A DNA stretch of 64,000 nucleotides, taken from contig OZ026561.1 in assembly GCA_964020155.1 (NCBI GenBank), positions 2,747,047-2,811,046 on the forward strand, in the 5' to 3' direction. The position numbers and the translations under genes are program-made. The notes under the pieces are model-generated. The model had not been told where the DNA came from, made no database searches, and saw nothing but the letters and a program-made list of their open reading frames with translations. Positions within the stretch are counted from its first letter, which is position 1. Every line of letters begins with the position of its first letter. Below are positions 1-64,000 of this stretch, piece after piece. This DNA is from Chondrilla cf. caribensis. Lineage: Eukaryota > Porifera > Demospongiae > Chondrillida > Chondrillidae.

Positions 1-60
1 GTCCCGGTCAAACACGCTGTACACTGATACAGAGCATTGATACATGTTTCGTTTGTTCAG

Positions 61-199
61 TTGACGGTGAGAACTCCATATTGACTACCAGTGATGTCTT
101 AAAGAAACAGAAGGATGACTTTCCGTTGTCTCCCAAGCTAGCATCAACTAGCACTCAGCCTGATCCCAAGACAAAGGTTCTGTCTCCTATGTTAGGTTG
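61..199 (+). CDS. Terminal exon-like block of an unrecognised gene (unit 1)
   Basis: After a possible acceptor (TTGTTCAG) an open frame runs VDGENSILTTSDVLKKQKDD and on to ...KTKVLSPMLG, then TGA. The same block is present in all four units with a stop at the same place (TGA in units 1 and 4, TAA in 2 and 3) and mostly conservative changes, as expected for a once-coding terminal exon. Upstream exon-like blocks lie in the preceding right arm. I do not recognise the protein. It may be a pseudogene, or the frame may be chance conservation from recent duplication. Confidence 0.3.
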
Positions 200-431
200 A
201 GGAATCTCATCAGGTGGAGAAGTCGACCTGTCGGGAAGTATTGAACTCACTCCTTCGACTCAAAGGGTACGTATGTGTATTTAATATTTGTTGTACCTCA
301 GTGTACGTATATGTATTAGTAATACCCTGTCTTTACTGGGTACATGGCAGATATACTCAAGTGTCAAGAAGTGATATACTGAGGGCGAAGCCCAAGGTTA
401 TCATTTCCATTGAAGGCAGGGTATGACAATT

Positions 432-876
432 ATGTGTCCTGTCAAAACAATTGAAGTACGTTGGTGATATGAATACAGATAAGAATGTTTTTGAAGATTT
501 CTTTAGGAGCTGGAAAGGACATTAAATCCTTTAACCAGAGGCAAGTTAACAATGATCGTGTAACTATCCCTATCACAATCATTCCATGATGATCCAGCCG
601 GTACATTGGGTCACGAAAGTTGCCAAGTGACAAACTCAGCAAAGACAACTCTCTAATACATAGCAAGAAAAGGTGTGGCAGTAATGATGACAGTGATGGT
701 TTCTCTGAGCCTGTAAACAACTTAGAAAAGCTAGTGAACAAACATTTGTGTACTCAAAAACACTGCCAAGAGAACCGAATGGGCTGATTACCTATTATAA
801 GCCTAGCCTGAACCATGAATGTCTTCAACCTGAATGATTAATCAATTCATGCTGTAATTTCTTGATACAATGTCCG
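432..876. other. Conserved block without a supported gene
   Basis: Shared by all units (19408-19850, 41970-42410, 62072-62525). Open frames exist on both strands: a minus frame of about 99 codons, and a plus frame with SKDNSLIHSKKRCGSNDDSD-type residues that has stops near 588. Neither has convincing gene structure. It may be exon remnants of the arm gene. Confidence 0.4.

Positions 877-928
<52 letters not shown>
877..928. repeat. (CA)n microsatellite
   Basis: CA repeat with one AAAC interruption, directly left of the hAT-like MITE. The length differs between units (about 40 bp in unit 2, about 80 bp in unit 3). Confidence 0.95.
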
Positions 929-930
<2 letters not shown>

Positions 931-1391
931 GGTCGGGCGATACTAATTTTTTATACATACGATTATCGTGCAGCAAAATATCGCGATATACGATAATATC
1001 GCGATATTTGACATAATATTGAAAATAACTGAAATATGTCCAAACTACACTTTTTGGGTTAATAAATTATTCTCATTTCGACGCTCTCGTTCGATAATAT
1101 GTGCCATTACGTGTAACCACAACAATGAATTTATATTATGCGAGAAAACATGGTCGAGAAACATGGAGAATTAGAGATTGGGCTAGAATTCGAGCGCAAT
1201 GGCTTCAACGACCGTAAAACTTTCAGTGAAGGGTCTTTTAAACCTAAGAAAGACATCCAAATAATTCAAGCGCAGAGGTCGAAGGTGCTATTGCTCCACA
1301 CCAAATGCGATATATCACGGGCTAGACAATCACTCGCGATACGATAATCGTGTGAATCATTATTGTATAACCGGTATATTGCCCAACCCCT
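929..1391 (+). mobile_element. hAT-like MITE (unit 1 copy)
   Basis: 463 bp with imperfect terminal inverted repeats: AGGGTCGGGCGATA at the left and TATTGCCCAACCCCT at the right. The subterminal zone is rich in TATCGCGATAT, a style seen in ZBED-type hAT elements. No transposase frame is present. Target duplications cannot be read because both flanks are CA-rich. Confidence 0.7.
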
Positions 1392-1869
1392 CCCTCCACA
1401 CACACAGGGTTTCCTCAGTATGAGTTGTATTTCCATTATTACGTTTTTTACTACTTATTGTAAGTGCTGACACTAGACTGTTAACTGTGCAGTGTTTTTG
1501 TAGAACTACTTAGACAGGGTCTAGAGCATGTTAGCCCTCACAAGCTCACTATATGTATGTTATGTTGTTATGCAAATTTAATAATGGTGACTTGTGCAGG
1601 AAAAAAAAAAAAAGATGTAGCTGGATGTTAGGATATGTGAGCCATTACTGAAGGAACTCAGTACCCCCTTCCCAAAGCCTTCCTCTGCCAGGCTAATATG
1701 ACTCAGAGATTAGCTGTTGTCGTTGTGCTTCCTGTAGACTGATACTCTAGTATGTATGTATGTTGTATACAGCTAATAAGGATTACCCCATAGTCTTATG
1801 GTTGATGGGCTAGTACTATATTCAGTAGTAAAGATGCATGTATAAATGAGTGCTCTAACACAACCTGAC
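1392..1869. other. Conserved non-coding block
   Basis: No supportable gene. It contains a short A-run and ATGTATGT-type low-complexity sequence. Equivalent stretches lie at 20357-20829, 42962-43432 and 63468-63712. Confidence 0.5.
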
Positions 1870-2703
1870 ACAGTGTGCTCGTGTTGTGCTGTGTGGCGTG
1901 ACAACCACAGCAATGTTGGAATGTGAAGGATGTGCACTACTTTCTTGTGTTACAGGATACCCATGACTCAATATCTCAACTATTACCACAATTGGCCATG
2001 GTATGCGTTCCTTGTAAGCCTTAGTTGCACTCAAGGTAGCATTTCACAGTCTTCAAATACATAGCTATCCTGAACAGCGTTGCTACATAGCACAAGTACA
2101 CCTAGTCATGTGTGGAGGTATGCTCATGTGCATACCTTACACAGGAGGAAAATCCTGTTTTCATCAAGTAGGAAACACTATTGAATCATTGTTGAAAGGG
2201 TCTGTTTTGTATGTATTGTATTGTTTGTATTGAAACAAGGCCTTTCAACAATGTTTCAATAGTGTTTCATCCTTAATGAAACTGGTACTTTCCTCCTGTG
2301 TTATAGCAGTAACTTCACACATAACTACGTACGTACATACGTGCATAAAGCCTGTCTGGTGACCCCAATGACCTGTTCTGTGTGGCTTATGCATACATTC
2401 ATTTCCTGCGATCTACTCATCCACCAGCTGCAGGATACAAGTGTATATTGTATACTATCCTGCAGGTAGTGTACCTAAGTATGTACATACGTATAGACGT
2501 ATAGCATTTAGTGTGTGTGTCACTGGAACTCCCTACAGGTATTGTACAGCTGTATTATGTGTGCTATTTCTTTCAGGAAACTTCAAATGAAGGGGAGGGG
2601 TATACGTAAGTGCTGTAACATACGTTTAAGAGAAATTTGGGAATAGAGATTAGCATGTACATATGTAGGTCTCTATAGTACATGGTACACCACACGGAAT
2701 TCA
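1870..2703 (+). repeat. Direct copy of the distal right-arm segment (unit 1)
   Basis: Same orientation and clearly homologous to 17774-18710. It includes exon-like blocks flanked by splice-like signals: one after TTGTGTTACAG reads QYLNYYHNWPWYAFL and ends at GTAAGCC, another after CTACAG reads YCTAVLCVLFLS. At about 2704 it breaks into inverted-arm sequence. Confidence 0.75.
2140..2300 (+). mobile_element. 161-bp Tourist-like MITE (unit 1)
   Basis: Termini CACAGGAGGAAA and TTTCCTCCTGTG are perfect inverted repeats flanked by TTA on both sides, the 3-bp duplication typical of PIF/Harbinger elements. The interior is also partly palindromic (GAAACACTATTG against CAATAGTGTTTC). Right arms carry no insertion at the homologous place. 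Confidence 0.85.
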
Positions 2704-3195
2704 CTTGCTTTACACTACATGAAAACACACACTCAGCTTAACGGGATGATCCAGTGAGTGTGTGTAGGGTATACCCGATACCTGGTCCTGATGGGGTAAG
2801 CAGTACGTACAGTAACAGGCTGCTGCATGATCACATATGTCCAGTATGTACCTATATACGTAGATGTATAGCAATGTATTCAAGAATTCAACACAGTATG
2901 TATTCAATCACAAATATACACTTGTACATTTACGTACCTTGTTCTCAACTTCTGCCTTCAGAGATGGATTGAACAGAGCAATTACTGTACCAATTGATGT
3001 CTTCCAGCGTTACTAGTGTGCATCTCCAAACTCGAACAATATCACAACATTGGTAAGAGATGAGGAAATGGACAGCTCCAATATTGAATACTTATCATCC
3101 TGTAGTACGCCTGGCCAACAACACAGATGTACGTATAAGGATAAACTACAGTGGAACAAAATGGGTATATTATGTGAAACTGAATAGAAAGTGTG

Positions 3196-3196
<1 letters not shown>

Positions 3197-3265
<69 letters not shown>

Positions 3266-3296
3266 TGTGTGTGTGTGCATGTGTGTGTGCATATTA
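3197..3296 (+). repeat. (GT)n microsatellite in an arm intron-like segment
   Basis: About 100 bp of GT with a few GC and GA interruptions. Long frames of alternating CV or TH residues on either strand come from this repeat and are not genes. Counterparts are at 22158-22283 (unit 2) and 44786-44865 (unit 3). Confidence 0.95.
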
Positions 3297-4222
3297 CGCT
3301 CACTGACTTTAACAGAATCCTTTGGTGGTAGTTTATCTACAACAACACCAATAGTCATCCCAGTCTCCTTCAATGTCTCCATCCTCAACCTTTGTAACTA
3401 TGCGAGGTACCTTGACCATCTTACTTTCCTCCATCCTCTCATACATTTCAGACTTGCTAGCACAATAGGAGCTGCTGTCAGCACTTCTAAAATTTACAGT
3501 GGGCAATTGCATGCAGTATTTGTAGCACATAGAACAAAATCTTTAATGAAAACAAAGTGCACGCACACAAATACATGCACACATGCATGTACACACTCAC
3601 GCACGCATGCATGCATGTACAAACACACACACACTCCTTCCTCTTTTCCAGTAGTTCTTTGGGTATTATCTGAGCATTCCACTTGCATAGAAAAAGGTTT
3701 TGTTCCTGTCTTCCTAGAGGCCTTGTTATCACCATCCAGTGGCAGTGATAGGTCTAGAGGGTTCAAAAATCAATACGTGTAAAATCAGTTACTTTCAAGA
3801 TGCATATGTACCATATCACACAAATTTATGTCATTGCTAGCAAATACCACAGATAAACACGCACTCAGGTAGGATAAGCTATCTCATACACACACATACG
3901 TACAGACATCACACATACATACATGCGCACGTACACAAACACACAAGGACTAACTGTTTTTAGCTGATTGAGCAGTAGTATACATAGTTCGATCATGTGC
4001 TTTCTCTTTTTCATAGTAGATGTTAACGACTTTCAAAATTCTGCTCTAGTGTGAGCTTGTCTCTCTTCTGCAGTCCTCCCTTTACTCACTGATTCTTGTG
4101 CCCCAACTGTCATCTCAACTTGTCAATTCCAAACTTCATTTGAAGCAACTCAGTTACACTGGATACAAAATGACAATACATTCTTGAACTGGAGGGACTT
4201 CAAGCTATAAAGTACTACATAC

Positions 4223-4225
<3 letters not shown>

Positions 4226-4264
<39 letters not shown>
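4226..4264. repeat. (AT)n microsatellite
   Basis: Perfect AT run inside the left arm. It is shorter or interrupted at 23221-23250 and 45799-45813. Confidence 0.95.
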
Positions 4265-4267
<3 letters not shown>

Positions 4268-4490
4268 AAAATATCGAATACTTTCACATAATGAAGATAT
4301 CCTAACAGGTAAGGATGTAAACGTCATATAACACTTATGACATGCAGGATGACTGTATGGGGGAGTGATAAACATCACATCCAATGTCATTCCAGACGTT
4401 CCATTGTGGTACTACGTACATCCTCCCATTACTGTAATGTACCTATCATTAGATATACAGTATAGGAAATATTGACGAGAAATTCATATT

Positions 4491-4826
4491 GGGGGGGTGC
4501 TGGTGGCTGATGAGGATGAAGCTATACCAAATGAAGGGTCCCTGGTTCCATTCCTGGCACTGCTGATGATTTATGAGTTTTTTTTTTTCCCTGCACCCCC
4601 CTACCAACACATGGGAAGGAAAGATGCAAAGAGAAGACCAAGGCCACCAAACTATGTATTAAACATTGTCTGCAATCTCTGTGCGTATGTGTTTAGTTGT
4701 TGTATTGATTCGTGTATTTGTGGGTGCCTTGAAAAGTAGCCTTCAAGGCTAAAGGCTTCCCCACATTAAATAAGATTTCAAATCAAATCAAAATCAAATC
4801 AAATCAAAATCAAATCAAATCAAATT
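4491..4826 (+). mobile_element. tRNA-derived SINE with (AAATC)n tail (unit 1)
   Basis: 336-bp insertion absent from unit 2, where the flanks join directly near 23475. The head has a pol III B-box-like GGTTCCATTCC at 4544-4554 and an A-box-like TGGCTGATGAGG at 4504-4515, about 40 bp apart. The 3' end is a LINE-type tail ending in repeated AAATC. Any target duplication is short (ATT or ATTGG) and ambiguous. Confidence 0.75.
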
Positions 4827-5334
4827 GGTGAATTGGCAATTTAGAGAGCTTTACCTCAACATTTTTTTCTGCCAAAATGGCACATAATTGTCTTTTCCAA
4901 TATTGGGTGACCAATTCTTTCAGAAAATTCAATATTTCATACACAGCCATCAATCGTGACCTATATTTTACTTTGTGCGTGAGAAATACACTGGTGTTGG
5001 TGGGCAATTGATGATGAATATGACTTAAAATTATCTAATCAAAATGAAAGATCTAAATTGTTCACAATATATGGTATCATAAGAGTTCAAAAGGGCTTAC
5101 CTTGAAGCTCATCCTGTGACTTGTCTGCTAACTTAGACACACGAACACTTCTGACACAACATCCAGTACTAGAAATAAGCCTGGATCCCCTCAGTCTACA
5201 GTGTAAGAAAACGAGATCAGCGAGTCAATGGAGGAATGCTAGGAGGGATGTTATGTTGGTCACAGTAATTATTGAAACAAGTGCCTCACCCATGTGCTGA
5301 CACGGAGCTACTGGTACGAGCTATGTACACGTAT
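4827..5334. other. Start of the central segment, no supported gene
   Basis: The first 45 bp (GGTGAATTGGCAATTTAGAG) are the inverted counterpart of the right arm start at about 16150. A minus frame of 65 codons (4810-5007) has no family signature. Nothing else is supportable. Confidence 0.4.
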
Positions 5335-6039
5335 AGGGTAGAGCGGGGTAATTTGAAAAATGGGGTAATTTGAAATAATTTTCTCTTATCGGCTCGCACT
5401 CAGCAAAGAATAGCAGGAATACCCTGAAAACGCTAAACAACAAAACATAGTGTTTGACAATCGTCTATATGTAAAAACAACGGTAGAAGACAATGGACTA
5501 AAGAGGATAGCGTACAAAATACGAATATATGTAAATATTTTCATGTGCTAAAATTTCACCCTGATGAAACTCACAGCTTTGGCAATATCCTGAAATAGTA
5601 CAGGCAATCCTGAAGACATGGTGCAAAATAAATCGACTGAATCGTTGAAACTGTCGAGCAGCATTGAAAACTATCGCGTACTGCCGACTTGTGATCAATT
5701 ATTATTAACAATTAGTGGTATCATTTCGGCGCAAAATTCGAATCCAACGTTTGGAGGAGCGACGCCAAGGACTTATACGATCATGCATACACCCTAACTG
5801 CCGTGTTGCTGCTTTTTAAGCTGACTAAAGTAAGTTTGTTCTCTCCAAATACATCGTTTTGAAATTACCCCGTCGGCCATTTTTAGCAAGAATTCGTACG
5901 AAAGCAAACGAGGGTGTCACATTCTTCCCGTCGTTACCGGGTAGACATGATTCTTACCTAATCTGACAGAGCACTACCTCCCCTCACGACGTCGAAATTC
6001 TGTACTTAAATTATATCCCGAATTCCCCCGCTTTACCCT
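5335..6039 (+). mobile_element. 705-bp TIR element (unit 1)
   Basis: Termini AGGGTAGAGCGGGG and CCCCCGCTTTACCCT form an inverted repeat of about 20 bp with two or three mismatches. GGGGTAATTTGAAA occurs twice at the left, and a reverse version (TTGAAATTACCCC) lies near 5865. Unit 2 has the exact empty site (left flank joined to AATAATATAC near 24030) with no visible target duplication. The 66-codon minus frame inside has no recognised domain. Superfamily unknown. Confidence 0.78.
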
Positions 6040-6234
6040 AATAATATACACAAGTACACGTACGAATACAAACCCACTAAAGGTGGAGTGTTATCTCGGC
6101 TAGTCTTGTCACCAATTTCCAACAAAGAAGTCCAATTCGCGTCCTCTTCCGATTGAATTACTCCTCGCATAAAACATGCAGGTGATATGTACAAGGTAGA
6201 TTCACAGCCAACCTTCGGTAGTTTTAATACACAT

Positions 6235-6410
6235 AGACTAGTCTGGCCATAGACACTATGCATAACCGGCTGCAGCTGGCCAGACCCTATATTAACCGCC
6301 CCCCGCGGATTAGGGTCTGGTCTAGTCTGGCTCGCTAGACCCAATTTCTCATTATCGCGCGGGGGCGATAATGAGAAATAGGATCTAGCAACTATTGTCA
6401 ATTTCACACC
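6235..6410 (+). repeat. Terminal palindrome cluster, left side (unit 1)
   Basis: Contains AGACCCTA...TAGGGTCT around CCGCCCCCCGCGG, then a 54-bp hairpin (6335-6388) from CTAGACCC to ATCTAG, with one base decayed relative to units 2 and 3. An inverted version of the first part returns at 10430-10498, and related hairpin sequence at 9935-10072, so the 4.3-kb centre is bounded by inverted repeats. It could be a composite or decayed transposon. Confidence 0.65.
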
Positions 6411-6673
6411 TTGCGCAATCATCGCCGAGGGCGTTTATAAGCAACACTACGTACGGACGAAGGTGCGAGTTGTATTTTGGGCGCTGAAACGACTTCGATG
6501 AAGGGATACAACACGGATGGCGCGGGGATTAGAGGCTAGTCAATTAGAAACAACATGCTCCGCGCAAGGCAAGGAGAAAGGTCTCTGAGGCGCTCGCACT
6601 CACCGTTCTCGGGCGAAAACTGGACGAAATCAGCCGGATTTCTCTGAAACTGTCAGGCAACGCTATAATCATA

Positions 6674-6862
6674 GTGTTTTTCGAGCGCTGCAGGAATCAG
6701 GCTGCGAAAGTGGAGAGGCTAGAGACAGAGATGGCTGCTACAAGAAGCAGAATTGTACAGCTCGTCGATCAGCGCGTTCAGCGCTGGCAGCGAAGGAAGC
6801 GGATACTGTCGCCCACTTTCAGAGGTACTGGGATCTCTCCAGCCAGCAAGCAAGGTAACTCC
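6674..6862 (+). CDS. Exon-like frame, basic coiled segment (unit 1)
   Basis: Open frame with residues ERCRNQAAKVERLETEMAAT and a basic QRVQRWQRRKR stretch, ending at a plausible donor (GCAAG/GTAACT at about 6862). It is present and open in all three units (31913, 48218). The opening residues have a heptad-like pattern. No family recognised, and the start is uncertain because the first in-frame ATG is internal (about 6731). It lies inside the palindrome-bounded centre. Confidence 0.3.
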
Positions 6863-7119
6863 AAGGCCAGACGTCGTCTACACACCCTTCCACACGCCTA
6901 TTCTTTAAACGCCCGCGGAGCGGCTAGTGCCAATTACTGGCGGTGTCATTTCAGTTGCCGGCGATTTCATAATGGATGATACGTATGTTCAATACCACAG
7001 GGACTAGGTTGCCATAAATTTGCACTGGTAACCACGGGGAGTGACGGCAGCTTCTTAAATGAGACATTAAAGGTGAATTCTTGGTCTGGACATACGTACA
7101 CGTATCTGCAGTGTATGCA

Positions 7120-7480
7120 CAAACATCAATGCTTCACCTTACAACCACCAGCAGAAAGCTTCAGAAATGATATGCAAGAAGGGTGGCATCTTATGTCAAC
7201 CACATCCAACAGGAAAGCCTGTAGTGTTGGTGAGAAGAGCAATGTACATTAAGGTTGATCACATGATGATAGAATCAAATTACCCTGCACACATACAGCT
7301 ACTGATGGTACCAAGAAAGGAAGCTATAATAATAGATCCAATATTTTACACCTTTTTTAATGACTCTTACATGTGTGTGTATGTATGCACCATTGAAATA
7401 CATTACATCTATAATCATGTATTTTATTGTGCACAATATGACAGATTTCAACCAAATCATGTAAAGATACCAACATAACT
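7120..7480 (+). pseudogene. Exon-like block of an unrecognised gene (unit 1)
   Basis: Open frame reading ICKKGGILCQPHPTGKPVV and later YPAHIQLLMVPRKEAIIID, conserved in unit 3 (48711-49022) and absent from unit 2. It is followed by further blocks at 7626-7880 and 9309-9631. The product is unknown. Confidence 0.3.
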
Positions 7481-7627
7481 GACTATGATGCCAAACTACT
7501 ACTATGTAGGGTACGTATGTTTACACATTGACTATGTACGTACGTAGCACTAATAAGTTAGTGACATATTGCCATGTAAGTGTAACATAACTTTAAGCAA
7601 TAATCAATATTCATCCAAAACATGCAG

Positions 7628-7880
7628 AGTACCTATGAGATTGTTTTCAAAGAAAGATGGTCCACTACAGATGACATACAAGATCTGAAAAAGACTTTTT
7701 TGTCTCATTATCTATCAGGGTGTGTAAATACGACCAAAGAGGAGAGCTAACATGCCAAGTAACTATCACAACTGGCGTGATTATATACCATTAATGCAGA
7801 GCTGTTGTGAATGGATGTGACACACAAAAGATACAGGAGGTGCTAGAGTACAAGCACAATGTGGTACTGGATATTGATGA
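7628..7880 (+). pseudogene. Interrupted exon blocks, central gene remnant (unit 1)
   Basis: Homologous to 49172-49432 in unit 3, which reads STYEIVFKERWSTTDDIQDL. Here GATCTGAAAAAGAC has two extra A residues relative to unit 3, shifting the frame. The next block (GCDTQKIQEVLEYKHNVVLD) is cut at 7880, where unrelated sequence with a recombinase pseudogene replaces the following exons. Confidence 0.45.
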
Positions 7881-9308
7881 TTATCACCTGATGAGGTCAA
7901 ACATCAAAGGCACCGCCTGGGCAGTAAATTTGATACTTGCTCCGCGCACGTGCGCGCAGGGACAGTATCACGTAAGCGCCCAGTTTTTACCTTAAAAGGG
8001 CAGTAATTGCAAGGTGTTATATAAGCTATTACAATTTTGCGCATTCCAAGAAATGAATATCATTATAGCAAAAAGGCGACACAACACTAGTACAGTAGAG
8101 CATCAGCAACTGAAATTTAAAGTAAAAGTTAGAAGTCAAGTAGTTCTTGAATATCAAAGCTAGTGTAGTCTTCTGTTATGCTTGGCTCCTCTATCACTGG
8201 ATTAGGTGGTGGCATGGCCATTTGGATGGTGCAATTGCTAAAACTGCAGCCTTGAAACATCACCGGCTGTGTGTGAATTGCAGGCTGCAATGACACTGGT
8301 TGCTGCAAGGGTGGTTGTTTTGGTAACTGCTCTTGATCATGCGACTTTCCTTGATACTGGCAAATCTGATTGGTTCTGTTCTGCAGTGCCTGACACACTC
8401 CATATTGCTGCTCCTCACTTATTCTCGCATACTGACGTACTCCTTCAATGGACCGATGACCACTTTTATCCATAATCAATTTTTCTGGTACGTTCTCTTG
8501 AAACATCTTGGTAATGCCATAGGCTCTCAGGCTGTAATTTGTCAACCTTCTTCCAATGCCTGCTTCTGATGCCATTGTTTTCATCAATCCAAGCAGGACA
8601 TTCTTTCCGATTGGGACAGCTGAGTACCATGTTTCCAAGGGGCTTGTTGGTGCCCTGGCTTTTGGCTTTAGATAAAATATGTCCTTTCTCTTGGCTTCTG
8701 CTGGAATTTTAGACAAGTATTTGTCAAGAAGAAGCACATGACATCTCTCAATGTCAGAACTTTCGTACTGATGTACAATTTTGTTCTCTTGCTTTAACTG
8801 CTTGAGCCCCCCTACCCTATTCTTTGAGACGAATTCGGTGTAAGTATAACGAACGAGACTCTTTCCATTGATTTTCACTACTTCCCGACTCAGCTGAGAT
8901 GGTTTGAGATTTCGATGTTCCACGCCCCCTCGAAGACAAAAATTCTTTCCATTTAAAAAAAATACACAATTGAGTAAGCCCTGGGGAGTATCTGGGTTGA
9001 GAACTCCTGTAGACCATAATTTTTCTTCATCAATGTCTGTTAATGCTTCTGTTTTGCTTGAAGAGCAACCAACACCTTCTGAATGCAATTTCCTGTACAA
9101 AGCATCTAATAAATTCTTCAAAGGAACAAACTCGCGTTACTTCATGAAATCGAAGGAACATCTCTTCTCTTCGCGGATGTGTCGCTGTAAGCCGACTAAA
9201 TAATGCTGTATTGTTTTCGGTGGGTAGCGACTCCCATCTTTCTTGCGGATTTCAGCGCTGAAACGACATAGCCACTTGCATAAATCCTTCGCGTTGTCCG
9301 TCAGAAGA
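7881..9308. mobile_element. Replacement segment carrying the Crypton-type gene
   Basis: 1428 bp in unit 1 stands where unit 3 has 756 bp of exon-bearing sequence (49433-50188). Flanks match exactly on both sides. No terminal repeats or target duplication were found. Cryptons lack TIRs, so this may be an insertion with deletion rather than a complete element. 7881-8128 is non-coding. Confidence 0.6.
8129..9308 (-). pseudogene. Crypton-type tyrosine recombinase (DUF3504), one in-frame stop
   Basis: The minus-strand frame has the DUF3504 pattern. An N-terminal part reads EIRKKDGSRYPPKTIQHYL and GLQRHIRE, then comes an in-frame TAA at 9139-9137, then 330 open codons. In the 330-codon part the catalytic pattern is visible: LRGGVEHR (Arg64), NYSLRA (Arg199), SGHRS (His222, Arg223) and VRQYAR (Tyr231). 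Known family role: DNA strand exchange by tyrosine recombinases of Crypton transposons, also domesticated in animal genes. The left end is truncated at the junction at 9308. The frame is otherwise clean, so inactivation looks recent, or the downstream frame could be expressed alone. Confidence 0.82.
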
Positions 9309-9631
9309 ATGCGCACTTCAAGAATAAATTATACAAGTTCTAGACAGGCCAACATCTGGTGTTTCTTTTGTTGAAGGCAATGGAGGTACTAATGTACCTA
9401 TCAGAGGTAGCCGTGCCTTTCTTTCAGTGGAATTTTGAAATGGCTCAAGTGTTTGCAAATAACCTTCTTTTTCCACAGGTAAGCCTAATATCATGTGGAA
9501 GAGAGGTTTTGTGTGGACATTACTTCCATACAACTTGTTCACACATGCAGGCGATGGTCAAGTTGATAAAAGAAGTTCTCAAGATGACAAATGATGACGC
9601 TGTACAATACTACGCTTCAAAAGGACTTTAA
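9309..9631 (+). pseudogene. Last exons of the central gene (unit 1)
   Basis: Two blocks: VLMYLSEVAVPFFQWNFEMA..LFPQ ending at GTAAGCC (about 9479), and after ATGCAG a terminal block reading VKLIKEVLKMTNDDAVQYYA to SKGL and TAA at 9631. They match 50189-50511. Upstream exons are missing in this unit, so the copy is broken. No known domain recognised. Confidence 0.5.
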
Positions 9632-9934
9632 CTTATCTATTTATGCATAGCATCTAACTTTATTAGCTTTTCCCATGTAATCAGTAAAATTTAAATAGAC
9701 AATAATGAAATGATCGCCTTTAAAGTTATAAAACTTACCGTCTGATCTTCATATGCAACCCCCAGTGCCATGAGTTGGAAACTACGCCGTCCGAAACCCT
9801 CTTCGAAAGTAAAACGTGTTTGCGCAATTCCTGGTACCAACTTGGGGCAGGCGTTTATTACGGGCGCTTAAAAGGTGTCGGAGTCTACTTGGGACGGGGA
9901 GTCAACTTGGTACGGAACAGGTGTTCCGTAGCCG

Positions 9935-10072
9935 AGGTGTGAAATTGACAATAGTTGCTAGACCTCTTCCTCTCTCTACCGCGCCCACGCGCGGTAATGA
10001 GAGGTTGAGGTCTCGCGCTAGACTAGGTCTGGTCGCACCCGTATACAACTTTTGTGCAGAGTGGGCGTAATC
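9935..10072 (+). repeat. Hairpin related to the left palindrome cluster (unit 1)
   Basis: Starts GTGTGAAATTGACAATAG, the reverse complement of the end of the 6235-6410 cluster. A stem follows around ACCGCGCCCACGCGCGGT flanked by CTAGACCTC and GAGGTCT. The unit 2 counterpart is at 32222-32345; unit 3 has lost it. Confidence 0.6.
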
Positions 10073-10126
10073 AACGGTAAGTCTCGCTTTTAACGCTTAC
10101 CAGGTGGTAATAAATAGGTGTGTAAT

Positions 10127-10405
10127 AGTTGTTACTTGTATGAACGGGAGATGGAAAGTGAAAGGATCGAACACGAAAAACACCTTTGGGCAGTAGGAGA
10201 AAGACTAGGCTACAGGAATCTTACTGATCCCCAGCACGAAGCTATTTTGCAGCTTGTCGGTGGCCGCGATGTATTGGTTGTACATGTACTTCCAACTTGT
10301 AGCGGAAAGTCAGTTTGCTTTGCCGTTCTGCCATGGCTGTTCGATGCTTTGCGAGGAGTCACGGACTCCTCTATCGTTATTGTTGTTGCACCTTTCTGCC
10401 TTTGA
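10127..10405 (+). pseudogene. RecQ-like helicase N-terminal fragment (unit 1)
   Basis: The frame reads LGYRNLTDPQHEAILQLVGG, then RDVLVVHVLPTCSGKSVCF, then SSIVIVVAP, the order Q motif, Walker A (motif I) and motif Ia of RecQ/DEAD-type helicases. In Walker A the usual TGSGKS is TCSGKS. The frame ends at TGA just after APFCL, where the unit 2 copy reads on five codons. No DEAH box or motifs II-VI follow; hairpin sequence begins at about 10430. Truncated exon or remnant carried inside the palindrome-bounded segment. Confidence 0.72.
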
Positions 10406-10429
10406 ATGCTCTAATGAAAGTTGTATACG

Positions 10430-10498
10430 AGTGCGACCAGACCCTAATCCGCAGGGGGCGGTTAATCTAGGGTCTGCCCAGCCAGACTACACATAGAC
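10430..10498 (-). repeat. Terminal palindrome, right side (unit 1)
   Basis: AGACCCTAATCCGC...GCGGTTAATCTAGGGTCT is the inverted counterpart of 6280-6330. Copies are at 33360-33425 and 50875-50936. Confidence 0.65.
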
Positions 10499-10777
10499 TG
10501 ACCGTCGTCCATTTTTCTGTTTGGACAATGCGCCCAATGTTAATCGCGTAATGCACTGACCGTCCTGCCTGTTGTGACCGCAGTGTGTCAGAATCGACAG
10601 CGAGAACATGAATTTGAACTGCATGAATAGTTGAACAACTCAAATTGAGTAGAAAATTATTATCATTACAGTTGGCTTGGAATAATCTTGAAGTTTAGTC
10701 TACTGCATGCATGTCACTCAGTGACAGCTATCATGATAGTACAGCTACATTCATGAACAGATTAATGATACAAGAAG

Positions 10778-11245
10778 CTAAGTTGAAAATTCATGTGGTG
10801 AGAGGGCTCTACAAAATGGACACATATAAATTGCTACATTTGCAAATCTGTTGATGAATGTTCTATGCAAAAAAGTGGCTCGAGACATGATTACCACTTC
10901 GTCTGCTGTCTCGATTTCTGTATTAAACTTATCGGCAACACTGATGAGGTTCAAATGTAGTGGTTTTCCAGGGATGGATATAACCTTCCTAGTGTAATGT
11001 CCTTGAACCCTTGATTTGACCTTTTCCGAATCACAACAAACCACAACAGGTACATGAATTCCCAACTGTTCACTCTTATGTACAGCATGATGTAAAATGA
11101 TTACCCATTGTTGAAAATGAATAGCATGATGGCTGCCCTCATTACAAGTTTCCAGAAAACCTGATCTCATGTTCAATTGAATAATTGTTTTTTGATGAAA
11201 AAAATCGTGACATGCGTTATCTGTTATCTTATAAGATAAAAACAT
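10778..11245 (-). CDS. Conserved unrecognised frame downstream of the STELLO-like gene (unit 1)
   Basis: Reads MRSGFLETCNEGSHHAIHFQ, VVVCCDSEKVKSRVQGHY and ADEVVIMSRATFLHRTFIN. The frame stays open in all three units despite scattered changes. Units 2 and 3 stop after FIN; here a base change lets it run 22 codons further. The arrangement (conserved SD/DS, then ADEVVIMSRATF near the end) loosely recalls the C-terminal part of fucosyltransferase-fold enzymes, but this is only an impression. It may be an exon of a minus-strand gene with blocks at 11250-11390 and 11454-11696. Confidence 0.35.
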   Translation of the reverse strand: MFLSYKITDNACHDFFHQKTIIQLNMRSGFLETCNEGSHHAIHFQQWVIILHHAVHKSEQLGIHVPVVVCCDSEKVKSRVQGHYTRKVISIPGKPLHLNLISVADKFNTEIETADEVVIMSRATFLHRTFINRFANVAIYMCPFCRALSPHEFST

Positions 11246-11453
11246 ATTTTAATCGATCCAGCATGTCGAAGAATTTCTACAATCAAACCTGATCTCACGT
11301 TTGCCACTCCATATTCCTTAATGTCAGACATGTTCGCTTCCTTCATAATCTGCTCCGCTTTCCAAGTCTAACACAGCTGACTGAACTTGAACAATAATGC
11401 TGAATATAGCATCCTAAAACTATCAGGGACTTTGTGTATTATATCAACTTTGG

Positions 11454-11696
11454 CTACTGCAAGTTGTACATGAACACAAAACCCTTTGTCATCCTTGCAG
11501 CAAGATTGGTTGGTGCAGTGCATGTATGGCACAGGAGGAAACCACTATTTCCACTATTGCATGCACTGTTGAATTTTTGTGTAAATGCTATATAGCTCAT
11601 GAATGGGGGTCTTTCAATGATTCTATGGACCAAGTATTCAAATTCAACATAACAACAGTTTTTCCATGCATAACCGTCACATTTCAATCCAGGCAT
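11454..11696 (-). CDS. Conserved unrecognised frame (unit 1)
   Basis: 80 codons from MPGLKCDGYAWKNCCYVEFE to RMTKGFVFMYNLQ and stop. It is open in units 1 and 2 (34381-34623), while unit 3 has a deletion within it near 52028. Cysteine-rich middle. It could be the upstream exon of the frame at 10778-11245. No family recognised. Confidence 0.3.
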   Translation of the reverse strand: MPGLKCDGYAWKNCCYVEFEYLVHRIIERPPFMSYIAFTQKFNSACNSGNSGFLLCHTCTAPTNLAARMTKGFVFMYNLQ

Positions 11697-11947
11697 TCAA
11701 GATCCATATTAATACCATATTGTATATGTTACACACGCATACATACACCTATATACACAGATAAATATGTAATGATGATGATATCATGATTGACAATGTA
11801 TGAAATTGATAATTAATGGCCACATTCAATGATAATTTTCTGATATAAAATTAATACATACTATGTACTTATAGTGTTCAATACTGATAAAGACCATAAT
11901 TACGTATTATGTATTATAATTGCAGGAAACCACAGGGAATCTGAAAA

Positions 11948-14900
11948 CTAATTTACTTGAAGTCTGTCCACACCATAGATGCTCTTGATATTGGTAGTGT
12001 AATTTTTGGAAAAACCACCACGTTCCATATCTTTCATCTTGGATATCACCTTGCACCAATTGTACTTGAGAACTCCTTCCCTACGTTTATTCTCACTCAT
12101 CATTTTGTCATGAATAGCACTGAAATTCATATTATCCAGAATTTCTTCCAAGTGGTCGTAGCTGTGGAAGTAAGTGATGTGAGGCCACTCATAAAAGTCC
12201 GAAAACTGCAACCAGTAGTACTCGGCTTCTGGATCAACTGATGCTTGCTTGTCAGGGCTGTAAGGGTGTAGACTGGTTGGATGGCGTTCGCCAACTTCTG
12301 GAAAGTTTTTGCAGTAATTTGAACCATGTGGTGTTCTATCAGGTCCAAAACCATGAAGCACATCACGAATGAACTTGATTGAAGGGAAAATCATGGGGAT
12401 AGACAAGGAATAGATTTCAGTTATCTTGTATGTCATCACAGCATAAGGTATAAATATAACAGCCCGATGTTTGACCAGGTCCGAAAATGTCCAACGAGGG
12501 TACAGTTTATAGGCATCAACTAGTTCATACTTCTGAACATTTTCATTCATATCTTTTGCCAGGTTTGGTCTATGATCTTTATCAACAAACATAATAATTG
12601 GTTTCTTTGTGGGAGAGTAGGGATTCCCTGCTGTGTAAAAACCACTGTAGCTATAAAGTGGCAGGGCACTCAATCCAGTGTAATAGTGAAGATATTCCAC
12701 ATCATACTTACTCTTTGCACCAAGCACAAGTCTACCCATAGAAGACAGTTTGTATAGATGTTCATTAAGCCTATCGTGCTCTGCTTGAGAACACCTGTGC
12801 AAGTCATAGCGATGAGCAGGAACCAACACTATGGTCTTGTTGAAAGGCATCCAAACCTCACAAAGTGAGGCTGGGAAAGTGCACATAAAAGCGTCCACAC
12901 TGGTAAATTTCTCGTCATTCTTGTAAAACTCAAAATTGTCACGGATCATGTTTTCAGGGATTGATTGGGGGTTTGAGCCATGGCTAAAGTCGAAATTAGT
13001 GAGAGCTGGTGAAATTCTATCATACAAAGTAATTCCCTTCATGCTATACACATGTGGATGGTTTTTGTGGACAAGCTTGCCATCAACAATGATAACAGAC
13101 TGTCCAATGGCTGAGAAGGCAGATGACATGTCAATGCGGCAACCCGAGTGTCGATCAGGTGTCAAAAATGTTAAAGAAGGAATAGAGCTGCATGTAGTAT
13201 CAACTGTCTTTTTGTCTACAATCGTGTTTGCAGACAGATCCAAAGGCAAGTGATCCAATGGTGGTGGGAATGAGGGCACGGACATGCCACTGTGTACTTC
13301 CTTCACGGCAGGGAACTTGTAACCTATATTGATCAGAAACTGGAGCCAAAGTTGAACCAACGTTACATCGTTTTTTTCAATATATTCTCTCTTATACAAT
13401 GCTATCCAGAGTTCTTCTATTCTCTCAACAATAGTGGCTCCTCGCCCCCTCCACTGACCGAGGAATATAATTAACTGTTTGCTCTTCATGTATAAGTCAT
13501 TTTCACCCTCAAAATCTTTGATGTAATTATGACCATTACGATCTTGAACAACCAGTGGACGAGATGCAAATCCAATTTTTGCACCAATGTCCCAGAAGAG
13601 ACGTTGAGCAAAATAACTACGCCAGATGTCACTCACTCGACTATTAACTGTAACTGGTAAAAATAAACCGAAGAAACCTGACGAGAAATGAAGTGTTGCC
13701 TGTGCATTGTAGGGAGTGAACACGCCGGTGGGTATGATCAAAGGTCTGTGTTCTCTGCTTCTATTGAACCAGAATGGGATTGGTTGTGTGAATCGAAATA
13801 TGGCATCAACGTCCGGTTGGTATTCTGCTAGCGATTGGAGGACAGCAATATCTGAACAGTCCACACTGACTGATGTGAGAGCAGTGTTGAAACTTTTGGC
13901 TTTCTTAATGTCATCCAACGGTAAGCCACGAGGCCATGAAGGTAAGGATGGCGCACCCAGCTTAGGATAAGGATTGTATGTTGGCCAATTGTGTTCTTTG
14001 GGAAGGAGAGCCTCCATGCTTCCGTTGACACAGTTGTGTTCACCAGGAATGGATGCATCAAGGGAAGGTGCACCAGGAGGAGCCGCACCTCTTAACCAAA
14101 ATTTCAGCAGGTTATCGTCATCAAAGTCCCAAATGATCTCAGCACCATGTAGGATGGCATACAAGAAGCCAACATTCTTACGACCAAAGTGGTTCCAAGG
14201 CAGAGCGTCTACAAAGGGAATTTTCATGGCCTCTTGTTTCTCAGGAGTTAGGTAGACTACTGCATCGTTTCCTTGCCCTGGGAACCAGCCGGTATTGTAC
14301 TCCCTCACACTCATCTTGTCGGCAACAACAACCAAGCACCATCGTTCGAGACGTACTTGGCGTCTAACGGCTTCAGAAGGTTCGAATATTGTAGTGAAGA
14401 CGGCCCACCTTTTACAAACAGGGCTATTTCCGCTGGCGTCCGAAGATCCGGCTAGGGTGATCCTGTTGCTTAAAAAACTTGAATTTCTGTTTGTCAGGAT
14501 AGTTGCGGGTCACCTTACCAGAAAAAGCTCGTCCTGTCATTTGACTATCTCTGCAGGGGCGTATCCAGGATTTGGCTCAGGGGGGTGCTGGCAGTCAGGA
14601 CACTTGCCACCCCAAAGTCCCACAATAGAGACATCTCAAGGCGTATTGCGCAATTGAGCTATGATGTCATCAAAACATGGCCACCAGCCATTTGGCCCTT
14701 ACCATTTCTTAGAGCTAGCGAAAACGAAGGGATTTCAGAACGAAAAATGGACACTTTACTCCTTCAGACCTCATTATGTTGTTCATTTAGATCAATTGTA
14801 TTTATTCTTAAAAATTAAGTACTCAGGCTATGTATTTAATTCAATTTGACAGTATTCACTGATATTAGGGGTCTGAGCCTCAGGGGGGTGCTCGAGCACC

Positions 14901-15148
14901 CTGAGCACCCCCCCTGGATACGCCCCTGCTCTGAACCTCCTATCTATTGGCATTTCTTGAGAGTCCTTTTTCTGGTCAAATTGAGTTGCGCCAGTTGGTG
15001 GAACCGGGGTTCGGCTGACTCTTACGCTGCTTCGCTGATATGTGTAGTTTAGAAGGAACACAAGAAAGACCGCGACTGAACCCGCCAAGATATAGTAATA
15101 TCTTCTGTTTCCAAATAGGAATATACACTTGGTCCTTGACCTTGACAT
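11948..15148 (-). pseudogene. STELLO/DUF288-like glycosyltransferase, broken copy (unit 1)
   Basis: Homologous over its whole length to the intact genes at 34861-37680 and 52353-55196. The ATG at 15148 opens the same N-terminus and membrane segment, but a 375-bp hAT-type element interrupts it at 14554-14928. Farther in, a 4-nt insertion near 14448-14452 shifts the frame into a stop (TAG). The remaining 795 codons (11948-14335) are open and keep the IWDFDDDN motif, but have no membrane anchor. Two lesions in an otherwise open frame argue for recent loss. A truncated protein from an internal ATG is possible but unlikely to reach the Golgi. Confidence 0.88.
14554..14928 (+). mobile_element. 375-bp hAT-type element in the unit 1 STELLO-like gene
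   Basis: Terminal inverted repeats CAGGGGCGTATCCAGG and CCTGGATACGCCCCTG, flanked by the 5-bp duplication CTCTG (14549-14553, 14929-14933). Units 2 and 3 have the uninterrupted site. CAG...CTG ends are typical of hAT elements; 5-bp duplications are described for the hAT5 group. The inside is non-coding and contains GGGGGGTGCT-type subterminal repeats. Confidence 0.88.
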
Positions 15149-15227
15149 GATAATATGTTGTCCAACAATCGGCGATGGTCAACCTGCTATCCTTCTCACA
15201 AAATATTATTTTTCAGCAACCTCGAAT

Positions 15228-15234
15228 TTTTATA
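15228..15234 (-). promoter_or_regulatory. TATA box of the STELLO-like gene (unit 1)
   Basis: TATAAAA on the minus strand, 80 bp upstream of the ATG at 15148. Preserved at 37760-37766 and 55275-55281. Confidence 0.55.
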
Positions 15235-15269
15235 TGCGGAAGGCTCTAACGTAGTTTTATGATCATTCT

Positions 15270-15277
15270 ACTTCCGG
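15270..15277 (-). promoter_or_regulatory. ETS-type site upstream of the STELLO-like gene (unit 1)
   Basis: CCGGAAGT on the minus strand, about 40 bp upstream of the TATA box and next to a GT repeat. Conserved at 37802-37809 and 55317-55324. Confidence 0.45.
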
Positions 15278-15278
15278 T

Positions 15279-16149
15279 GTGTGTGTGTGTGTGTGCGCGC
15301 GCGTGTTGACTGTTATTGATTCGTACTTATTTTCATGTTCTTTTTCTTTCATGTTTAATTATAATATCATATTATTATAATGCTACAGATACATTTTTAT
15401 GTAGTAGGTGCTTCTTGAGTTGTTGTTGTTTTCAAATGTGGTAGGAACAGCTATTAGAAGACCTATTACATGATGTAAGGCACGTCAAATATTGGTTAGG
15501 AGATGACATCGAAGTTATGTATCATTTATCCTATTCTAGATCTCAAATATCAAGCACACAATGTAGTAATGTTGCACATCTACAGAATTACTAGCATACA
15601 ATTTGTTCAGTGAGAGGATGAGATCTATAGCTAGATGTGTACAAATTCTTCAAAGATTATTCTCAAATGTAATCCTTTCACATGAATTGTATAGTGTTTG
15701 CGTCAGTAGCATAACAACCATGATATTTCGACAATGTGAAATTCACGAATGTGTAATAGTATATATTATTATGTGGTTGGGTACAGGTATTTGAGATGCT
15801 TCTGTATATTTGATACATAACATTGTCATGCTGTCACCAATATCTGTCATGCGTGTTACCCGATAGTAGTCTTAAAATCAAATAGGGATTTCAGACTGCA
15901 AAGTTTCCAGCTGTTGTTGGGAAAATCCTTTTGGATTTAGGAGCATTTGAAAATGCATTCTGAGTTCTTCATCTGGTCGTTTTAACCCTGTGGATCGTCT
16001 TCAAAAGTTGGGGTGCCTTCGGAGTTACCCTCCTTAAATGGGGTTTGGTCTTCCCACCAAGAAACTTCGCCGTGACTTCCAAAAAAGGAATTGGTCACTC
16101 AATTTTAGAAGACAATAATTACTATGTGCCATTTAGGCAGGACATATAT
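15279..16149. other. Spacer between the STELLO-like promoter and the right arm (unit 1)
   Basis: About 870 bp without a supportable gene; a GT/GC repeat at 15279-15303, otherwise AT-rich unique sequence. A plus frame of about 60 codons (15603-15794) is conserved only as far as general identity. Confidence 0.5.
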
Positions 16150-16323
16150 GTTGAGATAAAGCTCTAAAAATTGCCAATTCACCAATATCAACTTCTCATA
16201 AATATGACAATAATACAATATATACAAACATTATATATAAAGTTGTTAATGTCTACTGTGAAAAGAGAAAGCACACGATCGAACTACATGCCACTGCTCA
16301 ATCAGCTAAAAACAGAACGTTCT

Positions 16324-16347
16324 TGTGTGTGTGTGTGTGTGTGTGTA
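16324..16347 (+). repeat. (GT)n microsatellite, right arm (unit 1)
   Basis: Short GT run at the place where other arms have runs of 65-200 bp (38860-38924, 56362-56430, 59371-59578). Confidence 0.95.
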
Positions 16348-16681
16348 CGTGCGCGCATGTATGCATGCGTGGTGTCTGTACGTGTGTCTGTGTTATTGTT
16401 ACTGGCCAGGTGTACTACAGAGTGAGAAGTATTCAATACTGGGACTGTCCAATCTCTCATCTCTTATGCCAATGTTGCGACATTGTTCGACTTTGGAGAT
16501 GCAAACTAGCAACACTGGAAGACCTCAATTGGTACAGTAATTTCTCCACTCAATCCAGCTATGAATGCAGACATTAAGAACAAGGTATGTGAACGTACAA
16601 GTGTATATTTGTGAGTGGATACATATTGTGTGTAAATACTTAATAAATTGCTATACGTACATCTATGTATATACGTACATA

Positions 16682-16968
16682 CAGTGTGGTCTCTAGGTCA
16701 TTTTTGAAGGGTACAGAGCCCTTCGTGAGGCCCAAAGTACCCTTCATCATGACTCAAAATACCCCCTGCACCCCTCTTTAAATAATAATAATAATGTGGT
16801 TTTACTGTTGAATAGTGTATAATATATTGTATATACTTTACAATGTATATTATAAATAATTGTACTGTTGCCGTCGTCGTTGTGTGACTGCTTTATTTAT
16901 ACCCCTCAAAAATGTTCCACACATACCTAAAAGTACCCTTCTTTATTTCAATTCTGGTGACCACACTG
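16682..16968 (+). mobile_element. 287-bp hAT MITE in the right arm (unit 1)
   Basis: Ends CAGTGTGGTC and GACCACACTG, flanked by a perfect 8-bp duplication CGTACATA (16674-16681, 16969-16976), the hAT hallmark. The left inverted arms have an uninterrupted site, so insertion came after the arm was copied. Inside, AAGGGTAC motifs recur in inverted orientation. Confidence 0.9.
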
Positions 16969-19035
16969 CGTACATACTGTACGTATGTGATCAGCAGCCT
17001 GTTACTGTACTTACTGCTTGCTCCCATCAGGACCAGGTATTGGGTATCCCCTACACACTCTCACTGGATCATCCCGATAAGCTGATGGAAGTGGGGCAGT
17101 CCTGTGGTTTCACGTAGTATAAAGCACCTGTGGAATCAGGTGGGAGAAGATACAACAATTATGTAAATATGTACATACATGTATGTACGGTACCTTCATA
17201 TATTCTATTAATTAATAATGCATGCAGTGACTATTATAATATTATACTTATATACAGTGAATTCATGTTAATTTACCACTTTACATTCACAATAACCACT
17301 TGTAGCTACTCACCTAACATTTCCATCTGCCACAATTTCTTAATACCAATAATACTATGTCTTAATCCACCTAATCATTGACCTGCCATACTTTATGGTA
17401 GCTAGATTAAATAAATGAATTTTTACTGTATCTACAATACTTACATATGTAGATGTGTATTCCAACGATGGATGCTGCATGTATGCAAGCCATTCCTCAT
17501 AATCCTCTATTCACTTGATGTTGAATTCCCCTTCTTCCACAGGATAGACGGTGGTTACTGTGACTATGATATACACAGAAACTACAGGAAGATGCAGGGT
17601 GGAAAGGGGGAATTCCACTAGGGTGGGTGATGAGTACTAGCACCTGCCGTGTGAGTGTGCAAGTAGTGTTTACTCGAGGTGCTGATCACTTGAAAGGTCT
17701 CAGAAGGAGTGGTGAAGGAAACTCCAGTGCTCACTGACCTTTAGTGCAATTATGTCCATTAGCCCTTGCTGTAGTAGTGTGCTCGTGTTGTGCTGTGTGG
17801 TGTGACAACGTTGGAACGTCAAGAATGTGTACTACTTTCTTGTGTTACAGGATACCCATGACTCAATATGTCAACTATTACCACAATAGGCCATGGTATG
17901 CGTTCCTTGTAAGCCTTAGTTGCACTCAATGTAGCACTTCACAGTCGTCAAATACATAGCTATCCTGAACAGTGTTGCTACATAACACAAGTACACCTAG
18001 CAATATGTGGAGGTGTGCTCATGTGCATATCTTCATTATATATCAGTAACTTCACACATATCCATGTACATACATATGTGCATACGTGCTTGTCTTGAGG
18101 ATTGAACTTTTCCATGGCGTTTGGTAACTTGCATGCCCTTAAACAGTATGTACGTGCATACAGTAGGATTTCACAACTGAGACCACCTATGGGGTTACTC
18201 GCACATCCAACTGATGTTTTCAATGATCATACATACTGCAAATGGAGTGTGTGTGGGACATGCAGGTGAAATGAATACGAGACTACAACATACGTATCAA
18301 ACCTTTCAAATTGGTGTCACTTTTGAGATGGCCTGAAAGCAGTAAAAAGCCTGTCTGGTGACCCCAATGACCTGTTCTGTATGGCTTATGCATACATTCA
18401 TTTTCTGTGATCTACTCATCAACCAGCTGCAGGATACAGGTGCATATTGTATACTATCCTGCAGGTATTGTACCTGCATATGTATGTACATACGTATAGA
18501 CGTAGCGTTTAGTGTGTGTGTCACTGGAACTCCCTACAGGTATTGTTCAGCTGTATTATGTGTGCTATTTATTTCGGGGAAACTATCAAATGAAGGGGAG
18601 GGGTATACGTAACTGCTGTAATATGCATTTAAGAGAAATTTGGGAATAGAGATTAGCATGTGCGTACATAGGTCTCTACAGTACATGGTACACCACACGG
18701 GATTCAGTGTGGATTTTAGTTGATGTTCCGAGAGGTACCCAAGGTACCCACACCTTCCTGGATTGTAGGTTCGGGATTCAGACCTATACAATTATGATAC
18801 ATTATGATATATTGAGATACAATTCTCCAAGTTGATTGACCCTTGATGTGTTTCTTTGCCTCCTCCCTCCCTTGAATATAGTCTACACAGCGCATTCATC
18901 ATGTAACAGTTTGTGTGTTGAGTCAGACTAACCACTGTCACACAGTTGTACATTACACACACACTATGTACCTATGTCCCGGTCAAACATGCTGTGCACT
19001 GATACAGAGCATTGATACATGTTTCGTTTGTTCAG

Positions 19036-19174
19036 TTGACAGTGAGAACTCCATATTGACTACCAGTGATGCCTTAAAGAAACAGAAGGATTCTTTTCAG
19101 TTGTCTCCCAAGCTAGCGCCAACCAGCACTCAGCGTGACCCCAAGACGAAGGTTTTGTCTCTTATGTTAGGTTA
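19036..19174 (+). CDS. Terminal exon-like block of the arm gene (unit 2)
   Basis: Copy of 61-199 reading VDSENSILTTSDALKKQKDS and ending MLG with TAA. See the unit 1 entry; family unknown. Confidence 0.3.
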
Positions 19175-19407
19175 AGGAATCTCATCAGGTGGAGAAGTCG
19201 ACCTGTCGGGAAGTGTTGAACTCACTCTTTCGACTCAAAGGGTACGTATTAGTATTTAATTTTGTTGTACCTCAGTGTACGTATATGTATTAGTAATATC
19301 CTTCTTTGCTGGATACATGGCAGATATACTCAAGTGTCAAGAAGTGATATACCGAGGGTAAAGCCCAAGATTATCATTTCCATCGAAGGCAGGGTATGAC
19401 AATTGTG

Positions 19408-19846
19408 TCCTGTCAAAACAATTGAAGTACGTTGGTGATATGAATACAGATGAGAATTTTGTGAAGATTTCTTTAGGAGCTGGAAAGGACATTAAATCCT
19501 TTAACCAGAGGTAAGTTAACAATGACCGTGTACCTATCCCTATCACAATCATTCCATGATGATCCAGCCGGTACATTGGGTCACGAAAGTTGGCAAGTGA
19601 CAAACTCAGCAATGACAACTCTCTAATAAATAGCAAGAAAAGGTGTGGCAGTAATGATGACAGTGATGGTTTCTCTGAGCCTGTAAACAACTTAGAAAAG
19701 CTAGTGAACAAACATTTGTGTACCCAAAAACACTGCCAAGAGAACCGAATGGGCTGATTACCTATTATAAGCCTAGCCTGAACCATGAATGTCTTCAACC
19801 TGAATGATTAATCAATTCATGCTGTAATTTCTTGATACAATGTCTG

Positions 19847-19850
<4 letters not shown>
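19408..19850. other. Conserved block without a supported gene (unit 2)
   Basis: Copy of 432-876. The minus frame extends to 153 codons here because of small changes, but shows no domain. Confidence 0.4.
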
Positions 19851-19881
<31 letters not shown>

Positions 19882-19890
19882 CACACACAT

Positions 19891-20356
19891 AGGGTCGGGC
19901 GATACTAATTTTTTATACATACGATTATCGTGCAGCAAAATATCGCGATATACGATAATATCGCGATATTTGACATAATATTGAAAATAACTGAAAAATG
20001 TCCAAACTACACTTTTTAGTTAATAAATTATTCTCATTTCGACGCTCTCGTTCGATAATATGTGCCATTACGTGTAACCACAACAATGAATTTATATTAT
20101 GCGAGAAAACATGGTCGATTTCGAAACACGGAGAATTAGAGATTGGGCTAGAATTCGAGCGCAATGGCTTCAACGACTGTAAAACTTTCAGTGAAGGGTC
20201 TTTTAAACCTAAGAAAGACATCCAAATAATTCAAGCGCAGAGGTCGAAGGTGCTATTGCTCCACACCAAATGCGATATATCGCGCGCTAGACAATCACTC
20301 GCGATACGATAATCGTGTGAATCATTATTGTATAACCGGTATATTGCCCAACCCCT
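19891..20356 (+). mobile_element. hAT-like MITE (unit 2 copy)
   Basis: Same element and position as 929-1391, with AGGGTCGGGC and GCCCAACCCCT ends. Confidence 0.7.
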
Positions 20357-20829
20357 CCCTCCACACACACAGGGTTTCCTCAGTATGAGTTGTATTTCCA
20401 TTATTACGTTTTTTACTACTTATTGTAAGTGCTGACACTAGACTGTTAACTGTGCAGTGTTTTTGTAGAACTACTTAGACAGGGTCTAGAGCATGTTAGC
20501 CTTCACAAGCTCACTATATGTATGTTATGTTGTTATGCAAATTTAATAATGGTGACTTGTGCAGGAAAAAAAAAAAAAGATGTAGCTGGATGTTAGGATA
20601 TGTGAGCCATTACTGAAGGAATTCAGTACCCCCTTCCCAAAGCCTTCCTCTGCCAGGCTAATATTACTCAGAGATTAGCTGTTGTCGTTGTGCTTCCTGT
20701 AGACTGATACTCTAGTATGTATGTATGTTGTATACAGCTAATAAGGATTACCCCATTGTCTTATGGTTGATGGGCTAGTACTATATTCAGTAGTAAAGAT
20801 GCATGTATAAATGATTGTTCTAACACAGC
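20357..20829. other. Conserved non-coding block (unit 2)
   Basis: Copy of 1392-1869; no gene seen. Confidence 0.5.
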
Positions 20830-21663
20830 CTGACACAGTGTGCTCGTGTTGTGCTGTGTGGCGTGACAACCACAGCAATGTTGGAATGTGAAGGATGTGT
20901 ACTACTTTCTTGTGTTAGAGGATACCCATGACATCAATATCTCAACTATTACCACAATTGGCCATGGTATATGTTCCTTGTAAGCCTTAGTTGCACTCAA
21001 TGTAGCATTTTACAGTCTTCAAATACATAGCTATCCTGAACAGTGTTGCTACATAGCACAAGTACACCTAGTCATGTGTGGAGGTATATGCTCATGTGCA
21101 TACCTTACACAGGAGGAAAATCCTGTTTTCATCAAGTAGGAAACACTATTGAATCATTGTTGAAAGGGTCTGTTTTGTATGTATAGTATTGTTTGTATTG
21201 AAACAAGGCCTTTCAACAATGTTTCAATAGTGTTTAATCCTTAATGAAACTGGTACTTTCCTCCTGTGTTATAGCAGTAACTTCACACATAACTACGTAC
21301 ATACGTGCATAAAGCCTGTCTGGTGACCCCAATGACCTGTTCTGTATGGCTCATGCATACATTCATTTCCTGTGATCTACTCATCCACCAGCTGCAGGAT
21401 ACAAGTGCATATTGTATACTATCGTGCAGGTATTGTACCTAAGTATGTACATACGTATAGATGTAGCATTTAGTGTGTGTGTCACTGGAACTCCCTACAG
21501 GTATTGTACAGCTGTATTATGTGTGCTATTTCTTTCAGGAAACTTCAAATGAAGGGGAGGGGTATACGTAAGTGCTGTAACATACGTTTAAGAGAAATTT
21601 GGGAATAGAGATTAGCATGTACATATGTAGGTCTCTATAGTACATGGTACACCACACGGAATT
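20830..21663 (+). repeat. Direct copy of the distal right-arm segment (unit 2)
   Basis: Copy of 1870-2703, including the MITE. The exon-like block has GACATCAATATC in place of GACTCAATATC, a small insertion that shifts its frame. Confidence 0.75.
21108..21268 (+). mobile_element. 161-bp Tourist-like MITE (unit 2)
   Basis: Same element and TTA duplication as at 2140-2300. Confidence 0.85.
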
Positions 21664-22157
21664 CACTTGCTTTACACTACATGAAAACACACACTAGTAC
21701 TCAGCTTAACGGGATGATCCAGTGAGTGTGTGTAGGGTATACCCGATACCTGGTCCTGATGGGGATAAGCAGTACGTACAGTAACAGGCTGCTGCATGAT
21801 CACATATGTCCAGTATGTACCTATATACGTGTATGTATAGCAATGTATTCAAGAATTCAACACAGTATGTATCCACTCACAAATATACACTTGTACATTT
21901 ACGTACCTTGTTCTCAACTTCTGCCTTCAGAGATGGATTGAACAGAGCAATTACTGTACCAATTGATGTCTTCCCGTGTTGCTAGTGTGCATCTCCAAAC
22001 TCGAACAATATCACAACATTGGTAAGAGATGAGAAAATGGACAGCTCCAATATTGAATACTTATCACCCTGTAGTACACCTGGCCAACAACACAGATGTA
22101 TGTATAAGGATAAACTACAGTGGAACAAAATGGGTATATTATGTGAAACTGAATAGA

Positions 22158-22252
<95 letters not shown>

Positions 22253-23500
22253 AGTGTGTGTGTGTGTGCATGTGTGTGTGTGCATATTACGCTCACTGAC
22301 TTTAACAGAATCCTTTGGTGGTAGTTTATCTACAACAACACCAATAGTCATCCCAGTCTCCTTCAATGTCTCCATCCTCAACCTTTGTAACTATGCGAGG
22401 TACCTTGACCATCTTACTTTCCTCCATCCTCTCATACATTTCAGACTTGCTAGCACAATAGGAGCTGCTGTCAGCATTTCTAAAATTTACAGTGGACAAT
22501 TGCATGCAGTATTTGTAGCACATAGAACAAAATCTTTAATGAAAACAAAGTGCATGCACACAAATACATGCACACATGCATGTACACACTCACGCACGCA
22601 TGCATGCATGTACAAACACACACACACTCCTTCCTCTTTTCCAGTAGTTCTTTGGGTATTATCTGAGCATTCCACTTGCCTAGAAAAAGGTTTTGTTCCT
22701 GTCTTCCTAGAGGCCTTGTTATCACCATCCAGTGGCAGTGATAGGTCTAGAGGGTTCAAAAATCAATACGTGTAAAATCAGTTACTTTCAACATGCATAT
22801 GTACCATATCACACAAATTTATGTCATTGCTAGCAAATACCACAGATAAACACGCACTCAGGTAGGATAAGCTATCTCATACACACACATACGTACAGAC
22901 ACCACACATACATACATGCGCACGTACACAAACACACAAGGACTAACTGTTTTTAGCTGATTGAGCAGTAGTATACATAGTTCGATCATGTGCTTTCTCT
23001 TTTTCATAGTAGATGTTAACGACTTTCGAAATTCTGCTCTAGTGTGAGCTTGTCTCTCTTCTGCAGTCCTCCCTTTACTCACTGATTCTTGTGCCCCAAC
23101 TGTCATCTCAACTTGTCAATTCCAAACTTCATTTGAAGCAACTCAGTTACACTGGACACAAAATGACAATACATTCTTGAACTGGGGGGACTTCAAGCTA
23201 TAAAGTACTACATACATACATATATTATATATATATATATAATATATATACAAAAATATTGAATACTTTCACATAATGAAAATATCCTAACAGGTAAGGA
23301 TGTAAACGTCAAATAACACTTATGACATGCAGGATGACTGTATGGGGGAGTGATAAGCGTCACATCCAATGTCATTCCAGACGTTCCATTGTGGTACTAC
23401 GTACATCCTCCCATAACTGTAATGTACCTATCATTAGATATACAGTATAGGAAATATTGACGAGAAATTCATATTGGTGAATTGGCAATTTAGAGAGCTT
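21664..23500 (-). repeat. Left inverted arm (unit 2)
   Basis: Copy of 2704-4870 without the SINE; CATATTGGTGAATTGG near 23475 is the empty target. A minus frame from about 23106 reads MTVGAQESVSKGRTAEERQ and LTSTMKKRKHM before a GTTAGT donor-like site. The KVEDGDIEGDW and DKLPPKDSVKV blocks are out of frame with each other here too. Confidence 0.75.
22158..22283 (+). repeat. (GT)n microsatellite (unit 2 left arm)
   Basis: About 115-bp run, the longest among the three left arms. Confidence 0.95.
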
Positions 23501-24226
23501 TACCTCAACATTTTTTTCTGCCAAAATGGCACATAATTGTCTTTTCTAATATAGGGTGACCAATTCTTTCAGAAAATTCAATATTTCATACACAGCCATC
23601 AATCGTGACCTATATTTTACTTTGTGCGTGAGAAATACACTGGTGTTGGTGGGCAATTGATGATGAATATGACTTAAAAATATCTAATCAAAATGAAAGA
23701 TCTAAATTGTTCACAATTTTGCCGAACATAATTTCCACCAATATCTCTTGCTACGTATATGGTATCATAAGAGTTCAAAAGGGCTTACCTTGAAGCTCAT
23801 CATGTGACTTGTCTGCTAACTTAGACACACGAACACTTCTGACACAACCTCCAGTACTAGAAATAAGCCTGGATCCCTTGAGTCTACAGTGGTACTGTGT
23901 AAGAAAACGAGATCAGCGATTTAGTGGAGGAATGCTAGGAGGGATGTTATGTTGAACACAGTAAATATTGAAACAAGTGCCTCACCCACGCGCTGACACA
24001 GAGCTACTGGTACGAGCTATGTACACGTATAATAATATACACAAGTACACGTAGGAATACAAACCCACTAAAGGTGGAGTGTTATCTCGGCTAGTCTTGT
24101 CACCAATTTCTAACAAAGAAGTCCAATTCGCGTCCTCTTCCGATTGAATTACTCCTCGCATAAAACATGCAGGTGATATGTACAAGGTAGATTCACAGCC
24201 AACCTTCGGTAGTTTTAATACACATA
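23501..24226. other. Central segment left of the 7.2-kb transposon (unit 2)
   Basis: Unique-looking sequence shared with 4870-5334 and 6040-6234; the 705-bp element is missing (empty site near 24030). No supportable gene. Confidence 0.4.
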
Positions 24227-24400
24227 AGCCCCTTTTACACTAGAGAAATCTTAAAGCGATTCCGTTAAATCGCTTCTGTAACTGGTTTAACTAAACCGGT
24301 TTGGCGCGTTTACACGTATTACGAATAACCGGTTTAGAAAGCGATTTACGCTTCGACGAATGTAAACGCTGGAGCGATTTAAATCGGTTTCCGTGAAGTT
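24227..24400 (+). repeat. Left TIR and subterminal motif zone of the 7.2-kb transposon
   Basis: After the 19-bp TIR the motif AAAGCGATT or its complement AATCGCTTT recurs (AAAGCGATTCCG, TTAAATCGCTT, AAAGCGATTTACG, GGAGCGATTTAAATCGG), mixed with GTTTACAC/GTAAACG. Such arrays usually bind the transposase. Confidence 0.75.
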
Positions 24401-24954
24401 TCTGCTAAATACTGGAGTTTTCGATTGAAATAACCGATAATACCCACATTTTGTCTTTTTCTCCTTAATGTCACCAGTTATTCTTCGTAAATGAAGGGTC
24501 AGCAAACAACCGAATACATTTTATGTTGATATTTTACGACGGGAAGCGACTACATCTATTTTAAGTTTCAAAAAGTTCATTTTCGCTGTCATACGTACGG
24601 ATACAACTTTTAATGAGCCTAACCATATGGAGTTGTACCATTCATTCAAGGTCGTTCAAGGTCGTTAACACCGCTTGGGAGGACCTTTGAAGTCACGACG
24701 TGATAATGAACTAGTTACGTTATTGTAAACACTTGGCTGCGTGTTAGTGTAACCGTTCGCAAAGGCCCTATCCATGTGTAATCTTACGTCACAGATACGT
24801 CACAACCAAAACATGGCGCTGATTAGAGAGCAGAGTAAATGCGGACTAGTTCAATAGCGTCAAAGAAGAGTCGCTCCATGTTTTGCACGGTTCGATATGA
24901 TACAGGATCAGGTGGCATATACTCAAGCAGGTTAGTTACGTGTGTACGTGTTAC
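24401..24954. other. Left non-coding zone of the 7.2-kb transposon
   Basis: No convincing gene. Two ACGTCA motifs stand near 24785-24800, followed by an ATG with only 14 codons (MALIREQSKCGLVQ). CAAGCAG/GTTAGT near 24932 could be an exon end just before the hammerhead, but no matching exon was found. Confidence 0.3.
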
Positions 24955-25007
24955 GCTGTACTGATGAGGCCCAAAAGGCCGAAACGCTAGGTAATAGCGT
25001 CTACAGC
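24955..25007 (+). ncRNA. Type I hammerhead ribozyme, plus strand
   Basis: All core elements are present. Stem I is GCTGTA/TACAGC; the core is CTGATGA at 24961-24967; stem II is GGCC/GGCC with loop CAAAA; then GAAA at 24981-24984; stem III is ACGCTA/TAGCGT with loop GGTAA. The cleavage triplet GTC ends at 25001, so scission is predicted between 25001 and 25002. Every conserved core base is intact, and the minus copy differs in loops while keeping the stems. Confidence 0.93.
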
Positions 25008-25081
25008 TATAATATTATGTTATCTAAACGTGTCGAATGTATTTATGTTACGAGTGTTTGTGATGTCCTTTGTTGTATGAT

Positions 25082-25097
25082 GGTTTTTAGAAAAACC
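25082..25097. repeat. Stem-loop GGTTTTTAGAAAAACC
   Basis: Perfect hairpin about 30-45 bp past the stop of the proline-rich minus gene. The same hairpin with one change lies past the transposase stop (28083-28098), in both cases followed by CGTTTT and near a hammerhead. It is shared 3'-region sequence of the two minus-strand genes. Confidence 0.6.
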
Positions 25098-25125
25098 GTT
25101 TTGTGAATGGAGGTTCGGAAGAGAA

Positions 25126-25565
25126 TCAGTCCTCCTCACTCCCCAACCCTGACTCACTGCTCGAGCTCGTGTCGGGATCTGGGGACGAGTCGCTGGCCGA
25201 GTCTTGCCTAACTGGCAAGACAACCCTCGGTCTCCTACAGCGGTAGCCGCCTTCAGGGACAACTTGATCGCCGTCAACGGCCGACCTTTTTCTGAGGTGG
25301 AGAAAGCACAGGCAACAATTCAATGAATGAGTTTCTGAACTATCCATGTCTTTAACTGATTAACATACCTTAAAATTTTCTGAGCATCTGGGACTCTTTG
25401 CTCTGCCCCCGATGCAGATCCCGATGACGACGATGGGGGTGGCGACGGCGAAGGAGAAGGACGAGGAGGGGGAGGCGGAGGCGGAGGAGGCGGAGGAGGA
25501 GGAGGGGGAGGGGGAGGAGGAGGAGGAGGAGGAGGAGGAGGAGGAGGAGGAGGAGGAGCACTCAT
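25126..25565 (-). CDS. Proline-rich acidic-tailed small protein (transposon gene)
   Basis: Two exons: 25565-25369, an intron with GTATGT...CTCAG borders, and 25291-25126, giving 120 codons with the frame kept across the junction (TTA AG/A AAA). The protein starts MSA, then a run of about 34 prolines coded by CCT/CCG/CCC, a Ser/Pro stretch, a basic centre (GGYRCRRPRVVLPVRQ) and an acidic tail (DTSSSSESGLGSEED). It is divergent with the plus-strand gene at 25745, the two starts being 179 bp apart. It has no known domain; possible nuclear or scaffolding accessory protein of the element. The proline run may expand or contract. Confidence 0.6.
25461..25559. repeat. GGA/GGC trinucleotide tract coding polyproline
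   Basis: Plus strand reads GGAGGAGG repeats of about 100 bp. On the minus strand it codes the proline run; the other frames give poly-Leu or poly-Ser, which are artefacts. Confidence 0.9.
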
Positions 25566-25683
25566 CGCTTGACTGAATCAATATTAATTCGCACATTATT
25601 GAGTACATAAAATATTCATAGCCATACCCATCACGTGACTGCGCCAGCGATAATGGGCATATGACAGCCTTTGAGTACACAGG

Positions 25684-25695
25684 CGAATATATATG
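25684..25695 (+). promoter_or_regulatory. TATA-like element for the gene starting at 25745
   Basis: GAATATATATGA about 55 bp upstream of the start. The divergent spacer also holds CACGTG (about 25633). Confidence 0.4.
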
Positions 25696-25744
25696 ATAGC
25701 AATGTATCTAACACAACTAACTTGATCAAATCAACTCAACAAGA

Positions 25745-26329
25745 ATGCCTTACAATTTTAGAGAGAACACTCGCAAAGATTACGCTAAAATGATTAGCCT
25801 CCCCCTTCCAAGACCCGAGCGAATAGGGCATGTCCCCCCTTCCTCCCGTTCTTCCCCTCGTGCCCCTCCTACCCCTTCTACCACGCCCTCAAAGTTCGAA
25901 GCGCTAGCTTATAAGGTAGGAGAAACCTGGATACAAGTGCATACATTCATGCATCCATTATATGACACACAGTGATCCTTTTGAACATTTTTGCAGGTAA
26001 AGGAAGCGCTTCGAAGGAGACAGACGATCGTTCGTCTGTCTCTACCAATAACTCAAGAGGAGTTCCAGCTGATCTCTCTTCTGGGGACGAAGTCAAACAA
26101 TAAAGGTCGCACAAAATATACAATAGAAGATTTAGACATACTAGCTACTTTATTAGGCAATAACTGGTACGAATATAGAAAAAACGAAGAAGACATATCC
26201 GTAGTACATAGGGACTCTTTATATTTTTATTTGTATAAACATAGGGATATTGTAGAATATGGGGCATGCACACGCGGACACACATCTTTAATTTTTTGTT
26301 TTGTAAAGATAGATAAAAAGGTTAGGTAG
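25745..26329 (+). CDS. Unrecognised 167-residue protein (transposon gene)
   Basis: Two exons: 25745-25915, an 81-bp intron (GTAGGA...TTTTGCAG) and 25997-26329, phase 0, total 168 codons with stop TAG. Residues 1-57 are basic, then Pro/Ser-rich (MPYNFRENTRKDYAKMISL). The second exon is a compact mixed domain containing IVRLSLPITQEEFQLISLLG, TIEDLDILATLLGNNWYEYR and LIFCFVKIDKKVR. It has no recognised family; the second half looks folded, possibly a small DNA-binding or partner protein. Codon use and intron size resemble the other genes of the element. Confidence 0.62.
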
Positions 26330-26414
26330 TTATTTGCTGTAAATTCTGTTGTATCAGTTATTCTTACGTATGATATTATATTACGTATCAATCAAAAAAT
26401 TACACTACCGACCG

Positions 26415-26424
26415 TATATATATA
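26415..26424 (+). promoter_or_regulatory. TATA box of the gene starting at 26462
   Basis: TATATATATA, 38-47 bp upstream of the ATG. Confidence 0.55.
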
Positions 26425-26461
26425 CACCCTACGAGGGGGTTGCAGTCAGTTAAAGACAAAG

Positions 26462-26885
26462 ATGGTAGAAAGTGAGTTGTAGACTGCTGTAGAATGCCAG
26501 TTGTCATGTATATGATGATGATGCCGTTTCCTCATTGCTACAAGCAATTATTTTAACCTACTGGACCAAAAGCAAAGAACGACGACGACATCGACGACGA
26601 CGACGACGACGACATCGACATCGACGCCACAGACGTTACACATACAGCAAGCATACATACATGATCCATACTGTGACAGTTAAGCAAAGAGGACAGACGA
26701 AATTTTTATGTTTAATAGGTGATAGGTATAATGTTAAATTTAGTCTTAGTTATTCTAGTATTACTTATATAGACAGCATGAAGACTCTAATTTTTAGACT
26801 AGCTAACTTTAATTATGTTTTATCTCTAGGTTTTAGGTCTGACTCAACTAAGTTATATGATATTTATCAATTATGTACAAACTAG
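26462..26885 (+). CDS. Unrecognised 116-residue protein with Arg/His tract (transposon gene)
   Basis: Proposed exons are 26462-26471 (ATG GTA GAA A) and 26545-26885, with a GTGAGT...ACAAG intron. The splice is inferred from the TATA position and frame; an internal start is possible. After TIILTYWTKSKERRR comes a run of Arg and His coded by a CGA/CAT repeat, then a domain with VKQRGQTKFLCLIGDRYNVK, FSLSYSSITYIDSMKTLIFR and GFRSDSTKLYDIYQ. The basic tract could be a nuclear localisation or nucleic-acid contact. No family recognised. Confidence 0.5.
26578..26632. repeat. CGA-type trinucleotide tract
   Basis: CGACGACAT repeats coding the Arg/His run of the 116-residue protein. Confidence 0.85.
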
Positions 26886-27329
26886 CATCTATATCAATGC
26901 AGCATGGTTGCAAATATCATTATATTATATAGTATCAGTATTGTTACAGTATATTATATGGTATTATTATACACACACATATATATATATATATTGTTGA
27001 TACATACACATATATATAAGCATACGAATATTATATATATAATTTTAATATACAGTATAGCATCATACAGATCTTCATCTGGGCTTGTAGTCTTCCTACA
27101 GGATAGTGTATCATCATGGTGATAGTTCCAACAACATAGACAATGTGTGTGCAGTTTGTACATGCACACACATTGTAGATACATATGAGGTCATGAAGCT
27201 AATAGTCATAACGGGTCTTTATCTGGTCTGCACTGTAATTTCCACCCATTGCTGTTAGTAGTTGCTATAAGTCTTCCTATTAGCAGGATAGACTATTAAT
27301 GGAGAACAACACCTCCAGCTCCTACTCAA
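26886..27329. other. Spacer in the 7.2-kb transposon
   Basis: AT-rich, with AT/CATATA microsatellites near 26970-27040. Two partly similar pieces (TAGTCTTCCTACAGGATAG near 27088, AAGTCTTCCTATTAGCAGGA near 27270) suggest an old local duplication. No gene seen. Confidence 0.45.
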
Positions 27330-27337
27330 TATAAATA
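27330..27337 (+). promoter_or_regulatory. TATA box of the gene starting at 27372
   Basis: TATAAATA, 35-42 bp upstream of the ATG. Confidence 0.6.
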
Positions 27338-27371
27338 AGGTTCAGGTACAAGTTGCATATTTTGCTAAAAC

Positions 27372-27901
27372 ATGCCAGTAAATAGTGCATTTGGAGAGGC
27401 TATCGAGGCTCTAAGGAGCGCATTCGAGGAAATTGGGTGAGTGTATTGCTGCAAATTCATATATAATTACCTTATTTATTGAAACCCTGAACATCCTGTC
27501 AGATTACAATGTCCTCAAAAGTTCCTGGAACTTCTTCAGGCTCCAGCTGCCAGTCGAGAGGGTCTGGAGGAAGAATTTGAGAGTGCACTCTTTGTGAGTT
27601 AATACCAACAACCTGCAGGAGAGAGAGGTATATATGGTATTGTTTACATTAATTACAGCAAAGATTTCCAGAGAGAGAACATATGGTCATACAAGTGGTG
27701 GCTTATGTGCTCTTCCCTCCAGAGGTGGATAGGGTGCTGCAAATCAAGTTCCCTAATGAGACAACTCGGGCAATAGTTAGTGGTCGTGTAAGTCACCAAT
27801 GCAGCATTGCATGTCATATACTGCATATACATTAATATATATCGTTTGTATAGGGTTATATAGTTACCTTGGTGGATATTCATTCAGTATACTCAGACTG
27901 A
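27372..27901 (+). CDS. Unrecognised 110-residue protein, four exons (transposon gene)
   Basis: Exons 27372-27436, 27503-27593, 27659-27787 and 27854-27901. The three introns are 66, 65 and 66 bp with GTGAGT, GTGAGT and GTAAGT donors and CAG/TAG acceptors. The frame is kept through all junctions (111 codons with TGA). The protein begins MPVNSAFGEAIEALRSAFEE, an amphipathic helix, then ESALFQRFPEREHMVIQVVA and ends VTLVDIHSVYSD. Overall acidic and well folded in appearance. No family recognised. It converges on the transposase gene, with the minus-strand hammerhead 100 bp beyond its stop in antisense. Confidence 0.7.
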
Positions 27902-28001
27902 GCCTGTATAGGACTGGTGTGTTCGGCTTATGAAGCCACCAGAATACAAAAGATGATCACCAACATTTTTTACATATGTGTAATACATGTAGAACTTGAT
28001 A

Positions 28002-28059
28002 GCTGTAGACGCCAATTCAGAGAATGGCGTTTCGGCCTTTCGGGCCTCATCAGTACAGC
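28002..28059 (-). ncRNA. Type I hammerhead ribozyme, minus strand
   Basis: Read on the minus strand from 28059: stem I GCTGTA, core CTGATGA, stem II GGCC/GGCC with loop CGAAA, GAAA, stem III ACGCCA/TGGCGT with loop TTCTCTGAAT, then C and stem I TACAGC. Predicted scission is between 28008 and 28007. Stem III differs from the plus copy by compensating changes (CGCTA/TAGCG against CGCCA/TGGCG), which supports selection for structure. It lies 104 nt past the transposase stop on the same strand. Confidence 0.93.
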
Positions 28060-28082
28060 GTGATATCCTTTGTACGAATAAT

Positions 28083-28098
28083 GGTTTTGAGAAAAACC
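28083..28098. repeat. Stem-loop GGTTTTGAGAAAAACC
   Basis: Counterpart of 25082-25097, between the transposase stop and the hammerhead. The flanking words (TCCTTTGT before, CGTTTT after) are shared too. Confidence 0.6.
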
Positions 28099-28163
28099 GT
28101 TTTTGGAGGGTAATGCATTGTAAATACTACACAACACGAGACATGAAGTCAACTTACTGTAAC

Positions 28164-30778
28164 TCACTTGGTACAAGTGGTCTTGTAATGTCCCTTCTGT
28201 CCACACTTTCCACACTTGACTTCTCGTACACGAAGGAAAGCTCCTTCGTCTACGAGGTGCTCGAGCCTGTTTCCCTTCTCCATCACTTGGACGAGGGCAC
28301 GGCCAGGTTGCAAGTTCGTCGCCCTGTAATGAGTAAAGAATAGTCAAATAATGAATAAATGAATGACAAAAACAAGCATAACATATGAACAAACCTGTAG
28401 TACACTTTACTGAGGCGGTCATTATATTTTTCTAAGCCTTGCTGAGTGAAAGGCAGGAGGCTCCCGTGAAGACGTAAAAATTGTCCCACATGGGCATACA
28501 TACAATGTATGTATGGGGTAACTCGGTCACGATGGTAAATGCGACAGAAAGAGTCCACCCAATCTTTAGCCTCACACTCATAGGCTTCGATATCTTGTAC
28601 TACTGGCTGCCTATATATTGAAAAGAAGGTAAGGTAAGTAAGAGGTAATAGGTTTTAGAATATTTTGAATACTCACTTTAGCAAGTTGTTGATGGCAAGG
28701 ATCCTATCCCAGAGAGACTGGATGCAAGCAACCCGTTCACTCTGCCCATCTGGCATCACTTCAGATAGTTTGAGACCCGAAAATAGCTTTAGTTTCTCAG
28801 GTCCCGTAAAGGACCTCCACTTCAGCCTAGATCCTTCGCTATAGAAGTTCCATGCCGGGATTGATAGATTTGATACAGCAGCTTCAAATACTTGCGTCAA
28901 CTTCAGACCTCTTGAGGTGGCATCATGCTGAATTACCTCGGCAAGCAGGAGATCCACAAGGACATCGGTCACTCGAAGGAAGAGATGGAGGTTGTCTATA
29001 ACGACATTCTGCAGGGGGATAAAAGGAAAAAGAGGAGGGTTAGTAACATTGAAGGACTTCTTACTCTTTGACGATAACAACTCATTCTCTTCTGTAGTCC
29101 TGCTGTCCCATGTCTTGTCCGTGATCCATCTTGACTCCTTGGGGCATTTACACCAGATACAGGCGTACTTGCAGTTGGCAGAATCGATGCCAGTGACCAT
29201 AGATAGAAATTTATAGTCACCCCCCAGACTATAAACTATTCTGAATGTCTCATCATTGACAGTAATCACATCTGTATCCTTCATCTCATCTATCAGGTCA
29301 GCCAACGCAAGTTTCACCGACTCATACTTCTCCGAGTCACGGAAGAGGGCAATTGGATGGATACCGTCCACAGAGCCTGTGGAATTCTCCTCTAAGATGG
29401 TAAAGGCGAACACAATGCAGTGTAACCTCTTGCCAATGACTGTGCCGTCTCCGGAGAGTTTCACGTGGATACACTTGTTGGATCTGAATAACGAACAAGC
29501 CATGCATGTTATACATGTTGACATTAAGAATACTTGTAGATTGACATACCTGAAACTGGCATCTGCGGCACTGTTCCTAATTAAGTGTTCCAGTCGCACT
29601 ATGAGTCGGCCCCTAAAACTTTGCTGTACCCCATCTGTCCCCACTGGTGTTGGGCGGATGTCCCACTTGGCATTCAACTCTTGAACTCTTGTCTTCAGCT
29701 CATACAAACTTGGCAGGTTACTTAGCTTGCATAGCTCCTGGTACCCCTCGTCTGTAAAATGACATGTTACAATACATATGATGACATGCATACATACAAT
29801 TCACCATAATATATATATATACTTACTGCTAATGTTGAATCTCTCCTTTGCCAGTAGAACAGAATCTGAATCTGAGATTTTCCCTGGAGTCTCCCCAAAG
29901 TGGAGGTATTCTATCTTTTCATCTCTCTGGACTGTCATGGATAAACACTTCAGCCCAGGCTCCTCATTTTCAGCTACTTCTTCGATGGTATTGAGTAGCC
30001 TTCTCTTTCGTCTCCAAAGCTGACTTTGGGAGAGGTCCTCCAGGGGTTTTCTCTTTAGGGTACCTACAAACATTATATATCAATGATGACATGATCATAA
30101 CGTAATGTTTAACAAGCAATGCTTACCAGGTCGGGAATTTTGTGTTTTCGAAAGCTCTTCGATCTTCTCATTGGCCATCTTGAGAGACTGGGTCAATGAG
30201 TCGACCATATTCTGGAGCCGCAAGACCTCCCTGCGAAGTCTTGCCTCCTACATAGAAGCCAGACATAGATATACAGAGAATTATGTATAGAAGCCAGACA
30301 TAGATATACAGAGAATTATGTATAGAAGCCAGACATAGATATACAGAGAATTATGTATAGAAGCCAGACATAGATATACAGAGAATTATGTATAGAAACA
30401 CTAGGAACGGTAAAACTTAACAGTATTATGATGTCATGACAATATCACGATCAAGAATACCGACGCACACTACTAGAAACGCTAGTATCTAACGACTTCT
30501 TTATAACTTCTCACCTCTGATTCTACCTCGACTTGTGGAATCGCCGAGGGTATGGTCCACATACGGGAAAGAACCTTCTTCCTGGCGGGGCCTCCGAGGG
30601 GTTTCATCTCCGTTCGAATCCTCTGTGCTCTTCCCATAATCTTCTCAAACAGTGAGGAGTCAACTTCAATTCCTGCCTCCGCCGATAATCTTCTTATTGC
30701 CGATAGCCTGGCGTCTTCATCGAGGTTCTTCCCGTCGAGACTTGAAAAGAGATCAAAGATCACTTGATTACTGATCAT
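28164..30778 (-). CDS. Transposase-like protein with C-terminal CCHC zinc knuckle
   Basis: Seven exons: 30778-30515, 30247-30127, 30063-29827, 29751-29550, 29483-28677, 28610-28395 and 28323-28164; all junctions are in frame, 668 residues. Residues 1-125: a helical region and coiled coil (EARLRREVLRLQNMVDSLTQ). Core: LSGDGT (Asp287), GGDYKF (Asp364), GIDSANCKYACIWCKC (Cys379-Cys388) and VIDNLHLFLRVTD (Asp438), spaced like an RNase H-type DDE/D core with an inserted zinc site. C-terminus: CGKCGQKGHYKTTC zinc knuckle (Cys653, Cys656, His661, Cys666). I recall similar uncharacterised proteins from sponges and cnidarians; the transposase role is inferred from the TIR element around it. The ATG at 30778 sits about 60 bp after a TATA box. 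Confidence 0.78.
30248..30514. repeat. Four tandem copies of a 35-bp repeat in transposase intron 1
   Basis: Unit AGAAGCCAGACATAGATATA... of 35 bp starts at 30254, 30289, 30324 and 30359 and ends about 30393. The copies look identical, so the array is young. It makes this the longest intron of the gene, next to the coiled-coil exon. Confidence 0.9.
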
Positions 30779-30839
30779 ATTGATAGAATGATCGGGTATC
30801 CACAAATGCGAATGTGCAGAATCACAGATTTGCCACTCC

Positions 30840-30846
30840 TTATATA
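30840..30846 (-). promoter_or_regulatory. TATA box of the transposase-like gene
   Basis: TATATAA on the minus strand, 62 bp upstream of the ATG at 30778. A perfect CRE palindrome TGACGTCA follows upstream at 30878-30885. Confidence 0.55.
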
Positions 30847-30877
30847 CCCGCTGGACACTTCAAATTTCGCGCCATAA

Positions 30878-30885
30878 TGACGTCA
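30878..30885. promoter_or_regulatory. CRE-like palindrome TGACGTCA
   Basis: About 35 bp upstream of the TATA box. ACGTCA half-sites also stand near the left end of the element (about 24785-24800). Could be a CREB/ATF site; unproven. Confidence 0.35.
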
Positions 30886-31229
30886 GAATATTAATCGAAA
30901 TCCACTGCGTTGCCGTGTTGGCGAATACGTTGTACGATCACCGGAACGCATAACAAACGCGATCTCAAATTACATCGTAACATCCGAATACAACTCGACA
31001 CAGCAATTTGAAATACATCATGGCAATCAGTACAGGAAAAGAAAAGTGAATAAAAAGGTAAGGTGACCCAAAACTGCCAACGAGTTCTGTTATTCCGTGT
31101 TTTCTGGCTTGTCCATACATTTGAATACAGCAATCATCACCTATAGAGGTAGAATAAACAAACGAATGCAATGTAAAATTTCATATGCATGACGGATGGA
31201 AAATTATAAAACACAATAAGATGCCGAAA
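30886..31229. other. Right non-coding zone of the 7.2-kb transposon
   Basis: About 340 bp upstream of the transposase promoter. Two overlapping minus frames of 68 and 80 codons show no domain. Confidence 0.4.
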
Positions 31230-31454
31230 TACTCCGATTATCTGCCTTTAAAGCGATATAACCTACGAAAATCGTTTACACTTGAAGCGCTTCATTTTAA
31301 ACCGACTTCGAACCGACTTCAAACCACCTCCGTAGGTGGTTTACTTAAATCGATTTCGTAATCGCTTTAACGCGTTTACACACTCGCGAGTTAAAGCGAT
31401 TTAGTTTAAAGCGCTTTACGAACCGCTTTAAAGCTCTAGTGTAAAAGGGGCTTT
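31230..31454 (-). repeat. Right TIR and subterminal motif zone
   Basis: Ends CTCTAGTGTAAAAGGGGCT. The AAAGCGAT/AATCGCTTT and GTTTACAC words recur here at least six times, as at the left end, with an additional run of ACCGACTTC-like words near 31300. Confidence 0.75.
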
Positions 31455-31456
31455 AG

Positions 31457-31632
31457 ACTAGTCTGGCCATAGACACTATGCATAACCGGTTGCAGCTGGC
31501 CAGACCCTATATTAACCGCCCCCCCGCGGATTAGGGTCTGGTCTAGTCTGGCTCGCTAGACCCAATTTCTCATTATCGCGCGGGGGCGAAAATGAGAAAT
31601 AGGGTCTAGCAACTATTGTCATTACACACCTT
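31457..31632 (+). repeat. Terminal palindrome cluster, left side (unit 2)
   Basis: Copy of 6235-6410. The hairpin at 31556-31609 runs from CTAGACCC to GGGTCTAG with a near-perfect stem. Confidence 0.65.
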
Positions 31633-31912
31633 GCGCAATCATCGCCGAGGGCGTTTATAAGCAACACTACGTACGGACGAAGGTGCGAGTTGTATTTTGG
31701 GCGCTGAAACGACTTCGATGAAGGGATACAACACGGATGGCGCGGGAATTAGAGGCTAGTCAATAATAATATTATTAGAAACAACATGCTCCGCGCAAGG
31801 CAAGGAGAAAGGTCTCTGAGGCGCTCGCACTCACCGTTCTCGGGCGAAAACTGGACGAAATCACCCAGATTTCTCTGAAAGACTGAAACTGCCAGGCAAC
31901 GCTATAATCATA

Positions 31913-32096
31913 GTGTTTTTCGAGTGCTGCAGGAATCAGGCTGCGAAAGTGGAGAGGCTAGAGACAGAGATGGCTGCTACACGAAGCAGAATTGTACAGC
32001 TCGTCGATCAGCGCGTTCAGCGCTGGCAGCGAAGGAAGCGGATACTGTCGCCCACTTTCAGAGGTACTGGGATCTCTCCAGCCAGCAAGCAAGGTA
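31913..32096 (+). CDS. Exon-like frame, basic coiled segment (unit 2)
   Basis: Copy of 6674-6862 with minor changes and the same donor-like end. Family unknown. The following exons are absent from this unit, so it is probably non-functional. Confidence 0.28.
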
Positions 32097-32221
32097 ACTC
32101 CAAGGCCAGACGTCGTCTACACACCCTTCCACACGCCTATTCTTTAAACGCCCGCGGAGCGGCTAGTGCCAATTACTGACGGTGTCATATGCATTTCAGT
32201 TGCCGGCGATTTCATTGGTCG

Positions 32222-32345
32222 AGCCGAGGTGTGAAATTGACAATAGTTGCTAGACCTCTTCCTCTCTCTACCGCGCCCACGCGCGGTAATGAGAGGTTGA
32301 GGTCTAGCGCGCCAGACTAGGTCTGGTCGCACTCGTATACAACTT
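32222..32345 (+). repeat. Hairpin related to the palindrome cluster (unit 2)
   Basis: Copy of 9935-10072. In this unit it follows almost directly after 32205, where unit 1 has about 2.9 kb more. Confidence 0.6.
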
Positions 32346-32413
32346 TTGTGCAGAGTGGGCGTAATCAACGGTAAGTCTCGCTTCGCTTACCAGGTGATAA
32401 TAAATACGGTGTG

Positions 32414-33044
32414 CAGGGCCGGAGCAAGCTCTGCGGTAGTGGTACGGCCATCAGCGTAGCATAGTGAATCATGTTAGCATTCACATGACACGAAATTAGA
32501 TGCATCATTATACGGTCCAGTGTTTCCCCCAGGCCATTTTAGCAGGGCACCCTATACCCTGCTAAAATTTCTGACCGCCCTTCTATTTTTCATAACAATA
32601 ATATTATTATTATAAAACTAAAATTATTAGACATGTGTGTGGCTATACAAAAATGGATGAGGCATATCTGTATTAATTTTACTGTTTCACGTGGTAATGG
32701 CGTCTTTTTTAGGTTCAGAAGAGCCTTCGCTGAAGTTATCGCTTTCGACGAAGCTTCAGCGCACGAATTTCAGCCAAATTTCTTAGTCTCGGCATTCAAA
32801 ATCGGCGTTTTAGAAGTTGCGCAATAGACATCATGGCGACTTCGAGCATAGTATCAGATAATGAAGCTTAGTTTGAAAGAAATTGTGAACGAAATTCTCT
32901 GTAAGGGGGCCAATGTTACATTTACCAATGTTAGACTAATAATATTCAGTTAAGGTTATCATATCTTTGTTTGATGCCATGTTAGTGACATTTTAATTTT
33001 TTAAGGCCATGGCCGTAGTAGCCGTACCAGTTGCGCCGGCCCTG
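32414..33044 (+). mobile_element. 631-bp hAT-type element (unit 2 only)
   Basis: Ends CAGGGCCGGAGCAA and TTGCGCCGGCCCTG, flanked by GTGTG on both sides (5 bp, partly ambiguous because of GT repetition). Unit 1 has the empty site near 10118. A 64-codon frame inside shows no transposase signature, so it is non-autonomous. Confidence 0.82.
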
Positions 33045-33056
33045 GTGTGTACTAGT

Positions 33057-33341
33057 TGTTACTTGTATGAACGGGAGATGGAAAGTGAAAGGATCGAACA
33101 CGAAAAACACCTTTGGGCAGTAGGAGAAAGACTAGGCTACAGGAATCTTACTGATCCCCAGCACGAAGCTATTTTGCAGCTTGTCGGTGGCCGCGATGTA
33201 TTGGTTGTACATGTACTTCCAACTTGTAGCGGAAAGTCAGTTTGCTTTGCCGTTCTGCCATGGCTGTTCGATGCTTTGCGAGGAGTCACGGACTCCTCTA
33301 TCGTTATTGTTGTTGCACCTTTCTGCCTTAGAATGCTCTAA
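33057..33341 (+). pseudogene. RecQ-like helicase fragment (unit 2)
   Basis: Copy of 10127-10405 with the same TCSGKS Walker A variant. TTAGAATG replaces TTTGAATG, so the frame reads APFCLRML before the stop. The 631-bp element sits just upstream and has separated it from its old 5' context. Confidence 0.72.
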
Positions 33342-33359
33342 TGAAAGTTGTATACGAGT

Positions 33360-33425
33360 GTGACCAGACCCTCATCCGCATGCAGGGGGCGGTTAATCTA
33401 GGGTCTGGCCAGCCAGACTACACAT
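33360..33425 (-). repeat. Terminal palindrome, right side (unit 2)
   Basis: Copy of 10430-10498. Confidence 0.6.
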
Positions 33426-33773
33426 AGACTGACCGTCGTCCATTTTTCTGTTTGGACAATGCGCCCAATGTTAATCGCGTAATGCACTGACCGTCCTGCC
33501 TGTTGTGACCGCAGTGTGTCAGAATCGACAGCGAGAACATGAATTTGAACTGCATGAATAGTTGAACAACTCAAATTGAGTAGAAAATTATTATCATTAC
33601 AGTTGGCTTGGAATAATCTTGAAGTTTAGTCTACTGCATGTCACTCAGTGACAGCTATCATGATAGTACAGCTACATTCATGAATAGATTAATGATACAG
33701 GAAGCTAAGTTGAAAATTCATGTGGTGAGAGGGCTCTACAAAATGGACACATATAAATTGCTACATTTGCAAA

Positions 33774-34103
33774 TCAGTTGATGAATGTTCTATGCAAAAA
33801 AGTGGCTCGAGACATGATTACCACTTCGTCTGCTGTCTTGATTTCTGTATTAAACTTATCGGCAACACTGATGAGGTCCACATGTAGTGGTTCTCCAGGG
33901 ATGGATATTACCTTCCCAGTGTAATGTCCTTGAACCCTTGATTTGACCTTTTCCGAATCACAACAAACCACAACAGGTACATGAATTCCCAACTGTTCAC
34001 TCTTATGTACAGCATGATGTAAAATGATTACCCATTGTTGAAAATGAATAGCATGATGGCTGCCCTCATTACAAGTTTCCAGAAAACCTGATCTCATGTT
34101 CAA
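33774..34103 (-). CDS. Conserved unrecognised frame downstream of the STELLO-like gene (unit 2)
   Basis: Copy of 10778-11245, ending HRTFIN and stop. Differences from the other units keep the frame (GEPLHVDLIS against GKPLHLNLIS), mild support for coding. Function unknown. Confidence 0.35.
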   Translation of the reverse strand: MNMRSGFLETCNEGSHHAIHFQQWVIILHHAVHKSEQLGIHVPVVVCCDSEKVKSRVQGHYTGKVISIPGEPLHVDLISVADKFNTEIKTADEVVIMSRATFLHRTFIN

Positions 34104-34380
34104 TTGAATAATTGTTTTTTGATGAAAAAATCATGACATGCGTTATCTGTTATCTTATAAGATAAAAACATATTTTAATCGATCCAGCATGTCGAAGAAT
34201 TTCTACAATCAAACCTGATCTCACGTTTGCCACTCCATATTCCTTAATGTCAGACATGTTCGCTTCCTTCATAATCTGCTCCGCTTTCCAAGTCTAACAC
34301 AGCTGACTGAACTTGAACAATAATGCTGAATATAGCATCCTAAAAATTATCAGGGACTTTGTGTATTATTTCAACTTTGG

Positions 34381-34623
34381 CTACTGCAAGTTGTACATGA
34401 ACACAAAACCCTTTGTCATCCTTGCAGCAAGACTGGTTGGTACAGTGCATGAATGGCACAGGAGAAAACCACTATTTCCACTATTGCATGCACTGTTGAA
34501 TTTTTGTGTAAATGCTATATAGCTCATGAATGGGGGTCTTTCAATGATTCTATGGACCAAGTATTCAAATTCAACATAACAACAGTTTTTCCATGCATAA
34601 CCGTCATATTTCAATCCAGGCAT
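34381..34623 (-). CDS. Conserved unrecognised frame (unit 2)
   Basis: Copy of 11454-11696 (MPGLKYDGYAWKNCCYVEFE). Open for 80 codons; family unknown. Confidence 0.3.
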   Translation of the reverse strand: MPGLKYDGYAWKNCCYVEFEYLVHRIIERPPFMSYIAFTQKFNSACNSGNSGFLLCHSCTVPTSLAARMTKGFVFMYNLQ

Positions 34624-34860
34624 TCAAGATCCATATTAATACCATATTGTATATGTTACACATGCATACATACACCTATATACACAGATAAATATGTAAT
34701 GATGATGATATGTATGAAATTGATAATTAATGGGCACATTCAATGATAATGTTCTGATATAAAATTAATACATACTATGTACTTATAGTGTTCAATACTG
34801 ATAAAGACCATAATTACGTATTATGTATATAATTGCAGGAAACCACAGGGAATCTGAAAA

Positions 34861-37680
34861 CTAATTTACTTGAAGTCTGTCCACACCATAGATGCTCTTG
34901 ATATTGGTAGTGTAATCTTTGGAAAAACCACCACGTTCCATATCTTTCATCTTGGATATCACCTTGCACCAATTGTACTTGAGAACTCTTTCCCTACGTT
35001 TATTCTCATCTAGCATTTTGTCATGAATAGCACCGAAATTCATATTATCCAGAATTTCTTCCAACTGGTCGTAGCTGTCGAAGTAAGTTATGTGAGGCCA
35101 CTCATAAAAGTCCGAAAACTGCAACCAGTAGTACTCAGCTTCTGGATCGACTGATGCTTGCTTGTCAGGGCTGTAAGGGTGTAGACTGGTTGGATGGCGT
35201 TCACCAACTTCTGGAAAGTTTTCGCAGTAATATGAACCATGTGGTGTTCTATCAAGTCCAAAACCATGAAGCACATCACGAATGAACTTGATCGAAGGGA
35301 AAATCATGGGGATAGACAAGGAATAGATTTCAGTTATCTTGTATGTCATCACAGCATAAGGTATAAATATAACAGCCCGATGTTTGACCAGGTCCGAAAA
35401 TGTCCAACGAGGGTACAGTTTATAGGCATCAACTAGTTCATACTTCTGTACAATTTCATTCATATCTTTTGCCAGGTTTGGTCTATGATCTTTAATACCA
35501 AACATAATAATTGATTTCTTTGTGGGAGAGTAGGGATTCCCTGCTGTGTAAAAACCACTGTAGCTATAAAGTGGCAGGGCACTCAATCCAGTGTAATAGT
35601 GAAGATATTCCACATCATACTTACTCTTTGCACCAAGCACAAGTCTACCCATAGAAGACAGTTTGTATAGATGTTCATTAAGCCTATCATGCTCTGCTTG
35701 AGAGCACCTGTGTAAGTCATAGCGATGAGCAGGAACCAACACTATGGTCTTGTTGAAAGGCATCCAAACCTCACAAAGTGAGGCTGGGAAAGTGCACATA
35801 AAAGCATCCACACTGGTAAATTTCTCGTCATTCTTGTAAAACTCAAAATTGTCACGGATCATGTTTTCAGGGATTGATTGGGGGTTTGAGCCATGGCTAA
35901 AGTCGAAATTAGTGAGAGCTGGTGAAATTCTATCATACAAAGTAATTCCCTTCATGCTATACACATGTGGATGGTTTTTGTGGACAAGCTTGCCATCAAC
36001 AATGATAACAGACTGTCCAATGGCTGAGAAGGCAGATGACATGTCAATGCGGCAACCCGAGTGTCGATCAGGTGTCAAAAATGTTAAAGAAGGAATAGAG
36101 CTGCATGTAGTATCAACTGTCTTTTTGTCTACAATCGTGTTTGCAGACAGATCCAAAGGCAAGTGATCCAATGGTGGTGGGAATGAGGGCACGGACATGC
36201 CACTGTGTTCTTCCTTCACGGCAGGGAACTTGTAACCTATATCGATCAGAAACTGGAGCCAAAGTTGAACCAACGTTACATCGTTTTTTTCAATATATTC
36301 TCTCTTATACAATGCTATCCAGAGTTCTTCTATTCTCTCAACAATAGTGGCTCCTTGCCCCCTCCACTGGCCGAGGAATATAATTAACTGTTTGCTCTTC
36401 ATGTATAAGTCATTTTCACCCTCAAAATCTTTGATGTAATTATGACCATTACGATTTTGAACAACCAGTGGACGAGATGCAAATCCAATTTTTGCACCAA
36501 TGTCCCAGAAGAGACGTTGAGCAAAATAACTACGCCAGATGTCACTCACTCGACTATTAACTGTAACTGGTAAAATTAAACCGAAGAAACCTGACGAGAA
36601 ATGAAGTGTTGCCTGTGCATTGTAGGGAGTAAACACGCCGGTGGGTATGATCAAAGGTCTGTGTTCTCTGCTTCTATTGAACCAGAATGGGATTGGTTGT
36701 GTGAATCGAAATATGGCATCAACGTCCGGTTGGTATTCTGCTAGCGATTGGAGGACAGCAATATCTGAACAGTCCACACTGACTGATGTGAGAGCAGTGT
36801 TGAAACTTTTGGCTTTCTTAATGTCATCCAACGGTAAGCCACGAGGCCATGAAGGTAAGGATGGCGCACCCAGCTTAGGATAAGGATTGTATGTCGGCCA
36901 ATTGTGTTCTTTGGGAAGGAGAGCCTCCATGCTTCCATTGACACAGTTGTGTTCACCAGGAATGGATGCATCAAGGGAAGGTGCACCAGGAGGAGCCGCA
37001 CCTCTTAACCAAAATTTCAGCAGGTTATCGTCATCAAAGTCCCAAATGATCTCAGCACCATGTAGGATGGCATACAAGAAACCAACATTCTTACGACCAA
37101 AGTGGTTCCAAGGCAGAGCGTCTACAAAGGGAATTTTCATGGCCTCTTGTTTCTCAGGAGTTAGGTAGACTACTGCATCGTTTCCTTGCCCTGGTAACCA
37201 GCCGGTATTGTACTCCCTCACACTCATCTTGTCGGCAACAACAACCAAGCACCATCGTTCGAGACGTATTTGGCGTCTAACGGCTTCAGAAGGTTCGAAT
37301 ATTGTAGTGACGACGGCCCACCTTTTACAAACAGGGCTATTTCCGCTGGCGTCCGAAGATCCAGGATGATTTTGCTGCTTAAAAAACTTGAATTTCTGTT
37401 TGTCAGGATAGTTGCGGGTCACCTTACCAGAAAAAGCTCGTCCTGTTATTTGACTCTCTCTGAACCTCCTATCTATTGGCATTTCTTGAGAGTCCTTTTT
37501 CTGGTCAAATTGAGAAGTTGCGCCAGTTGGTGGAACCAGGGTTCGGCTGACTCTTACGCTGCTTCGCTGATATGTGTAGTTTAGAAGGAACACAAGAAAG
37601 ACCGCGACTGAACCCGCCAAGATATAGTAATATCTTCTGTTTCCAAATAGGAATATACACTTGGTCCTTGACCTTGACAT
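34861..37680 (-). CDS. STELLO/DUF288-like Golgi glycosyltransferase, intact (unit 2)
   Basis: Single exon, 939 residues. A short basic N-terminus and one membrane segment (about 20-36, YILAGSVAVFLVFLLNY) indicate a type II membrane protein of the secretory pathway. A variable stem runs to about 118, then the DUF288 domain begins at KRWAVVTTIFEPSEAVRRQ. The motif IWDFDDDN (Asp214-Asp218) corresponds to the acidic DXD-type motif of STELLO proteins; WNHFGRKNVGFLYAILHGAE precedes it. Plant STELLO proteins act in Golgi with cellulose synthase; the animal substrate is unknown. The ATG lies 80 bp after a TATA box. Much longer C-terminal part (400-939) of unknown fold. Confidence 0.88.
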   Translation of the reverse strand: MSRSRTKCIFLFGNRRYYYILAGSVAVFLVFLLNYTYQRSSVRVSRTLVPPTGATSQFDQKKDSQEMPIDRRFRESQITGRAFSGKVTRNYPDKQKFKFFKQQNHPGSSDASGNSPVCKRWAVVTTIFEPSEAVRRQIRLERWCLVVVADKMSVREYNTGWLPGQGNDAVVYLTPEKQEAMKIPFVDALPWNHFGRKNVGFLYAILHGAEIIWDFDDDNLLKFWLRGAAPPGAPSLDASIPGEHNCVNGSMEALLPKEHNWPTYNPYPKLGAPSLPSWPRGLPLDDIKKAKSFNTALTSVSVDCSDIAVLQSLAEYQPDVDAIFRFTQPIPFWFNRSREHRPLIIPTGVFTPYNAQATLHFSSGFFGLILPVTVNSRVSDIWRSYFAQRLFWDIGAKIGFASRPLVVQNRNGHNYIKDFEGENDLYMKSKQLIIFLGQWRGQGATIVERIEELWIALYKREYIEKNDVTLVQLWLQFLIDIGYKFPAVKEEHSGMSVPSFPPPLDHLPLDLSANTIVDKKTVDTTCSSIPSLTFLTPDRHSGCRIDMSSAFSAIGQSVIIVDGKLVHKNHPHVYSMKGITLYDRISPALTNFDFSHGSNPQSIPENMIRDNFEFYKNDEKFTSVDAFMCTFPASLCEVWMPFNKTIVLVPAHRYDLHRCSQAEHDRLNEHLYKLSSMGRLVLGAKSKYDVEYLHYYTGLSALPLYSYSGFYTAGNPYSPTKKSIIMFGIKDHRPNLAKDMNEIVQKYELVDAYKLYPRWTFSDLVKHRAVIFIPYAVMTYKITEIYSLSIPMIFPSIKFIRDVLHGFGLDRTPHGSYYCENFPEVGERHPTSLHPYSPDKQASVDPEAEYYWLQFSDFYEWPHITYFDSYDQLEEILDNMNFGAIHDKMLDENKRRERVLKYNWCKVISKMKDMERGGFSKDYTTNIKSIYGVDRLQVN

Positions 37681-37759
37681 GATGTTATGTTGTCCAACAA
37701 TCGGCGATGGTCAACCTGCTATCCTTCTCACGAAATATTATCTTTCAGCAACCTCGAAT

Positions 37760-37809
37760 TTTTATATGCGGAAGGCTCTAACGTAGTTTTATGATCATTC
37801 TACTTCCGG
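37760..37809 (-). promoter_or_regulatory. Core promoter of the STELLO-like gene (unit 2)
   Basis: TATAAAA at 37760-37766 and CCGGAAGT at 37802-37809 on the minus strand, same spacing as in units 1 and 3. Confidence 0.5.
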
Positions 37810-38694
37810 TGTGTGTGTGTGTGTGTGTGCGCGCGTGTTGACTGTTATTGATTTGTACTTATTTTCATGTTCTTTTTCTTTCATGTTTGATTATAATATC
37901 ATATTATTATAATGCTACAGATACATTTTTATGTAGTAGGTGCTTCTTGAGTTGTTGTTGTTTTCAAATGTGGTAGGAACAGCTATTAGAAGACCTATTA
38001 CATGATGTAAGGCACGTCAAATATTGGTTAGGAGATGACATCGAAGTTATGTATCATTTATCCTATTCTAGATCTCAAATATCAAGCACACAATGTAGTA
38101 ATGTTGCACATCTACAGAATTACTAGCATACAATTTGTTCAGTGAGAGGATGAGATCTAGATGTGTACAAATTCTTCAAAGATTATTCTCAAATGTAATC
38201 CTTTTACATGAATTGTATAGTGTTTGTGTCAGTAGCATAACAACCATGATATTTCGACAATGTGAAATTCACGAATGTGTAATAGTATATATTATTGTGT
38301 GGTTGGGTACAGGTATTTGAGATGCTTCTGTATATTTGATACATAACATTGTCATGCTGTCACCAATATCTGTCATGCGTGTTACCCGATAGTAGTCTTC
38401 AAATCAAATAGGGATTTCAGACTGCAAAGTTTCCAGCTGTTGTTGGGAAAATCCTTTCGGATTTAGGAGCATTTGAAAATGCATTCTGAGTTCTTCATCT
38501 GGTCGTTTTAACCCTGTGGATCGTCTTCAAAAGTTGGGGTGCCTTCGGAGTTACCCTCCTTAAATGGGGTTTGGTCTTCCCACCAAGAAACTTCGCCGTG
38601 ACTTCCAAAAAAGGAATTGGTCACTCAATTTTAGAAGACAATAATTATTATGTGCCATTTAGGCAGGACATATAATATGTTGAGATAAAGCTCT
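37810..38694. other. Spacer between STELLO-like promoter and right arm (unit 2)
   Basis: Copy of 15279-16149; GT repeat at the start, no gene seen. Confidence 0.5.
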
Positions 38695-38858
38695 AAAAAT
38701 TGCCAATTCACCAATATCAACTTCTCATAAATATGACAATAATACAATATATACAAACATTATATATAAAGTTGTTAATGTCTACTCAGTCTGTGAAAAG
38801 AGAAAGCACACGATCGAACTACATGCCACTGCTCAATCAGCTAAAAACAGAACGTTCT

Positions 38859-38859
<1 letters not shown>

Positions 38860-38924
<65 letters not shown>
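38860..38924 (+). repeat. (GT)n microsatellite (unit 2 right arm)
   Basis: About 65 bp of GT with one GGG interruption. Confidence 0.95.
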
Positions 38925-38926
<2 letters not shown>

Positions 38927-39253
38927 TGCGCGCATGTATGCATGCGTGGTGTCTGTACGTGTGTCTGTGTTATTGTTGCTGGCCAGGTGTACTACAGGGT
39001 GAGAAGTATTCACTACTGGGGCTGTCCAATCTCTCATCTCTTATGCCAATGTTGCGACATTGTTCGACTTTGGAGATGCAAACTAGCAACACTGGAAGAC
39101 CTCAATTGGTACAGTAATTTCTCCGCTCAATCCAGCTATGAATGCAGAAATTAAAGGTATGTGAACGTACAAGTGTATATTTGTGAGTGGATACATATTG
39201 TGTGTAAATACTTAATAAATTGCTATATGTACATCTATGTATATACGTACATA

Positions 39254-39540
39254 CAGTGTGGTCTCTAGGTCATTTCTGAAGGGTACAGAGCCCTTTGTGA
39301 GGCCCAAAGTACCCTTCATCATGACTCAAAATACCCCCTGCACCCCTCTTCAAATAATAATAATAATGTGGTTTTACTGTTGAATAGTGTATAATATATT
39401 GTATATACTTTACAATGTATATTATAAATAATTGTACTGTTGCCGCCGTCGTTGTGTGACTGCTTTATTTATACCCCTCAAAAATGTTCCACACATACCT
39501 AAAAGTACCCTTCTTTATTTCAATTCTGGTGACCACACTG
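39254..39540 (+). mobile_element. 287-bp hAT MITE in the right arm (unit 2)
   Basis: Same element as 16682-16968, with the CGTACATA duplication on both sides. Confidence 0.9.
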
Positions 39541-41594
39541 CGTACATACTGTACGTATGTGATCAGCAGCCTGTTACTGTACTTACTGCTTGCTCCCATC
39601 AGGACCAGGTATTGGGTATCCCCTACATACTCTCACTGGATCATCCCGATAAGCTGATGGAAGTGGGGCAGTCCTGTGGTTTCACGTAGTATAAAGCACC
39701 TGTGGAATCAGGTGGGAGAAGATACAACAATTATGTAAATATGTACATACATGTATGTACGGTACCTTCATATATTCTATTAATTAATAATGCATGCAGT
39801 GACTATTATAATATTATACTTATATACAGTGAATTCATGTTAATTTACCACTTTACATTCACAATAACCACTTGTACTCGCCTAACATTTCCATCTGCCA
39901 CAATTTCTTAATACCAATAATACAATATCTTAATCCACCTAATCATTGACCTGCCATACTTTATGGTAGCTAGATTAAATAAATGAATTTTTACTGTATC
40001 TACAATACTTACATATGTAGATGTGTATTCCAACGATGGATGCTGCATGTATGCAAGCCATTCCTCATAATCCTCTATTCACTTGATGTTGAATTCCCCT
40101 TCTTCCACAGGAAAGACGGTGGTTACTGTGACTATGATATACACAGAAACTACAGGAAGATGCAGGGTGGAAAGGGGGAATTCCACTAGGGTGGGTGATG
40201 AGTACTAGCACCTGCCGTGTGAGTGTGCAAGTAGTGTTTACTCGAGGTGCCGATCACTTGAAAGGTCTCAGAAGAAGTGGTGAAGGAAACTCCAGTGCTC
40301 GCTGACCTTTAGTGCAATTATGTCCATTAGCCCTTGCTGTAGTAGTGTGCTCGTGTTGTGCTGTGTGGTGTGACAACGTTGGAACGTCAAGAATGTGTAC
40401 TACTTTCTTGTGTTACAGGATACCCATGACTCAATATGTCAACTATTACCACAATAGGCCATGGTATGCGTTCCTTGTAAGCCTTAGTTGCACTCAATGT
40501 AGCACTTCACAGTCGTCAAATACATAGCTATCCTGAACAGTGTTGCTACATAGCACAAGTACACCTAGCAATGTGCGGTGGTGTGCTCATGTGCATACCT
40601 TCATTATAGCAGTAACTTCACACATATCCATGTACATACATACGTGCATACGTGCTTGTCTTGAGGATTGAACTTTTCCATTGCGTTTGGTAACTTTTAT
40701 GCCGTTAAACAGTATGTATGTGCATACAGTAGGATTTCACAACTGAGACCACCTATGGGGCTACTCGCACATCCAACTGATGTTTTCAATGATCATACAT
40801 ACTGCAAATGGAGTGTGTGTGGGACATGCAGGTGAAATGAATACGAAACTACAACATACGTATCAAACCTTTCAAATTGGTGTCACTTTTGAGATGGCCT
40901 GAAAGTAAAACCTGTCTGGTGACCCCAATGACCTGTTCTGTATGGCTTATGCATACATTCATTTTCTGTGATCTACTCATCAACCAGCTGCAGGATACAG
41001 GTGCATATTGTATACTATCCTGCAGGTATTGTACCTGCATATGTACATACGTATAGACGTAGCGTTTAGTGTGTGTGTCACTGGAACTCCCTACAGGTAT
41101 TGTACAGCTGTATTATGTGTGCTATTTATTTCGGGGAAACTTTCAAATGAAGGGGAGGGGTATACGTAACTGCTGTAATATGCATTTAAGAGAAATTTGG
41201 GAATAGAGATTAGCATGTGCGTACATAGGTCTCTACAGTACATGGTACACCACACGGGATTCAGTGTGGATTTTAGTGTTGATGTTCCGAGAGGTACCCA
41301 AGGTACCCACATTTTCCTGGATTGTAGGTTTGGGATTCAGACCTATACAATTATGATACATTATGATATATTGAGATACAATTCTCCAAGTTGATTGACC
41401 CTTGATGTGTTTCTTTGCCTCCTCCCTCCCTTGAATATAGTCTACACAGCGCATTCATCATGTAACAGTTTGTGTGTTGAGTCAGACTAACCACTGTCAC
41501 ACAGTTGTACATTACATACACACTATGTACCTATGTCCCGGTCAAACATGCTGTGCACTGATACAGAGCATTGATACATGTTTCGTTTGTTCAG

Positions 41595-41733
41595 TTGACA
41601 GTGAGAACTCCATATTGACTACCAGTGATGCCTTAAAGAAACAGAAGGATTCTTTTCAGTTGTCTCCCAAGCTAGCGCCAACCAGCACTCAGCCTGACCC
41701 CAAGACGAAGGTTTTGTCTCTTATGTTAGGTTA
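41595..41733 (+). CDS. Terminal exon-like block of the arm gene (unit 3)
   Basis: Copy of 61-199 ending MLG and TAA; unknown family. Confidence 0.3.
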
Positions 41734-41969
41734 AGGAATCTCATCAGGTGGAGAAGTCGACCTGTCGGGAAGTGTTGAACTCACTCTTTCGACTCAAAGG
41801 GTACGTATTAGTATTTAATTTTGTTGTACCTCAGTGTACGTATATGTATTAGTAATATCCTTCTTTGCTGGATACATGGCAGATATACTCAAGTGTCAAG
41901 AAGTGATATACCGAGGGCGAAGCCCAAGGTTATCATTTCCATTGAAGGCAGGGTATGACAATTATGTGT

Positions 41970-42408
41970 CCCGTCAAAACAATTGAAGTACGTTGGTGAT
42001 ATGAATACAGATGAGAATTTTTGTGAAGATTTCTTTAGGAGCTGGAAAGGACATTAAATCCTTTAACCAGAGGTAAGTTAACAATAACCGTGTACCTATC
42101 CCTATCACAATCATTCCATGATGATCCAGCCGGTACATTGGGTCACGAAAGTTGCCAAGTGACAAACTCAGCAATGACAACTCTCTAATACATAGCAAGA
42201 AAAGGTGTGGCAGTAATGATGACAGTGATGGTTTCTCTGAGCCTGTAAACAACTTAGAAAAGCTAGTGAACAAACATTTGTGTACTCAAAAACACTGCCA
42301 AGAGAACCAAATGGGCTGATTACCTATTATAAGCCTAGCCTGAACCATGAATGTCTTCAACCTGAATGATTAATCAATTCATGCTGTAATTTCTTGATAC
42401 AATGTCCG

Positions 42409-42410
<2 letters not shown>
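41970..42410. other. Conserved block without a supported gene (unit 3)
   Basis: Copy of 432-876. Confidence 0.4.

Positions 42411-42491
<81 letters not shown>
42411..42491. repeat. (CA)n microsatellite (unit 3)
   Basis: About 80 bp, the longest of the copies at this place in units 1-3. Confidence 0.95.
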
Positions 42492-42492
<1 letters not shown>

Positions 42493-42494
<2 letters not shown>

Positions 42495-42961
42495 GGTCGG
42501 GCGATACTAATTTTTTATACATACGATTATCGTGCAGCAAAATATTATCGCGATATACGATAATATCGCGATATTTGACATAATATTGAAAATAACTGAA
42601 AAATGTCCAAGCTACACTTTTTAGTTAATAAATTATTCTCATTTCGACGCTCTCGTTCGATAATATGTGCCATTACGTGTAACCACAACAATGAATTTAT
42701 ATTATGCGAGAAAACATGGTCGATTTCGAAACACGGAGAATTAGAGATTGGGCTAGAATTCGAGCGCAATGGCTTCAACGACCGTAAAACTTTCAGTGAA
42801 GGGTCTTTTAAACCTAAGAAAGATATCCAAATAATTCAAGCGCAGAGGTCGAAGGTGCTATTGCTCCACACCAAATGCGATATATCGCGCGCTAGACAAT
42901 CACTCGCGATACGATAATCGTGTGAATCATTATTGTATAACCGGTATATTGCCCAACCCCT
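42493..42961 (+). mobile_element. hAT-like MITE (unit 3 copy)
   Basis: Same element as 929-1391, with a 3-bp TTA expansion near 42545. Confidence 0.7.
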
Positions 42962-43432
42962 CCCTCCACACACACAGGGTTTCCTCAGTATGAGTTGTAT
43001 TTCCATTATTACGTTTTTTACTACTTATTGTAAGTGCTGACACTAGACTGTTAACTGTGCAATGTTTTTGTAGAACTACTTAGACAGGGTCTAGAGCATG
43101 TTAGCCCTCACAAGCTCACTATATGTATGTTATGTTGTTATGCAAATTTAATAATGGTGACTTGTGCAGGAAAAAAAAAAAAGATGTAGCTGGATGTTAG
43201 GATATGTGAGCCATTACTGAAGGAATTCAGTACCCCCTTCCCAAAGCCTTCCTCTGTCAGGCTAACATGACTCAGAGATTAGCTGTTGTCGTTGTGCTTC
43301 CTGTAGACTGATACTCTAGTATGTATGTATGTTGTATACATCTAATAAGGATTACCCCATTGTTTTATGGTTGATGGGCTAGTACTATATTCAGTAGTAA
43401 AGATGCATGTATGAATGAGTGGTCTAACACAG
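42962..43432. other. Conserved non-coding block (unit 3)
   Basis: Copy of 1392-1869; no gene seen. Confidence 0.5.
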
Positions 43433-44291
43433 CCTGACACAGTGTGCTCGTGTTGTGCTGTGTGGCGTGACAACCACAGCAATGTTGGAATGTGAAGGAT
43501 GTGTACTACTTTCTTGTGTTACAGGATACCCATGACATCAATATCTCAACTATTACCACAATTGGCCATGGTATATGTTCCTTGTAAGCCTTAGTTGCAC
43601 TCAATGTAGCATTTTACAGTCTTCAAATACATAGCTATCCTGAACAGTGTTGCTACATAGCACAAGTACACCTAGTCATGTGTGGAGGTATATGCTCATG
43701 TGCATTATAGCAGTAACTTCACACATAACTACGTACATACGTGCATAAAGCCTGTCTGGTGACCCCAATGACCTGTTCTGTATGGCTCATGCCAGTGCTG
43801 AAAATAGCAGTCGGTCATCGGTCATTTTCCGTGCAAATATTCGTTGGTGCGGACATTCCAGTTAACAGTCGGCCATCTTGTCCGAACAAAATGGCTGATC
43901 GCTAACACACGTTTTGAGAACCGTCGCTAGTTAACAACAAAGAGACAGTCGAACGAAGTTTCAGTGGACAGTATTAGGATGCATACATTCATTTCCTGCG
44001 ATCTACTCATCAACCAGCTGCAGGATACAAGTGCATATTGTATACTATCCTGCAGGTATTGTACCTAAGTATGTACATACGTATAGACGTATAGCATTTA
44101 GTGTGTGTGTCACTGGAACTCCCTACAGGTATTGTACAGCTGTATTATGTGTGCTATTTCTTTCATGGAAACTTCAAATGAAGGGGATCGAGGGGTATAC
44201 GTAAGTGCTGTAACATACGTTTAAGAGAAATTTGGGAATAGAGATTAGCATGTACATATGTAGGTCTCTATAGTACATGGTACACCACACA
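43433..44291 (+). repeat. Direct copy of the distal right-arm segment (unit 3)
   Basis: Copy of 1870-2703 without the 161-bp MITE (near 43706 the flank is shortened, so loss was not a simple precise excision) and with a private 186-bp insertion. Confidence 0.75.
43793..43978 (+). mobile_element. 186-bp insertion of unknown type (unit 3 only)
   Basis: Starts CAGTGCTGAAAATAGCAG, ends GACAGTATTAGG, and is flanked by ATGC on both sides. Other units read GGCTCATGCATACATTC without interruption. No clear terminal inverted repeat; possibly a hAT-derived fragment. Confidence 0.65.
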
Positions 44292-44800
44292 GAATTCACT
44301 TGCTTTACAGTACATGAAAACACACACTCAGCTTAACGGGATGATCCAGTGAGTGTGTGTAGGGTATACCCGATACCTGGTCCTGATGGGGTAAGCAGTA
44401 CGTACAGTAACAGGCTGCTGCATGATCACATATGTCCAGTATGTACCTATATATGTAGATGTATAGCAATGTATTCAAGAATTCAACACAGTATGTATTC
44501 ACTCACAAATATACACTTGTACATTTACGTACCTTGTTCTCAACTTCTGCCTTCAGAGATGGATTGAACAGAGCAATTACTGTACCAATTGATGTCTTCC
44601 AGCCTTACTAGTGTGCATCTCCAAACTCGAACAATATCACAACATTGGTAAGAGATGAGAAAATGGACAGCTCCAATATTGAATACTTATCACCCTGTAG
44701 TACGCCTGGCCAACAACACAGATGTACGTATAAGGATAAACTACAGTGGAACAAAATGGGTATATTATGTGAAACTGAATAGAAAGTGTGTGTGTGCGTG

Positions 44801-44836
<36 letters not shown>

Positions 44837-46038
44837 TGTGTGTGTGTGCATGTGTGTGTGTGCATATTACGCTCACTGACTTTAACAGAATCCTTTGGTG
44901 GTAGTTTATCTACAACAACACCAATAGTGTTCCAGTCTCCTTCAATGTCTCCATCCTCAACCTTTGCAACTATGCGAGGTACCTTGACCATCTTACTTTC
45001 CTCCATCCTCTCATACATTTCAGACTTGCTAGCACAATAGGAGCTGCTGTCAACACTTCTAAAATTTACAGTGGACAATTGCATGCAGTATTTGTAGCAC
45101 ATAGAACAAAATCTTTAATGAAAACAAAGTGCATGCACACAAATACATGCACACATGCATGTACACACTCACGCACGCATGCATGCATGTACAAACACAC
45201 ACACACTCCTTCCTCTTTTCCAGTAGTTCTTTGGGTATTATTTGAGCATTCCACTTGCATAGAAAAAGGTTTTGTTCCTGTCTTCCTAGAGGCCTTGGTA
45301 TCACCATCCAGTGGCAGTGATAGGTCTAGAGGGTTCAAAAATCAATACATGTAAAATCAGTTACTTTCAACATGCATATGTACCATATCACACAAATTTA
45401 TGTCATTGCTAGCAAATACCACAGATAAACACGCACTCAGGTAGGATAAGCTATCTCATACACACACATACGTACAGACACCACACATACATACATGCGC
45501 ACGTACACAAACACACAAGGACTAACTGTTTTTAGCTGATTGAGCAGTAGTATACGTAGTTTGATCATGTGCTTTCTCTTTTTCATAGTAGATGTTAACG
45601 ACTTTCGAAATTCTGCTCTAGTGTGAGCTTGTCTCTCTTCTGCAGTCCTCGCTTTACTCACTAATTCTTGTGCCTCAACTGTCATCTCAACTTGTCAATT
45701 CCAAACTTCATTTGAAGCAACTCAGTTACACTGGATACAAAATGACAATACATTCTTGAACTGGAGGGACTTCAAGCTATAAAGTACTACATACGTACAT
45801 ATATATATATATACAAAAATATTGAATACTTTCACATAATGAAGATATCCTAACAGGTAAGGATGTAAACGTCATATAACACTTATGACATGCAGGATGA
45901 CTGTATGGGGGAGTGATAAACATCACATCCAATGTCATTCCAGATGTTCCATTGTGGTACTACGTACATCCTCCCATTACTGTAATGTACCTATCATTAG
46001 ATATACAGTATAGGAAATATTGACGAGAAATTCATATT
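44292..46038 (-). repeat. Left inverted arm, part 1 (unit 3)
   Basis: Copy of 2704-4490. Here AATAGTGTTCCAGTC differs from AATAGTCATCCCAGTC in the other units, which joins the KVEDGDIEGDW and GVVVDKLPPKDSVKV blocks into one frame (minus frame 45102 to about 44880). This may be the closest copy to the ancestral exon. Confidence 0.75.
44786..44865 (+). repeat. (GT)n microsatellite (unit 3 left arm)
   Basis: About 75 bp with GC, CA and GA interruptions. Confidence 0.95.
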
Positions 46039-46362
46039 GGGGGGGGGTGCTGGTGGCTGATGAGGAGGATGAAGCTATACCAAATGAAGGGTCCCTGGTT
46101 CCATTCCTGGCACTGCTGATGATTTATGAGGTTTTTTTTTTCCCTGCACCCCCTACCAACACATGGGAAGGAAAGATGCAAAGAGAAGACCAAGGCCACC
46201 AAACTATGTATTAAACATTGTCTGCAATCTCTGTGCGTATGTGTTTAGTTGTTGTATTGATTCGTGTATTTGTGGGTGCCTTGAAAAGTAGCCTTCAAGG
46301 CTAAAGGCTTCCCCACATTAAATAAGATTTCAAATCAAATCAAAATCAAATCAAATCAAATT
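46039..46362 (+). mobile_element. tRNA-derived SINE with (AAATC)n tail (unit 3)
   Basis: Same insertion site as 4491-4826. The tail is shorter and the 5' G run one base longer, as expected after inheritance of one insertion. Confidence 0.75.
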
Positions 46363-46870
46363 GGTGAATTGGCAATTTAGAGAGCTTTACCTCAACATTT
46401 TTTTCTGCCAAAATGGCACATAATTGTCTTTTCTAATATTGGGTGACCAATTCTTTCAGAAAATTCAATATTTCATACACAGCCATCAATCGTGACCTAT
46501 ATTTTACTTTGTGCGTGAGAAATACACTGGCGTTGGTGGGCAATTGATGATGAATATGACTTAAAATTATCTAATCAAAATGAAAGATCTAAATTGTTCA
46601 CAATATATGGTATCATAAGAGTTCAAAAGGGCTTACCTTGAAGCTCATCCTGTGACTTGTCTGCTAACTTAGACACACGAACACTTCTGACACAACATCC
46701 AGTACTAGAAATAAGCCTGGATCCCCTCAGTCTACAGTGTAAGAAAACGAGATCAGCGAGTCAATGGAGGAATGCTAGGAGGGATGTTATGTTGGTCACA
46801 GTAATTATTGAAACAAGTGCCTCACCCACGTGCTGACATGGAGCTACTGGTACGAGCTATGTACACGTAT
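46363..46870. other. Start of the central segment (unit 3)
   Basis: Copy of 4827-5334; no supported gene. Confidence 0.4.
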
Positions 46871-47575
46871 AGGGTAGAGCGGGGTAATTTGAAAAATGGG
46901 GTAATTTGAAATAATTTTCTCTTATCGGCTCGCACTCAGCAAAGAATAGCAGGAATACCCTGAAAACGCTAAACAACAAAACATAGTGTTTGACAATCGT
47001 CTATATGTAAAAACAACGGTAGAAGACAATGGACTAAAGAGGATAGCGTACAAAATACGAATATATGTAAATATTTTCATGTGCTAAAATTTCACCCTGA
47101 TGAAACTCACAGCTTTGGCAATATCCTGAAATAGTACAGGCAATCCTGAAGACATGGTGCAAAATAAATCGACTGAATCGTTGAAACTGTCGAGCAGCAT
47201 TGAAAACTATCGCGTACTGCCGACTTGTGATCAATTATTATTAACAATTAGTGGTATCATTTCGGCGCAAAATTCGAATCCAACGTTTGGAGGAGCGACG
47301 CCAAGGACTTATACGATCATGCATACACCCTAACTGCCGTGTTGCTGCTTTTTAAGCTGACTAAAGTAAGTTTGTTCTCTCCAAATACATCGTTTTGAAA
47401 TTACCCCGTCGGCCATTTTTAGCAAGAATTCGTACGAAAGCAAACGAGGGTGTCACATTCTTCCCGTCGTTACCGGGTAGACATGATTCTTACCTAATCT
47501 GACAGAGCACTACCTCCCCTCACGACGTCGAAATTCTGTACTTAAATTATATCCCGAATTCCCCCGCTTTACCCT
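46871..47575 (+). mobile_element. 705-bp TIR element (unit 3)
   Basis: Same element, site and length as 5335-6039. Confidence 0.78.
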
Positions 47576-47770
47576 AATAATATACACAAGTACACGTACG
47601 AATACAAGCCCACTAAAGGTGGAGTGTTATCTCGGCTAGTCTTGTCACCAATTTCCAACAAAGAAGTCCAATTCGCGTCCTCTTCCGATTGAATTACTCC
47701 TCGCATAAAACATGCAGGTGATATGTACAAGGTAGATTCACAGCCAACCTTCGGTAGTTTTAATACACAT

Positions 47771-47946
47771 AGACTAGTCTGGCCATAGACACTATGCATA
47801 ACCGGCTGCAGCTGGCCAGACCCTATATTAACCGCCCCCCGCGGATTAGGGTCTGGTCTAGTCTGGCTCGCTAGACCCAATTTCTCATTATCGCGCGGGG
47901 GCGATAATGAGAAATAGGGTCTAGCAACTATTGTCAATTTCACACC
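47771..47946 (+). repeat. Terminal palindrome cluster, left side (unit 3)
   Basis: Copy of 6235-6410; the hairpin 47871-47924 has the intact CTAGACCC/GGGTCTAG ends. Confidence 0.65.
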
Positions 47947-48217
47947 TTGCGCAATCATCGCCGAGGGCGTTTATAAGCAACACTACGTACGGACGAAGGT
48001 GCGAGTTGTATTTTGGGCGCTGAAACGACTTCGATGAAGGGATACAACACGGATGGCGCGGGGATTAGAGGCTAGTCAATTAGAAACAACATGCTCCGCG
48101 CAAGGCAAGGAGAAAGGTCTCTGAGGCGCTCGCACTCACCGTTCTCGGGCGAAAACTGGACGAAATCACCCAGATTTCTCTGAAAGACTGAAACTGCCAG
48201 GCAACGCTATAATCATA

Positions 48218-48400
48218 GTGTTTTTTGAGCGCTGCAGGAATCAGGCTGCGAAAGTGGAGAGGCTAGAGACAGAGATGGCTGCTACAAGAAGCAGAATTGT
48301 ACAGCTCGTCGATCAGCGCGTTCAGCGCTGGCAGCGAAGGAAGCGGATACTGTCGCCCACTTTCAGAGGTACTGGGATCTCTCCAGCCAGCAAGCAAGGT
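48218..48400 (+). CDS. Exon-like frame, basic coiled segment (unit 3)
   Basis: Copy of 6674-6862. This unit also keeps the downstream blocks to 50511, so if the central gene is real this is its best-preserved version. Confidence 0.32.
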
Positions 48401-48710
48401 AACTCCAAGGCCAGACGTCGTCTACACACCCTTCCACACGCCTATTCTTTAAACGCCCGCGGAGCGGCTAGTGCCAATTACTGGCGGTGTCATTTCAGTT
48501 GCCGGCGATTTCATAATGGATGATACGTATGTTCAATACCACAGGGACTAGGTTGCCATAAATTTGCACTGGTAACCACGGGGAGTGACGGCAGCTTCTT
48601 AAATGAGACATTAAAGGTGAATTCTTGGTCTGGACATACGTATACGTATCTGCAGTGTATGCACAAACATCAATGCTTCACCTTACAACCACCAGCAGAA
48701 AGCTTCAGAA

Positions 48711-49022
48711 ATGATATGCAAGAAGGGTGGCATCTTATGTCAACCACATCCAACAGGAAAGCCTGTAGTGTTGGTGAGAAGAGCAATGCACATTAAGGTT
48801 GATCACATGATGATAGAATCAAATTACCCTGCACACATACAGCTACTGATGGTACCAAGAAAGGAAGCTATAATAATAGATCCAATATTTTACACCTTTT
48901 TAAATGACTCTTACATGTGTGTGTATGTATGCACCATTGAAATACATTACATCTATAATCATGTATTTTATTGTGCACAATATGACAGATTTCAACCAAA
49001 TCATGTAAAGATACCAACATAA
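48711..49022 (+). pseudogene. Exon-like block of the central gene (unit 3)
   Basis: Copy of 7120-7480 (ICKKGGILCQPHPTGKPVV). Unknown family. Confidence 0.3.
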
Positions 49023-49171
49023 CTGACTATGATGCCAAACTACTACTATGTAGGGTACGTATGTTTACACATTGACTATGTACGTACGTAGCACTAATAA
49101 GTTAGTGACATATTGCCATGTAAGTGTAACATAACTTTAAGCAATAATCAATATTCATCCAAAACATGCAG

Positions 49172-50511
49172 AGTACCTATGAGATTGTTTTCAAAGAAAG
49201 ATGGTCCACTACAGATGACATACAAGATCTGAAAGACTTTTTTGTCTCATTATCTATCAGGGTGTGTAAATACGACCAAAGAGGAGAGCTAACATGCCAA
49301 GTAACTATCACAACTGGCGTGATTATATACCATTAATGCAGAGCTGTTGTGAATGGATGTGACACACAAAAGATACAGGAGGTGCTAGAGTACAAGCACA
49401 ATGTGGTACTGGATATTGATGAATATTTTGTAGGTTCCATTTTTATTACTAGATACGTACATACATACGTAAGTCATACTTCCAGCATATTACAATGACA
49501 TTTATTTACTGATGCCATGATCTTGTAGGACGATAGATCAGTGTGGGATTGCTCCTCAGATGATTCAAGAGAAATGGAAATTAAAATGTATCCTATTGAA
49601 GGTGAACCATTTTCTCAGTACATTCTGCAAGTTATATACGAAAACATAATGTTCATCTATTACAAATGATGCTATACTACAGGGGAATGGCTCAGAGCAA
49701 ATGTGGACTACAACTCTGTACCCATCATTAAAAGCAAGGACGTCTATGGAGAGGAAATGTGCGTACCTGTACTGACAAGGACCAGGTCGATAGATATTTC
49801 GAACAGTTGCTTCGAATACCTCCACAATCACTAGACGATGAGTGAGTTTTGTACATGACACAGTTCTCTACCTTTGTATGACAATGAAAAGTAACTTTTG
49901 AACAGAACTGTGATGTTCACTCGGGAGAGAGTAGTCAAGGTGCTGAAGGAGCATGAGGTACAGTACATACTTTATGCATAGCTTTATGTTACATAATATT
50001 AACATGTACCTGATCCTATTGTAAAAGTTAATGCAGTAAATTCTCACTACGTTACACCATTACACCATGTAGCAAGAATTTACCTACTTGTGCCTTGGGG
50101 CTAATATGGAGGAAGGAAGAAGCCGATTCAAACTCGTAAAACACTTTCCTTTGCAGGGACAATTGGTAGGTCTAAACAATATCATTACATGCGCACTTCA
50201 AGAATAAATTATACAAGTTCTAGACAGGCCAACATCTGGTGTTTCTTTTGTTGAAGGCAATGGAGGTACTAATGTACCTATCAGAGGTAGCCGTGCCTTT
50301 CTTTCAGTGGAATTTTGAAATGGCTCAAGTGTTTGCAAATAACCTTCTTTTTCCACAGGTAAGCCTAATATCATGTGGAAGAGAGGTTTTGTGTGGACAT
50401 TACTTCCATACAACTTGTTCACACATGCAGGCGATGGTCAAGTTGATAAAAGAAGTTCTCAAGATGACAAATGATGACGCTGTACAATACTACGCTTCAA
50501 AAGGACTTTAA
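49172..50511 (+). CDS. Central unrecognised multi-exon gene, fullest copy (unit 3)
   Basis: Open blocks with splice-like borders: 49172-49300 (STYEIVFKERWSTTDDIQDL), about 49343-49440 (GCDTQKIQEVLEYKHNVVLD), 49530-49630 (DDRSVWDCSSDDSREMEIKM), about 49680-49840 (two frames, DQVDRYFEQLLRIPPQSLDD), 49908-49955 (TVMFTRERVVKVLKEHE), 50073-50166 (EFTYLCLGANMEEGRSRFKL), 50259-50359 (VLMYLSEVAVPFFQWNFEMA) and 50431-50511 (VKLIKEVLKMTNDDAVQYYA, stop TAA). The first two blocks are only 41 bp apart and out of phase, and the fourth needs a frame change, so the model is incomplete or the gene is decaying. No known domain. Confidence 0.4.
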
Positions 50512-50874
50512 CTTATCAATTTATGCATAGCATCTAACTTTATTAGCTTTTCCCATGTAATCAGTAAAATTTAAATAGACAATAATGAAATGATCGCCTT
50601 TAAAGTTATAAAACTTACCGTCTGATCTTCATATGCAACCCCCAGTGCCATGAGTTGGAAACTACGCCGTCCGAAACCCTCTTCGAAAGTAAAGCGTGTT
50701 TGCGCAAGTCCTGGTGCCAACTTGGGGCAGGCGTTTATTACGGGCGCTTAAAAGGTGTCGGAGTCAACTTGGGACGGGGAGTCAACTTCAACAACAAGTC
50801 ACGAACTCCTCTATCGTTATTGTTGTTGCACCTTTCTGCCTTTGAATGCTCTAATGAAAGTTGTATACGAGTGC

Positions 50875-50936
50875 GACCAGACCCTAATCCGCAGGGGGCG
50901 GTTAATCTAGGGTCTGGCCAGCCAGGCTACACATAG
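50875..50936 (-). repeat. Terminal palindrome, right side (unit 3)
   Basis: Copy of 10430-10498. The RecQ-like fragment before it has been mostly deleted; only its last 60 bp (from about 50800, TCTATCGTTATTG) remain. Confidence 0.6.
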
Positions 50937-51279
50937 ATTGACCGTCGTCCATTCAAGTTTTCTGGCGGTTTGGACAATGCGCCCAATGTTAATCGCGTAA
51001 TGCACTGACTGTCCTGCCTGTGTGTCAGAATCGACAGCGAGAACATGAATTTAAACTGCATGAATAGTTGAACAACTCAAATTGAGTAGAAAATTATTAT
51101 CATTACAGTTGGCTTGGAATAATCTTGAAGTTTAGTCTACTGCATGTCACTCAGTGACAGCTATCATGATAGTACAGCTACATTCATGAATAGATTAATG
51201 ATACAGGAAGCTAAGTTGAAAATTCATGTGGTGAGAGGGCTCTACACAATGGACACATATAAATTGCTACATTTGCAAA

Positions 51280-51645
51280 TCAGTTGATGAATGTTCTATG
51301 CAAAAAAGTGGCTCGAGACATGATTACCACTTCGTCTGCTGTCTCGATTTCTGTATTAAACTTATCGGCAACACTGATGAGGTTCAAATGTAGTGGTTTT
51401 CCAGGGATGGATATTACCTTCCCAGTGTAATGTCCTTGAACCCTTGATTTGACCTTTTCCGAATCACAACAAACCACAACAGGTACATGAATTCCCAACT
51501 GTTCACTCCTATGTACAGCATGATGTAAAATGATTACCCATTGTTGAAAATGAATAGCATGATGGCTGCCCTCATTACAAGTTTCCAGAAAACCTGATCT
51601 CATGTTCAATTGAATAATTGTTTTTTGATGAAAAAATCGTGACAT
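51280..51645 (-). CDS. Conserved unrecognised frame downstream of the STELLO-like gene (unit 3)
   Basis: Copy of 10778-11245, ending FIN and stop. Open frame maintained; function unknown. Confidence 0.35.
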   Translation of the reverse strand: MSRFFHQKTIIQLNMRSGFLETCNEGSHHAIHFQQWVIILHHAVHRSEQLGIHVPVVVCCDSEKVKSRVQGHYTGKVISIPGKPLHLNLISVADKFNTEIETADEVVIMSRATFLHRTFIN

Positions 51646-51885
51646 GCGTTATCTGTTATCTTATAAGATAAAAACATATTTTAATCGATCCAGCATGTCG
51701 AAGAATTTCTACAATCAAACCTGATCTCACGTTTGCCACTCCATATTATTCCTTAATGTCAGACATGTTCGCTTCCTTCATAATCTGCTCCGCTTTCCAA
51801 GTCTAACACAGCTGACTGAACTTGAACAATAATGCTGAATATAGCATCCTAAAAAACTATCAGGGACTTTGTGTATTATTTCAAC

Positions 51886-52110
51886 TTTGGCTACTGCAAG
51901 TTGTACATGAACACAAAACCCTTTGTCATCCTTGCAGCAAGACTGGTTGGTACAGTGCATGAATGGCACAGGAGAAAACCACTATTTCCACTATTGCATG
52001 CACTGTTGAATTTTTGTGTAAATGCTATATAATGATTCTATGGACCATGCAAGTATTCAAATTCAACATAACAACAGTTTTTCCATGCATAACCGTCACA
52101 TTTCAATCCA
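51886..52110 (-). pseudogene. Broken copy of the MPGLKCDG frame (unit 3)
   Basis: Homologous to 11454-11696 but missing about 20 bp near 52028, which breaks the frame. Confidence 0.4.
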
Positions 52111-52352
52111 GGCATTCAAGATCCATATTAATACCATATTGTATATGTTACATATGCATACATACACCTATATACACAGATAAAAATGTAATGATGATGA
52201 TATGTATGAAATTGATAATTAATGGGCACATTCAATGATAATGTTCTGATATAAAATTAATACATACTATGTACTTATAGTGTTCAATACTGATAAAGAC
52301 CATAATTACGTATTATGTATATAATTGCAGGAAACCACAGGGAATCTGAAAA

Positions 52353-55196
52353 CTAATTTACTTGAAGTCTGTCCACACCATAGATGCTCTTGATATTGGT
52401 AGTGTAATCTTTGGAAAAACCACCACGTTCCATATCTTTCATCTTGGATATCACTTTGCACCAATTGTACTTGAGAACTCCTTCCCTACGTTTATTCTCA
52501 CTCATCATTTTGTCATGAATAGCACTGAAATTCATATTATCCAGAATTTCTTCCAAGTGGTCGTAGCTGTCAAAGTAAGTGATGTGAGGCCACTCATAAA
52601 AGTCCGAAAACTGCAACCAGTAGTACTCGGCTTCTGGATCAACTGATGCTTGCTTGTCAGGGCTGTAAGGGTGTAGACTGGTTGGATGGCGTTCGCCAAC
52701 TTCTGGAAAGTTTTTGCAGTAATTTGAACCATGTGGTGTTCTATCAGGTCCAAAACCATGAAGCACATCACGAATGAACTTGATCGAAGGGAAAATCATG
52801 GGGATAGACAAGGAATAGATTTCAGTTATCTTGTACGTCATCACAGCATAAGGTATAAATATAACAGTCCGATGTTTGACCAGGTCCGAAAATGTCCAAC
52901 GAGGGTACAGTTTATAGGCATCAACTATCTCATACTTCTGTACATTTTCATTCATATCTTTTGCCAGGTTTGGTCTATGATCTTTATCAGCAAACATAAT
53001 AATTGGTTTCTTTGTGGGAGAGTAGGGATTCCCTGCTGTGTAAAAACCACTGTAGCTATAAAGTGGCAGGGCACTCATTCCAGTGTAATAGTGAAGATAT
53101 TCCACATCATACTTACTCTTTGCACCAAGCACAAGTCTACCCATAGAAGACAGTTTGTATAGATGTTCATTAAGCCTATCGTGCTCTGCTTGAGAACACC
53201 TGTGCAAGTCATAGCGATGAGCAGGAACCAACACTATGGTCTTGTTGAAAGGCATCCAAACCTCACAAAGTGAGGCTGGGAAAGTGCACATAAAAGCGTC
53301 CACACTGGTAAATTTCTCGTCATTCTTGTAAAACTCAAAATTGTCACGGATCATGTTTTCAGGGATTGATTGGGGGTTTGAGCCATGGCTAAAGTCGAAA
53401 TTAGTGAGAGCTGGTGAAATTCTATCATACAAAGTAATTCCCTTCATGCTATACACATGTGGATGGTTTTTGTGGACAAGCTTGCCATCAACAATGATAA
53501 CAGACTGTCCAATGGCTGAGAAGGCAGATGACATGTCAATGCGGCAACCCGAGTGTCGATCAGGTGTCAAAAATGTTAAAGAAGGAATAGAGCTGCATGT
53601 AGTATCAACTGTCTTTTTGTCTACAATCGTGTTTGCAGACAGATCCAAAGGCAAGTGATCCAATGGTGGTGGGAATGAGGGCACGGACATGCCACTGTGT
53701 TCTTCCTTCACGGCAGGGAACTTGTAACCTATATCGATCAGAAACTGGAGCCAAAGTTGAACCAACGTTACATCGTTTTTTTCAATATATTCTCTCTTAT
53801 ACAATGCTATCCAGAGTTCTTCTATTCTCTCAACAATAGTGGCTCCTTGCCCCCTCCACTGGCCGAGGAATATAATTAACTGTTTGCTCTTCATGTATAA
53901 GTCATTTTCACCCTCAAAATCTTTGATGTAATTATGACCATTACGATCTTGAACAACCAGTGGACGAGATGCAAATCCAATTTTTGCACCAATGTCCCAG
54001 AAGAGACGTTGAGCAAAATAACTACGCCAGATGTCACTCACTCGACTATTAACTGTAACTGGTAAAAATAAACCGAAGAAACCTGACGAGAAATGAAGTG
54101 TTGCCTGTGCATTGTAGGGAGTAAACACGCCGGTGGGTATGATCAAAGGTCTGTGTTCTCTGCTTCTATTGAACCAGAATGGGATTGGTTGTGTGAATCG
54201 AAATATGGCATCAACGTCCGGTTGGTATTCTGCTAGCGATTGGAGGACAGCAATATCTGAACAGTCCACACTGACTGATGTGAGAGCAGTGTTGAAACTT
54301 TTGGCTTTCTTAATGTCATCCAACGGTAAGCCACGAGGCCATGAAGGTAAGGATGGCGCACCCAGCTTAGGATAAGGATTGTATGTTGGCCAATTGTGTT
54401 CTTTGGGAAGGAGAGCCTCCATGCTTCCGTTGACACAGTTGTGTTCACCAGGAATGGATGCATCAAGGGAAGGTGCACCAGGAGGAGCCGCACCTCTTAA
54501 CCAAAATTTCAGCAGGTTATCGTCATCAAAGTCCCAAATGATCTCAGCACCATGTAGGATGGCATACAAGAAGCCAACATTCTTGCGACCAAAGTGGTTC
54601 CAAGGCAGAGCGTCTACAAAGGGAATTTTCATGGCCTCTTGTTTCTCAGGAGTTAGGTAGACTACTGCATCGTTTCCTTGCCCTGGTAACCAGCCGGTAT
54701 TGTACTCCCTCACACTCATCTTGTCGGCAACAACAACCAAGCACCATCGTTCGAGACGTACTTGGCGTCTAACGGCTTCAGAAGGTTCGAATATTGTAGT
54801 GACGACGGCCCACCTTTTACAAACAGGGCTATTTCCGCTGGCGTCCGAAGATCTAGGGTGATCCTGTTGCTTAAAAAACTCGAATTTCCGTTTGTCAGAA
54901 TAGTTGCGGGTGACCTTACCAGAAAAATCTCGTCCCGTAATTTGACTCTCTCTGAACCTCCTATCTATAGGTACTTCTGGAGAGTCCTTTTGCCGGTCAA
55001 AATCGAATGAAGAGAATTGGCGTCGGCGAGAAATTGCACCAGCTGGTGGAACTAGGGTTCGGCTGACTCTTACGCTGCTTCGCTGATATGTGTAGTTTAG
55101 AAGGAACACAAGAAAGACCGCGACTGAACCCACCAAGATATAGTAATATCTTCTGTTTCCAAATAGGAATATACACTTGGTACTTGACCTTGACAT
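52353..55196 (-). CDS. STELLO/DUF288-like Golgi glycosyltransferase, intact (unit 3)
   Basis: Single exon, 947 residues. Same architecture as 34861-37680: membrane segment about 20-36, stem, DUF288 domain from about 126, IWDFDDDN with aspartates at 222-226. The stem has eight more residues than unit 2 (SRRRQFSSFDFDRQKDS) and several substitutions, while the C-terminal region is closer to unit 1 (HGSNYCKNF, MMSENKRREG). The mosaic pattern suggests gene conversion. Most differences are conservative, so both intact copies are probably functional. Confidence 0.88.
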   Translation of the reverse strand: MSRSSTKCIFLFGNRRYYYILVGSVAVFLVFLLNYTYQRSSVRVSRTLVPPAGAISRRRQFSSFDFDRQKDSPEVPIDRRFRESQITGRDFSGKVTRNYSDKRKFEFFKQQDHPRSSDASGNSPVCKRWAVVTTIFEPSEAVRRQVRLERWCLVVVADKMSVREYNTGWLPGQGNDAVVYLTPEKQEAMKIPFVDALPWNHFGRKNVGFLYAILHGAEIIWDFDDDNLLKFWLRGAAPPGAPSLDASIPGEHNCVNGSMEALLPKEHNWPTYNPYPKLGAPSLPSWPRGLPLDDIKKAKSFNTALTSVSVDCSDIAVLQSLAEYQPDVDAIFRFTQPIPFWFNRSREHRPLIIPTGVFTPYNAQATLHFSSGFFGLFLPVTVNSRVSDIWRSYFAQRLFWDIGAKIGFASRPLVVQDRNGHNYIKDFEGENDLYMKSKQLIIFLGQWRGQGATIVERIEELWIALYKREYIEKNDVTLVQLWLQFLIDIGYKFPAVKEEHSGMSVPSFPPPLDHLPLDLSANTIVDKKTVDTTCSSIPSLTFLTPDRHSGCRIDMSSAFSAIGQSVIIVDGKLVHKNHPHVYSMKGITLYDRISPALTNFDFSHGSNPQSIPENMIRDNFEFYKNDEKFTSVDAFMCTFPASLCEVWMPFNKTIVLVPAHRYDLHRCSQAEHDRLNEHLYKLSSMGRLVLGAKSKYDVEYLHYYTGMSALPLYSYSGFYTAGNPYSPTKKPIIMFADKDHRPNLAKDMNENVQKYEIVDAYKLYPRWTFSDLVKHRTVIFIPYAVMTYKITEIYSLSIPMIFPSIKFIRDVLHGFGPDRTPHGSNYCKNFPEVGERHPTSLHPYSPDKQASVDPEAEYYWLQFSDFYEWPHITYFDSYDHLEEILDNMNFSAIHDKMMSENKRREGVLKYNWCKVISKMKDMERGGFSKDYTTNIKSIYGVDRLQVN

Positions 55197-55274
55197 GATA
55201 TTATGTTGTCCAACAATCGGCGATGGTCAACCTGCTATCCTTCTCACGAAAATTATCTTTCAGCAACCTCGAAT

Positions 55275-55324
55275 TTTTATATGCGGAAGGCTCTAACGTA
55301 GTTTTATGATCATTCTACTTCCGG
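55275..55324 (-). promoter_or_regulatory. Core promoter of the STELLO-like gene (unit 3)
   Basis: TATAAAA at 55275-55281 and CCGGAAGT at 55317-55324, minus strand. Confidence 0.5.
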
Positions 55325-56204
55325 TGTGTGTGTGTGTGTGTGTGCGCGCGTGTTGACTGTTATTGATTTGTACTTATTTTCATGTTCTTTTTCTTTCATG
55401 TTTGATTATAATATCATATTATTATAATGCTACAGATACATTTTTATGTAGTAGGTGCTTCTTGAGTTGTTGTTGTTTTCAAATGTGGTAGGAACAGCTA
55501 TTAGAAGACCTATTACATGACGTAAGGCACGTCAAATATTGGTTAGGAGATGACATCGAAGTTATGTATCATTTATCCTATTCTAGATCTCAAATATCAA
55601 GCACACAATGTAGTAATGTTGCACATCTACAGAATTACTAGCATACAATTTGTTCAGTGAGAGGATGAGATCTAGATGTGTACAAATTCTTCAAAGATTC
55701 TCAAATGTAATCCTTTCACATGAATTGTATAGTGTTTGCGTCAGTAGCATAACAACCATGATATTTCGACAATGTGAAATTCACGAATGTGTAATAGTAT
55801 ATATTATTGTGTGGTTGGGTACAGGTATTTGAGATGCTTCTGTATATTTGATACATAACATTGTCATGCTGTCACCAATATCTGTCATGCGTGTTACCCG
55901 ATAGTAGTCTTAAAATCAAATAGGGATTTCAGACTGCAAAGTTTCCAGCTGTTGTTGGGAAAATCCTTTTGGATTTAGGAGCATTTGAAAATGCATTCTG
56001 AGTTCTTCATCTGGTCGTTTTAACCCTGTGGATCGTCTTCAAAAGTTGGGGTGCCTTCGGAGTTACCCTCCTTAAATGGGGTTTGGTCTTCCCACCAAGA
56101 AACTTCGCCGTGACTTCCAAAAAAGGAATTGGTCACTCAATTTTAGAAGACAATAATTATTATGTGCCATTTAGGCAGGACATATATGTTGAGATAAAGC
56201 TCTA
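55325..56204. other. Spacer between STELLO-like promoter and right arm (unit 3)
   Basis: Copy of 15279-16149; no gene seen. Confidence 0.5.
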
Positions 56205-56360
56205 AAAATTGCCAATTCACCAATATCAACTTCTCATAAATATGACAATAATACAATATATACAAACATTATATATAAAGTTGTTAATGTCTACTGTGAA
56301 AAGAGAAAGCACACGATCGAACTACATGCCACTGCTCAATCAGCTAAAAACAGAACGTTC

Positions 56361-56361
<1 letters not shown>

Positions 56362-56417
<56 letters not shown>

Positions 56418-56430
56418 TGTGTGTGTGTGT
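56362..56430 (+). repeat. (GT)n microsatellite (unit 3 right arm)
   Basis: About 70 bp with one AT interruption. Confidence 0.95.
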
Positions 56431-56765
56431 ACGTGCGCGCATGTATGCATGCGTGGTGTCTGTACGTGTGTCTGTGTTATTGTTGCTGGCCAGGTGTACT
56501 ACAGGGTGAGAAGTATTCAATACTGGGGCTGTCCAATCTCTCATCTCTTATGCCAATGTTGCGACATTGTTCGACTTTGGAGATGCAAACTAGCAACACT
56601 GGAAGACCTCAATTGGTACAGTAATTTCTCCACTCAATCCAGCTATGAATGCAGAAATTAAGAACAAGGTATGTGAACGTACAAGTGTATATTTGTGAGT
56701 GGATACATATTGTGTGTAAATACTTAATAAATTGCTATACGTACATCTATGTATATACGTACATA

Positions 56766-57052
56766 CAGTGTGGTCTCCAGGTCATTTTTAAAGGGTACAG
56801 AGCCCTTCGTGAGGCCCAAAGTACCCTTCATCATGACTCAAAATACCCCCTGCACCCCTCTTTAAATAATAATAATAATGTGGTTTTACTGTTGAATAGT
56901 GTATAATATATTGTATATACTTTACAATGCTTATTATACATAATTGTACTGTTGCCGTCGTCGTTGTGTGACTGCTTTATTTATACCCCTCAAAAATGTT
57001 CCACACATACCTAAAAGTACCCTTCTTTATTTCAATTCTGGTGACCACACTG
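56766..57052 (+). mobile_element. 287-bp hAT MITE in the right arm (unit 3)
   Basis: Same element as 16682-16968, with CGTACATA on both sides. Confidence 0.9.
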
Positions 57053-58025
57053 CGTACATACTGTACGTATGTGATCAGCAGCCTGTTACTGTACTTACTG
57101 CTTGCTCCCATCAGGACCAGGTATTGGGTATCCCCTACACACTCTCACTGGATCATCCCGATAAGCTGATGGAAGTGGGGCAGTCCTGTGGTTTCATGTA
57201 GCATAAAGCACCTGTGGAATCAGGTGGGAGAAGATACAACAATTATGTAAATATGTACATACATGTATGTACGGTACCTTCATATATTCTATTAATTAAT
57301 AATGCATGCAGTGACTATTATATACTTATATACAGTGAATTCATATTAATTTACCACTTTACATTCACAATAACCACTTGTACTCGCCTAACATTTCCAT
57401 CTTAATTTCTTAATACCAATAATACTATATCTTAATCCACCTAATCATTGACCTGCCATACTTTATGGTAGCTAGATTAAATAAATGAATTTTTACTGTA
57501 TCTACAATACTTACATATGTAGATGTGTATTCCAACGATGGATGCTGCATGTATGCAAGCCATTCCTCATAATCCTCTATTCACTTGATGTTGAATTCCT
57601 CTTCTTCCAAAGGATAGACAGTGGTTACTGTGACTATGATATACACAGAAACTACAGGAAGATGCAGGGTGGAAAGGGGGAATTCCACTAGGGTGGGTGA
57701 TGAGTACTAGCACCTGCCATGTGAGTGTGCAAGTAGTCTTTACTCGAGGTGCCGATCAGTGACACTTGAAAAGTCTCAGAAGGAGTGGTGAAGGAAACTC
57801 CAGTGTTCGCTGACCTTTAGTGCAATTATGTCCATTAGCCCTTGCTGTAGTAGTGTGCTCGTGTTGTGCTGTGTGGTGTGACAACGTTGACGTAAACTAA
57901 TGTCTGAAACAATTCTCATTCGAATAGGTGGCCTGTAAACCAGGCTACATGCGAAGGTGCTTAATATATTTTCAATGTATGAGAGAGTATACATATTACA
58001 CTTATATTGAAATGTACATACAAAT

Positions 58026-58746
58026 TAGTGCTGGGCAATACTATCGATACCATCGATAGTATCGATACCCAAAGGGTATCGATATACAGAGGGCGACTAT
58101 TGGCAGTATCGCCTATATAATGTACTATATATACACAGTGCAAAAAATTATTATTAGGAATGTATATACAGTACACGTTGTAAAGGCAAAATGGCTGCCA
58201 GCGAGGAACTTCGTAAATATAATCTGTCGCCTCTTCCTGATGCTACCAGCGAAGTATGGAAATATTTTGGGCTTGAAAGTAAGGATGGAAAGCTCGTCGA
58301 CCGCTGCGAGGTAAGCGCCGAAAAGTAGCGGAGTAGATACGGAAATGCGCTGCGTACGCATAAATATACGTAAGATAACTAAGTAAAATATACGCAAGAA
58401 AGTACCTGTGCATCCCCGCCACCAGCGTACCTTCTGAAAGGCTCTTTAGTACAGCTGGTAACATTGTAACAGCAAAGAGGTCATGCCTGGATGCTGACAA
58501 TGTTGCCATGCTGTGCTTTCTGCACCATAACTTGTCTTGAACGGTTTCTTTTGTTTTAATTAGCTGTGTAACTTGCTTTTAGCTGTTTCTGTTTGCTTAT
58601 ACATTAGTATAACTTGCAGTGTAATGTCAATTCAATGTAAGTGTCACTTTGATTCCCAATACTTTAAATTCTACCAATACATCGGATATATCGTGATACT
58701 CTCCTAAGGTATCGTGATATGCAGAAAAAGTCATCGCCCAGCACTA
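58026..58746 (+). mobile_element. ZBED-type hAT transposon, internally deleted
   Basis: 721 bp with ends TAGTGCTGGGCAAT and ATCGCCCAGCACTA and a perfect 8-bp target duplication ATACAAAT (58018-58025, 58747-58754). Subterminal zones carry ATCGATAC repeats. It keeps both ends of a transposase gene and has lost the middle. Only in unit 3, beside the extra arm. Confidence 0.93.
58191..58542 (+). pseudogene. hAT transposase remnant (BED start and dimerisation end)
   Basis: From the ATG at 58191 the frame reads MAASEELRKYNLSPLPDATS and SEVWKYFGLESKDGKLVDRC, the start of a BED zinc finger. After a deletion, about 58411-58542 reads [20 protein letters not shown] and [19 protein letters not shown] with TGA, the conserved C-terminal dimerisation motif of hAT transposases. 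The catalytic core is missing, so it cannot be active. Confidence 0.9.
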
Positions 58747-58797
58747 ATACAAATGTATATTAATGCTATGTGACATATACAAATGTATAACGCTATA

Positions 58798-59369
58798 TGA
58801 CATATATGCTGAGGTAAAGCTCTAAAACTTGCCAATTCACCAATATCAATTTCTCACCAATATTACAATAATACAATATATACAAACATTATATGTAAAG
58901 TCGTTAACGTATACTGTGAAAAGAGAAAGCACACGATTGAACTACATACCACTGCTCAATCAGCTAAAAACAGTATGTCCTTGTGTGTTTGCGTACGTGT
59001 GCATGTATGCATGTGTGGGTCTGTACGCGCGTGTGTGTGTGTGTGTGTGTGTCTGTGTGTGTCTGTGTGTGTGCTCGTGCTTTTGTGCGTGCATGTTATC
59101 ATTAAAGACTTTGTTCTATGGGCTACAAATGCTGCATATAATTGTCCACTGTACATTTTAAAAGTGCTAACAGCAGCTCCTATTGTATAGGAATACTATT
59201 CCTAGCAAGTCTAAAATGGATGAGAAGACAGAGGGATGTAACTTGGTCAAGGTACCTCCCATAGTTGCAAAGGTTGAGGATGGAGACATTGAAGGAGACT
59301 GGGATGACTATTGGTGTTGTTGTAGATAAACTACCACCAAAGGATTCTGTTAAAGTTGGTATGCATATG

Positions 59370-59451
<82 letters not shown>

Positions 59452-59498
59452 TGCACACACACATGCACGTACGCACGCATGCACATGCACACACACAA

Positions 59499-59579
<81 letters not shown>

Positions 59580-61648
59580 CACACGTTTCATTCTGTGTCA
59601 CACATACCTATTTTGTCCCACTGTACATAGTATATCCTTATACGTACATCTGTGTTGTTGTTGCTGGCCAGGTGTACTATAGGGTGATAAGTATCCAATA
59701 TTGGAGCTGTCCAATCTCCCATCTCTTATGCCAATGTTGTGACATTGGTCGACTTTGGAGATGCACACACATACTGTACGTATGTGATCAGCAGCCTGTG
59801 ACTGTACTTACTGCTTATCCCCCTCAGGACCAGGTATTGGGTATCCCCTACACACTCTCACTGTATCATCTCGATAAGCTGATGGAAATGGGGCAGTCCT
59901 GTGGTTTCACGTAGTTTAAAGCATCTGTTGAATCAGGTGGGAGAAGATACAACAATTTTGTAAATAAGTACGTACATGTATGTACAGTACCTTCATATAT
60001 TCTATTACAATACATGCAGTAATTATATTATATACTTATATACAGTGAATTCGTGTTAATCTACCACCGGTTGCATTCGCCTAACATAGTCATCTGCCAC
60101 AATTTCTTAATTCCAATAATACAATTTCTTAATCCACCTAATCATTGACCTGCCTACGTATCTACAATACCTACATATGTAGATGTGTATTCCAATGAGG
60201 GATGCTGCATGTATGCAAGCCATTCCTCATAATCCTCTATTCACTTGATGTTGAATTCCTCTTCTTCCACAGGATAGACAGTGGTTACCGTGACTATCAT
60301 ATACACAGAAACTACAGGAAGATGCAGGGTGGAAAGGGGGAATTCCAGTCAGGGTGGGTGACGAGTACTAGCACCTGCTGTACGAGTGTGCAAGTAGTCT
60401 TTACTCGAGGTGCCGATCACTTGAAAGGTCTCAGAAGGAGTGGTGAAGGAAACTCCAGTGTTCGCTGACATTTAGTGCAATTATGTCCATTAGCCCTTGC
60501 TGTAGTAGTGTGCTCGTGTTGTGCTGTGTGGTGTGACAACGTTGGAACGTCAAGAATGTGTACTACTTTCTTGTGTTACAGGATACCCATGACTCAATAT
60601 CTCAACTATTACCACAATAGACAATGGCATGTATTCCTTGTAAGCCTTAGTTGCACTCAATGTAGTATTTCACAGTGTTCAAATACATAGCTATCCTGAA
60701 CAGGGTTGCTACATAGCACAAGTACACCTAGTCGTGTGTGGAGGTGTGCTCATGTGCATACCTTCATTATAGCAGTAACTTCACACATACATACATACAT
60801 GCATATGTGCTTGTCTTGAGGATTGAACTTTTCCATTGCGTTTGGTAACTTGCATGCTGTTAAACAGTATGTATGTGCATACAGTAGGATTTCACATACA
60901 TTATGCAAATGGAGTGTGTGTGGGACATGTAGACATGCAGGTGAAATGAGTATGAGACTACAACATACGTATGAAACCTTTCAATTAGTATCACTTTTGA
61001 GGTGGCCTGAATGCAGTAAAAACCTGTCTGGTGACCCCAATGACCTGTTCTGTATGGCTTATGCATACATTCATTTCCTGCGATCTACTCATCAACCAGC
61101 TGCAGGATACAAGTGCATATTGTATACTATCCTGCAGGTATTGTACCTACATATGTACATACGTATAGATGTAGCGTTTACTGTGTGTGTCACTGGAACT
61201 CCCTACAGGTATTGTACAGCTGTATTATGTGTGCTATTTCTTTCGGGGAAACTTTCAAGTGAAGGGGAGGGGTATACGTAAGTGCTGCAGCATACGTTTA
61301 AGAGAAATTTGGGAATAGAGATTAGCATGTACGTATATAGGTCTCTACAGTACATGGTACACCACACGGGATTCAGTGTGGATTTTAGTGTTGATGTTCT
61401 GAGAGGTACCCAAGGTACCCACACCTCCCTGGATTGTAGGTTTGGGATTCAGACCTATACAATAATATGATACATTATGGTATATTGAGATACAATTCTC
61501 CAAGTTGATTGACCCTTGATGTGTTTCTTTGCCTCCTCCCTCCCTTGAATATAGTCTACACAGCGCATTCATCATGTAACAGTTTGTGCGTTGAGTCAGA
61601 CTAACCAATGTCACACAGTTGTACATTACACACACACTATGTACCTAT
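58798..61648 (+). repeat. Extra right arm (unit 3)
   Basis: Second, fuller arm in plus orientation. It keeps blocks lost from the other right arms but present in left arms (NTIPSKSKMDEKTEGCNLV, KVEDGDIEGDW at about 59275) and lacks the 287-bp MITE. The block at 60270-60468 stays open for much longer than in other arms (RKMQGGKGEFQSGWVTSTST, VFTRGADHLKGLRRSGEGN), because CAGTCAGG replaces the CACTAGG stop. It may be the closest plus-strand copy to the ancestral arm gene. Confidence 0.75.
59371..59578. repeat. Long compound (CA)n microsatellite
   Basis: About 200 bp of CA with ATGCACG-type interruptions in the arm intron-like segment, the largest such array in units 1-3. Confidence 0.95.
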
Positions 61649-61708
61649 GTCCCGGTCAAACACGCTGTACACTGATACAGAGCATTGATACATGTTTCGT
61701 TTGTTCAG

Positions 61709-61847
61709 TTGACGGTGAGAACTCCATATTGACTACCAGTGATGTCTTAAAGAAACAGAAGGATGACTTTCCGTTGTCTCCCAAGCTAGCATCAACTAGC
61801 ACTCAGCCTGATCCCAAGACAAAGGTTCTGTCTCCTATGTTAGGTTG
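61709..61847 (+). CDS. Terminal exon-like block of the arm gene (unit 4)
   Basis: Nearly identical to 61-199, ending MLG and TGA. Unknown family. Confidence 0.3.
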
Positions 61848-62071
61848 AGGAATCTCATCAGGTGGAGAAGTCGACCTGTCGGGAAGTATTGAACTCACTC
61901 CTTCGACTCGGGTACGTATGTGTATTTAATATTTGTTGTACCTCAGTGTACGTATATGTATTAGTAATACCCTGTCTTTACTGGGTACATGGCAGATATA
62001 CTCAAGTGTCAAGAAGTGATATACTGAGGGCGAAGCCCAAGGTTATCATTTCCATTGAAGGCAGGGTATGA

Positions 62072-62524
62072 CAATTATGTGTCCTATCAAAACAATTGAA
62101 GTACATTGGTGATATGAATACAGATAAGAATGTTTTTGAAGATTTCTTTAGGAGCTGGAAAGGACAGTAAATCCTATAACCAGAGGCAAGTTAACAATGA
62201 TCGTGTACCTATCCCTATCACAATCATTCCATGATGATCCAGCCGGTACATTGGGTCACGAAAGTTGCCAAGTGACAAACTCAGCAAAGACAACTCTCTA
62301 ATACGTACATAGCAAGAAAAGGTGTGGCAGTAATGATGACAGTGATGGTTTCTCTGAGCCTGTAAACAACTTAGAAAAGCTAGTGAACAAACATTTGTGT
62401 ACTCAAAAACACTACCAAGAGAACCAAATGGGCTGAGTACCTATTATAAGCCTAGCCTGAGCCATGAATGTCTTCGACATGAATGATTCATCAATTTATG
62501 CTGAAGTTTCTTGATACAATCCCC

Positions 62525-62525
<1 letters not shown>
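62072..62525. other. Conserved block without a supported gene (unit 4)
   Basis: Copy of 432-876 with a few private changes. Confidence 0.4.

Positions 62526-62588
<63 letters not shown>
62526..62588. repeat. (CA)n microsatellite (unit 4)
   Basis: Perfect CA run of about 60 bp. Confidence 0.95.
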
Positions 62589-62589
<1 letters not shown>

Positions 62590-62651
62590 TACAAGAGGCC
62601 CCCTAACAACATTTCCGATACAATTCAATAGTGATTTACACTGATTTTGTT

Positions 62652-62760
62652 CACACACACATACACACACATGTACGTACACACACATGCGTATGCACAC
62701 ACACACAAACACACACACACACACACACACACATGAACGCATGCCATGTACACACACATG

Positions 62761-62834
<74 letters not shown>

Positions 62835-62848
62835 TACACACACATGTA
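62652..62848. repeat. Compound (CA)n microsatellite (unit 4)
   Basis: CA runs with ATGCGTA and TGTACGTA interruptions. All long frames here are repeat artefacts. Confidence 0.95.
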
Positions 62849-62869
62849 CACCTAGTGTTGTTTTAGTTC

Positions 62870-63370
62870 ACAAAAAGCTTTTTAGTAATAGTTATAGTTA
62901 TTTAAATGATGACAGAATCAGGATTTCAGTTTTTATAGTATGTAGCCATTTCGTACATGTTAGTTATAGTTACAGTTTTTGCCTTGAAATGCAATTAATT
63001 TTAGTTACAGTTATTGTTATAGTATTAGTTACAGTAATAATGTGTGTTTTACATGTACACTCTACCATCATTATGTCATACATACACAGTTCCCAATGTT
63101 CCTAGTCTCCATCAATCTGTATATGAATACACCATTCCCACTTATTGGGGACAAGTTTATAATACTAACATGTCTTCTTATATTCTAACATAGTCTTGTA
63201 GAGTAAATATAACATTTGTGGCAGGTATTTGATTATAGTTTTAGTTAGGGACATCATTCACATTTCTAGTTACATTTATAGTTTTTTGAAGGCGACACCT
63301 GTTCTTACAGTTCTGATTAACCAAAAGGTCCAGAGCAATACTAAAACATATTATTTTAGTTATAGTTATG
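62870..63370. repeat. TAGTTATAGTTA-rich segment
   Basis: At least eight scattered copies of TAGTTA(T/C)AGTT or close variants over 500 bp, not in strict tandem. Not found in units 1-3, where a hAT-like MITE occupies this place. No gene. Possibly the end region of a transposon or a degenerate satellite. Confidence 0.6.
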
Positions 63371-63394
63371 ATTAATCAAAACAACACACGCACA

Positions 63395-63399
63395 CACAT

Positions 63400-63463
<64 letters not shown>
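63395..63463. repeat. (CA)n microsatellite
   Basis: CA run of about 65 bp at the junction where unit sequence resumes. Confidence 0.95.
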
Positions 63464-63467
<4 letters not shown>

Positions 63468-63713
63468 ATGTAGCTGGATGTTAGGACATGTGAGCCATTA
63501 CTGAAGGAACTCAGTACCCCCTTCCCAAAGCCTCTCAGGCTAATATGACTGAGAGAATAGCTGTTGTCGTTGTGCTTCCTGTACATTGATACTCTAGTAT
63601 GTACATATGTTGTATACAGCTAATAAGGATTACCCCATTGTCTTATGGTTAGTCTAGTACTATATTCAATAGTAAAGATGCATGCATGAATAAGTGCTCT
63701 AACACAACCTGAC

Positions 63714-64000
63714 ACAGTGTGCTCATGTTGTGCTGTGTGGTGTGACAACCACAGCAATGTTGGAACGCCAAGGATGTGTACTAATTTCTTGTGTTACAGG
63801 ATACCCATGACATCAATATCTCAACTATTACCACAATAGGCAATGGCATGCATTCCTTGTAAGCCTTAGTTGCACTCAATGTAGCATTTCACATTTTTCA
63901 AAGACATGTACATAGCTATCCTGAACAGTGTTGCTACATAACACAAGTACACCTAGTCGTGTGTGGAGGTGTGCTCATGTGCATACCTTCGTTATAGCAG
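63714..64000 (+). repeat. Direct copy of the distal right-arm segment (unit 4, cut by the window)
   Basis: Matches 1870-2140. It has GACATCAATATC as in units 2 and 3, and no 161-bp MITE where the window ends. Confidence 0.7.

What the first reader, a model, noticed from the sequence alone, without database searches (positions are those of the whole stretch)
28002..28059. Hammerhead ribozyme in the predicted 3' UTR of a DNA-transposon transposase gene
On the minus strand the complete type I hammerhead core is present (CTGATGA, GAAA, GTC cleavage site, three stems). It starts 104 nt after the transposase stop codon in the sense orientation. If transcription runs through, self-cleavage would separate the coding part from the poly(A) tail and could limit transposase output. 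Established: hammerheads occur in Penelope-like elements, retrozymes and some SINEs, and discontinuous ones in mammalian 3' UTRs. I do not recall one placed like this in a TIR DNA transposon.
Basis: partly seen in the sequence, partly recalled or inferred. Interest (0 to 1): 0.95.

Follow-up and report, generated by a model that had tools for sequence, protein, structure and literature searches.

The report
Hammerhead ribozymes behind RAG1-like transposon genes
In this animal-like genome, jumping genes related to the antibody-recombination enzyme RAG1 often end their genes with a histone-type RNA hairpin followed by a self-cutting hammerhead ribozyme, an arrangement that could control how, and perhaps when, these genes are expressed.

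Summary
A complete type I hammerhead lies on the minus strand at 28059-28002, 104 nt after the stop codon of a transposase gene; predicted cut 28008/28007. It belongs to a genomic family: 66 places match the core with at most 2 mismatches, 0 match the reversed pattern. The transposase family has the RAG1/Transib fold (modelled on a homologue), and its elements carry a convergent companion gene. Of 14 ends of these two genes examined, 12 have a hammerhead downstream in sense and 11 a histone-type stem-loop, always before the hammerhead. The stem-loop and a purine motif behind it match the host's own histone genes. Neighbouring opposite hammerheads are convergent in 10 of 10 pairs. So the hammerhead probably lies beyond the mRNA end, not in an ordinary poly(A) 3' UTR. 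Best reading: a self-cutting fail-safe terminator behind a replication-coupled, SLBP/U7-type mRNA end. No RNA data were available: cleavage, 3' ends and function are inferred, and other species could not be examined. Seven literature searches showed no hammerhead in a TIR DNA transposon and no histone-type end on a transposase gene.

The parts
28002..28059 (-). Type I hammerhead core (stems I, II, III, CTGATGA, GAAA, GTC); predicted cut between 28008 and 28007
27998..28067 (-). Hammerhead with outer stem I helix (GATA/TATC)
28061..28072 (-). Purine-rich motif CAAAGGATATCA, like the element behind the host's histone stem-loops; overlaps the outer strand of stem I
28083..28098 (-). Histone-type stem-loop GGTTTTTCTCAAAACC at the end of the transposase gene
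   Evidence: (26.7 bits, under the cut-off of 34)
28164..30778 (-). Gene A: RAG1/Transib-type transposase, several exons, stop TGA at 28166-28164
25745..26329 (+). Gene B: convergent companion gene, two exons; no stem-loop or hammerhead found in the 1 kb behind it
24955..25007 (+). Second, inverted type I hammerhead near the left end of the element
25082..25097 (-). Histone-type stem-loop behind a third small gene (gene X); the nearest hammerhead is antisense to it
25126..25565 (-). Gene X: small proline-rich gene read by eye from the sequence; a relative in L018
   Evidence: no homology search made
24624..24665 (+). Left end of the element, CATATGGAGTTGT..., like the ends of L033 and L034
30958..30990 (-). 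Probable right end, where similarity to L021 stops; its match to the left end is poor

Best explanation
This is the 3' end module of a RAG1-type cut-and-paste transposon. Shown by sequence: the family carries a RAG1-fold transposase (gene A) and a convergent companion (gene B), and most of their 3' ends run coding end, histone-type stem-loop, purine motif, then a hammerhead in sense. Inferred: the mRNAs end without a poly(A) tail at the stem-loop, made by the host's histone machinery (SLBP, U7), so the transposon is expressed with DNA replication. Inferred: the hammerhead cuts the nascent RNA beyond that point. The cut lets 5'-3' decay reach the polymerase, stops read-through into the convergent neighbour (which would give double-stranded RNA), and detaches RNA that could reach a distant poly(A) site. 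It is a fail-safe terminator.
For: Order and sense: 12 of 14 gene A and B ends have a sense hammerhead, 11 of 14 a strict stem-loop, and in all 11 the stem-loop comes first. Host histone loci L040-L043 carry the same stem-loop and purine motif; an SLBP RNA-binding domain is encoded. The strict stem-loop consensus occurs twice in the window and never in 20 Markov controls. Opposite hammerheads within 5 kb are convergent in 10 pairs, divergent in 0. Hammerhead DNA is 83-93% identical between gene A copies of the window, L033 and L034 where a coding stretch is 63-69%. A gene B relative at C14 that lacks stem-loop and hammerhead has AATAAA 12 nt behind its stop. In human test genes an inserted hammerhead cuts co-transcriptionally and the polymerase-bound RNA is degraded 5' to 3' before termination (PMC2288634, passages).
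Against: No RNA evidence of any kind. The window's own gene B and the C14 relative have neither signal, C6 gene B no strict stem-loop, and gene X has a stem-loop but only an antisense hammerhead. Two other genes that look mobile (L036, L038/L039) and the histone genes have the stem-loop with no hammerhead found in their 3-kb loci, so the stem-loop does not need a ribozyme. For 15 of 28 exact hammerhead places I saw no gene A or B end. U7 was not found by Rfam. Several copies are near-identical, so independent cases are fewer than 14.
Confidence: 0.45

Rival explanations
1. The ribozyme itself makes the mRNA 3' end. Self-cleavage leaves a tail-less RNA ending in the hammerhead, which SLBP on the stem-loop protects, or which is trimmed back to the stem-loop, so the gene can be expressed without U7.
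For: The hammerhead follows the stem-loop closely at some ends (29 nt to the core CTGATGA in the window, 45 and 55 nt in L035 and L033). In the window the purine motif overlaps the outer strand of stem I, so U7 binding and ribozyme folding could exclude each other. U7 not found by Rfam.
Against: The purine motif is kept like that of histone genes, which is not needed if the ribozyme does the work. At other ends the hammerhead is 190-440 nt further on.
Confidence: 0.2
2. Self-restraint, the first reader's view: the mRNA is normally polyadenylated further on, and self-cleavage removes the tail and lowers transposase output.
For: Sense hammerhead in a region that would be 3' UTR. Hammerheads in mammalian Clec2 3' UTRs are known (PMC6155905, passages).
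Against: A histone-type end lies before the hammerhead. Poly(A) hexamers are few up to it, though weakly so. Gene B, which is not the transposase, has the same arrangement.
Confidence: 0.17
3. Passenger: the hammerheads are remnants of retrozyme-like or other mobile repeats that were caught in the transposon and spread with it.
For: Animal type I hammerheads mostly sit in retrozymes (PMC7229834, abstract and passages). 32 of the 66 places are a second family (GGCTC), and RF00163 finds a third. Some elements have two hammerhead types in tandem 165-281 nt apart. Short repeats with one hammerhead exist (L004, L010).
Against: Constant sense and order behind the stem-loop at diverged ends of two different genes; conservation above coding DNA; paired changes in stem III; no tandem unit of one hammerhead in the window.
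Confidence: 0.13

Closest known systems
RAGL transposons (ProtoRAG, RAG1L-RAG2L) and Transib
   Same: RAG1-fold transposase; two convergent genes, as described for RAGL (PMC7204232, passages); TIRs and, in L034, a near 5-bp duplication
   Different: Partner gene shows no RAG2-like match but a weak chromodomain-like one; ends start CATATG, not CAC; histone-type stem-loops and hammerheads behind the genes
Metazoan retrozymes, Penelope-like elements and Terminons
   Same: Type I hammerheads in mobile elements of animals (PMC7229834; PMC6431247; passages of both)
   Different: Those are retroelements; here the carrier is a DNA transposon and the hammerhead stands behind protein genes
Discontinuous hammerhead of Clec2 3' UTRs in mammals
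   Same: Sense hammerhead behind a coding region (PMC6155905, passages)
   Different: There type III with a very long helix; here compact type I, in a transposon, behind a histone-type end
Replication-dependent histone gene 3' ends (stem-loop plus downstream element)
   Same: Same stem-loop consensus and purine motif as the host's histone loci
   Different: Gene with introns, not a histone; hammerhead behind it; U-A in place of C-G at the third stem pair in most copies
Co-transcriptional cleavage terminators and test genes with an inserted hammerhead
   Same: A cut in nascent RNA beyond the gene opens it to 5'-3' decay and termination (PMC2288634, passages)
   Different: Those are human genes or constructs with poly(A) sites; here it would be a natural ribozyme, and the action is inferred

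Membership tests
Type I hammerhead ribozyme | CTGATGA, GAAA, NUH triplet and three stems, open end at stem I | tested here: met
   Rfam scores stay below cut-off
Type I hammerhead ribozyme | Self-cleavage | not testable with these tools
   needs an in vitro assay
RAG1/Transib transposase superfamily | RAG1-like RNase H-type fold | tested here: met
RAG1/Transib transposase superfamily | DDE catalytic residues | tested here: inconclusive
   D236 and D314 invariant, E580 nearly so in 40 homologues; the window has the same motifs. Their match to RAG1's catalytic residues is recalled, not checked residue by residue
RAGL (RAG1L-RAG2L) transposon | Convergent RAG2-like partner | tested here: not met
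   Partner is convergent, but Pfam shows only weak chromodomain-like matches, no kelch or PHD
RAGL (RAG1L-RAG2L) transposon | TIR starting with CAC | tested here: not met
   Ends read CATATG or CATAAG
RAGL (RAG1L-RAG2L) transposon | 5-bp target site duplication | tested here: inconclusive
   L034 GTAGA/GTGGA, 4 of 5; L033 TTATT/TTCAT, 3 of 5; none found for the window element
Histone-type 3' end | Six-pair stem-loop of histone consensus followed by a purine motif | tested here: met
   26.7 bits under a cut-off of 34, but confirmed host histone loci score only 31.6-33.2
Histone-type 3' end | Non-polyadenylated mRNA made with SLBP and U7 | not testable with these tools
   SLBP domain encoded; U7 not found by Rfam; no RNA data
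Retrozyme | Tandem 150-450 bp units each with the same hammerhead | tested here: not met
   No such unit around either window hammerhead; in some relatives tandem hammerheads occur, mostly of different types
Penelope-like element | Reverse transcriptase with hammerheads in terminal repeats | not tested
   No search for reverse transcriptase was made; the genes found beside the hammerhead are gene A and gene B

The most novel reading that the evidence does not exclude
A RAG1-family DNA transposon has built a two-part gene ending: a captured histone-type, S-phase-coupled 3' end, backed by a self-cleaving ribozyme that terminates transcription between two convergent genes. It would be a natural ribozyme terminator, and a transposon whose expression is locked to DNA replication.
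Probability: 0.4. Interest if true: 0.95.

Novelty: new variant of a known kind. Interest (0 to 1): 0.88.

Why it matters
What genomic hammerheads do outside retroelement circles is largely open. Here one stands at a defined point behind protein genes, in order after a processing signal with known biochemistry, and in many natural variants, so its role is directly testable. If right, it also shows a transposon using the histone 3' end, a way to time transposition to DNA replication. The carrier has a RAG1-type transposase and convergent genes, the layout from which V(D)J recombination is thought to have arisen (PMC7204232, passages).

Tried and rejected
Rfam alone: nothing at gathering score, so I did not rest on it. 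Chance: rejected by the reversed-pattern control. Retrozyme in the strict sense: no tandem unit in the window. Relatives elsewhere: viral contigs by protein profile gave 18 pattern matches but no relative; core pattern 0 in viral contigs and 0 in genome contigs. Those collections hold few eukaryotes, so this says little. The 88 gene A homologues (only the best-sharing 7996 candidates scored) and 24 gene B homologues come from sources whose DNA I could not read, so the 3' module in other species is untested. U7 by Rfam: none. Target duplications for the window and C1 elements: not found. The covariation test is mixed: covariation score and cells changed on both sides exceed all 500 shuffles, but the number of pair types does not (5 against 5.2). 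Other hammerhead families: of 26 loci compared with gene A/B proteins, pieces were seen only in L021, L022 and L054; of the GGCTC family only 2 loci (L072, L084) were among those 26.

Literature, search listings unless passages are named: hammerhead ribozyme + DNA transposon + transposase, 5 papers; hammerhead ribozyme + histone stem-loop, 3; histone stem-loop + transposon + transposase, 0; hammerhead ribozyme + histone mRNA + stem-loop, 9; RAG1 + Transib + hammerhead, 0; hammerhead ribozyme + terminal inverted repeat, 4; two of SLBP, transposable element, histone downstream element, 43, of which 10 were listed. None listed is on point by title or start of abstract; of these I looked into PMC6431247 only (passages). 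Searches served background. Only open-licence PMC papers are held, so absence from print is not shown.

Full report
THE OBSERVATION. On the minus strand the window holds GCTGTA CTGATGA GGCC..GGCC GAAA CGCCA..TGGC GTC TACAGC at 28059-28002. A finder that asks for all core letters and three stems returns it. Its minimum free energy and centroid structures are the hammerhead with an outer stem I helix. Rfam does not reach its cut-offs. The strength of the case is recurrence: 66 places in the 137-Mb genome match CTGATGAGGCCCNNAAGGCCGAAAC with at most 2 mismatches, 28 of them exactly, against 0 for the reversed pattern. By the letters printed there, 34 of the 66 are of the window's GGCC type and 32 of a second, GGCTC type. 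Of 30 distinct places whose DNA I read, 28 have a full core; the two that fail are the first of two hammerheads at C2 and C8:1962 (whose 29 of 31 counts one place twice). Across 13 copies, 98.6% of cells pair, against 16-41% when partners are slid; 3 pairs of stem III change on both sides. Stems I and II do not vary there. The number of pair types does not exceed the shuffles, so the covariation support is moderate.

Related elements also carry gene B, convergent with gene A. In L033 it encodes 227 aa with weak chromodomain-like matches under the cut-offs, and it has 24 homologues. The window has a diverged gene B at 25745-26329 (+), 31-32% identical. RAGL transposons are described as convergent RAG1L-RAG2L pairs with TIRs starting CAC and 5-bp duplications (PMC7204232, passages). 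Here the convergent plan is the same, the partner does not look like RAG2, and the ends start CATATG. The element in L034 (1912-9488) has ends CATATGAGGTTGTTGCGCTCATT and CATATGGGGTTATTGCGCTCATT, flanked by GTAGA and GTGGA. L033 has TTATT and TTCAT. The window element starts at 24624 and probably ends near 30990, but those two ends match poorly.

THE 3' ENDS. Between stop codon and hammerhead lies GGTTTTTCTCAAAACC (28098-28083), matched by Rfam's histone stem-loop at 26.7 bits, followed by CAAAGGATATCA. The strict consensus occurs twice in the window and not once in 20 Markov controls. Searching the whole genome with that Rfam family gave 29 matches at E 0.001 or better (75 of 16402 candidates scored, so a lower bound); 7 lie in hammerhead-bearing elements. 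Of the 8 best, which I could read, L040 to L043 hold histone genes (H3, H2A and H2B motifs). Those histone hits score 31.6-33.2 bits, also under the cut-off of 34. The window's gene A copy, at 26.7 bits, is below the list. Aligned, transposon ends read AACGGTTTTTYTNAAAACCAYY..ACAAAGATTATC and histone ends AACGGCTTTTYTNAAAGCCAYM..CAAAAGATWA; the third stem pair is C-G in histones and U-A in most transposon copies, so pairing is kept while letters differ. The histone loci have no hammerhead by the same finder.

I tabulated 13 gene ends and a 14th, C14. Gene A: 6 of 6 have a stem-loop and a sense hammerhead. Gene B: 5 of 8 have a strict stem-loop and 6 of 8 a sense hammerhead. The exceptions are the window copy (neither), C14 (neither) and C6 (no strict stem-loop). 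In all 11 ends with both, the stem-loop comes first; the first hammerhead starts 85-694 nt from the start point. For six ends (gene A at C10, C8, C1, C2; gene B at C8:1963 and C6) that start point is the end of the aligned coding region, not a proven stop codon. Copies are not independent: gene B at C7, C10 and C1 is near-identical, and so are gene A at C10 and C1, and gene A at C7 and C8:2693. At C2 the first hammerhead is degenerate and an intact one follows 282 nt on. A third small gene of the window, gene X, has a stem-loop (25097-25082) but only an antisense hammerhead next to it; it is not among the 14. Of the 28 exact hammerhead places, 13 follow a gene A or B end within 1 kb; for 15 I saw none, mostly with flanks of 1.5 kb. 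By my arithmetic, 66 places spread at random over both strands would put about 0.003 behind 14 ends within 900 nt.

Poly(A) hexamers between gene end and hammerhead: 1 in 4315 nt, about 3.2 expected from the window's rate, a weak deficit. The gene B relative at C14, without stem-loop or hammerhead, has AATAAA 12 nt behind its stop. Hammerhead DNA is 83-93% identical among the gene A copies of the window, L033 and L034, where a coding stretch of 168-169 nt is 63-69%. Adjacent hammerheads of opposite strand within 5 kb are convergent in 10 pairs and divergent in none; 4 adjacent pairs share a strand. One of the 10 pairs is of the GGCTC type.

MECHANISM. Shown: position, order, sense and conservation. 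Inferred: that the mRNA ends tail-less at the stem-loop; that the hammerhead cuts the nascent RNA beyond; that the cut promotes termination and keeps convergent transcripts apart. In human test genes a hammerhead cuts co-transcriptionally and the polymerase-bound RNA is degraded 5' to 3' before termination (PMC2288634, passages). Rivals: the ribozyme makes the mRNA end itself; it restrains transposase output; it is a passenger. In the window copy the purine motif overlaps the outer strand of stem I, so histone-type processing and ribozyme folding might compete there. The left hammerhead of the window is in the end region of the element and faces inward; its role is unclear.

WHAT IS KNOWN. Type I hammerheads of animals are mainly in retrozymes, with minimal forms in Penelope-like elements and Terminons (PMC7229834, abstract and passages; PMC6431247, passages). 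A discontinuous hammerhead lies in mammalian Clec2 3' UTRs (PMC6155905, passages). Seven searches listed no paper on a hammerhead in a TIR DNA transposon or a histone-type end on a transposase gene; the library is open-licence papers only. Each part is known and the combination is not, so I rate it a new variant of a known kind.

Noticed in passing
L038 1124-1520 and its copy L039 (C2:2446641, C18:3115022): A gene present in two copies, by eye with a ULP1-like protease part and a PHD-like finger (names recalled, no family search), has the histone stem-loop about 16 nt behind its stop codon and no hammerhead found nearby.
   Followed up: partly
L036 1265-1530 (C1:1976829): The best histone stem-loop match of the genome (34.2 bits) follows, within about 20 nt, a small open frame with CCCH-like cysteine patterns (by eye), 1.7 kb from a hammerhead pair.
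   Followed up: partly
genome-wide, e.g. L072 and L084 2631 (+), 3471 (-): A second hammerhead family with GGCTC in stem II makes up 32 of the 66 places; in the two loci read I saw no gene A or B.
   Followed up: partly
L073-L080: A third hammerhead family with a short stem III (mostly TCCTAACAAGGA in stem II), found through RF00163 with 5 places above cut-off; carrier unknown.
   Followed up: no
L033 6898 (+), L003 1672 (+), L033 5612 (+): Another hammerhead type (stem I GCACAG/CTGTGC) lies 165-281 nt from the main type in some elements; some copies look degenerate. Double cutting could release a small RNA.
   Followed up: partly
L033 against L034 and L035: Elements are mosaic: L033 shares 98% with L034 across gene B but about 70% in gene A, and 91-95% with L035 across gene A.
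   Followed up: partly
window 24624-25057; C18:3592024; C2:714578, 4685934, 5344007: The left end of the window element with its hammerhead recurs as short repeats: 434 bp at 100% identity on C18, and a shortened form at three places of C2.
   Followed up: partly
window 11948-14509, 34861-37710, 52353-55226: Three near-identical open frames of 853-957 aa in a window made of repeated segments.
   Followed up: no
window 8129-9136 (-): Tyrosine-recombinase-like protein (DUF3504 E 2.4e-35, Phage_integrase E 5e-7), possibly of a Crypton-like element.
   Followed up: no
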